From: a virus
Direction: 5' to 3' (one strand)
IMG/VR virus record: IMGVR_UViG_3300025892_000051
Location: 1 to 37,896 of that record
Length of the DNA stretch: 37,896 bases
A model generated the notes under the pieces. The model did not search any database. It had not been told where the DNA came from and worked only from the letters and a program-made list of their open reading frames with translations. Made by a program: the position numbers and the translations under genes. Shown here in pieces: positions 1 through 37,896 of the stretch (its first letter is position 1; each line of letters begins with the position of its first letter).

Positions 1-283
1 TTCCTTGTAAACCAGTGATACCTTGAATACCTTGTGTTCCTGTACCTTCAATACCTTGTAAACCTTGAGTTCCTTGTAAACCAGTGATACCTTGAACACC
101 CTGTGTACCAGACCCACTTATACCTTGTAAACCTTGAGTTCCTTGTAAACCAGTGATACCTTGAATACCTTGTGCACCAGACCCTTCTATACCTTGAATA
201 CCCTGTGTACCTTGAGTTCCTTGTAAACCAGTAATACCTTGAGCACCGGTTATACCTTGAGCGCCTTGAATACCTTGAGCTCC
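1..283 (-). repeat. Collagen-like Gly-X-Y repeat (first fibre)
   Basis: The encoded residues from 236 onward are Gly-X-Y triplets, mostly GIQ, GIT, GLQ and GTQ, in a unit of about 23 residues broken by GSG or GTG. Positions 1-100 match 3503-3602 in the other fibre gene at 97 of 100 bases by eye. Confidence 0.9.
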
Positions 284-988
284 GCCACCACCACCAGTTG
301 TACCAATATATCTCCAGCCTCTAATATAAAAATCTGTACCATCAGGGTATGTAGCATTACCTCCAGTACTACCAACAGCATTAATTAAATCATTAGATAC
401 TAATAATAATCCTTGATCATAATTAAATACCCAACCGGCAACATTACCGGGAGTACCTTCGGAAATTGATTTATCAACCTTTACCGCCGATGCTGTAGTA
501 GGATCACCACTCCATAGCTCAATTTCATATTTATCATTTTTTGCACCGCTTGGGGTTGGTATACTTGCTGGACCAATCCACATATCTTTTCTACCAGATG
601 ATGGTGTATTATATGTATTTAATGCATAATAAGTATTAGGGTTAGAACCTACTACCAAAGTCATTCTCGTGGCATTTCTATTTGCTATAGGCGAGTCATT
701 TGGTGAAAAGCCAGTACTAGTACCCCATTCATTTCCTACATAACCATCAAGAGGGTTACCAGGGTTAGTTAATATTAATAAAGATCCAGCTTGACCTTGA
801 TCTGATGTAGACGGTTGATTAGCAAGTATTACATTCCAATCAGTTTGGTCAATAAGCCGACCGGTTTTAACCGTAGGTGTATTTTCCAAATTGGATTGAT
901 ACCAGTAAAAATTTGTATCTGCATCGATAACATTACCAGCCTGTACTTTAAATACTAATTTTCTTACGTCTTGATTGCTAAATCCCAT
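1..988 (-). CDS. Collagen-like tail fibre protein, C-terminus cut by window edge
   Basis: The reading frame opens with ATG at 988 and stays open to the window edge, giving 329 codons and no stop. The first ~235 residues form a domain shared with the neighbouring 1249-aa fibre: both begin with a GFS segment, then KVQAG.VIDA, and later share VFNYDQGLL and RYIGT.GGGGG. Collagen-like Gly-X-Gln/Thr triplets start at about residue 236 and run to the edge. The shared N-terminal domain probably attaches the fibre to the virion, while the missing C-terminus would carry receptor binding. This is inferred from usual fibre architecture, not seen. A 68-aa gene separates the two paralogues. The repeat DNA is almost identical to that of the other fibre, so recombination between them is possible. 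Confidence 0.85.
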
Positions 989-1000
989 TGGATGCTTTTT

Positions 1001-1207
1001 TTATTTTTCCGTTTTGATTACTATCAAATCATCTGCCTCTTCCATATTGGAATCATACTCTAAATATTGTGCTACTAAATGTGATAAATCTCTTTTACTA
1101 ATTTTAAACACCTCTACTTTATCTTCGGATGTTTGTATAGACAAGTTACATACTTGAGAGTCTTTATTTATCTTTAATACTAATTTATGTTCAAATTTAC
1201 TTTTCAT
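1001..1207 (-). CDS. Small hypothetical protein between two fibre genes
   Basis: A 68-aa reading frame starting at ATG 1207 and ending 12 bases before the truncated fibre gene. The product is charged and soluble, with no membrane segment or recognisable motif; it alternates basic and acidic residues and ends in a DDLIVIKTEK-like strand. The octamer AATAAATA lies 12 bases upstream of the start and overlaps the stop of the 1249-aa fibre. Its place between two paralogous fibres suggests a fibre-related job such as a chaperone or small accessory subunit, but nothing in the sequence shows this. The overlapping plus-strand frame at 975-1157 looks like a shadow. Confidence 0.65.
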   Translation of the reverse strand: MKSKFEHKLVLKINKDSQVCNLSIQTSEDKVEVFKISKRDLSHLVAQYLEYDSNMEEADDLIVIKTEK

Positions 1208-1219
1208 CGGTTATTGTAT

Positions 1220-1227
1220 TATTTATT
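1220..1227 (-). promoter_or_regulatory. AATAAATA octamer before the 68-aa gene
   Basis: One base from the T4 late octamer, 12 bases before the ATG and touching the upstream stop codon. Late promoter or A-rich translation leader. Confidence 0.3.
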
Positions 1228-4200
1228 TAAGATACAAATATGTATTGTATCTGATCAAGTTTTATTGTACGGTCTATTAATTGTATTTCTACATAAAATC
1301 CACCAACAGCAACATTAGAAGAATTACCGAAGGTAAACTTACCAGTGTTACCGGAAGATGTTGATTTCATCATTCTTGTTTGAATAGTATCCAAACCTGT
1401 ATATGCTATAGGTATAGTACCAGGTGGTATCCAACCGCCTGCGCTCCACGCACCACTAAGATAACCTCCATGTAATGCTAGAGCATATTGACCATTGTTC
1501 GTTGGGTATGCAGTACCTGGTGCACCATCCTGGTATGTTGGTAAAAATGTATAATTACTACCCGTATTTGGATCTGGTCCTAATGCCGGATTAGTATTAG
1601 ATCCTACAGGAAATACATAAATTTTCATTTCATTATTTATTAATGCATCTGTAAAGTTTGCACTTACACCGGAATCTCCGCTAAATACTAAATCAAAATC
1701 TACACAACTAGTTCCAAATAGTCTGTGAAATATTGGAGTATTACCCATTGTATTATAATTAGGATTACCTGAAGGTTCATAATTACTTAAGTCACTGGAT
1801 ATAATAGTAGCAGGTTGTGCAGAATTACCAAGGTCAGCATAAAAATCAGATGCAGCAATACCCTGACCTCCAACATAACATAAATTCTCTACTGTTGAAG
1901 CAGATCTAGAATTTGGTGGCTGTGCAGGATCTAATAATGATAATCCACTATTCCAACCTGAATATGTAGTACCGGTAGAATCTCTAAATAGTCTTTGATT
2001 TTCGCCATTAAAATATTCAAATGTATTTGTAGAAGTTTGAGAGTTTACGTCAATTAAAAGTTTTCTATCACCAGATGTAGAAGGCCCTACATTTCCAGAC
2101 CATGGGTCATTAACTCTAACATCAGCTTCACCACCAATAGATCTAAATCTATAAGATGAGTTAGCAATAGTAAATGAATTAGTATTACTAAGATAGTCTA
2201 TATCAGTACCATCCCAATCATTATCAAGACCAACATTAGTAGTTAAGTTACCGTTTATTGTATTATATGAAGTATCTGATAAGTTTAATGTAGATGCTGA
2301 CCAATCATATAATCTTAATAAAATATTATTTGCATTTATGCTATTTCCATTTAATAAGTTAATACCATCTACACCTACTTGTATATTTGTACCATTTGTA
2401 TAATAAGTTATACCACTTATGTTTTTGGTAGATGCTGATGTTACTACTGGATTATTTACAGTAGTTCCTGATAAGTTAGGTGTATTTGGGTTACCATCAG
2501 CAAACACCGTATAACTAAATGAAGCTGGTAAATCTGGGGAAGGTGGATCTACTGCCACACCACTAGTATCAGCTGTCATATCAAGTTGTACTGTAAACTT
2601 ACCACCATCCCTAGGTTGTGTAGCATTATTAAATATACCTGCAGCGGCTCCTGGTGCTACATTAGTTGCACCCATTATTGTTTCAACTTTTATACTTGCT
2701 TCATATACATCTTGTGGATTATAAGGGTTAATGATAGTATTATAATCTGCTATTGTAATAACAATATCACCACTCGTACTTACAAAAGTACCATTACCTG
2801 TAATATTAGTTATTGTATGTGAATCCATAACTGTTGTTCCATCACCGTCAAATACTTGTACAACGATCTCACTATCACCGTTTCCAGCAATTCCACCAAA
2901 ACCTCTTACTTTAATTGGTGCTGCCGTGTTACCAGTTCCAAATAATATAGCTTCATCGGTTGATTGGCGATATACACTTCTTAATGTATTGCTATTAGAC
3001 CAACCTCCATCCGCAAAATTACCACCATCTCTCACGCCAGCAAATGGTTGATTAGGTATTGCTATCCTTTCACTTTGCGGATTATTATCTTCAGCAACCG
3101 TTGCACTCACGGCTCCAGTTGCTACATTTCTATTAAAATAATTAGGATATACTGGAGGAGGTGGAGCAGGGAAGAACACATTTACTTGTGTATTGTCATT
3201 AAAATCTTCTATTGCAAATACTGTTCCATTATCATCACCATCAACAAAATTAAATTTTGAATATGTGCCTGATAAAAAAGTAGGAGAACTTCCATCGTCT
3301 ACAGAGTTTGCTACTGTGATAGCAGAACCAGATCCACTTATACCTTGAACACCCTGTAAACCAGTAATACCTTGAACACCTTGTGTCCCAGAGCCAGTAA
3401 TACCTTGAATACCTTGAATACCTTGAATACTTGCTCCTTGTAACCCTGTTGCACCTTGAATACCTTGCGTTCCTATACCTTCAATACCCTGTAAACCTTG
3501 GGTTCCTTGTAAACCAGTGATACCTTGAATACCTTGAGTTCCTGTACCTTCAATACCTTGTAAACCTTGCGTTCCTTGTAAACCAGTGATACCTTGAATA
3601 CCTTGAGTTCCTGTACCTTCAATACCTTGTAAACCTTGGGTTCCTTGTAAACCCGTGATACCTTGAATACCTTGAGTTCCTGAACCAGTTATACCTTGTG
3701 TACCTTGAGTTCCTTGTAAACCAGTTATACCCTGAATACCTTGAGTTCCTGAACCAGTTATACCTTGCGTACCTTGAGTTCCTTGTAAACCAGTTATACC
3801 TTGAATACCTTGTGTACCTGAACCAGTGATACCTTGTAAACCTTGAGTTCCTTGTAAACCAGTAATACCTTGAATACCTTGAGTTCCTGAACCAGTGATA
3901 CCTTGTAAACCTTGAGTTCCTTGAATACCTTGTAAACCAGTAATACCTTGAATACCTTGAGTTCCTGAACCAGTGATACCTTGTAAACCTTGAGTTCCTT
4001 GTAAACCAGTAATACCTTGAATACCTTGAGTTCCTGAACCAGTGATACCTTGTGTACCTTGAGTTCCTTGTAAACCAGTGATACCTTGAATACCTTGGGC
4101 TCCACCGCCTTGTAATCCTTGTGTTCCTTGTATTCCTTGTATACCAGCACCAGTGATACCTTGAATACCTTGAGTACCCTGTGTTCCTTGTGGGCCACTA

Positions 4201-4976
4201 CCAGAGGTAATAGCTACTTCAATGTTTTCATTACCTGTACCTGATCCTATAACACTTACACCAGTTCCTGTAAAATCTATCTTTTTAACATCGGTAGTTA
4301 CTGATACGCCTTCATCTTCTATTTCTATTGCAGAACCACCACCACCGCCAGATGTACCGATATATCTAAAACCTGTTATATAAAAATCAAAACCTCCTGG
4401 GAATAGGAATGAATATGCTGGGTTGCTAATTAATGTCTGTAAATAATCAGATATAAAAAGTAACCCTTGATCATAATTAAATACCCACCCTACATATTCA
4501 GGCTGAGAGCCTTGTCCTAGTGTTGGAAATACTTGTGCAAAAGGGCCTGGCCCTGCAGGATTACCACTCCATAATGTAATCTGATATCCGCCTGAAGGTT
4601 CTCCTGATGCCTGTGGTCTAGATGCAGGTAAAATCCAATCTCTCCTAAAACCGGAGGTAGGATCATTATAAGTATTATAAGCAACAAATGTAGAATTATT
4701 TAAATTATATACTTGTGTTAATCTTATTGCATTACTTGCACTACTATCATCTTGAATAATAGTTGGATTTGCTATTGCCGCGTTTTGTGCGTCAGCTACT
4801 GAAGAGGCAGAAGGAATAGATTGATATTGTGATAATATTCTCTCGGGTGCCTTAACATTAGGCTCGAATGCTAAAGTTGATTCATACCATCGTTTACCTG
4901 CGGATGCGTCAATGACACCACCTGCCTGTACTTTAAAGGTTAGCTTATTAACTTCATTTATAGAAAATCCTGCCAT
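1227..4976 (-). CDS. Large collagen-like tail fibre (1249 aa)
   Basis: A three-part fibre. Residues 1 to ~215 are the N-terminal domain shared with the truncated fibre next door ([30 protein letters not shown]). Residues ~216-260 are a short beta segment with an IEDEGVSV...IDFTGTGVSV pattern common in phage fibres. Residues 261-548 are collagen-like triplets with about ten near-identical 23-residue units. Residues ~550-1249 are a beta-rich Gly/Asn/Ser/Thr domain paralogous to most of the 756-aa protein upstream; matching blocks include the pairs YADLGNS / YADDGNS, HRLF, DLVFSGD / ELTFSGD, and MKIYVFPVG / MLIYVRPLG. It probably forms a long trimeric host-recognition fibre. The triplets contain almost no proline; Gln, Thr, Ile and Leu dominate. 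The function is inferred from architecture. Confidence 0.88.
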   Translation of the reverse strand: MAGFSINEVNKLTFKVQAGGVIDASAGKRWYESTLAFEPNVKAPERILSQYQSIPSASSVADAQNAAIANPTIIQDDSSASNAIRLTQVYNLNNSTFVAYNTYNDPTSGFRRDWILPASRPQASGEPSGGYQITLWSGNPAGPGPFAQVFPTLGQGSQPEYVGWVFNYDQGLLFISDYLQTLISNPAYSFLFPGGFDFYITGFRYIGTSGGGGGSAIEIEDEGVSVTTDVKKIDFTGTGVSVIGSGTGNENIEVAITSGSGPQGTQGTQGIQGITGAGIQGIQGTQGLQGGGAQGIQGITGLQGTQGTQGITGSGTQGIQGITGLQGTQGLQGITGSGTQGIQGITGLQGIQGTQGLQGITGSGTQGIQGITGLQGTQGLQGITGSGTQGIQGITGLQGTQGTQGITGSGTQGIQGITGLQGTQGTQGITGSGTQGIQGITGLQGTQGLQGIEGTGTQGIQGITGLQGTQGLQGIEGTGTQGIQGITGLQGTQGLQGIEGIGTQGIQGATGLQGASIQGIQGIQGITGSGTQGVQGITGLQGVQGISGSGSAITVANSVDDGSSPTFLSGTYSKFNFVDGDDNGTVFAIEDFNDNTQVNVFFPAPPPPVYPNYFNRNVATGAVSATVAEDNNPQSERIAIPNQPFAGVRDGGNFADGGWSNSNTLRSVYRQSTDEAILFGTGNTAAPIKVRGFGGIAGNGDSEIVVQVFDGDGTTVMDSHTITNITGNGTFVSTSGDIVITIADYNTIINPYNPQDVYEASIKVETIMGATNVAPGAAAGIFNNATQPRDGGKFTVQLDMTADTSGVAVDPPSPDLPASFSYTVFADGNPNTPNLSGTTVNNPVVTSASTKNISGITYYTNGTNIQVGVDGINLLNGNSINANNILLRLYDWSASTLNLSDTSYNTINGNLTTNVGLDNDWDGTDIDYLSNTNSFTIANSSYRFRSIGGEADVRVNDPWSGNVGPSTSGDRKLLIDVNSQTSTNTFEYFNGENQRLFRDSTGTTYSGWNSGLSLLDPAQPPNSRSASTVENLCYVGGQGIAASDFYADLGNSAQPATIISSDLSNYEPSGNPNYNTMGNTPIFHRLFGTSCVDFDLVFSGDSGVSANFTDALINNEMKIYVFPVGSNTNPALGPDPNTGSNYTFLPTYQDGAPGTAYPTNNGQYALALHGGYLSGAWSAGGWIPPGTIPIAYTGLDTIQTRMMKSTSSGNTGKFTFGNSSNVAVGGFYVEIQLIDRTIKLDQIQYIFVS
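3333..4196 (-). repeat. Collagen-like 23-residue tandem repeats
   Basis: Encodes residues 261-548 of the 1249-aa fibre. The commonest unit is seven Gly-X-Y triplets ([21 protein letters not shown]) followed by a two-residue break (GS, GT or GI), 69 bases per unit. One unit has an extra triplet, and the last units are degenerate. Units vary mainly at LQG/TQG and GIT/GIE. The strong repetition also opens a false frame at 3794-4198. Confidence 0.92.
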
Positions 4977-4994
4977 TTGATTAGTTTCTTTTTA

Positions 4995-5002
4995 TATTTA
5001 TT
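4995..5002 (-). promoter_or_regulatory. AATAAATA octamer before the 1249-aa fibre
   Basis: One mismatch to TATAAATA, 18 bases before the ATG, a spacing compatible with a T4-type late promoter. Confidence 0.35.
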
Positions 5003-5014
5003 CAATATTATATT

Positions 5015-7285
5015 TTACACAGATCCACCGGACTCAAAAGTAGGTGATCCTGAACTAAATATTATTTTTGCGGATATACCGCTTAGTTTAATTTCTTCAT
5101 CAATTAAATGGACCTCAGTATAAAAACCATCAATTGGTGACGGTATCGAACCAAAACTACAGTCTATGACATTTGGCGTTGGTGTTGCTATCGTTGTTCT
5201 TATTTGAGAGCTATATGTAGTAAAATCATCAACTGAAGCAGGTGGGTCTTGTGTAAGACCTACAAATATAGGACCATGAACAGAATATGGTATTGCATTA
5301 TATCCAATGTTACCACCACTACCAGAAGTACCTAACGGCCTAACATATATTAACATCTTATTACTGCTTAAGGCCGCGAGTGCATCAGCACTAGTCCCAA
5401 AATCTCCAGAAAAAGTTAATTCAAATGAACTAAATGGTCTATTAAGGTTAGATGCCGATACTTCGAATAATCTATGATAAGTTGGAGTAACTTGATATCC
5501 TACTCCACTGTAATCAGGATTAGGCCCACCAACATTAGGTGCAAACAAAGATAGGTCAGCTATTAATGTTCCAACCGCAGGTGAATTACCATCATCAGCA
5601 TAAAATTTATCTGGCCTAACTAAAGTACCTCCTACTACAGCAGACTGGCAAAATGGGCCAGTGGATATAGCTGATGTTGTTTGATTTGCTAAACCTGATG
5701 GTGTTAGTGTAGCGGATGAAACTATTGGTTGATAAGTACCTCCACTTCTTGTTAATCTTTCTGCTTCATCATCAAACCGTTCAGTTAATTTATCACTTGT
5801 TGTACTGTAGGTATCTATTAGAATTGCTGATGTGTTAGAATTTACAAAGCCTGAATCTGACCAAGGATCATATGCCTTTGATTTTATAATAGCATCAGAA
5901 TTTCTAAACCTCCAATTAGTAGCAGTAATATCCCACTCGTCATAATCAATACTTATTCCACTTACATTATAATCATTAGACCAACCTGATAAATTAAACC
6001 CACTAGGCCAAGTGGCAGAATTCCATGCAGGTTCTTGTACAGGGCTTAAGCCATAATCGGAACCTTCTACTAATAAATTATAATTAGACGCACCACCTTG
6101 CCCTTGTGTATTACTATTAAGTTTATCAATCGCGTTAACATTTATAACAAACCGAGAATTAAGATCATAATATTGTACACCGCTTAAGTATTTAGTAATT
6201 ACAGACGGTGCATTAGGGGATGGGTTAATTACAACGTTACCATTAATTTCTGGTGTAGATGGATAAGAACCATCATTATTAGCATCCCAGAAAATATCAG
6301 GTTGATTATAAACATATTGAGCACCACTATCAGTAGTTGAATCAGTTGTCATAGTGCACTTAACATGAAATCTTCCACCGCTTCTTCCGGCTAATGTAAA
6401 GATATCTCCAATGTTTACTGTAATTTGAACATCTGCCTTTTTTCTATTAGCGTCATTTTGAAAATTAGTTATGCCAACACTTATTCTATTTCCAGGTGAA
6501 TTATATGATCCTGCTGCAAATATAACACCTGTTGTAAAATCCTCCAATTCATAAACACCATCGGCATCATACACAATAACATTAAATGTAGCATTTCCAG
6601 TAGCATCATTACTAAACCCTGTCACCTGGCCACCCGTAGTAAATGTAATTGGTGCGGAAGTTGATGGATCAATACTATTAAAAGCAGGGTGATTAGATCC
6701 TGCCCAACCACCTGTACTAAAAGGAACGCCTTCAGATTGTGGATCGCTTATTCTTATCGATGCACTTCTTGTAAAACCGCCTTCTGAAACTATACCGTTC
6801 GTACTACCATCGGTAGTGTTAAAATGAGAAGCAAATGTTGGTACTGGTATAAAGACATTTACAGTACCTGGTGTTCCACTATCTTGTGCTAATACATCAG
6901 CACCAATAAAATTAATAGTTTTATATGTACCTATGTCAATACCCTCATCTTTAATATGTAAACCTGCAAATGTTAATTTATTATTTCCATCTACAATAAG
7001 GTTTGTTTGTGAAGTATCTAAATTAATTGATATTTCTTCATCAGATCCAATTGGCGTTAATTTAATACCTGAACCTGCAGTAACAGTATCACCACCACCG
7101 CCACCTAAGCTATTTATAGTTATAGTATCACCAGCAGCAGTACTAACTTTAACTAATTGTATATCAGTTCCACCTACTAATATAGGATTATATGATGCAT
7201 CAATAAAATCATATAGTGTAGTCTGAGTGATTAAATCACCTGCTTCAAATAATAGTTTTAATTGATCTTTTGCTAGTACTGGCAT
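5015..7285 (-). CDS. Tail fibre/receptor-binding-like protein without collagen (756 aa)
   Basis: The N terminus (MPVLAKDQLKLLFEAGD, then L-DFIDASYNP) differs from the other two fibres and may be an attachment domain of another type. Residues ~100-145 carry the IKDEGIDIG...INFIGADV segment that the 1249-aa fibre also has before its collagen. Residues ~150-756 are paralogous to the C-terminal 700 residues of that fibre, including SGVQYYD against SGITYYT, and YADDGNS, YHRLF and FELTFSGDFG. It therefore looks like the same distal module on a different base, without the collagen spacer. AATAAATA lies seven bases before the ATG. Role as a fibre or fibre tip is inferred. Confidence 0.82.
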   Translation of the reverse strand: MPVLAKDQLKLLFEAGDLITQTTLYDFIDASYNPILVGGTDIQLVKVSTAAGDTITINSLGGGGGDTVTAGSGIKLTPIGSDEEISINLDTSQTNLIVDGNNKLTFAGLHIKDEGIDIGTYKTINFIGADVLAQDSGTPGTVNVFIPVPTFASHFNTTDGSTNGIVSEGGFTRSASIRISDPQSEGVPFSTGGWAGSNHPAFNSIDPSTSAPITFTTGGQVTGFSNDATGNATFNVIVYDADGVYELEDFTTGVIFAAGSYNSPGNRISVGITNFQNDANRKKADVQITVNIGDIFTLAGRSGGRFHVKCTMTTDSTTDSGAQYVYNQPDIFWDANNDGSYPSTPEINGNVVINPSPNAPSVITKYLSGVQYYDLNSRFVINVNAIDKLNSNTQGQGGASNYNLLVEGSDYGLSPVQEPAWNSATWPSGFNLSGWSNDYNVSGISIDYDEWDITATNWRFRNSDAIIKSKAYDPWSDSGFVNSNTSAILIDTYSTTSDKLTERFDDEAERLTRSGGTYQPIVSSATLTPSGLANQTTSAISTGPFCQSAVVGGTLVRPDKFYADDGNSPAVGTLIADLSLFAPNVGGPNPDYSGVGYQVTPTYHRLFEVSASNLNRPFSSFELTFSGDFGTSADALAALSSNKMLIYVRPLGTSGSGGNIGYNAIPYSVHGPIFVGLTQDPPASVDDFTTYSSQIRTTIATPTPNVIDCSFGSIPSPIDGFYTEVHLIDEEIKLSGISAKIIFSSGSPTFESGGSV

Positions 7286-7292
7286 TATACAT

Positions 7293-7300
7293 TATTTATT
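7293..7300 (-). promoter_or_regulatory. AATAAATA octamer before the 756-aa fibre
   Basis: One mismatch to TATAAATA, seven bases before the ATG and overlapping the stop of the 75-aa gene. The spacing is short for a promoter of this start; a leader element is as likely. Confidence 0.25.
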
Positions 7301-7523
7301 TTACTTGAAGAAGATCCATAAACTTATCAAACGATAAAAGTAATACTTTCTTCTTTTTCTTCTTTTTTCCTTCAGGTGAATCTCCGCTACCAACCTTTTG
7401 TGTAGCAAAAGAATTTGCAGAACCAGGATCTCCAGGAAGCTCAACTGCTCCCATATCCTGTACATTCATATTAGGATTTAGTCCAACAGCACCTGCTTCA
7501 TTTTCATTAATTAAATTATCCAC
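7296..7523 (-). CDS. Small protein with poly-lysine run, GTG start
   Basis: A 75-aa frame whose start is GTG at 7523, overlapping by one base the TAG stop of the NMNAT-like gene (TAGTG), so translation is probably coupled. The N-terminal half is acidic and rich in Gly, Asn and Pro. A run of seven lysines follows at about residues 53-59, and the C-terminus is a hydrophobic helix-like segment (LLLSFDKFMDLLQVK). No family is recognised. The position between the putative packaged enzymes and the fibres does not settle its role. A basic tract of this kind could contact DNA, which is speculation. Confidence 0.6.
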   Translation of the reverse strand: MDNLINENEAGAVGLNPNMNVQDMGAVELPGDPGSANSFATQKVGSGDSPEGKKKKKKKVLLLSFDKFMDLLQVK

Positions 7524-8644
7524 TATTTAATGTTTTGTTTAAACCATCGGTCCATCCAGCTTTTGAGTTCTCTTTGTGCAGGTTTAATATCAGATGGCTC
7601 TGTCATAGGACCGTCTTTCCAAGCATCCCATAAAGTTTTAATCTTACCTAAAGCATTTGCGATTTCAATTGAATCCATAGACTCAATGTATTCTTCATTG
7701 ACCTCAGTAGATTCATTTACTGAAAATTCATTTAATCCTTTTAAATTTTTCATATTGTTATTTTCTTTTATTGGTTCTAATATATTTTGTAATGGCTTAT
7801 AAAAACTGTGTATACTTTTAGGAGTCATTTTCTTAAAAGTCTTTTCATCATCTATCTTTAATGCATTACGAACTTTAGATGCTGAGATGTTATCGTCAGT
7901 TCTAAAAATTTCATATCCTTTAAAATCAGGATCTACTCCTAATTGATCTCGGTATGATTGTTTGTCAATCATTGCACCGTATGATTTTTTTCTATCCGTC
8001 CCATATCCCCACATCACAGGTTCATAAGCAGGCCTTGCAGCTGCAAACATTGTGTCAATTGAACCGTTAGGAACTACAATAGCAGTTTCTAAAAATGGAT
8101 ATTGTTTTGCCATCTTAGCAAACATTGCTTGTTGCATTTCTTCATCAAACGGTCTTTTCTCAGGGTCGTTGTTTTTTCCTCTAACTAAAAATACAACTAC
8201 AGGTTTTCCATTTTCTTTATACATTTTTTCAAATACTTTAACATGACCTAATGTAAAAGGTTGGAATCTACCAACAAACATATTAACCTTTTTCTTACCT
8301 TGTTCTTTATGAGGAACTTTTAAAGCTTCGTTAATTGGAGCGGTTGCAGTTCTTACTCTATGACCATAAGGAGATAAAGAATATCTCTTAATACCAGTTT
8401 CATCTTCGCTAATATTAAATAATCCTACATTTCTTTTAAGCCATCTTTTGTGAGCCTTTATTTCAGATAAGATATTATTAACTTCATCCTCGGTTAAATG
8501 ACCATCAGCAATGGCATCTAAAATAGCAGAACGAACCCTGGCAGCAGTAGATACATTTTTAGCTGGATGCTTTTCAGTATATCTCCTCTTAACAGTAACT
8601 CTTTTTTCTGTTATAAACGATTCTATGTCCTTTAAATTTCTCAT
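7523..8644 (-). CDS. NMNAT/cytidylyltransferase-like nucleotidyltransferase with capsid-targeting-like motifs
   Basis: Residues 120-290 form a nucleotidyltransferase of the (H/T)xGH superfamily, closest in motif to NadM-type nicotinamide-nucleotide adenylyltransferase: GRFQPFTLGH at 125-134 and ISASKVR at 253-259. Such enzymes transfer AMP (or CMP) to a phosphorylated acceptor, NMN for NadM. The first His of HxGH is Thr, a known variant. Residues 1-110 are an extra mainly helical domain. The protein begins MRNLKDIESFITEK, like the T4 capsid-targeting sequence, and a related segment, MKNLKGLNEFSVNES, recurs at residue 298 ahead of a 76-residue tail. The C-terminal part may thus be a fused second product. 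Substrate cannot be told from sequence. AATAAATA lies 13 bases upstream of the ATG. Confidence 0.85.
   Translation of the reverse strand: MRNLKDIESFITEKRVTVKRRYTEKHPAKNVSTAARVRSAILDAIADGHLTEDEVNNILSEIKAHKRWLKRNVGLFNISEDETGIKRYSLSPYGHRVRTATAPINEALKVPHKEQGKKKVNMFVGRFQPFTLGHVKVFEKMYKENGKPVVVFLVRGKNNDPEKRPFDEEMQQAMFAKMAKQYPFLETAIVVPNGSIDTMFAAARPAYEPVMWGYGTDRKKSYGAMIDKQSYRDQLGVDPDFKGYEIFRTDDNISASKVRNALKIDDEKTFKKMTPKSIHSFYKPLQNILEPIKENNNMKNLKGLNEFSVNESTEVNEEYIESMDSIEIANALGKIKTLWDAWKDGPMTEPSDIKPAQRELKSWMDRWFKQNIK
7709..7753 (-). other. Internal capsid-targeting-like segment in NMNAT-like protein
   Basis: Encodes residues 298-312, MKNLKGLNEFSVNES. It aligns with the protein's own N terminus (MRNLKDIESFITEK) in M-K/R-N-L-K and F-x-x-(N)E. 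It may mark the junction of two originally separate packaged proteins, or an internal start. Confidence 0.4.
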
Positions 8645-8657
8645 CTATATATCTATA

Positions 8658-8665
8658 TATTTATT
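8658..8665 (-). promoter_or_regulatory. AATAAATA octamer before the NMNAT-like gene
   Basis: One mismatch to TATAAATA, 13 bases before the ATG, followed by a TATATAG stretch. Confidence 0.3.
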
Positions 8666-11447
8666 TCTCAATTTTAATACCCATGTTAGCATTAAAAGGG
8701 TTGCTCATTGAGCCTTTCTGTTCAAATGCAAACTTTGCAGATGAAAATGGAACAGTTTTAAATTGGAATAAACCTTTTTTAACTAATACATCTAAATACA
8801 GCTGCTTAACATCGGTTACTATTTGTGAGTACTGTGTTAATTGTGAAGTATATTTTTTATTAAGTATTTTTGTAGCCTCAACCATTAATGGATAAAATAC
8901 TATCCCAACTCTATTTTTACCTAGTGCTGTATATCCATCGTAAGCGGCGTTTAATTTTTTGTCATTCCAAGCCATTCCTGCTTTTGTCCATAAATTATTT
9001 AAAAACTCTTTAAATTTATTTTCGTCTAAATGTAATTCATCTAAAAAAGATACTACCGAGTCTTGTGTTAATAAATCAGGTTGAAGATTAGATTGTTTTG
9101 TTAAATACCAATAACCTGAGTTATTATCATCAGGAATGTTTACATTACATAAATTCATAACAGTATTGTAAATACTACTTCTTGCTAATTTACGAGGATT
9201 TGTCCATACCTTTATTACATTGTTATAAAAATCTTTTTCTTGTATAGTGTCAAAATCTAACTTATCATCTAAATACATTGATGATATTCTTTGAATAATA
9301 GTATCACCACTAGGAGTACCGCCTTTGCCTGCCTTTGATGATATACTATAATTATCAAAGTAAAAATCAACTAACTTTTCATTAGAATTTTTTGGATATC
9401 TTATACCTGCACCAGAATCTTTTAATAAATTAAATAACATAAACCCACCTAACACTTCACCATAATCATTTTGAAAGTTTTTAATTGAGATTGCATCTAT
9501 CCCTTCAAATAAAGATTCAGTAATTAAATAGCTTAAACTTTGAGTAGGTGCGTTTGCATATTTTTTAAAATCGGTAAATTTATCAAGGTTACTTCCGTTT
9601 TCTATAACCTCACGAGTAGATGCCAAGATAAAGTTTTTATAATTATCTGGTAATTTACTAGAGTTTATGTATCGTTCTACTTTTGAATATAATGCAGTAC
9701 TATTCTGGTATTCATGTTTAGGTAAACCCATCCTATCTGGTGTTAAATCTTTTTTACCTATAATAGCGGCTTCTCCTGTTTTCTTAGAAATTTTATATCT
9801 ATTAGTTATTATAAAAAACTCGCTAGGGGAATATTCTTGCCCTAATTTATTAGATGTAGGTTTTTTAATGTTAATTTTATATGCATTGTAATCAGAAGAT
9901 ATTACACCAATAGGTAACATTTCTATTTCATACGTACCTTTCTTTAGTCCTGATTTTAATAAAAATTTGTCTATACTTAATTCTGCTGCCCCGTCATTAG
10001 CACCAAAGTTTGCACGAAGAACTTCTCCAGTATCACCCTTTCTACTTGACACACCTGCAGTATCAGTAGACTTCATAATAGATTTAAATTGCTTTTTCCA
10101 AAATTCCTCTACTGATTTTTTTGTAATCTTTCTTGCTTCTATTATTACATCAACCTTTCCTATATTAATAAAATTGTTATAGTCTAATACTTTATCTTCA
10201 ATTAATAATTCTTCAGCATTAGGTAAAAGAGATTCATTGGTAGATTTAATTTTTAAGTAATCATCAAAAGTTTTAAACTTGCTATCTTCTTTTGCTTGGA
10301 TTACATTATTTACTTTATCTACCATTTTATTAAAATCTTCAATAACCGATGGTGTCATGATATTACCGGTGTTCTTTCTTTTCTTTTTTAAAGAGCCTAG
10401 CATTATTTTAAAAAGATCTTTTAATTTAGGGTTGCTATTTAATATATCCTTGGTTCTTTGGCTTGGTATTAATTCTGTATTTAAACTAAACTCTTCTCCC
10501 TTTGCAAAATCTGCCTTTTCAATATCAACTTTTGTAATATCCTTTCCTCTTTTGGTTACATAGTCATTGAATATATTTGAGACTAATTCAATATATCTGT
10601 TATCCTCAGTGTCACCTAATATTTCATGCTTCTTAATACCTCTTTCTTCTATAAATGCCAAAAGATCTAATAAAATTATTTCATTAATATCAGCAGGAGC
10701 CTTTCTCATGTCAATAGGTTCCTTTTCTTTCATTAAGTTAATCGTATAAGGATCTATTAATTTAGCAGCAATGACTTGCTTTGTGCCTGATTTGTAAAAT
10801 TTAAATATTATAGATTCAATAGGTTTTTTAAGATCATTTTGTAGTGTTGTGGATTGAATACTAGGGTTTAATATTCTAAGTAAATATTCAGCAAACGAAT
10901 TGGTACTAAAAATTTCAGACTGATCTTCTTTTGGTGTTTCTAAAAACTCCTTAATCTTTTTCTTTTGGTCTTCTGTTAAATAACCTTTAAATAATGGAAG
11001 TAGTGGAGTAACACCTAAAGCGTTTGCCCAATCCTTAATTACTCTAGGATCTTCTATAACCTTTGTAACTTTACCTGCCGATGACATAACCTTAATGTGA
11101 GTGAGTACTAAATTATTTTTAGGTAGCCTATCATAAGTAATAATACCAGGATTAGTATTTACAAAATATTGAAAACAGAACTTCCAATTCTCAGGAATAG
11201 AAGAAAGATTTTTATTAGCTATTGATTTTATATAACTAATAGGCTTCTCATAGTAAACCATTATGGTTCTATCAATTAGATTAATAGGTCTTTGATTTCC
11301 GCCTTTATAAAAGGTAATTCCTTCACCGTCTTTTTTAAATGAAAACGAAGAACCTGATAGTTTTTCTGAAACTACAAGATAATCCTTAAAAAGATCTTCT
11401 ATTAATTGTTGCCCTGCATCTTTATAAATCTGAGTTAACTCTTTCAT
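8661..11447 (-). CDS. Large protein with Rnl2-like ligase N-terminus and possible nuclease C-terminus (928 aa)
   Basis: Residues ~20-235 show the order of covalent nucleotidyltransferase motifs: motif I EKLSGSSFSF (Lys29), a motif III candidate around FCFQYF (90-95), YDRLP then LVLTHIKV (motif IIIa, 113-120), motif IV IESIIFKF (210-217) and motif V AAKL (227-230). The KxxG form of motif I resembles T4 RNA ligase 2 (EKIHG), but the motif III Glu appears to be Gln. The remaining ~690 residues match no family I can name. Within them Glu664, Asp694 and Ser703-x-Lys705 (ISSKAGKGG) fit a divergent PD-(D/E)xK nuclease core, a tentative reading. An RNA or DNA repair/processing role is inferred. The neighbours are two more nucleotidyltransferase-like genes. 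A TATAAATT octamer lies 19 bases before the start. Confidence 0.7.
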   Translation of the reverse strand: MKELTQIYKDAGQQLIEDLFKDYLVVSEKLSGSSFSFKKDGEGITFYKGGNQRPINLIDRTIMVYYEKPISYIKSIANKNLSSIPENWKFCFQYFVNTNPGIITYDRLPKNNLVLTHIKVMSSAGKVTKVIEDPRVIKDWANALGVTPLLPLFKGYLTEDQKKKIKEFLETPKEDQSEIFSTNSFAEYLLRILNPSIQSTTLQNDLKKPIESIIFKFYKSGTKQVIAAKLIDPYTINLMKEKEPIDMRKAPADINEIILLDLLAFIEERGIKKHEILGDTEDNRYIELVSNIFNDYVTKRGKDITKVDIEKADFAKGEEFSLNTELIPSQRTKDILNSNPKLKDLFKIMLGSLKKKRKNTGNIMTPSVIEDFNKMVDKVNNVIQAKEDSKFKTFDDYLKIKSTNESLLPNAEELLIEDKVLDYNNFINIGKVDVIIEARKITKKSVEEFWKKQFKSIMKSTDTAGVSSRKGDTGEVLRANFGANDGAAELSIDKFLLKSGLKKGTYEIEMLPIGVISSDYNAYKINIKKPTSNKLGQEYSPSEFFIITNRYKISKKTGEAAIIGKKDLTPDRMGLPKHEYQNSTALYSKVERYINSSKLPDNYKNFILASTREVIENGSNLDKFTDFKKYANAPTQSLSYLITESLFEGIDAISIKNFQNDYGEVLGGFMLFNLLKDSGAGIRYPKNSNEKLVDFYFDNYSISSKAGKGGTPSGDTIIQRISSMYLDDKLDFDTIQEKDFYNNVIKVWTNPRKLARSSIYNTVMNLCNVNIPDDNNSGYWYLTKQSNLQPDLLTQDSVVSFLDELHLDENKFKEFLNNLWTKAGMAWNDKKLNAAYDGYTALGKNRVGIVFYPLMVEATKILNKKYTSQLTQYSQIVTDVKQLYLDVLVKKGLFQFKTVPFSSAKFAFEQKGSMSNPFNANMGIKIEK

Positions 11448-11466
11448 TTGCTTATTTTATATTGTC

Positions 11467-11474
11467 AATTTATA
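11467..11474 (-). promoter_or_regulatory. Late-promoter-like octamer TATAAATT
   Basis: Seven of eight bases match the T4 late promoter TATAAATA. It lies 19 bases upstream of the 928-aa gene, in a 167-base gap with no supported gene. No strong terminator was seen in that gap. Confidence 0.45.
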
Positions 11475-11614
11475 TATTCTTTAGTTTAATAGCTATATAA
11501 AAAAAGGATAGCATAATACCTACCCCTTATCTTACTCTATTATCTTCAGAGTATATACAAATATCACAAACGTTAACTCTTAATACAGGTGATTAAAATA
11601 GGTGTAACTGTTGT

Positions 11615-12886
11615 TTATCTACCGTATTTAATTATACCTAAAAGTTGATTAAGTGGGGCAAAAGCACCAGTTAGTTTATAGAGCTTACCGTTATATCTGA
11701 ATACAATACCTTCACTTGGATAAATTGAATCTAAACCACCAATCCTATCTAATTTAGCAAGTAGGTCTTCAACTCTTTTAATTTGATCAACACCACCACC
11801 TTTTCTTATCTTAGTAGTTTCTTTATCTAAATATGCTCTTAGTCTTTGTGCTTCATCAGATGGGTTAGCTGCTACAAAATTATTTGCATTTTTAATTATA
11901 GTAGCACCAAGCTCTAGAAACAGATCTTCGAAAGGTTTAATGTTTTCTTTATACTTTTTCTTAACATCTTCTTTATCATACTTTTTAACTAAAGCAGCCT
12001 CATCTTTACCAATCTGCTTAGCAAGAGATCTCATATTTAAACTCTTTTTATCTCCGTATGCCCAACGCCTTAAAAGTCCTTCCTTTACATCCTGTGATAG
12101 GTTAGGAAAATCGGCATCTATCAATTCTCTCCACCACATTTCATGGTACCTTGATACCTCATCACTATCACCTAAGCCGTATCTTCTCTGTAGTGCAGTT
12201 ACCTTATTATCGAATTTTTTCTGATTTGTACTAAAATCAACATCTTTTTGTAATTGTAGAATTCTAGGTGGGATAATTCTAAAGGTCTTACCTATATTAG
12301 ATTTTACCTTTGATAAGATTTGCGGAATCTCCTTGGCAGGTCTACTATCAGTATCCAAAATATTTCCATCACCATCGGTTTTTGTAATATTATGAAATTG
12401 GATAACATCGGTATCATAATTAATTACATTAGGATTTTTTGAATAGATAAGCTCCATGTTCATAAAGTTCTTACCGTTATCAAATATTTCTTCCTGTTTA
12501 GCTTGAGGTAACTTAGATAAAAGATTGGCTAAATCCTTTGCAGCAAATACAAAAGTTTCACCAACAAGTGGAACTGAATGAGCCTCAAACTTAGAAACGA
12601 ATTGATCAAGGCTCATTGGGTTTTTAGTATCACCAGTATTTCTGGCAAACATAACCTTACCATCCTTCATAGTAACAAAAAGATTTTGGCCATCAGTTTT
12701 TTCAATCGGCTCTTCTTCAAAGTTTAATTCACCTCTAAGACCAGCGTCAATAATTTTTCTAAAATCACCAAAAGTTAAACCCTTATCGTCATAAGGATGG
12801 CTCATGTGACCAGCAGCACCACCTTCAAAAAGAAATGGCTGACTTTTGTCAGTCAGCCATTCTTCAAACAGTTTTATATGTTTCAT
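11615..12886 (-). CDS. ATP-grasp-unrelated ligase-superfamily nucleotidyltransferase (423 aa)
   Basis: The motifs of the DNA/RNA ligase and capping-enzyme superfamily appear in order: motif I EKTDGQN with Lys63 as the likely adenylated residue, RNTG at 82-85, motif III MELIY (144-148), IIIa VIQFHNI (161-167), motif IV SEGIVFR (391-397) and motif V YKLTG (403-407). The expected reaction is nucleotidyl transfer through a lysine-NMP intermediate; the acceptor is unknown. Odd features are ~225 largely helical, charged residues between IIIa and IV, far longer than usual, and the near-absence of sequence after motif V, so no OB-fold domain. The N terminus MKHIKLFEEWLTDKS resembles a T4 capsid-targeting sequence, followed by a GGAAGHMSHPYDD segment. 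It is flanked by the acidic core-like gene and the 928-aa gene. Confidence 0.75.
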   Translation of the reverse strand: MKHIKLFEEWLTDKSQPFLFEGGAAGHMSHPYDDKGLTFGDFRKIIDAGLRGELNFEEEPIEKTDGQNLFVTMKDGKVMFARNTGDTKNPMSLDQFVSKFEAHSVPLVGETFVFAAKDLANLLSKLPQAKQEEIFDNGKNFMNMELIYSKNPNVINYDTDVIQFHNITKTDGDGNILDTDSRPAKEIPQILSKVKSNIGKTFRIIPPRILQLQKDVDFSTNQKKFDNKVTALQRRYGLGDSDEVSRYHEMWWRELIDADFPNLSQDVKEGLLRRWAYGDKKSLNMRSLAKQIGKDEAALVKKYDKEDVKKKYKENIKPFEDLFLELGATIIKNANNFVAANPSDEAQRLRAYLDKETTKIRKGGGVDQIKRVEDLLAKLDRIGGLDSIYPSEGIVFRYNGKLYKLTGAFAPLNQLLGIIKYGR

Positions 12887-12902
12887 TAAATTTGTTTATT
12901 TG

Positions 12903-14435
12903 TTATGATCCCATTGTAGATTGTAAAGCTCCAACCATTGCTCCATAATCTTCACCATACTTCTTGAGTAATCCTTCAGCAGTTTCAGTTGCTTTAGTTT
13001 CATCAAAGTCATCTCCAAATGCATCTTTTAGAATTGCCATTGCATATTCTTTAAATTCATCAGCAGAGGTAATATCCTTTTCATTAATCTTAGCTTCACC
13101 AACTAATGCTTCACCTTTTGATTCAGGCTGTACTTTTACTTTACCCATATTCATTATGTCTCCAGCAATACCTGCGGCAGATTCAGAACCATCGCCCATT
13201 TCTGCAGGAACTTCAGTAGCATCATTAAGATCATCAGCTTCACCTTTTACTTCAGTTGTAATATTTTGATCTTTAGTAACTAATTCTTCGCCTTTTGATT
13301 CAGGTTGTACTTTTACTTTACCCATATCCATTATATCACCCGCGATACCAGCAGCAGTTTCAGAACCATCGCCTTTTTCTGCAGGAATAGCAAGACCATC
13401 ATCTCCAGCTTCTTCATCAGCAATTTCATCACCTTCTACTTTAGTAATTACTTCACCAACAGCTTCTTCAACAGCTTCTTCTTCCTCAGCTTCTATTTCT
13501 TCTTCTTCTACATCTTCATATGATTCTGTTACGAAATTTGAAAAAGACATAATTCTTGATTCATCTTTCTTTTCTTCTTCTTCATCGTATTCAACATCTT
13601 TCTTTAATGCATCAATTTCAGAGTCATCAGATTTAACAGCTCCTTTATAATGATCAGCTTTTTCTTTGTCATCCTCAGAATCAACTTTCTTATCACCTTT
13701 ATCTTCTAGCTCATCCCCTTCCTTTTCATCTTCCATTCCTTTATCCTCATCACCTTCAGACAGAGTATCGGCAGATGCAGAAACAACAGAATAATCTTCT
13801 GGTTCTTCAGCATCATCAGAATATTTGATATTCTTATTTACAGTAACTTCTTTTTCTTTAATAAAATCTTCAAAGGCCATAATTCTTCTAGTAGCAGCTG
13901 GTGTTTCTTCTTCCTCAGCAGCAACATCAACACCATCTTCATCTTCAACTTCATCAGCTTCAGCAGGAACCTCAGCAGTAATTTCAGGATCATCAGATAC
14001 CTTATCACCTGCTTTATCTTCTATATCTTTAGGTTCGCCTTTAGCTAATACTTCATCTTCGATATCTTTTGCAGCATCTTCTTCAACTTCATCAGTTTCA
14101 GCAACTTCACCAGATGCACCAGTTTCTTTATCTTCTTCCTTTTCGCCTTCTTCACCTTCTAATGATTTAGGCTCGCCTTTCTTTTTAACTTCATCAGCTA
14201 TATCTTCGGCTCTATCTTCTTCAAGCTCATCTTCAGAGATATCTTGTTTAGGAGTAAAATCCTTTAATAAACCTTCTAATTTAGTTAGAAGATTTTTTTC
14301 TTTCTTTAATTCGTCAACGCTTTCGTAACCGAGTTTTTTAACAAGATCCATTACTGCATCGTGATTAACATCTGCCGATTCATTAATTGAACCTTCGGCC
14401 TTTGTCATCATTGAAAACTTTTTGATTGGTTTCAT
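12903..14435 (-). CDS. Very acidic, repeat-containing protein, candidate prohead core/scaffold polyprotein (510 aa)
   Basis: Composition is dominated by Glu, Asp, Ala and Lys. Three capsid-targeting-like segments are seen: N-terminal MKPIKKFSMMTKAE, then RRIMAFEDFIKEK at 183-195 and SRIMSFSNFVTES at 293-305. The internal FIKEKEVTV matches FITEKRVTV at the start of the NMNAT-like protein. Two internal duplications occur: DI.DEV..KGEPK twice in the first 150 residues, and a 32-residue block (GDGSE.AAGIAGDIM.MGKVKV then QPESKGE) twice between ~410 and 480. The last ~60 residues look folded and helical. T4 prohead core proteins gp22 and gp67 are acidic and cut into peptides by gp21, so this may be an analogue. 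No sequence homology to them is claimed. A hairpin and a late-promoter-like octamer precede it. Confidence 0.8.
   Translation of the reverse strand: MKPIKKFSMMTKAEGSINESADVNHDAVMDLVKKLGYESVDELKKEKNLLTKLEGLLKDFTPKQDISEDELEEDRAEDIADEVKKKGEPKSLEGEEGEKEEDKETGASGEVAETDEVEEDAAKDIEDEVLAKGEPKDIEDKAGDKVSDDPEITAEVPAEADEVEDEDGVDVAAEEEETPAATRRIMAFEDFIKEKEVTVNKNIKYSDDAEEPEDYSVVSASADTLSEGDEDKGMEDEKEGDELEDKGDKKVDSEDDKEKADHYKGAVKSDDSEIDALKKDVEYDEEEEKKDESRIMSFSNFVTESYEDVEEEEIEAEEEEAVEEAVGEVITKVEGDEIADEEAGDDGLAIPAEKGDGSETAAGIAGDIMDMGKVKVQPESKGEELVTKDQNITTEVKGEADDLNDATEVPAEMGDGSESAAGIAGDIMNMGKVKVQPESKGEALVGEAKINEKDITSADEFKEYAMAILKDAFGDDFDETKATETAEGLLKKYGEDYGAMVGALQSTMGS
13114..13386 (-). repeat. 96-base in-frame direct repeat (two copies)
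   Basis: Copies lie at 13114-13209 and 13291-13386, equal in length and similar throughout, separated by 81 bases. They encode two versions of a 32-residue block that contains GIAGDIM and MGKVKVQPESKGE. Confidence 0.9.
13521..13559 (-). other. Internal capsid-targeting/cleavage-like segment 2 of acidic protein
   Basis: Encodes residues 293-305, SRIMSFSNFVTES. It shares RIM-x-F-x-x-F-(I/V)-x-E with the segment at residues 183-195. A cut after VTE would release the C-terminal ~206 residues. Confidence 0.4.
13851..13889 (-). other. Internal capsid-targeting/cleavage-like segment 1 of acidic protein
   Basis: Encodes residues 183-195, RRIMAFEDFIKEK, followed by VTV-type residues as in the NMNAT-like N terminus. 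I-K-E fits the T4 gp21 preference for (I/L)xE. Confidence 0.4.
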
Positions 14436-14459
14436 TATAATTATCTTTTTTTGATTCTT

Positions 14460-14467
14460 TTTTTATA
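14460..14467 (-). promoter_or_regulatory. Late-promoter-like octamer TATAAAAA
   Basis: Seven of eight match to TATAAATA, 24 bases upstream of the acidic protein and just downstream of a hairpin. It is a plausible start of late transcription after the recombination genes. Confidence 0.4.
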
Positions 14468-14472
14468 TATCC

Positions 14473-14490
14473 ATCTCTCATGAGAAAGAT
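14473..14490 (-). other. Hairpin between uvsW and the acidic protein gene
   Basis: On the transcribed strand ATCTTTC and GAGAGAT can pair (six Watson-Crick pairs plus one G-U) around a UCAU loop. It starts eight bases after the UvsW stop. An A-rich, not T-rich, stretch follows, so it is not a classical intrinsic terminator. It may be an RNA-processing or 3'-end stabilising element. Confidence 0.35.
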
Positions 14491-14498
14491 ATTCTATA

Positions 14499-16001
14499 TT
14501 AGTATCTAACATTCTGTACTTCGAATGGGAACTTTTCCTCTTTATAAATTTTTCTTCTTTCCATGCCATGCCTATATATGTAATTTACCCAGTCATGATC
14601 ATCTACTTTATATCTAAAATCATCAATAAAGTCATATATTTTTACTACGTCTTTAGATGAGTGCTTTCTTAATCCTCTACCGATTGATTGTCTAATGATC
14701 ACTTCTGATTTAAATGATTCAGTAAAAAATATGTTGTGGATATTTTTAATAGATATACCGGTTGAGAATGTACCATATGAAGCTACAATGATAACATCAT
14801 CATTTTTTTCCATTCTTTTTTTAAACTCTTCCCTAAAATCAGACTTAACAGAACCGTCTACATAATAAACCTTCTTATCCGTTATTGCTCTAAGTTTTTG
14901 ATATATCTTTTCGCCGTATGCTATTTTATGAAATAATACTAGTGAATTGGATGTAGACTTTTTAATTACTTGACAAACAAAATCTAGTCTCTTTTCACTT
15001 TCATTAATAAAATTCTGTTCTAAACTAAATAGCTTCTGTCTATCATACGGATTTTTAGATAGAGATGAGAATGCTTCTTTTTGTGCATCGGTTGCATATT
15101 CCATGTGGATTTGTAATACTTTACATTTTGCAATATGACCTTCTTCTTGTAAGTGAGCAGCCTTTACTTGAGTTACTAATGGTCCCATTGCCGACATTAA
15201 ACTTAGTCTATTTACGGTTCCTCTTTTAGGGATAGTACCACTTAAACCAAATCTATAATCACAATGCCAGCATTTATCCATTATCTTCTGAATTGAGTTT
15301 GCTTTTGCTTTATGAGTTTCATCTACAAAGACTGCATCAAATTGGCTAAAGTATTCCTCATCCTTTTTAGTTAATGATTGATAAGTACCTATAACCACAT
15401 TGGAACTCTTTCGTAATTTTACACCTGCATAAATTTGTTGAATCTTAATAGGTACTCTACCTTTATTATATTCTTCAAAGTCTCCGCTTGCTTGAACCAC
15501 TAAACTTACATTAGGTACTATCATTAAGATTTTCTTTTTACCTAATTGCTCCATCATATAAGCAACTACCATAAATGAAATTAAAGTTTTACCTGCAGAA
15601 GTTGCTAATTCAGCTAAACACCTTCTATACTTTAAGATCTTTATTGCTGCATCAATTTGATAATCTCTAGGCTTAATTTCAGATGTAGCAAAAAACTCAT
15701 CTACCCAAGATCTAAAGGTTTCTTCATCTATAGAAGTATCAAAAATATCGGTTATGCCGTTTAATGTAAATTGGTAATCGTATTCTTTACATATATCAAT
15801 TACTTCTTTCCATAGGCCTGCTGGAATTTTATTTCTTTTAATAAATGAAATATTGCCATCCCATACCTTTTTCTTTACTAGAGGGTGAAATCTCCAACCT
15901 TCTATTTTCTTAGTAAGACTAGATTTTAACTGTTCATACTCCAATTCGGTACATGAATCAATTACTAAAAACTTTTTATTTTCGGACAGAGATAGTTCCA
16001 T
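14499..16001 (-). CDS. uvsW: UvsW-like superfamily 2 helicase
   Basis: T4 UvsW unwinds and anneals branched DNA, drives branch migration and rescues forks during recombination-dependent replication. This 500-aa protein matches the T4 enzyme in length and has the SF2 motifs: RDYQ (112-115), Walker A ATSAGKT (133-139), motif II DETH (227-230), motif III SGT (254-256), and motif VI RQSIGRGLRKH near residue 440. The N-terminal ~100 residues, with a W-D-G element, fit the small substrate-binding domain of UvsW. The start codon overlaps the UvsY stop by one base (TAATG), so the two are probably translationally coupled, as expected for recombination partners. Confidence 0.95.
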   Translation of the reverse strand: MELSLSENKKFLVIDSCTELEYEQLKSSLTKKIEGWRFHPLVKKKVWDGNISFIKRNKIPAGLWKEVIDICKEYDYQFTLNGITDIFDTSIDEETFRSWVDEFFATSEIKPRDYQIDAAIKILKYRRCLAELATSAGKTLISFMVVAYMMEQLGKKKILMIVPNVSLVVQASGDFEEYNKGRVPIKIQQIYAGVKLRKSSNVVIGTYQSLTKKDEEYFSQFDAVFVDETHKAKANSIQKIMDKCWHCDYRFGLSGTIPKRGTVNRLSLMSAMGPLVTQVKAAHLQEEGHIAKCKVLQIHMEYATDAQKEAFSSLSKNPYDRQKLFSLEQNFINESEKRLDFVCQVIKKSTSNSLVLFHKIAYGEKIYQKLRAITDKKVYYVDGSVKSDFREEFKKRMEKNDDVIIVASYGTFSTGISIKNIHNIFFTESFKSEVIIRQSIGRGLRKHSSKDVVKIYDFIDDFRYKVDDHDWVNYIYRHGMERRKIYKEEKFPFEVQNVRY

Positions 16002-16450
16002 TAAAATTCCTTATCATCCAGATTAATTCTGTTTCTTATTGCAAATGCCATGTTATCTAATGTCTTAATACATTCATAATAATAATCTATATGAGATTGT
16101 AACATATCAATTTGTTGCCTAAGAGATGAAAGATCAGCTTTTATGAATTGGTTCTTTTCACCGTTAGTTAACTTAACATCATAGTTAATTGAATATTCTC
16201 GGTATTGCTGTTTGTAATACCTATCCCAGGTGGCGTTCCTTTTATATATGGTAGTTTTAAAATCAGTTACTTTATCTAATAAGATTTGTCTATATGATAA
16301 CATTCTTACTTGGCACTCGGCCAGCTCATTCATATTCTTCAGTTTAGAAACAAGATCTTTAATCTTTGACTTCCAATCGTTTCTATCTGAAGTTAATCTA
16401 CCTTCTAATTGCTCGTTAGCTTCCTTTATCTGTGTATCATCAAATGCCAT
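16001..16450 (-). CDS. uvsY: UvsY-like recombination mediator
   Basis: T4 UvsY loads the UvsX recombinase on gp32-coated ssDNA. This 149-aa helical protein is close to the T4 length of 137. Its C-terminal half aligns by eye: K..IKADLSSL near residue 105 against the T4 SADKDVL region, and a final MAFAIRNRI against the T4 GFAIKHI. A tyrosine- and lysine-rich segment in the middle (RYYKQQYREYS) could bind DNA. It lies immediately before uvsW with a one-base overlap and begins at the stop of the 71-aa gene. The context strongly supports the call, although UvsY family members diverge widely. No UvsX is in this window. Confidence 0.82.
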   Translation of the reverse strand: MAFDDTQIKEANEQLEGRLTSDRNDWKSKIKDLVSKLKNMNELAECQVRMLSYRQILLDKVTDFKTTIYKRNATWDRYYKQQYREYSINYDVKLTNGEKNQFIKADLSSLRQQIDMLQSHIDYYYECIKTLDNMAFAIRNRINLDDKEF

Positions 16451-16665
16451 TAAAATATTCCTTTATTATTATTAATCTTTTTGTAATTCTTAATCTTTGG
16501 CTGAAACTTCTTTTTAGGTTGAGGTAAAGAAAAGTTACTTTTTACTTCGTCAGTTTCAATCTTTTTAAACTTAGTAAATAATTTAAGCTTTTTCTTGGAA
16601 GTTTCTAAGTCATCGTAAAAATCATCAAATTGTTCAGTCACAAAATTATTATAATTTTTTATCAT
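16450..16665 (-). CDS. Small basic protein with capsid-targeting-like N-terminus (71 aa)
   Basis: The start overlaps the primase stop by four bases (ATGA), and the stop overlaps the UvsY start by one base, so it is a true member of the operon. The N terminus MIKNYNNFVTEQFDDF resembles the T4 capsid-targeting pattern (F-V-T-E), although the gene sits among replication genes. The rest is strongly basic (KKKLKLFTKFKK, KKKFQPKIKNYKK) and probably disordered, suggesting nucleic-acid contact. No family is recognised. If the motif works, a DNA-binding internal protein like T4 IPs is one possibility; a replication accessory factor is the other. Confidence 0.7.
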   Translation of the reverse strand: MIKNYNNFVTEQFDDFYDDLETSKKKLKLFTKFKKIETDEVKSNFSLPQPKKKFQPKIKNYKKINNNKGIF

Positions 16666-17735
16666 ATAAATATAAGATCTAAATGGTTGTTTGTAAAATA
16701 TTTATCCAACTCATTTAAACACCCAGTCCTATGCTTATATTCATATTTAACTAGATCATTTAAATCTTTTACCTTTTTAGAAGGTATTCTAAAGTCTTTT
16801 AAAAACTTGTCCCACATAAAAACAGTATTACCTCTTTTTAGTTTTTGTATCATTTTAGTCTTTCCTTCAATATCATTATCAAAGAAATATCTAACAGTTG
16901 GAATCTCATCAAAATCTAATATTTGTTTTTTAACACCAGTAAGACCAATTGTATTTGACATAAAGAATGAATCTATAGGACCCTCAAATACGGTAAACTG
17001 TCTACTTAAATCTGTTGTAAGTATACCAAATATCATTGATATTTTATTAAGAGAATCTAATTCTTCTTCTGAAACATTTAAAGGTTTTTTGAGTCTATCA
17101 TATATTCTTTCAATATTCCATGTTTTATATTTAGGGCCACTATTGTCATCTAATGCTCTTACTTGAAAACCAACAATCTTTCCTTTAGGTGTAAGGTTAA
17201 ATACATACAATTCCTTTCGTCTTGGGTCATAACCAAACTTTTCAGTTTTATGATGAAGTAATCTACTTTTTAAATAAGGATATGCTCTATATGTTAATGA
17301 GTTTATTGGATAGACATTAAAACCTAATGCAACCTCATCAAACGTTAATGATAAATTGTTTGCCATTTCAAATAAATGAAACTCTAAAGTTTCACCTAAT
17401 GAAAAGTTTTTACGGTTTTCTTTAATAAAATTAATTACATTAATTCTTTCTTCTCCTTCAAAGTTTTCGTTATGGTCTTTTAAGAAGACGTCTAAACTTT
17501 CATGTGCTGAACAATTATAGCAATGATATTGTAAATTATTCCAATAAAGATTACCTCTCTTCTTTCTTACCGAATCCGTGGAGTCTCCACAATAAGGGCA
17601 TGCAAAATTTAATCTTTCCTTACTTTCTAATATTCTTCTTTTCTCAGAGTGAGAATGGTTAGTATGAAGAACTCGGACCACCTTATCGATGATCCGAGCT
17701 TTCATTTCAGAAGATATTAATACTTCTGTTGCCAT
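16662..17735 (-). CDS. 61: DNA primase, T4 gp61-like
   Basis: A DnaG-type primase that makes RNA primers at the fork, working in T4 with the gp41 helicase. The zinc-binding domain shows CPYCGD and YHCYNC (Cys46, Cys49, Cys72, Cys75). The TOPRIM core shows EGPID at 251-255 and DND at 286-288 as metal-binding residues. At 357 aa it is close to T4 gp61 (342). It follows the gp32 gene after four bases and overlaps the next gene by four, so it is in the same transcription unit. The gp41-type helicase is not in the window. Confidence 0.93.
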   Translation of the reverse strand: MATEVLISSEMKARIIDKVVRVLHTNHSHSEKRRILESKERLNFACPYCGDSTDSVRKKRGNLYWNNLQYHCYNCSAHESLDVFLKDHNENFEGEERINVINFIKENRKNFSLGETLEFHLFEMANNLSLTFDEVALGFNVYPINSLTYRAYPYLKSRLLHHKTEKFGYDPRRKELYVFNLTPKGKIVGFQVRALDDNSGPKYKTWNIERIYDRLKKPLNVSEEELDSLNKISMIFGILTTDLSRQFTVFEGPIDSFFMSNTIGLTGVKKQILDFDEIPTVRYFFDNDIEGKTKMIQKLKRGNTVFMWDKFLKDFRIPSKKVKDLNDLVKYEYKHRTGCLNELDKYFTNNHLDLIFI

Positions 17736-17739
17736 ATCA

Positions 17740-18672
17740 TTAAAGATCTAAACCATTAATGAAATCATCAAAATCATCTCCTTTAGAAGAATCTTCTGAT
17801 TTTGTTTCTGTTGCCGCTGGTGATGCAGATCCTGCAACAGCCGTTTCGGTTACTGACGCCGCTGCCTTTTCAGATTTTGCAGGAGATGGTGCAGCTTGCT
17901 TACGAGTCACAGTATCAATAGAAGATCCAGGATTACTAAATTGAGATAGTACACCCATTACTTTATTTCTCTGCTCATCAGTCCATGGGCGATAATCAAA
18001 GTTCCCTAATTCAGGTGCATCCTTAATGTAACCAAGAATTGCAGTTCTACCAGCATCATCAGTTGTTACTGATTCTCCGCTGATTTCCATTGCAGTTCTG
18101 CTACCTTGGAATTTACTAGAATCATAATTAGGATAACCACCTTTCTTTGAAATTACTAATTCAAAATTCTTTCCTTCAAACGGATCGAATACTTGAGTAG
18201 GTTCATCAAACTGTGGATTTAATTCCTCATCAATCTTAGCCTTAATCTTGTAACCAAATTTCATTACTTTAATTTGACCTTCAAGATCTCTGTTTTGTGG
18301 ATCCTTTACGATTTGAACTAATGCATAAAATACTTCTCTACGCTTAAGTCCCTCTGACATCTTTTTATCTACAGCAGATTCTGAGTTTCTAAGTTTAAAG
18401 AACATATCCTGTACCGGACATTTATCCCCAACCGTTGAAGGTGAGTCTGCGTAAAATCCGTTGCCGTCTCTATCTTCTAACCAATAGACATATTTACGAA
18501 CGAAAGGTTTACGTGGATTTTTTACATTAGGAAGAAACCTAATTAGTGAACGGTAAGTACCGTCTTGCCCCTGATCGGGTTTTGGTGTGTACAGATCGCT
18601 GCTTGGTGCAGGTCTGTCTCCAGTGTCAAGGTCCTTGACGCTTACACTGAAAATGTCGAATTCATTTGCCAT
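17740..18672 (-). CDS. 32: Single-stranded DNA-binding protein, T4 gp32-like
   Basis: Coats ssDNA and organises replication and recombination proteins. The 310-aa length, the core (EGQIKVMKFGYKIKAKI, DPFEGKNF, YPNYDSSKF) and the acidic tail DDFDDFINGLDL all fit gp32 (T4: 301 aa, tail DLDDLLNDL). T4 gp32 carries a zinc site including CPVC; here the equivalent is CPVQ at residues 85-88 and Cys85 is the only cysteine, so the zinc site seems to be lost. A low-complexity Ala/Ser/Pro linker (about 245-290) connects core to tail. It leads the block gp32-primase-71 aa-UvsY-UvsW. A 190-base leader with a perfect TATAAATA and GC-rich palindromes precedes it. Confidence 0.92.
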   Translation of the reverse strand: MANEFDIFSVSVKDLDTGDRPAPSSDLYTPKPDQGQDGTYRSLIRFLPNVKNPRKPFVRKYVYWLEDRDGNGFYADSPSTVGDKCPVQDMFFKLRNSESAVDKKMSEGLKRREVFYALVQIVKDPQNRDLEGQIKVMKFGYKIKAKIDEELNPQFDEPTQVFDPFEGKNFELVISKKGGYPNYDSSKFQGSRTAMEISGESVTTDDAGRTAILGYIKDAPELGNFDYRPWTDEQRNKVMGVLSQFSNPGSSIDTVTRKQAAPSPAKSEKAAASVTETAVAGSASPAATETKSEDSSKGDDFDDFINGLDL

Positions 18673-18862
18673 TTTAATTGCCTTTTTATTTTACTTTGTT
18701 ATTAATTAATGGATATAACGCAGCGCTGCCTATTTAACTTGCCCGGGAATTGCCAATATACTTTGCCTTGTTATATGCCTGTTTATAAGTCACTGAATAA
18801 TCAGTTCCTTTGTTATTTATATATTCATATCTCTATTTAGTTTCACACTAAACAAAAAAAAA
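18673..18862 (-). promoter_or_regulatory. gp32 leader region with palindromes
   Basis: Read on the minus strand, this gap holds a small inverted repeat (TTTAGT/ACTAAA, 18836-18852) just after GroES, TATAAATA, the palindromes CCCGGG (18742-18747) and GCAGCGCTGC (18720-18729), and finally an unstructured A/T-rich stretch with AAGG eight bases before the ATG. T4 gene 32 is autoregulated through its leader (pseudoknot plus unstructured AU-rich RNA). The layout here is comparable, but no pseudoknot was demonstrated. Confidence 0.45.
18814..18821 (-). promoter_or_regulatory. Perfect T4-late-type octamer TATAAATA
   Basis: Exact TATAAATA on the minus strand, 141 bases upstream of the gp32 start. It is the only perfect match I noted in correct orientation in a gap. 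In T4 this octamer is read by the gp55 sigma factor. Confidence 0.5.
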
Positions 18863-19129
18863 TTATTCTATAATAGCTGTTACATCAGAATCTCTAATAC
18901 TGAATATCTTTTCACCGTTATAAGTAAATTCAGTTCCTGCTAAGTCATGAAATAATACTGTCATTCCTACTTTATAGTCTGAATCTTCTATATCTTCACC
19001 AACAGATAATATAACACCTGAATATGGTGGCGCATATTGGCCTTCAGATTTCGGTACATAGATGCTCCCAATTTTTTCTGGTTGCTCATCTTTTTTAAGA
19101 AATATTCTATTTTTTATTGCCTTTATCAT
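18863..19129 (-). CDS. GroES-like co-chaperonin (T4 gp31-type)
   Basis: An 88-residue Cpn10 fold: it starts MIKAIKNRIFLKKDE, has a mobile loop at about residues 19-38 (GSIYVPKSEGQYAPPYSG), then GVILSVGE, KVGMTVLFHD and a final ISRD-like strand ending VTAIIE, all as in GroES. It caps the host GroEL ring; in T4, gp31 replaces GroES for folding the major capsid protein. It is closer in length to bacterial GroES (97) than to gp31 (111). No GroEL is encoded nearby, so it must use the host chaperonin. It has its own 113-base upstream gap. Confidence 0.93.
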   Translation of the reverse strand: MIKAIKNRIFLKKDEQPEKIGSIYVPKSEGQYAPPYSGVILSVGEDIEDSDYKVGMTVLFHDLAGTEFTYNGEKIFSIRDSDVTAIIE

Positions 19130-19242
19130 AATTTTCTGAAACTAAATTCTAAACTCTATATATAAAATATACCTAATTAAAGAAAGAGAAGTATCTAATT
19201 ACTAGCATTTAAGTATATTGTGGTTTTAATGTATAAAGTATT

Positions 19243-19911
19243 TTACTGTTCACTTTCCTTTTTCTTATTTGCATTTAATATAAAGTACGCATCTACAAGA
19301 TCATCTATTGGTTTAGGGATCTTTTCTGTAAAGTCTTTACCTTGAGTCCATTTCCATAATTTAGTTTTCCTTAAATCACTGTCATTAAAAACATCGTCTT
19401 GGAATGCCTTTACCATGTAATGTTTATTTGCATTACCTTTACCTGCTAATTTTTTAACATGTGATGGTTGATAAATTGAAATATTTTCTACACCCCAAGA
19501 GTTTACAATTTCATTTCTTAAAAATGTATTGTATTGGACTATGTCAATAAAAGAATTACCTTTTGATCCATAAGAGAATCCCTCTAATGCAATCTTATGG
19601 TTTTGTGTCCCATATAATGTTATTAAAATATTTGAAATTAAGTCGGCTATATTTTGCCCATCTGTGAGTTTTTCCCTTTCTCTGAGTAAAAAGTCTTTAT
19701 CTTTAACTTGTCTATAATAAGGGAATCCTAATATTGTTTTATTATCCATTAATTCTTTATGAACCGAAAATGATTTGGGTGTTTTTCTACCTTTTTCATC
19801 CCATACCCTATTACCATAATTAAAGAATGTAATAAATGTGTATTTGCCTTTATTGTCCTGTGTACATGCGCCTGGACTATTAAGAGAGAAATCTATACCT
19901 GAGTAAATCAA
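19243..19911 (-). CDS. RuvC-like RNase H-fold nuclease (resolvase candidate), TTG start
   Basis: RuvC-type motifs are seen: GIDFSLNSPG with Asp7, IALEGFSYG with Glu110, a basic/Gly segment GKGNANK (157-163) and DDLVDAYF with Asp204 and Asp207. RuvC enzymes cut Holliday junctions with two metal ions held by such acidic residues. T4 itself uses the unrelated gp49, so this could be the alternative resolvase or another RNase H-fold nuclease. The start is TTG: the codon just before it is a stop, and a later Met would lose the first catalytic Asp. The 118-aa gene ends ten bases upstream, so both are probably on one transcript. The tail is basic. Confidence 0.78.
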   Translation of the reverse strand: MIYSGIDFSLNSPGACTQDNKGKYTFITFFNYGNRVWDEKGRKTPKSFSVHKELMDNKTILGFPYYRQVKDKDFLLREREKLTDGQNIADLISNILITLYGTQNHKIALEGFSYGSKGNSFIDIVQYNTFLRNEIVNSWGVENISIYQPSHVKKLAGKGNANKHYMVKAFQDDVFNDSDLRKTKLWKWTQGKDFTEKIPKPIDDLVDAYFILNANKKKESEQ

Positions 19912-19921
19912 TTATATTGAA

Positions 19922-20278
19922 TTAAATGCGCTTACCTAATACTGCACCTAATGCAGCACCAATTAATCGACTAGTTAATAAATCATACAAGGCACCTTTC
20001 TGAATACCGAGTACTTTTGCGATAGCCTTTCCTACCGTTTTACCTAAAGCAAAACCAGTAAGACCACCTAAAACAGATCCTAATATACCTTCATTAATTA
20101 TTTCTTCCATAATAACTTCTAAGTCTTTACCATTATTATGTTCTTCCATAATTCTATCTACTGCATTATCAATTGCAGTTTCCTGTTCTTCAGTTAAATC
20201 ATGAGATTCATTTAGTAAATCTTGTATATCTATTGAATCATTTGTTGATTCCGTAAGATAGTCTTTGAATGTTTTCAT
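19922..20278 (-). CDS. Candidate internal/ejected virion protein with glycine zipper (118 aa)
   Basis: The N terminus MKTFKDYLTESTND is the closest match in the window to the T4 internal-protein targeting sequence MKTYQEFIAE. Residues ~10-60 are acidic and helical and include further (L/I)xE sites (LNES, IMEE). Residues 64-115 are small and hydrophobic with repeated glycines and alanines (GILGSVLGGLTGFALGK, LIGAALGAVLGK), a glycine-zipper pattern found in membrane-inserting proteins. One reading is a packaged protein that enters the host envelope on infection; another is a small membrane protein. A TATAAACA octamer lies 12 bases before the start. Confidence 0.7.
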   Translation of the reverse strand: MKTFKDYLTESTNDSIDIQDLLNESHDLTEEQETAIDNAVDRIMEEHNNGKDLEVIMEEIINEGILGSVLGGLTGFALGKTVGKAIAKVLGIQKGALYDLLTSRLIGAALGAVLGKRI

Positions 20279-20290
20279 TGCTTTTCTATT

Positions 20291-20298
20291 TGTTTATA
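20291..20298 (-). promoter_or_regulatory. Late-promoter-like octamer TATAAACA
   Basis: Seven of eight match to TATAAATA, 12 bases upstream of the 118-aa gene and just after the end of the 184-aa structural gene. Confidence 0.4.
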
Positions 20299-20300
20299 TA

Positions 20301-20855
20301 TTAGGTTAAGTTAACTATAGTTTCTAAAACGTTATAGCTAAATTCAATATCAAATGTTTGAAATTCAATTGTGTTACTTGAGAAGTTTAAATCTAATGCA
20401 CTAACACCAGTCATTATCATATCTTTCAATTGAACAGTTACAAATATTTGCCCTTCACCATCAATCATCTGTAAACCGACACCTTCAGGTACAAATGGAG
20501 TTTTGCCACTCTGCTTATAATAATAATCAAAAACATCAACAGCCATCCAATAATTAATCCAACCATCAAAGGCTTGCATCGTAACAGTTAACGATTTATC
20601 AAAAAGTTCTTGTTTAGGTAAACTAGTTCTAAATTTTCTGGTATTACCTGGAAAGTCATTTTGTGATACTGCATCAAAACTCGGTCCTGGTAAATTCATT
20701 GACTGGATTCCGTAATTAAAAAAGTCTATCGGTTCTTTAATCATTGAACCTGGCATACGATTTAAATATGGTCTATACTTATCTGCAATTTCCTTAGGGA
20801 TAAAATTTCTAGGGAATTCAAATTTAAATTGATTATTTCTTGCGCTTAATAGCAT
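20301..20855 (-). CDS. Tail-tube-fold protein (tube or tube-initiator candidate)
   Basis: A 184-aa protein with the signature layout of the phage tail-tube fold: an early loop (FNYGIQSMNLPGPSFDAVSQ), a strand KSLTVTMQAFDGWINYW, a helix, then ITVQLKDM-like and final strands (SSNTIEFQTFDIEFSYN). T4 gp19 (163 aa) and the related tube-baseplate junction proteins gp48 and gp54 share this fold. It lies at the end of the baseplate/tail block, which fits a junction protein or a tube subunit; which of these cannot be decided. A TATAAAAA octamer (20865-20872) lies nine bases upstream of its ATG. Confidence 0.6.
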   Translation of the reverse strand: MLLSARNNQFKFEFPRNFIPKEIADKYRPYLNRMPGSMIKEPIDFFNYGIQSMNLPGPSFDAVSQNDFPGNTRKFRTSLPKQELFDKSLTVTMQAFDGWINYWMAVDVFDYYYKQSGKTPFVPEGVGLQMIDGEGQIFVTVQLKDMIMTGVSALDLNFSSNTIEFQTFDIEFSYNVLETIVNLT

Positions 20856-20867
20856 ATGATTTTATTT

Positions 20868-21803
20868 TTATAAGAGTTGGTTTCCACTACCTGTCGTACC
20901 TTGTAAACCATCACTTTCTACAATAAATGTCCCAAGACCACCTGTAACAGGATTGTTTGATGTATTGAACTGTTCATTTAAAGCAGATGCGTTTTCCCAG
21001 TACGAAGTATTATTAGTATTAGCAGCAGCGGTATTTGATATTATATTAAGCCCTGATTGCTGTGATATTGCAGATTTCATAAAGGTTGATGCTGCTTGTG
21101 CAGCTGCTGATTCCGCGACTATAAGATCCGATTGTGATTGGTCTAATTGTTCATATAATACAGCATTCTCATCACTTAATGAAATATTTGACTGTTCTAA
21201 TGCATTTAATGTTGCTACCATTTCTGATATAGTTTGATTCCTTTGTCCTACTGTAGTTTTCAACACATCTATTTCACCTTGTAATTTAGCCAGCTCTTCA
21301 GAATACAGTAGTGATTGTGCATTCATTTTTGTTGTTAGACTTTCTTGAGCTGCATCAGTTAAGCCTAAAAATGTACCAGTATATAAAACACTTTCATCAC
21401 TAATACCAAATTCATCTTCCATTCTGGTTGATATGTAAAAGTTTTTATTATCTAATGATAATATCTTTTTTGAATTTTCTTTATCTATTCTAAATAAGAC
21501 TTGACCTTGCGCCAAGTCAACATTTTCAACCTGTGTCCAATTAGGAATTCTTATTTCATCGTTTTCACCAACAAAAACCAAAGTAAGAGTACCAACATTA
21601 CTTAAATCAATAGGGGAATCTGCTAAGTCACCATTTTCACCAGTTTCATCAAATATTGTAAAAATTACATAATCATCAAATGGTGAAATTCTTATTTGGC
21701 CATCGCCTTGTGGCAATGCTTCAGCTGTAGGATTAAGAGATGTAAATCTTTTAAAATATTCAGCTTGATTAGATGTAAATGTCTCGTTAGTTTGTACTGC
21801 CAT
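20868..21803 (-). CDS. Structural protein with beta N-terminus and coiled coil (311 aa)
   Basis: Residues ~30-150 are beta-rich (DDYVIFTIFDETGE, GTLTLVFVG, GQVLFRIDKE, NFYISTRMED), like baseplate or fibre adaptor domains. Residues ~165-240 are a long coiled coil (EELAKLQGEIDVLKTTVGQ onward). The end is Asn/Gly/Ser/Thr-rich. The start lies 17 bases inside the 459-aa gene, so the two are coupled. It is most likely a trimeric baseplate or fibre-attachment component; no family name can be supported. Confidence 0.65.
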   Translation of the reverse strand: MAVQTNETFTSNQAEYFKRFTSLNPTAEALPQGDGQIRISPFDDYVIFTIFDETGENGDLADSPIDLSNVGTLTLVFVGENDEIRIPNWTQVENVDLAQGQVLFRIDKENSKKILSLDNKNFYISTRMEDEFGISDESVLYTGTFLGLTDAAQESLTTKMNAQSLLYSEELAKLQGEIDVLKTTVGQRNQTISEMVATLNALEQSNISLSDENAVLYEQLDQSQSDLIVAESAAAQAASTFMKSAISQQSGLNIISNTAAANTNNTSYWENASALNEQFNTSNNPVTGGLGTFIVESDGLQGTTGSGNQLL

Positions 21804-23166
21804 CTTCTGTATCTGTTATTGTTTGTATTTTAGCTGGTGAAATTGCAGCCTTTACATTTATCCTATCTCTAAACGTAGTAATATACTTATTTTTTACAAC
21901 TAACTGTTCAACTATTTCAGTAGACGTCTGCCCTGGGTTATTTCCAACACCCCCATTATTAACAATAATATTTGAACCATCATCATTAGCCAATTGGTTA
22001 TATACATTAGCAACAGTAGGAACTACACCTAAATTAATTTTCATTAATCGTCTACCATATTTTTTAACATCAAACGAAGTTAGTTTTGCTGATTTTAAAA
22101 TCTGCGTGTTATCTGCCCTATTGTATAATCTTAATAGGTAATTAATTGAAAAAGATGTAGCAATAGCACTATTTAAAATAATAGGCCTAAATAAAATAGG
22201 ATTATCAAAATTAGTAGTTTGTGTAAATACCTGAGTACTTGTTTTAACAAATGAAGTATTTATTTGTTCGCTTACATTAATTTCATGAAATACTACATAG
22301 TCACCACCTGATGAATTTAACTGAGCAATAAAATTAGAAAAAGTAGAACCGGTTACTTCACCAGATAGTTCAAAATAATCTCCGCCATCTGCCTCTACAA
22401 CACTTGCATATAGATTATCATAAATATCTCTACTAGGTAAACTTACTGCATTTATTTCCTCTACATTATAATAGTTATAACCGTTATCAATAATCGTTTC
22501 ATAAATACCGGTAGCTTTAAATGTAATAGTAGGTGTACTAAGAAATCCCTGCCCTTCAGTTAGACGATATCCTAAACCGTTAGGTACAGCATTACTGAAA
22601 CCGTTATTCATAAAGAATAATGAAGGTACTCTCCATTCTATATATGTAGCATAAAGATTATCATTAATTAAAACTGGATCTGGGTTAAATACAGGCGTAT
22701 CAGTTTTTAAGAAATTTATAGAAGATAAATTAAGTAAAGTACCATCTCTCCTAGGAACTAGCGTTTCAAATATTATTCCGTCATAGCCTGTAAAAGTAAA
22801 CCCTGCGACAAAATGTACTCTTATTTTATCATATGCTATATTTTGCTGTGGGTTAAATGTCTGTAGTAAATTTGCACTATCAGTTAACTCAGGATCAAAG
22901 TCATTATAAGGTACACCAATATCAGTATCTAAATATGCATATTGTGTTTTATTTTTATTAATCGCTGCCGCTGAAATATCACGATAGTTACCCATCTCTG
23001 CAGATACACTATCAGTATTAAAAAGATAGCTACCATCAGTATGACCATCTCTCATTATCTCTATAGGATAAATGGATGTATTAAGTTCCGTTGGGCTAGT
23101 TTGACTAGTGTATATGTACTCTAATAAAATACCGTCGGATAATTGTATAAATTTAGATGATTCCAT
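21787..23166 (-). CDS. Structural protein of unknown type, tail/baseplate block (459 aa)
   Basis: A long soluble beta-rich protein with many Asn, Asp, Thr and aromatic residues, no signal peptide and no membrane segment. It opens MESSKFIQLSDGILLEYIYT. No catalytic motif is seen. It overlaps the following 311-aa gene and follows the 260-aa membrane-anchored gene after 13 bases. The composition resembles the 631-, 1297- and 1533-aa proteins, so a baseplate or wedge role is inferred. AATAAATA lies six bases before the ATG, too close to be its own late promoter if spaced as in T4. Confidence 0.6.
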   Translation of the reverse strand: MESSKFIQLSDGILLEYIYTSQTSPTELNTSIYPIEIMRDGHTDGSYLFNTDSVSAEMGNYRDISAAAINKNKTQYAYLDTDIGVPYNDFDPELTDSANLLQTFNPQQNIAYDKIRVHFVAGFTFTGYDGIIFETLVPRRDGTLLNLSSINFLKTDTPVFNPDPVLINDNLYATYIEWRVPSLFFMNNGFSNAVPNGLGYRLTEGQGFLSTPTITFKATGIYETIIDNGYNYYNVEEINAVSLPSRDIYDNLYASVVEADGGDYFELSGEVTGSTFSNFIAQLNSSGGDYVVFHEINVSEQINTSFVKTSTQVFTQTTNFDNPILFRPIILNSAIATSFSINYLLRLYNRADNTQILKSAKLTSFDVKKYGRRLMKINLGVVPTVANVYNQLANDDGSNIIVNNGGVGNNPGQTSTEIVEQLVVKNKYITTFRDRINVKAAISPAKIQTITDTEDGSTN

Positions 23167-23172
23167 TCCTTT

Positions 23173-23180
23173 TATTTATT
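23173..23180 (-). promoter_or_regulatory. AATAAATA octamer before the 459-aa gene
   Basis: One mismatch to TATAAATA, six bases before the ATG and overlapping the preceding stop. AAAGGA follows directly before the ATG. Confidence 0.25.
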
Positions 23181-23962
23181 TACCATTGTAAAAACTTTGG
23201 TGTATAATTTAAACCAATGCCTACATATGGGCTTATCTGCTCACCGCTTAAACCAACACCTAACTGTAAACCTAAGCCTAATGTTTTTCTATTTTCATAT
23301 TGTAAACTTTTAAATGCTTTACTCTTTTGGTCAATTAATATTCCTTCGGCACTATTAAATGTAGTTCCAGGATAATCGGTTAAAAGATTTACAAATAATT
23401 CTTTTGATTTAGTATCTTTAATTAATGATGCAGTTAAAAATATATTTTGTTCTAGTCCTATACTAGCATTACCAAACGATATAAGACTATCAGAAGTTTC
23501 ATAAGGTATTATAGCATCAATTGTTCTAGAGCTTTTACCCCATTCTTTTTTATCTGAAAATGTTAAAGCTGAATTAAAATCTCCAATCACAGTATTTATA
23601 ACAGTATCAAGTATAAATACAGGTACCTCTACAATAACCTCTTTGATAACAGTCTCGGTTTTAATTATAGTTATTGGCGGTTTCCCTTTTTCAAATTCTA
23701 ATTCATTTTCAATTTCTTCTAGCGATAAATTTAAAGCCATTATCTCGGCTACCGCATTACCGTTAGCATCAATATAATTTTCAATTGTGTCTAGTGATGC
23801 TTTCCAATTATTTTCAACTCGGTAAACTTCATTCTTTACATCATCGGTAGCTTGACACTGTCTTAATAGCAAAATACATAACACTACAATACCACCTAAT
23901 AAAAACATCCTTGTATTTTTAGGGTCAGTTATTGTAGCTAATATATTTCTTAATATTATCAT
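23180..23962 (-). CDS. Membrane-anchored coiled-coil protein, spanin-like candidate (260 aa)
   Basis: One transmembrane segment at about residues 19-35 (MFLLGGIVVLCILLL) follows a short basic N terminus, so the body is probably periplasmic. A helical region with ENELEFEKGK and a VIKEVIVEVPV strand come next. The final ~35 residues (LGLGLQLGVGLSG then ISPYVGIGLNYTP) look like beta-hairpins. Similar TM-coil-glycine-rich layouts occur in small proteins of Bacteroidetes phages. A lysis (inner-membrane spanin) role is possible but unproven, and no lysin or holin was seen beside it. It overlaps the 80-aa gene by four bases (ATGA). Confidence 0.6.
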   Translation of the reverse strand: MIILRNILATITDPKNTRMFLLGGIVVLCILLLRQCQATDDVKNEVYRVENNWKASLDTIENYIDANGNAVAEIMALNLSLEEIENELEFEKGKPPITIIKTETVIKEVIVEVPVFILDTVINTVIGDFNSALTFSDKKEWGKSSRTIDAIIPYETSDSLISFGNASIGLEQNIFLTASLIKDTKSKELFVNLLTDYPGTTFNSAEGILIDQKSKAFKSLQYENRKTLGLGLQLGVGLSGEQISPYVGIGLNYTPKFLQW

Positions 23963-24201
23963 ATGCTGTTTTCGTATACTTGTAATAATTTATAAGGAGT
24001 AACTTCACTCTCTCCATATTTCTTTATTAATTTATCCATAAACCTTTTTTCATTAGTTTTCATGTCCTCTAATTCATCAAAAAGATCATCTCTTTTCTCT
24101 GCTAGGCTTTGAATACTTTTTTGCATTAGATCAATCGAAGTTTCTATTTCCTTGTATCTATCTACAAAATTTATTAATTCTTTAGTTTCTTTCTTTGTCA
24201 T
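23959..24201 (-). CDS. Small coiled-coil protein (80 aa)
   Basis: A highly charged helical protein with a heptad-like stretch (IETSIDLMQKSIQSLAEKR onward), no membrane segment and no cysteine. It overlaps the membrane-anchored gene by ATGA, so the two are translated together and may interact. It follows the 1062-aa fibre gene after 14 bases. No family is recognised. It could be a fibre chaperone, a lysis partner or a structural spacer. Confidence 0.6.
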   Translation of the reverse strand: MTKKETKELINFVDRYKEIETSIDLMQKSIQSLAEKRDDLFDELEDMKTNEKRFMDKLIKKYGESEVTPYKLLQVYENSI

Positions 24202-24215
24202 TTTTAATTTTTTAA

Positions 24216-27200
24216 TTAAGGCATTAATTCATATGAAAACGTAAATCTATGTAAAGATGAATAAATTGCACTAGCCTCACCTGCGACACCTAATGTGCTC
24301 TCTGATCCAGAACCAGTTGTATCAAATACTAATCTATTATTTATTGGATTAGACTGAAGGTTAATCCACAGAGCTTGCGAACTAACATCATTGTTAGGGG
24401 TTGATGGATCGTTTAGAGATCCACCTTGTACAGTACCGGAAGTCGGTGCTACTTGAAGAGGTGCAGTTAAATTGCCCACCAGCCATGGTAACGTACCACC
24501 AGTGTTTGTTGAAAAACCGCTCCCAGTTATACCATTGTAAATAAACTGGCCACCACCTTCATATCCACCATGACTATCACTGTTCATAGCACCTTGTGCA
24601 GTTCCACTAATATTTAAATTTCTACTTCCTTTTTTAGTCCCGGAAGAAAAAGTGTAATCTGTAGCATTACCAGCTTCAGCAACTTGTACAGGAAGAGGTA
24701 TCGGCCCAACTAATAAATTAGACTTAGGAATACGATTTACCGGCAAATTTGAGTATGCCGCATCTGCTTGAGCTGGTGTCGTACCAGCAAAATCAGGCCA
24801 AAATGATACTGATGAATTTGCACCAGGCGCATTTGGAGAACCGTTTCTATCAATAACCCATCTAATCATACCACTTCCTGAGACGACTCTACCTACTCGT
24901 TGCCATTGATACCTGTACTTAAAGCCATAATCATCATTATTCGTGCTTTGCCACATGTCAACAGTACTTGAAAATCCCTGTGACCCACTCATAAATGTCT
25001 GTTCTTGGATCGTAGGGCCACTCCATGCACCACCAAATTTAGAAATATAATGGTCTCCTACATAATCACCCCAAACCTTAAATGTTTGTCTAGATCTATA
25101 TTGATCTCCTACATTAGTACCACCATAAGGGGTAGATGGTGTTGGGTTATTTGGCCAGGACGCGGCGGCAGGAGCACTGAGAGGTATACCTTGATTAAGG
25201 GTCTGCCCGCCATTAAAACCTTGACTTCCATTTGATCTATTAACACCTCTTGCATCTCCAATACCATATAGATATGTTGTACCGCTTATATTATCACCAC
25301 CCTTTGTACCAGATGGCCCAAACTCATCTTGATTTAAACCAATAGTTACACCACTACTAGTCTCTCCGGTGTTTTTAATATTAGTAGTCGTAGTGTCAGC
25401 CGTACCCCATAGTCTTATAGATGAATCCATGACAGTTACCAATGGGGATGGCTGGAGTGGTGGGTTGGTTTGAGTAGCATTGTCTGGTGAATATATCCAT
25501 ATTCCTCCAGCTGCAGTTCCTGAAACAGTAGTACCCCCCTTTATATGTAATACACTTTCAGGTTCTAGTGAAATGTCTACTGCCGGGCCGACTGTAGAAG
25601 CCTTAGCATAAGGTCCTTTTATCATTGCCCCGCCTGGGAATCTCTGCCACGGGGTACCCCCTAGATTAGTCGTACCACCCTCAGGGCCAAATCTTATTGT
25701 AGGATTATTAGAACCGCTACCGCCTATTGGACCTAAGGATGCGCCAATTACTATAGCAGGTTTGTCAAAATTGCCAGATATGAATATAGGATAGCCAAAG
25801 TATGCTGTCTTAGGTATCAGACCGCCAGCATTAGTAGAAGGTATTGTTATAACAGGTGTTGGCTCTACCGCAGTTCCTGTATCTACCGATATTGCAATAT
25901 CCCCACCGCTTCCTGTAGTTAATGATAAATCTTGACCTTTGCTACGAAGAGATAAGTACCCAGATCCAAGTGAACCTGAATCTATATTAATACCACCTCC
26001 CATACCAGGATTTAATGTTTGAAGATTTATATTACCTGCGCCCATAGCACTATCATCAGTAATAAGATTAATAGCACCTGCAGTTTGATAAGTGGCTAAT
26101 GGGTTATATATAGCTCCATAGCCCGCTGCTATTGTTACACCTGACTGATCACTCAGAAGTGTAGAAATTAATACACCGGTTGTAGGTATACTATCGACAT
26201 CATTTCCAATTACTATACCTGTACCTCCTCCCCCATTCATAAACGCGCCATCGTCACCTATGACACTTACTGTACCTGTTAAACTCTTAAGTTCTGCGTT
26301 AAGATTAGATCGTAGTTTTATAATTCCCCCTGAATCGGCTTGAATTGTACCTGACTCTATTAAAGTAACACCGTCATAAGTACCTGTAATACCACCAGGT
26401 ACTACAATGTTACCGCCACTCTGTATTCGTGTACCTGCACCTGCACCAAGAGTAACAAGATTTAATTTAGCAGAATTTCCACCTACCATTGTATTTAACT
26501 CAATATTTAAATCTGATGTTTCAATTCCACCACCGACACTAGTACCACCTGCTTTAACACCAGTTGTTAAATCAATCGATAAACCAGCCCTCAGATTTAA
26601 TCCTCGTTCCGTTGCGCTCAATTGTATACCGTAAGTTGCTGCCTTACTACCTGGTGTAGTAGCAGTTTTTCTTGTAATTAGAAGTAATGAATCATCTGGT
26701 GCTAATTGAATTCCTGCTAATAAAGTTGGATCGTCTTGTTCAAAATTATCATTTATACCGGTTTCACCACCCATAAGCTTAATTGCGCTTACACCACTGT
26801 CTTGTTGATGCACTAACATTGACATTACTGTAGTATCAACATTACCAGCCATATCAGTACTTAAATTAAATTTAGGATCAAATGCAATTTGACCAAATGC
26901 AATATCGGTCGGTGAAATAGCACCTATCACTACTGATGATAATCCACCATTTCCTGGTGTAGCACCTGCTGTAATTATTGCAGGGTATAAAGCATTTTGA
27001 TTTACTGGTACATAATTCCCTAGTGGATTATTACCAAATGAATCCCATCCAATGGATATACCCGGGGATCCCTGTGGACCTGTTAAGTTAGTATTTGTAA
27101 TGCCCCAATTAACACCATCATATTCCCATACTTGCCCATCAGCTTGTAGGTAAAAATCATTATTTAATAAATCAGGTGAAACAATAATCGTATTAGGATT

Positions 27201-27404
27201 AGTTCCTGGGCTAACTGTAAGGTCTTGATACCATTCGGTTCCTCTTTCACCACGTCCGCCAATAGGACCAGGTAAACCTTGTGGTCCATTTGGACCAGGC
27301 GCCCCTCCTCCATTTAAAATAAGTTGATCAAAATTAAAATTTACTTTATCAACGAATTGAGAAATAGTATCTGAGGCTAATATTTCTTGTATGGTAATTG
27401 CCAT
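24216..27404 (-). CDS. Large tail fibre with short Pro-containing collagen-like segment (1062 aa)
   Basis: The N-terminal helix region (MAITIQEILASDTISQFVDK) is followed by collagen-like triplets at about residues 34-55 (PGPNGPQGLPGPIGGRGERG), with Pro in them unlike the other fibres. Residues ~60-700 are very rich in Gly, Thr, Ser, Asn and Ile, with many short repeated strand patterns (IQSGGNIVVPGG, INLITDD, INLQT), suggesting a beta-helix or stacked-sheet shaft. The C-terminal ~350 residues contain more aromatics (YGFKYRYQWQRVG, MIRWVIDRNG) and may be the receptor-binding tip. The architecture supports a fibre. It shows no evident relationship to the 756- and 1249-aa fibres. Confidence 0.8.
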   Translation of the reverse strand: MAITIQEILASDTISQFVDKVNFNFDQLILNGGGAPGPNGPQGLPGPIGGRGERGTEWYQDLTVSPGTNPNTIIVSPDLLNNDFYLQADGQVWEYDGVNWGITNTNLTGPQGSPGISIGWDSFGNNPLGNYVPVNQNALYPAIITAGATPGNGGLSSVVIGAISPTDIAFGQIAFDPKFNLSTDMAGNVDTTVMSMLVHQQDSGVSAIKLMGGETGINDNFEQDDPTLLAGIQLAPDDSLLLITRKTATTPGSKAATYGIQLSATERGLNLRAGLSIDLTTGVKAGGTSVGGGIETSDLNIELNTMVGGNSAKLNLVTLGAGAGTRIQSGGNIVVPGGITGTYDGVTLIESGTIQADSGGIIKLRSNLNAELKSLTGTVSVIGDDGAFMNGGGGTGIVIGNDVDSIPTTGVLISTLLSDQSGVTIAAGYGAIYNPLATYQTAGAINLITDDSAMGAGNINLQTLNPGMGGGINIDSGSLGSGYLSLRSKGQDLSLTTGSGGDIAISVDTGTAVEPTPVITIPSTNAGGLIPKTAYFGYPIFISGNFDKPAIVIGASLGPIGGSGSNNPTIRFGPEGGTTNLGGTPWQRFPGGAMIKGPYAKASTVGPAVDISLEPESVLHIKGGTTVSGTAAGGIWIYSPDNATQTNPPLQPSPLVTVMDSSIRLWGTADTTTTNIKNTGETSSGVTIGLNQDEFGPSGTKGGDNISGTTYLYGIGDARGVNRSNGSQGFNGGQTLNQGIPLSAPAAASWPNNPTPSTPYGGTNVGDQYRSRQTFKVWGDYVGDHYISKFGGAWSGPTIQEQTFMSGSQGFSSTVDMWQSTNNDDYGFKYRYQWQRVGRVVSGSGMIRWVIDRNGSPNAPGANSSVSFWPDFAGTTPAQADAAYSNLPVNRIPKSNLLVGPIPLPVQVAEAGNATDYTFSSGTKKGSRNLNISGTAQGAMNSDSHGGYEGGGQFIYNGITGSGFSTNTGGTLPWLVGNLTAPLQVAPTSGTVQGGSLNDPSTPNNDVSSQALWINLQSNPINNRLVFDTTGSGSESTLGVAGEASAIYSSLHRFTFSYELMP

Positions 27405-27411
27405 CGTATTC

Positions 27412-30400
27412 TTATTTTTTAACTATAGTAACACTAAACCCAAATGATTCAGTAAAACCTGTCCTTTTGTTATATATTAGGCTAAGATCAAATGGATTAT
27501 TATTTATTAATCTTGACCCAACAGCTGTGTTTATGTTTAACCCAGCAGCAGACTTCTCTGTGTTTGTTAATGAGGCAGTAGAATAATCAATAGGGCTATC
27601 ATCTCTTGTACTCTTTACATAAAAATCTATATTGCCTACTTTATATAATTGCAGTATATTTTGAGTAATGTATCTAATTACATCATCATCAATAGTATCT
27701 AAATCACCGTAGCTAAATTCAGGCTTTATAAATTTTACAAATTGCTCTTTAATAGGATCAAATAAAAATTCAATTAATCTTTTTTGTATAAAATTATAAA
27801 ATTTAATTGACGTATTATTTTCAGTAGTCATAAATGTACCTTCTATTAATGATGGTTGTTTTATAGCACCCCTTACGAATGGTGAATACTCAAATGTTTC
27901 TAATTCAATTTGTTCAGGTACTTTTAAATATTTGGAACCAAAAAATGATTTCTTTTCTGTCATTGCTTTAGTACCAATAACAGATTCTACTTGAGATTTA
28001 TCTATACTCTTTCTAAAATAAGCAGGTTCCCAATTTGATGCGAACGCGTAAAAGTTTCTGCTTGCAATTCCTACTTCATTAATTAAAGGGTATAAACTTA
28101 AGAATGCATTATCAATAGAAAGCTCTAATACAGTAGATGGATCTTCTTCATTAACTTTATGATAAAATAAATTCTTTATTTGTCCAAAATTGCTAACATC
28201 ACTAGAATTAAATTGAGTATTTGTATATCTACATAATTCTAATACTTTCTCTTTATATATAGCATCTTCCGGTATAGGTGGATTAAAATCAACATTAAGA
28301 TAAGGGTCTCTAAAATATAAAATATCTAAAGCCGTTGGTTGATAATAACCAGCATGCCTTCCTATTGGGGTTATTCTAGGCTTTGTTTGTAACGAAAGAC
28401 CATAGCCAATAATATCTGTTAAGTTAAACACAGTAGGTTTAGCAGGATCAGGTAATGCTCCAATATACACAGATTTTAGAATGTCCGACTGTGACCTTAA
28501 CTCAATAGAAAAGGTTTGTGCAATATTTCCATCAGAGTCTAATACACGGTTACCGTTTTTATCAATAGTTTCATATACTATAGATGGGTCTCCTAAATTA
28601 ACATTCTTAAAAAGAGTAGCAGAACCAATATCGGTTAATCTGGTAGAATAAGCATCAAACCCACCACCAAGAGTAATGTATGAGGCTTGTAATAAAGCAG
28701 CTGTTGTTGGTATACCACCACCAGGGAAAAATGCCACACCATTTACTGTTATAGTAGATGCATAAAATTCAGTATCAGATACTACTCTTATAATATCACT
28801 TATTTCATATACATCTGCTCCTATTTGAAATTGTATTGTATTAAATAATCCATTACTCCCTCTCCTAATATCAGATAAAAATTTTGTATGAACATTATTT
28901 ATATCAGGTATTCCTTTAAAAAGAAATGCATTAACCACAGGGTCAAACTGAGCGGCATTCAACGCAATCGTACCACTTAATGAACCGTTTTTATAAATAT
29001 ATTCACCTTGCGCATTTTTTTCAGGTTCACATTCATTAGGTGTACTTTGTGTTTCATATTCATTTCTTAAAGAATATAATGCAGTTCTATCAATACTTTG
29101 TTCTCCATTATTAAAACATTCATTATCTAGTGTTAAAAAGATCATCATTACAACAGTCTTCCACTTTTCATTCTTTACAAATTTTACTTGTGTAGTAGGT
29201 TTACTTGGCGCGTTAGGTATCAGCATTACAGAAAATCGATAATCATTAAAGCTACCATTAGTAAGATATTTTAATGACCTGGCATTAAAGTTAGGCTTTT
29301 CTTTAGGGTTAGCTTTTGATTTTGCTATAATTCTAACGCCTCTTAAAAATGTTTCTGAAAAGTTTTTTTCATCACCACCATTAAACCTACCATATCTAAT
29401 TTGCCTGTCTATTAAATTAATATTCCCACCTGTAGTAAACTTATCAACAATAAAATAATCATTAAAATAATCTTTATCAACCTTTTGGAAAGTACCTGGT
29501 GTATAAACTGCACCTGTTATAGGATTAGCTTCAATAGTATCAGTTGGTGCAGAATCAATATAACTCCAGGAGTTCTTAATTGCTTCATTGCCGAAATAAT
29601 CAGGAAATTCACATAAGTAATACCACTCGTGAGTAAACCCTTGCGCAATTTGGCCTACTTCCCATTTAGATGGTGCAAAATTATTTTGACCAAATGCTTC
29701 ATTAACATTTAAGCTATATGGTAAATTTCTAACATTTTTACCATCATTTAACCAAGACCATTTATTTATATAAGGAATTACTCTAGATGCTGTTGCCTGT
29801 TGCGTCAAGTAATTTTCCTCAAGCCTATCATATTCGGATTTTATAACAGTATCAAAAGTTTCATCAGGTGATGCATCTTTTAATAAACCTATTAATCTAG
29901 CAAAACCACCATCATCATAAAATGCTCTAACTTCTGGATTAGCACTGATATTAATATAAACACCATCATCGTTTGTTTGATTATAATTTTGGATCTCATA
30001 ATTAAGCTCACCTAATTTACTATACATAGTGCTATAAAAATCATAATCAAAATCCTTAATAGGAAATATTGAAAACCTACCAAAGGATGGCCTATAATCA
30101 GAGTATAAAGCAACCTGCCCACTACGAGTGATATTTATTTGATCGTCATTAAGTGTTATAATTACATTTTCGTCTACGCCTTCGTATCCTATAATTTTAC
30201 CAGCTTTATTTATTATTGGATTATCTAAATATGGCACCCAATCCCCAATTTGAGCAAACCCATCCTTAGACTGTATCCAATTACCTTTTATAAATCGATT
30301 CTGGTCACCGTTTGCAACTTTAAGTAAGGAGCCTTTCACATCATTACCACCTACAAAGTTTTTAGTGTCATCTACTACTGACGATAAAGGATATGTTAAA

Positions 30401-32013
30401 ATTGAGTTTATCATTAATGGATAATCTACAAAATCCATCTTAAATCTTAATCTATTAAATCTATCTCCACCAAATCTTGATTGAATAAAAACAGTACTGT
30501 TATTATAAGAAGCTTCAAAAAATCTAGATTCTACAGGTATTCCGATATTAATAGCTGACGTAATAGATTTAGCAATTTCATCAGGTGTACCGTTAGGATT
30601 AAAAAACTGAAACTTACTCTTACCTGGTTCAGGTACTTCTATTGAACTAGCAGCAATTTGACCTACCTCATTAATACCATCATAGAAAGTAATTCTAAAT
30701 CCATCAGTTAATTCATCTAATATATCAAACTTACACGTGGCTTTACCTTGCTGTGGTAATATTTTGGCATTAGCATATGTATCAGGATATTTAAACCCAG
30801 TAAGAACCGAAATGTCAATTTTAGTATCAAAAATTCGTATTTCATTATTACCCCATTGAGAGCCTTTCTTAACAGTATGAAAACTATTATTTTTATCCTT
30901 AATATAAAATATTGATTCTACTTCATCCACTCTCTGTGGTGTAGGTAGGCCTGTAACTGTTGTAGTTTTAGCAGGGTCTAAATAAATAAGCATACCGTTA
31001 GTGTTTGTCATCTCAAACGGTGTGTTAAGTTGCTCAGATACTTCAGTTATTGTTTTAATCTTAGGCAGCTGAGTTTTTTCTGTATTTTTATAAAAGCCTT
31101 CGCCTGATATATCAAATAATCCTTCTTCTATTTCATTTACATATAAACCAAAATAGCGATTCATAGAATAATCAGGTGCATCCGCATCAGAAAACAGAAA
31201 TTCTAAATTTATTAAGTTAGCTAACAATACACCGTTTCGCTGAAACCCTTCAGTAAAGAAGAATTCATTTTGTATTATTGTAGCATCTTTTGTTATTAGA
31301 TCACCGTATGCAAAGCTACCGCTTGAGGTAAACCCACCCTTTGTATAGTTAATACCTGCCCATTGTATTGGTTCATCGTTTCTCCATGAAATATTTAAAG
31401 GTGTTTCAGGAAAAGATTCTTGGTTTCTATAATTTCTTATATAAGAACCTAATAAACTATTGCTACTTAAATCAAATGTTTTAATTGCAGTACAATTTTC
31501 TAGAACATTTTTTGTAAATGCTGTCGATGTTTGTGCGTCTAAATAATTAGTGTTTTCTAAAGATTCTTTTATGTTATTTACTGCTGCTGGGTTATCTATT
31601 CTAAATATTACAAAATTATTAGGAATCTGTTCATTTAACCAGAGCGGTGATAGCATCCCTAAATTTTCTGAATACGCTTCAGATGCCACTGACCTTGTAC
31701 CAGCAGAATAAAACATTTCGTACTGATTTTGGTATTGTGAAAGAACTGATATATCTTGAAATTCTTGGAATACTTCATATGCTAAGTCTTTTGGAAATTT
31801 ACCACCTTGAAAAAATTTAAAAACATCTCTATCATAAGTATCATTACCACTTACTTTAAAGGCCTTAAATGTAGATGAGGCTAGCTGAGTATTTGCACTA
31901 AAAGATTCTAAGTATATGTTATCACCATTACTAACTAACTTAACATTACCTGTTAATTTAGGATTTGTTCTAATTATACTATAAGAAGCCTTGTCTAAAA
32001 GTTTTTCAGCCAT
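27412..32013 (-). CDS. Giant tail/baseplate structural protein (1533 aa)
   Basis: The largest gene here. It opens MAEKLLDKASYSIIRTNPKL and then LESFSANTQLAS, and contains many Asn, Asp, Phe and Tyr residues in mixed alpha/beta segments. It has no signal peptide, transmembrane segment or enzymatic motif that I can identify. It lies between the 1297-aa protein and the 1062-aa fibre. In T4 the large wedge protein gp7 (1032 aa) occupies a comparable place, but I see no sequence resemblance. A baseplate or tail-arm component is the best inference. AATAAATA is 17 bases upstream of the ATG, with an AGAGAAAG tract between. Confidence 0.7.
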   Translation of the reverse strand: MAEKLLDKASYSIIRTNPKLTGNVKLVSNGDNIYLESFSANTQLASSTFKAFKVSGNDTYDRDVFKFFQGGKFPKDLAYEVFQEFQDISVLSQYQNQYEMFYSAGTRSVASEAYSENLGMLSPLWLNEQIPNNFVIFRIDNPAAVNNIKESLENTNYLDAQTSTAFTKNVLENCTAIKTFDLSSNSLLGSYIRNYRNQESFPETPLNISWRNDEPIQWAGINYTKGGFTSSGSFAYGDLITKDATIIQNEFFFTEGFQRNGVLLANLINLEFLFSDADAPDYSMNRYFGLYVNEIEEGLFDISGEGFYKNTEKTQLPKIKTITEVSEQLNTPFEMTNTNGMLIYLDPAKTTTVTGLPTPQRVDEVESIFYIKDKNNSFHTVKKGSQWGNNEIRIFDTKIDISVLTGFKYPDTYANAKILPQQGKATCKFDILDELTDGFRITFYDGINEVGQIAASSIEVPEPGKSKFQFFNPNGTPDEIAKSITSAINIGIPVESRFFEASYNNSTVFIQSRFGGDRFNRLRFKMDFVDYPLMINSILTYPLSSVVDDTKNFVGGNDVKGSLLKVANGDQNRFIKGNWIQSKDGFAQIGDWVPYLDNPIINKAGKIIGYEGVDENVIITLNDDQINITRSGQVALYSDYRPSFGRFSIFPIKDFDYDFYSTMYSKLGELNYEIQNYNQTNDDGVYINISANPEVRAFYDDGGFARLIGLLKDASPDETFDTVIKSEYDRLEENYLTQQATASRVIPYINKWSWLNDGKNVRNLPYSLNVNEAFGQNNFAPSKWEVGQIAQGFTHEWYYLCEFPDYFGNEAIKNSWSYIDSAPTDTIEANPITGAVYTPGTFQKVDKDYFNDYFIVDKFTTGGNINLIDRQIRYGRFNGGDEKNFSETFLRGVRIIAKSKANPKEKPNFNARSLKYLTNGSFNDYRFSVMLIPNAPSKPTTQVKFVKNEKWKTVVMMIFLTLDNECFNNGEQSIDRTALYSLRNEYETQSTPNECEPEKNAQGEYIYKNGSLSGTIALNAAQFDPVVNAFLFKGIPDINNVHTKFLSDIRRGSNGLFNTIQFQIGADVYEISDIIRVVSDTEFYASTITVNGVAFFPGGGIPTTAALLQASYITLGGGFDAYSTRLTDIGSATLFKNVNLGDPSIVYETIDKNGNRVLDSDGNIAQTFSIELRSQSDILKSVYIGALPDPAKPTVFNLTDIIGYGLSLQTKPRITPIGRHAGYYQPTALDILYFRDPYLNVDFNPPIPEDAIYKEKVLELCRYTNTQFNSSDVSNFGQIKNLFYHKVNEEDPSTVLELSIDNAFLSLYPLINEVGIASRNFYAFASNWEPAYFRKSIDKSQVESVIGTKAMTEKKSFFGSKYLKVPEQIELETFEYSPFVRGAIKQPSLIEGTFMTTENNTSIKFYNFIQKRLIEFLFDPIKEQFVKFIKPEFSYGDLDTIDDDVIRYITQNILQLYKVGNIDFYVKSTRDDSPIDYSTASLTNTEKSAAGLNINTAVGSRLINNNPFDLSLIYNKRTGFTESFGFSVTIVKK

Positions 32014-32030
32014 TTATCTTTCTCTTTTTT

Positions 32031-32038
32031 TATTTATT
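32031..32038 (-). promoter_or_regulatory. AATAAATA octamer before the 1533-aa gene
   Basis: One mismatch to TATAAATA, 17 bases before the ATG, in a 61-base gap between two large structural genes. Confidence 0.35.
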
Positions 32039-32074
32039 CACCAAAGATAAAGATAAAATAAATTAAGAATGTTA

Positions 32075-35000
32075 TTAGCCTATTGGTCCAGCACCACCGT
32101 TAACATTAGCAAGCTGTATTCTAGAAACTCTTGTTTGATTTACCGAAGGGTTTAATCCTGCTACTACTTTCTCTAAATCATTTAATCCTTTAGTAACTGT
32201 CTGTGATGGGAATACATCTATATTTAAATTATCCGATCTGTATTTAGCAAAAACCTCAATGTCATATTGGAATACCCTTTGATTATTAGGATATAAATCA
32301 AAACCAAGCTTCTTGGTATATGTTACATTTACAGTAGCTCCAGTAGAATCACCTGCAATATTACCTATACCACCAGAAGATCCTGCTCCTGTACCAAAGT
32401 AATCTGTCATTCTATATTGAAATACCAGAGGTATATTAATAGAATTTTGCTGGCCGAATTGTACAACCTCCTCAGATTGAACCGAGTCTCCATCTACTTG
32501 AATATTTTGATGAGTATCAGTAGATACAAATAAATAAGAACCACACGATTGTTTACCTAATAAATATTGGTCAAAACTATCAAATGCAGTTTTTACATTT
32601 CTTTCATATCCATTACCATTATTAGTAAGATCTGGGTTTAATACATCATTAGATAAATTAGATATGGCTACTAATGATGGGCTAGCGGCTAGCACTGTAT
32701 TATTAGCATCATTAAAAGTAACAGGTTCTGTTAAACCTAGTGCAATAAGATCTACTGCGTTTTCATTTAAATATATTGATTGTTGTTTACCATAACTTTC
32801 ATCAGACTGTAAAGGTATAAACTTAGATTGTCTAAATAAAACATCTGCAGTTCCTGCACCAACTGTTGCTGATGAACTAGTACAATCAACTGCAACACCA
32901 GGGGCTGCTGGTAAAGTTGCATTTACTCCACCTAAACTATCACCAGTTTGTAAAATATAATTTGATCTATATGCAGCATAACTTTTAACGTATGGGTGCT
33001 CAGTATGTACATCAATAACATCATCATTACCTGCTATATAACCGTTGGTAACAAAAGGTACTCCAGTTAAATCAAAACCACCTCCCCAGAAAAAATCAGT
33101 TGCTACACCTGTATTAGATGATGCACTCCTTCCATAAAAATTTTCTGCTTTGTCTAGGTTTACAATAAAGTCACCATCAGGGTTTCTATAACTATAAAAG
33201 TTATCTTCTGACGAAACGTCACTAAATCTACTATATAAGAATTGATTTTTATTTTGTGCTGATTGGTATGGCGCAATAGAAACATCTTGTCCAAATTTCC
33301 ATGAATTACTCGTGGCCGGGTTAGTTAATAAGATTGGAGTTAAATCATATTTTCTAATTGTGTTATAATCAGCATCATCAGCCGTGTATGTATTAATACC
33401 TGAGCTCTGGTTTATTGAACTATTATCTAACCATGAATATGTTGCTGGCAAAATAGTAGAACCGTTAGTAACATCTGCATTAGTAAGATATGGACTTATT
33501 GGTGGATTTTCAGATTGCTTAACCATTCTAGTTCTATTACCTGCTATTCTAGCAATTAATCTTAATCCACTTTGTGCAGTGTTTGCAATATTAATAAAGA
33601 AAGTTTTTGATATAATCGCCCCTCTAGGATCATCTAGGTTAGCAACCTCTTGTGAATAGAAACCAGCAAAAATACTTGTTGTTGCATTTCTATTAAGGTT
33701 TGTAACATTACCTTGATCATCCACCAAAGTAGTTCGTAATTCACCCTGTGCAGATTGTAAAATCTCAGAAAACAAATCTAATTGATTTTGCATTTCTGTT
33801 AACTTAGTAAATAAATCAATAGGTGTTTGATTCTCAGATAAAAACCCAGAAGCAATAACTGGAGATGAATGTGCATAATATGTTTCATTAGCAGTAAACG
33901 AGCTACTTAAGTGTTCTTGTATTCCTAGTTCATTTAAATCTTGTTCTAGTGAAACTTTTGCTAAGTCTTGCTGATTTTGGTTTATGATTGCTTCGGTAGC
34001 GTTATCAGAGCTAAGATCTGCAGGAAATGGAATTATAACAGCGGTTGACCAATCGCTCTCTAATGGGTTAGATGGCCATCCAGCCTCACTTATAGATTTA
34101 ACTTGCACCTCAACCTGTTCACCCTTTCTTATAGGTATATCTAATTGATTAATGTTTACCGACTCTGCATTATCAGAATCAATTGGTACCCATTCATAAA
34201 CACCAGTTAAAGAACTTTTAACTCTAGGTCTTAGTGTACTTTCTATTATTGAATAATTTGAAAATGCACCCTGTGATGTACCTGAACCATCTTTAAATTC
34301 AAATTGATTAACAGGATTTGCAACGCCGTCATTAGATAAATAACGATATCTTATTTTAAATTTAACAACAGATTGTGGCCCTGTAGCTGGAGTAGATTTT
34401 TCTAACGGCATAGACCAAAAACCTCTTACTCTATATTTAGGTGTAATACTTGAAACAGAATTATCTTTAGCTTTTGCATCAATCTCTTTTACAACCGACG
34501 AGTATAATTCAGCTTGAGAAGATCTCTCTGTAATTAAACCTTGTAATGCATTCCTATCAGCATCTCTTTCTACTTCAGTAGAATAATTAGTAGTTTGTAT
34601 TTTAGTTCTACTTTGTTGAATTGCTACATCGAGTTCCTTTAAAGTAGACTCAATAGTATTCTTTTGATTATTTAAATCGGTAAGCTCAACTATAGCTGGT
34701 GAATCGCTTACTTGTGCATTAATTAATTTAACAGCAAAGTCTTCTGTATTTATTGTAGGTGAGTTAGGCTTAAGCCCTTCTCTTGTTGTTGGAATTTTAT
34801 CATCAGCAAAAGAAAGTAGCATTGATCCAAAGTCAATTGCGCTCTGTTGATAATATTCCGCGAGTGTTTGGCTAACACCTGCCGAATTAATAGTAGTAAG
34901 TGTATTTGTATAAAACGCACTCCCTGGTGACCAATTCACTGAAGGTATTTTAGAATTAGGATCTATCGGTTTTACAAAAGTAACACATCTTTCATTGAAT

Positions 35001-35968
35001 CCCACAGTAACATCTACCTGCACATTATCTTCTACTGATGATGCGATTTTTAACATATCAGAACCAATTAAAACAGGATCAGACCCTTCAACTAATTCTA
35101 AGATAACTGTATTTGTACTAGAATCTAATTTAGTAATTTTATATCTTGTACTAATAGGATTGTTAATTACCTCAAGACTATCTCCAACTGCTAATTGGAT
35201 AGTATCATCAAAGTTTGCTTCAGAATCAGTATAAAAAATCTTATTTAATTTATATTGCTTTTTCTGTGATACTATAGTAACACCATTCACTTCTTCTGTA
35301 ACAGTAGCATCTGATATTCTAAGTACGCTAAAATCACCAGTATATCTTTTAGATCTAGGAGGTAAATCAACGACGGCTTCATCTAATACATATGATATAT
35401 TTCTTTCTACGATTTGCTGTAAAAAGGTAGTGTAATCGATGTCTGATCGCCCTTCATAATTACTATTAAAATAATTAACCTTAGATTGTGTGTTAGTGTT
35501 AAGTATGTATCTTCTTATGATTGCTCGTTCAGTATCAATAGGTACTTGTCCAGTTAAATCAAAAGATACATATAATAGAGGATTTATTAATTCTTCAAAA
35601 AACCAGTTAGGCTTTATATTAAATCGCTCTATTGTATTAATGCTAGATAAATCATTAGCCTCTACAGGCAATTGTGCCAATACCAACTTTCTAAATGTAC
35701 CATCAGATAATCTTATAGAACTATTTGACCCATTTACATTTGTAATTGTATTAAGATTATTATCTAATCTATCTATGGAATTTTTAAGAAAACCAAAACT
35801 TGGAATAGTAACTCTAGAATTTGTACCGTTATCGTTTTGAATATTAATAGTAACAGATTCATTACTTGAAGTTATGGCCTGATTAACCTTTTCAAAACTC
35901 TCTAAGGAATTATTAAATAACCTTAGAAGCTCAGGTAAAAGTGTTGATATTGAATTATTTTCAGCCAT
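32075..35968 (-). CDS. Giant structural protein with coiled coil and FN3-like domain (1297 aa)
   Basis: Residues 1-100 are helical (LLPELLRLFNNSLESFEKVN). Residues ~428-500 form a coiled coil (LNNQKNTIESTLKELDVAI onward), followed at ~511-650 by a fibronectin-III-like domain (VVKFKIRYRYLS, then RKGEQVEVQVKSISEAGWPS and WSTAVIIPFP). A second helical section lies around 660-740, and the C-terminal ~500 residues are beta-rich. The layout suits a rod- or arm-like baseplate component. It ends 61 bases before the 1533-aa gene and follows the partial 631-aa gene after 22 bases. The exact role is unknown. Confidence 0.7.
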   Translation of the reverse strand: MAENNSISTLLPELLRLFNNSLESFEKVNQAITSSNESVTINIQNDNGTNSRVTIPSFGFLKNSIDRLDNNLNTITNVNGSNSSIRLSDGTFRKLVLAQLPVEANDLSSINTIERFNIKPNWFFEELINPLLYVSFDLTGQVPIDTERAIIRRYILNTNTQSKVNYFNSNYEGRSDIDYTTFLQQIVERNISYVLDEAVVDLPPRSKRYTGDFSVLRISDATVTEEVNGVTIVSQKKQYKLNKIFYTDSEANFDDTIQLAVGDSLEVINNPISTRYKITKLDSSTNTVILELVEGSDPVLIGSDMLKIASSVEDNVQVDVTVGFNERCVTFVKPIDPNSKIPSVNWSPGSAFYTNTLTTINSAGVSQTLAEYYQQSAIDFGSMLLSFADDKIPTTREGLKPNSPTINTEDFAVKLINAQVSDSPAIVELTDLNNQKNTIESTLKELDVAIQQSRTKIQTTNYSTEVERDADRNALQGLITERSSQAELYSSVVKEIDAKAKDNSVSSITPKYRVRGFWSMPLEKSTPATGPQSVVKFKIRYRYLSNDGVANPVNQFEFKDGSGTSQGAFSNYSIIESTLRPRVKSSLTGVYEWVPIDSDNAESVNINQLDIPIRKGEQVEVQVKSISEAGWPSNPLESDWSTAVIIPFPADLSSDNATEAIINQNQQDLAKVSLEQDLNELGIQEHLSSSFTANETYYAHSSPVIASGFLSENQTPIDLFTKLTEMQNQLDLFSEILQSAQGELRTTLVDDQGNVTNLNRNATTSIFAGFYSQEVANLDDPRGAIISKTFFINIANTAQSGLRLIARIAGNRTRMVKQSENPPISPYLTNADVTNGSTILPATYSWLDNSSINQSSGINTYTADDADYNTIRKYDLTPILLTNPATSNSWKFGQDVSIAPYQSAQNKNQFLYSRFSDVSSEDNFYSYRNPDGDFIVNLDKAENFYGRSASSNTGVATDFFWGGGFDLTGVPFVTNGYIAGNDDVIDVHTEHPYVKSYAAYRSNYILQTGDSLGGVNATLPAAPGVAVDCTSSSATVGAGTADVLFRQSKFIPLQSDESYGKQQSIYLNENAVDLIALGLTEPVTFNDANNTVLAASPSLVAISNLSNDVLNPDLTNNGNGYERNVKTAFDSFDQYLLGKQSCGSYLFVSTDTHQNIQVDGDSVQSEEVVQFGQQNSINIPLVFQYRMTDYFGTGAGSSGGIGNIAGDSTGATVNVTYTKKLGFDLYPNNQRVFQYDIEVFAKYRSDNLNIDVFPSQTVTKGLNDLEKVVAGLNPSVNQTRVSRIQLANVNGGAGPIG

Positions 35969-35987
35969 TAGTTATGCTTTCTTTTAT

Positions 35988-35995
35988 TATTTATT
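35988..35995 (-). promoter_or_regulatory. AATAAATA octamer before the 1297-aa gene
   Basis: One mismatch to TATAAATA, 19 bases before the ATG, touching the preceding stop codon. Confidence 0.35.
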
Positions 35996-37896
35996 TAATT
36001 ATATCGTACACAAAATTTAAGACACCTTGTTCAGTGCATATAAATTCTATGATAGGTTTTTCGGATATATCACTATTTGTTATAACACCCATAGAAATTC
36101 CAAATGATCCAGCGTTTAATCTACTTGGTGCATCTGTCCAAACTCTGATATTTCTAGAACCTATGTTTAAATTATTATTAAATGTTAATCTTAATGTTTG
36201 TCCGGTTGACCATTGTATATCAGTATCATCTATATAAATATTTAAATCACCACCTGCTTCGTTAACAGTATCTAACCTTAGCATATTTGTATAAATTCTA
36301 AGATCTGAAAATACTTGAGGCGTTGCTTGATTTAAGTTAAGAGGATTAAGTGTAGTAATTTCTAGTTGATCTTTATCAAAAGGAACCATTATATTATACT
36401 CTTGGTTTGCTAATGAAATAGTTATAAGGTTTGGGGTATTAGTATCTACGTTTATTCCAGTACCTTGTCTAATTACATCAGTATTATATTGTAATGTAAT
36501 AGGAACATTTCCATTTGCTAATCCTTGAATTTCATCGGAGTTCTTAGCTATTAAATCAAGCAGAACAGTATCATTAGCAAAAGCAAGATTAGCATTATCC
36601 AACTGTCTTTGTACACTATTAAGCTGAGCCTGTAATGAAGTAACATCAGAAACATTTGTTATTTGATTTTCTAATGACTGTACTTTTTGGTCTAATTCAG
36701 AAATTTCTAATTGTTGGGTCTGAAATATTTTTGCTGATTCTTGAAGCTGTGCAGTTGCTTCACTGAAGAGCTGCATTGAAAATGTATTATAGTCATTGAC
36801 AATTGTGTCAATCCCGGCCGTTCCTGGTGAAGCATCAAATCGCAAATTGATTTTAAATCCATAACTGTTTCCATTCTGTCCTGTAACTTTATTAGGTTTA
36901 TATTTTGGGTATCTTTGGATATAACCACCATCGGTTGTAGGTGTTATGTTATCTACAAGTAAAATACCATAAAGGTTAGTAACGGTATTTGCTGTGTTAC
37001 TAGTATCTACTAAATCGTAATAAACCAATACCGCGTTAAATTCAAATGTACTTGCTAAATCAGTTCCATTAAATTGAGGTATTGTTGCAATCGTTGGGTC
37101 TGTTATAATCTGCTCATAATCGTTAGGTGTAAAATCTACAGAAATTCCATCTAACTGAGACCTAACATAAGCAGAACCATTAAATCCAACGGGGTTATTA
37201 TAATCACCAGGATATTTTTGTATATCAACGCTGATAGGTGATGTGAATGATATAGGTTCAGTAAAATAAGAATCCAATGATGTTGGTGGAGTAGGTTCAT
37301 TCATCCAGTTTGCATTAGAATCTGTATACCCACCTGAGTTTGCTCCTAGTAAAGGTTGATCATAATCATAAAATGCATTTATACTTAATCCTTGTGGTTG
37401 GATTGTACTAGCATTACGGCCTAAGATAAATTCGTCTTTACCTTGTATCCTTAAACTTGGTTGATAATTTTCATCTGAAATAGAGTCAAATAAAATAGTT
37501 GGAGTACCGCCTACTTCAGTAGGTACATTAATATAAAGTTCTGTATAAGCTTCACCTGCTTTATCTACATTATTAACAATATCAATATCACCTACATATT
37601 GTACAACCTTTCTATATTGTCTTGCGCCTGTTTTAATCTCGTCTTCTTCAACAAATAAAGGTCTTGAAACTCCAGGATTTTTTTCGAGATTAGTAGCAGC
37701 ACGAAATCGCATTGCACCAGTCTCTTTCATCCATTTAAAAAATACTCTTTCAGCAACAGATCTCTGTATAGTATTATCATAGGAAGCATCACTAATAATC
37801 AATTCTTCTAAGTTCAGCGCGTAATTCTGAAGACTCTCTGTAAAATTAACATTAGGATCACCTTTTAATCCACCGCTAAGAATCATACCATCAATA
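35991..37896 (-). CDS. Structural protein with coiled coil, N-terminus probably cut by window edge (>=631 aa)
   Basis: From the first internal ATG (37886) the frame gives 631 aa, but the three codons before it (Ile, Asp, Gly) are open to the edge, so the true start may lie outside. The early part has an ERVFFKWMKETGAMRF helix. Residues ~365-440 are a coiled coil (LEISELDQKVQSLENQI onward). The C-terminal ~190 residues are beta-rich, ending FICTEQGVLNFVYDIIK. It begins the tail/baseplate run seen here. A baseplate wedge role is plausible by position only. The small minus-strand frame 36707-36931 inside it is a shadow. Confidence 0.72.
   Translation of the reverse strand, partial: IDGMILSGGLKGDPNVNFTESLQNYALNLEELIISDASYDNTIQRSVAERVFFKWMKETGAMRFRAATNLEKNPGVSRPLFVEEDEIKTGARQYRKVVQYVGDIDIVNNVDKAGEAYTELYINVPTEVGGTPTILFDSISDENYQPSLRIQGKDEFILGRNASTIQPQGLSINAFYDYDQPLLGANSGGYTDSNANWMNEPTPPTSLDSYFTEPISFTSPISVDIQKYPGDYNNPVGFNGSAYVRSQLDGISVDFTPNDYEQIITDPTIATIPQFNGTDLASTFEFNAVLVYYDLVDTSNTANTVTNLYGILLVDNITPTTDGGYIQRYPKYKPNKVTGQNGNSYGFKINLRFDASPGTAGIDTIVNDYNTFSMQLFSEATAQLQESAKIFQTQQLEISELDQKVQSLENQITNVSDVTSLQAQLNSVQRQLDNANLAFANDTVLLDLIAKNSDEIQGLANGNVPITLQYNTDVIRQGTGINVDTNTPNLITISLANQEYNIMVPFDKDQLEITTLNPLNLNQATPQVFSDLRIYTNMLRLDTVNEAGGDLNIYIDDTDIQWSTGQTLRLTFNNNLNIGSRNIRVWTDAPSRLNAGSFGISMGVITNSDISEKPIIEFICTEQGVLNFVYDIIK

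Follow-up and report, generated by a model that had tools for sequence, protein, structure and literature searches.

How one phage comes to carry three fibre-type genes that share parts in a patchwork is the question raised by one end of a 37,896-bp stretch of DNA (the window), which constitutes an entire virus record (IMGVR_UViG_3300025892_000051). Four genes lie here on the minus strand, in the order C, B, S and A. Gene C (positions 5015-7285) encodes a stand-alone protein of 756 amino acids, the first 118 residues of which (6932-7285) form a head whose place is taken by other heads in relatives. Gene B (1227-4976) encodes a 1249-aa fusion, which is in frame throughout and consists of an N-domain (residues 1-214; 4335-4976), a linker that is present or absent among close relatives (residues 215-261; 4194-4334), a collagen shaft (residues 262-551; 3324-4193) and a C-terminal module, here called C' (residues 552-1249; 1227-3323). 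Gene S (1001-1207; 68 aa) resides between the C' module and gene A, a position that is conserved in relatives. Gene A (2-988; 329 aa) carries another N-domain (residues 1-236; 281-988) and only the start of a collagen-like shaft (2-280), within which it runs off the contig; it is cut off because the window is the whole virus record. We consider it likely that this region is a virion-fibre locus in which two C-S-N cassettes stand head-to-tail in tandem and have been fused through a collagen shaft.

The N-domains of A and B are 39% identical over 229 residues in BLASTP comparisons (E 3.6e-41, shuffle z 51), and the C-terminal part of B aligns with C at 30% identity over 717 residues (E 5e-40, shuffle z 47). 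Pairs for which no relationship had been claimed score at background, with z values of -0.1 for the A N-domain and C, 2.1 for the B N-domain and C, and -0.5 for the A N-domain and the C-terminal part of B. An earlier note on this DNA had located the three open reading frames as we find them, all on the minus strand. It proposed that the truncated fibre and the 1249-aa fibre share an N-terminal domain and collagen shaft, and that the 1249- and 756-aa proteins share a C-terminal domain but differ at their N termini. Background scores for the claimed pairs, which it had named in advance as telling against it, failed to materialise, and these proposals stand. Its description of a three-gene family built by module exchange holds in part: related loci bear out the exchange, but the domains fall into two families, N and C, that are unrelated to each other, and S is an additional small gene.

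Residues 255-657 of C match phrog_31482 (E 4e-22), and C aligns with its relatives over the full length. The N-domains match phrog_33494 at profile positions 1-230 (A, E 8e-26; B, E 2e-30), and PHROGs labels both families as being of unknown function. Both shafts match Pfam Collagen (A, 33.8 bits; B, 89 bits; cut-off 27.2), as the earlier note had anticipated, and are built on a repeat unit of 69 bp. They are 87% identical in amino acid sequence over 92 residues. The fraction of shared codons, 0.72, exceeds the codon-usage expectation of 0.63 only modestly, and similarity between low-complexity shafts is thus weak evidence when taken alone. Recent gene conversion between the A and B shafts was considered and set aside, since the codon excess is slight, and we do not claim that the two have exchanged sequence recently in this genome. 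For the N and C paralogues, codon sharing is at the codon-usage expectation (0.52 versus 0.49, and 0.55 versus 0.52), which points to an old divergence.

Profiles of N and C were used to find the cassette in isolates and contigs. Shewanella phages 1/4 and 1/40 and six Vibrio phages have a C gene (585-616 aa) followed closely by an N-domain gene (653-960 aa), mostly annotated as hypothetical or coiled-coil proteins. The two genes are thus unfused in all 8 isolates examined, and contigs of 250-271 kb have the same arrangement. Five contigs contain complete N genes, which encode 2514-3852 aa and include collagen-type stretches that reach about 3450 residues. Those of L070 (2447-12433), L071 and L068, at 3328-3852 aa, have collagen-type shafts that, at up to ~3450 residues, are to our knowledge among the longest in phages.

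The Vibrio isolates, the large contigs and L035/L036 have an ORF of about 48-75 aa, corresponding to S, between C and N. S follows C' and precedes the last N gene in the window, L007 and L025, and it also precedes an N gene in L140. It is missing between C and N in the Shewanella phages, and between C and B in the window and L022-L024. The S genes of the window and L025 are clearly similar at the DNA level (z 16), and the S of Vibrio phages, linked to that of the window by position and weak similarity, would be its counterpart. Possibly, S is an assembly factor. C-S-N in one unfused copy, as found in Vibrio and Shewanella phages and in ~250-270-kb contigs, looks like the ancestral cassette.

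This ancestral unit would comprise C (a beta-rich protein of ~600 aa), S (~50-75 aa) and N, in which an N-domain of ~205 aa is followed by a shaft or other distal part. To produce the arrangement in the window, the N gene of a first unit and the C gene of a second would have been fused through the collagen shaft of the former, yielding the N-shaft-C' architecture of B. The S gene of the first unit would have been lost, and the S and N genes of the second unit, the latter being gene A, would come next. The joints lie in repetitive or glycine-rich coding DNA (the shaft and a GGGGG linker), so that crossovers there could stay in frame while domains are swapped, added or dropped. A linker of ~45 aa comes and goes between the close relatives L022, L023 and L024.

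Related loci document several such arrangements. The N-shaft-C' architecture is also present in L005, L007, L022, L023 and L024, at different levels of divergence. L025 has the order C, N-C', N-shaft-C', S, N-shaft. L140, a 7.4-kb contig that was binned with a gammaproteobacterial metagenome-assembled genome (MAG), reads C-end, S, N-shaft-C, S, N-shaft-C; its two copies are 85% identical at the DNA level in the N part and 77% in the C part, have S in both gaps and differ in shaft length. In L140, S-[N-shaft-C] has been repeated in tandem, and comparatively recently. A fibre locus can grow in this way, by concatenation of the whole cassette and fusion of neighbouring genes through a repeat.

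Plain duplication and divergence within the phage lineage, in which C gave rise to C' and one N gene to both A and B with no exchange, is in our judgement improbable as an account of the locus. In the N tree, B-type domains adjoin the first N genes of L026-L034 (support 80/73), and A-type domains lie in a larger clade that also includes L035/L036/L044 and L050/L053 (96/90). A single clade of A and B N-domains is rejected both in the full set (p 3.6e-5) and in a reduced set (p 1.5e-6); judged by this tree, the two are not sister duplicates of this lineage. The C' modules cluster in a single clade, separate from every solo C gene. Grouping C' with the solo C genes of the same phages is rejected when all rows are used (p 0.0014) but not when long branches are removed (p 0.107), and the tree therefore does not fix the source of C'. 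The latter result favours duplication, as does the fact that recent tandem duplication does happen, in L140. The second N gene of L025, however, has an N-domain that is A-type by sequence (AU p 1e-98, likelihood gap of 110 units, the group having been named after the tree was seen) and, behind it, a linker, shaft and C' of B type, and this joining of an A-type N-domain to a B-type C module implies that modules really were exchanged.

Module exchange, at the level of sequence, is supported by the discordant N and C trees, by the L025 hybrid, by the at least five unrelated N-terminal heads carried by the C module across the set, and by the reiteration in L140. A tree of a 1297-aa protein places the window lineage together with L027 and L044, which have first N genes of different types; these two contigs are truncated, which makes loss and exchange inseparable for their N genes.

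The mosaic might also have been created by short-read assembly, if collagen repeats common to several genes led the assembler to wrong joins. Most contigs of the group do stop inside a shaft, and L004 appears chimeric, with a B shaft joined to the shaft of another gene, D, across an out-of-frame gap of 26 bases. Nevertheless, we find this explanation very hard to credit. B is in frame over its 1249 residues, and N-shaft-C' is repeated, with diverged sequence, in the five contigs that share this architecture. Also, in gene 2 of L025, N and C' are connected by a linker that is not repetitive; because this fusion involves no repetitive shaft, misassembly is not the general cause. The probable chimeric join in L004 (3129-6288) is an example of how collagen shafts can break and mis-join short-read phage assemblies, and serves as a warning.

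The rest of the truncated gene A, whose recovery the earlier note had called for, eluded us. Contigs were sought via the downstream genes, and ends of relatives were found, none of which matches or overlaps the shaft of the window; the tip of A can consequently only be surmised. Nor was the end seen in any relative of the same architecture, most contigs stopping in shafts. A 793-aa ORF in L004 was rejected as the end of gene A, as the same C-terminus belongs to the complete 1645-aa collagen gene D in L066/L067, and the L004 join was rejected as a true continuation because it is out of frame inside repeats. Gene D (L066, 7577-12514) is a fourth collagen fibre gene; it lies close to genes of baseplate type, and both its N-terminus and its C-terminal tip are its own.

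Relatives' contigs that start in a shaft run into conserved genes, which encode a 66-aa DUF6171-type protein, a 109-aa protein and others. The last N gene ends in a tip of 42-43 aa in L070 and L087, and in a tip of ~180 aa in L088, L089 and L091, the three that were tested, which are related at 20-27% identity; tips in L095, L096, L099, L105 and L106 look similar to these. An S74 chaperone domain is the probable end of the last N gene in L098 and L104. L026 and L106 are linked by 25-mers that they have in common, as are L033 and L089. Across L088-L106 the tips differ strongly, and the downstream genes are fixed. No relation of the last-gene tips to the tip of D or to the C module was detected.

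We infer that N is most likely the virion-attachment end, and the collagen repeats suggest that the shaft is most likely a trimeric triple-helical spacer. The C module and the tip of the last gene are most likely the distal parts, with a possible receptor-binding role. Host-range diversification by fibre modules, as the earlier note had suggested, is plausible, and the variable distal tips in relatives are compatible with it.

Structure models predict an all-beta fold for C (mean pLDDT 80) and are moderate for N (mean pLDDT 79). Sequence-profile searches of PDB with C and N returned nothing credible, N matching only antibody chains with E above 0.02. Foldseek/VIA comparisons of C with PDB gave only generic beta-sandwich matches within background, the best being a phi812 baseplate chain (Z 7.6, rmsd 3.3, 131 residues), and for N no informative match (Z under 5). 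Relatives of C among predicted viral structures include a 596-aa top match and proteins of CcrColossus, Atu_ph07 and Tenacibaculum PTm1 (E 5e-38 to 6e-13); they belong to other large phages, and no solved homologue of known function was found. A search of bacterial genomes for a clue to the host yielded just two MAG contigs, possibly mis-binned phage.

These proteins might instead be head fibres (of capsid or neck) or decoration proteins, in which case their diversity would not mainly reflect receptor choice. Because, in the Shewanella and Vibrio isolates, the gene for the major capsid protein is closely followed by the cassette, we keep this role in play, and the PHROGs labels for both families are compatible with it. 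However, the collagen shafts match PHROG tail-fibre families, and the probable end of one such gene bears an S74 chaperone domain, which is common in tail fibres and spikes. A head location strikes us as unlikely, if worth keeping in view.

The carrier of these fibre genes is a large marine phage. Upstream of the fibre genes are a cytidyltransferase-like gene, T4-type replication genes and genes for tail- or baseplate-type proteins. The nearest relative of the window helicase (57% identity) and of the 1297-aa protein (42%) is an uncultured 462-kb phage, LR756500. Its helicase, p423 and p928/cytidyltransferase genes are homologous to those of the window and collinear with them, the backbone order being kept up to the p928/cytidyltransferase fusion. 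No N or C homologue is present in the 28 kb after these backbone genes, nor was one detected anywhere in LR756500 by tblastn. Sharing of the backbone without N or C indicates that the window lineage is related to this megaphage, and that the fibre cassette occupies a slot the two do not share. Megaphages have been described from marine and freshwater sources (PMC9723777). Within the window, the 928-aa neighbour of the fibre genes (8661-11447, minus strand) has 67% identity to its L007 counterpart, compared with 84-98% for flanking genes, and thus appears to be a fast-evolving gene. A GroES-like co-chaperonin gene (18863-19129, minus strand) lies amid the replication genes.

More tentatively, C-S-N might be a self-contained cassette that passes from one large phage to another, unrelated one and increases in number through tandem in-frame fusions at collagen repeats; S would be a dedicated assembly factor of the N fibre. 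The phages concerned would be 130-150-kb vibriophages and shewanellaphages, ~250-270-kb phages and megaphage relatives. We regard this extension as possible though doubtful; if true, the cassette would be a general engine for adding fibres to the virion.

The collagen-like side tail fibres EPclA and EPclB of E. coli prophages have globular N- and C-terminal domains joined by a collagen triple helix, are trimeric by experiment, and have domains that are recombined in different combinations among prophages (PMC3368898). The window locus resembles them in having globular ends on a collagen shaft and recombined domains, here known from sequence, but no N or C domain family in common with EPclA/EPclB was found by sequence, and the window differs in concatenating an entire C-S-N unit and in having neighbouring genes fused. 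Host-recognition islands of pelagimyophages and cyanomyophages are hypervariable fibre regions, including collagen repeats, of marine T4-like phages (PMC7029224). The likeness to these islands lies in a variable fibre region with collagen repeats and not in a demonstrated common domain family, and unlike theirs, the backbone of the window is nearest to megaphage LR756500.

Homologous modules in the same gene order are provided by Shewanella phage 1/4, whose adjacent genes S14_122 and S14_123, annotated as hypothetical, correspond to phrog_31482 (C) and phrog_33494 (N). Unlike in the window, C and N of the Shewanella and Vibrio phages remain separate genes, and N is not collagenous. That phages vary their fibres by recombining modules is already known, and the window adds a clear new case of this rather than a system of a new kind. 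What is added is the C-S-N unit, the finding that several unrelated phage groups carry it, and the way in which it has been concatenated and its genes fused. Two widespread, unannotated virion-type families of large marine phages and their small companion gene are thereby given an order and evolutionary relations, and the model of locus growth is testable in culturable Shewanella and Vibrio phages.
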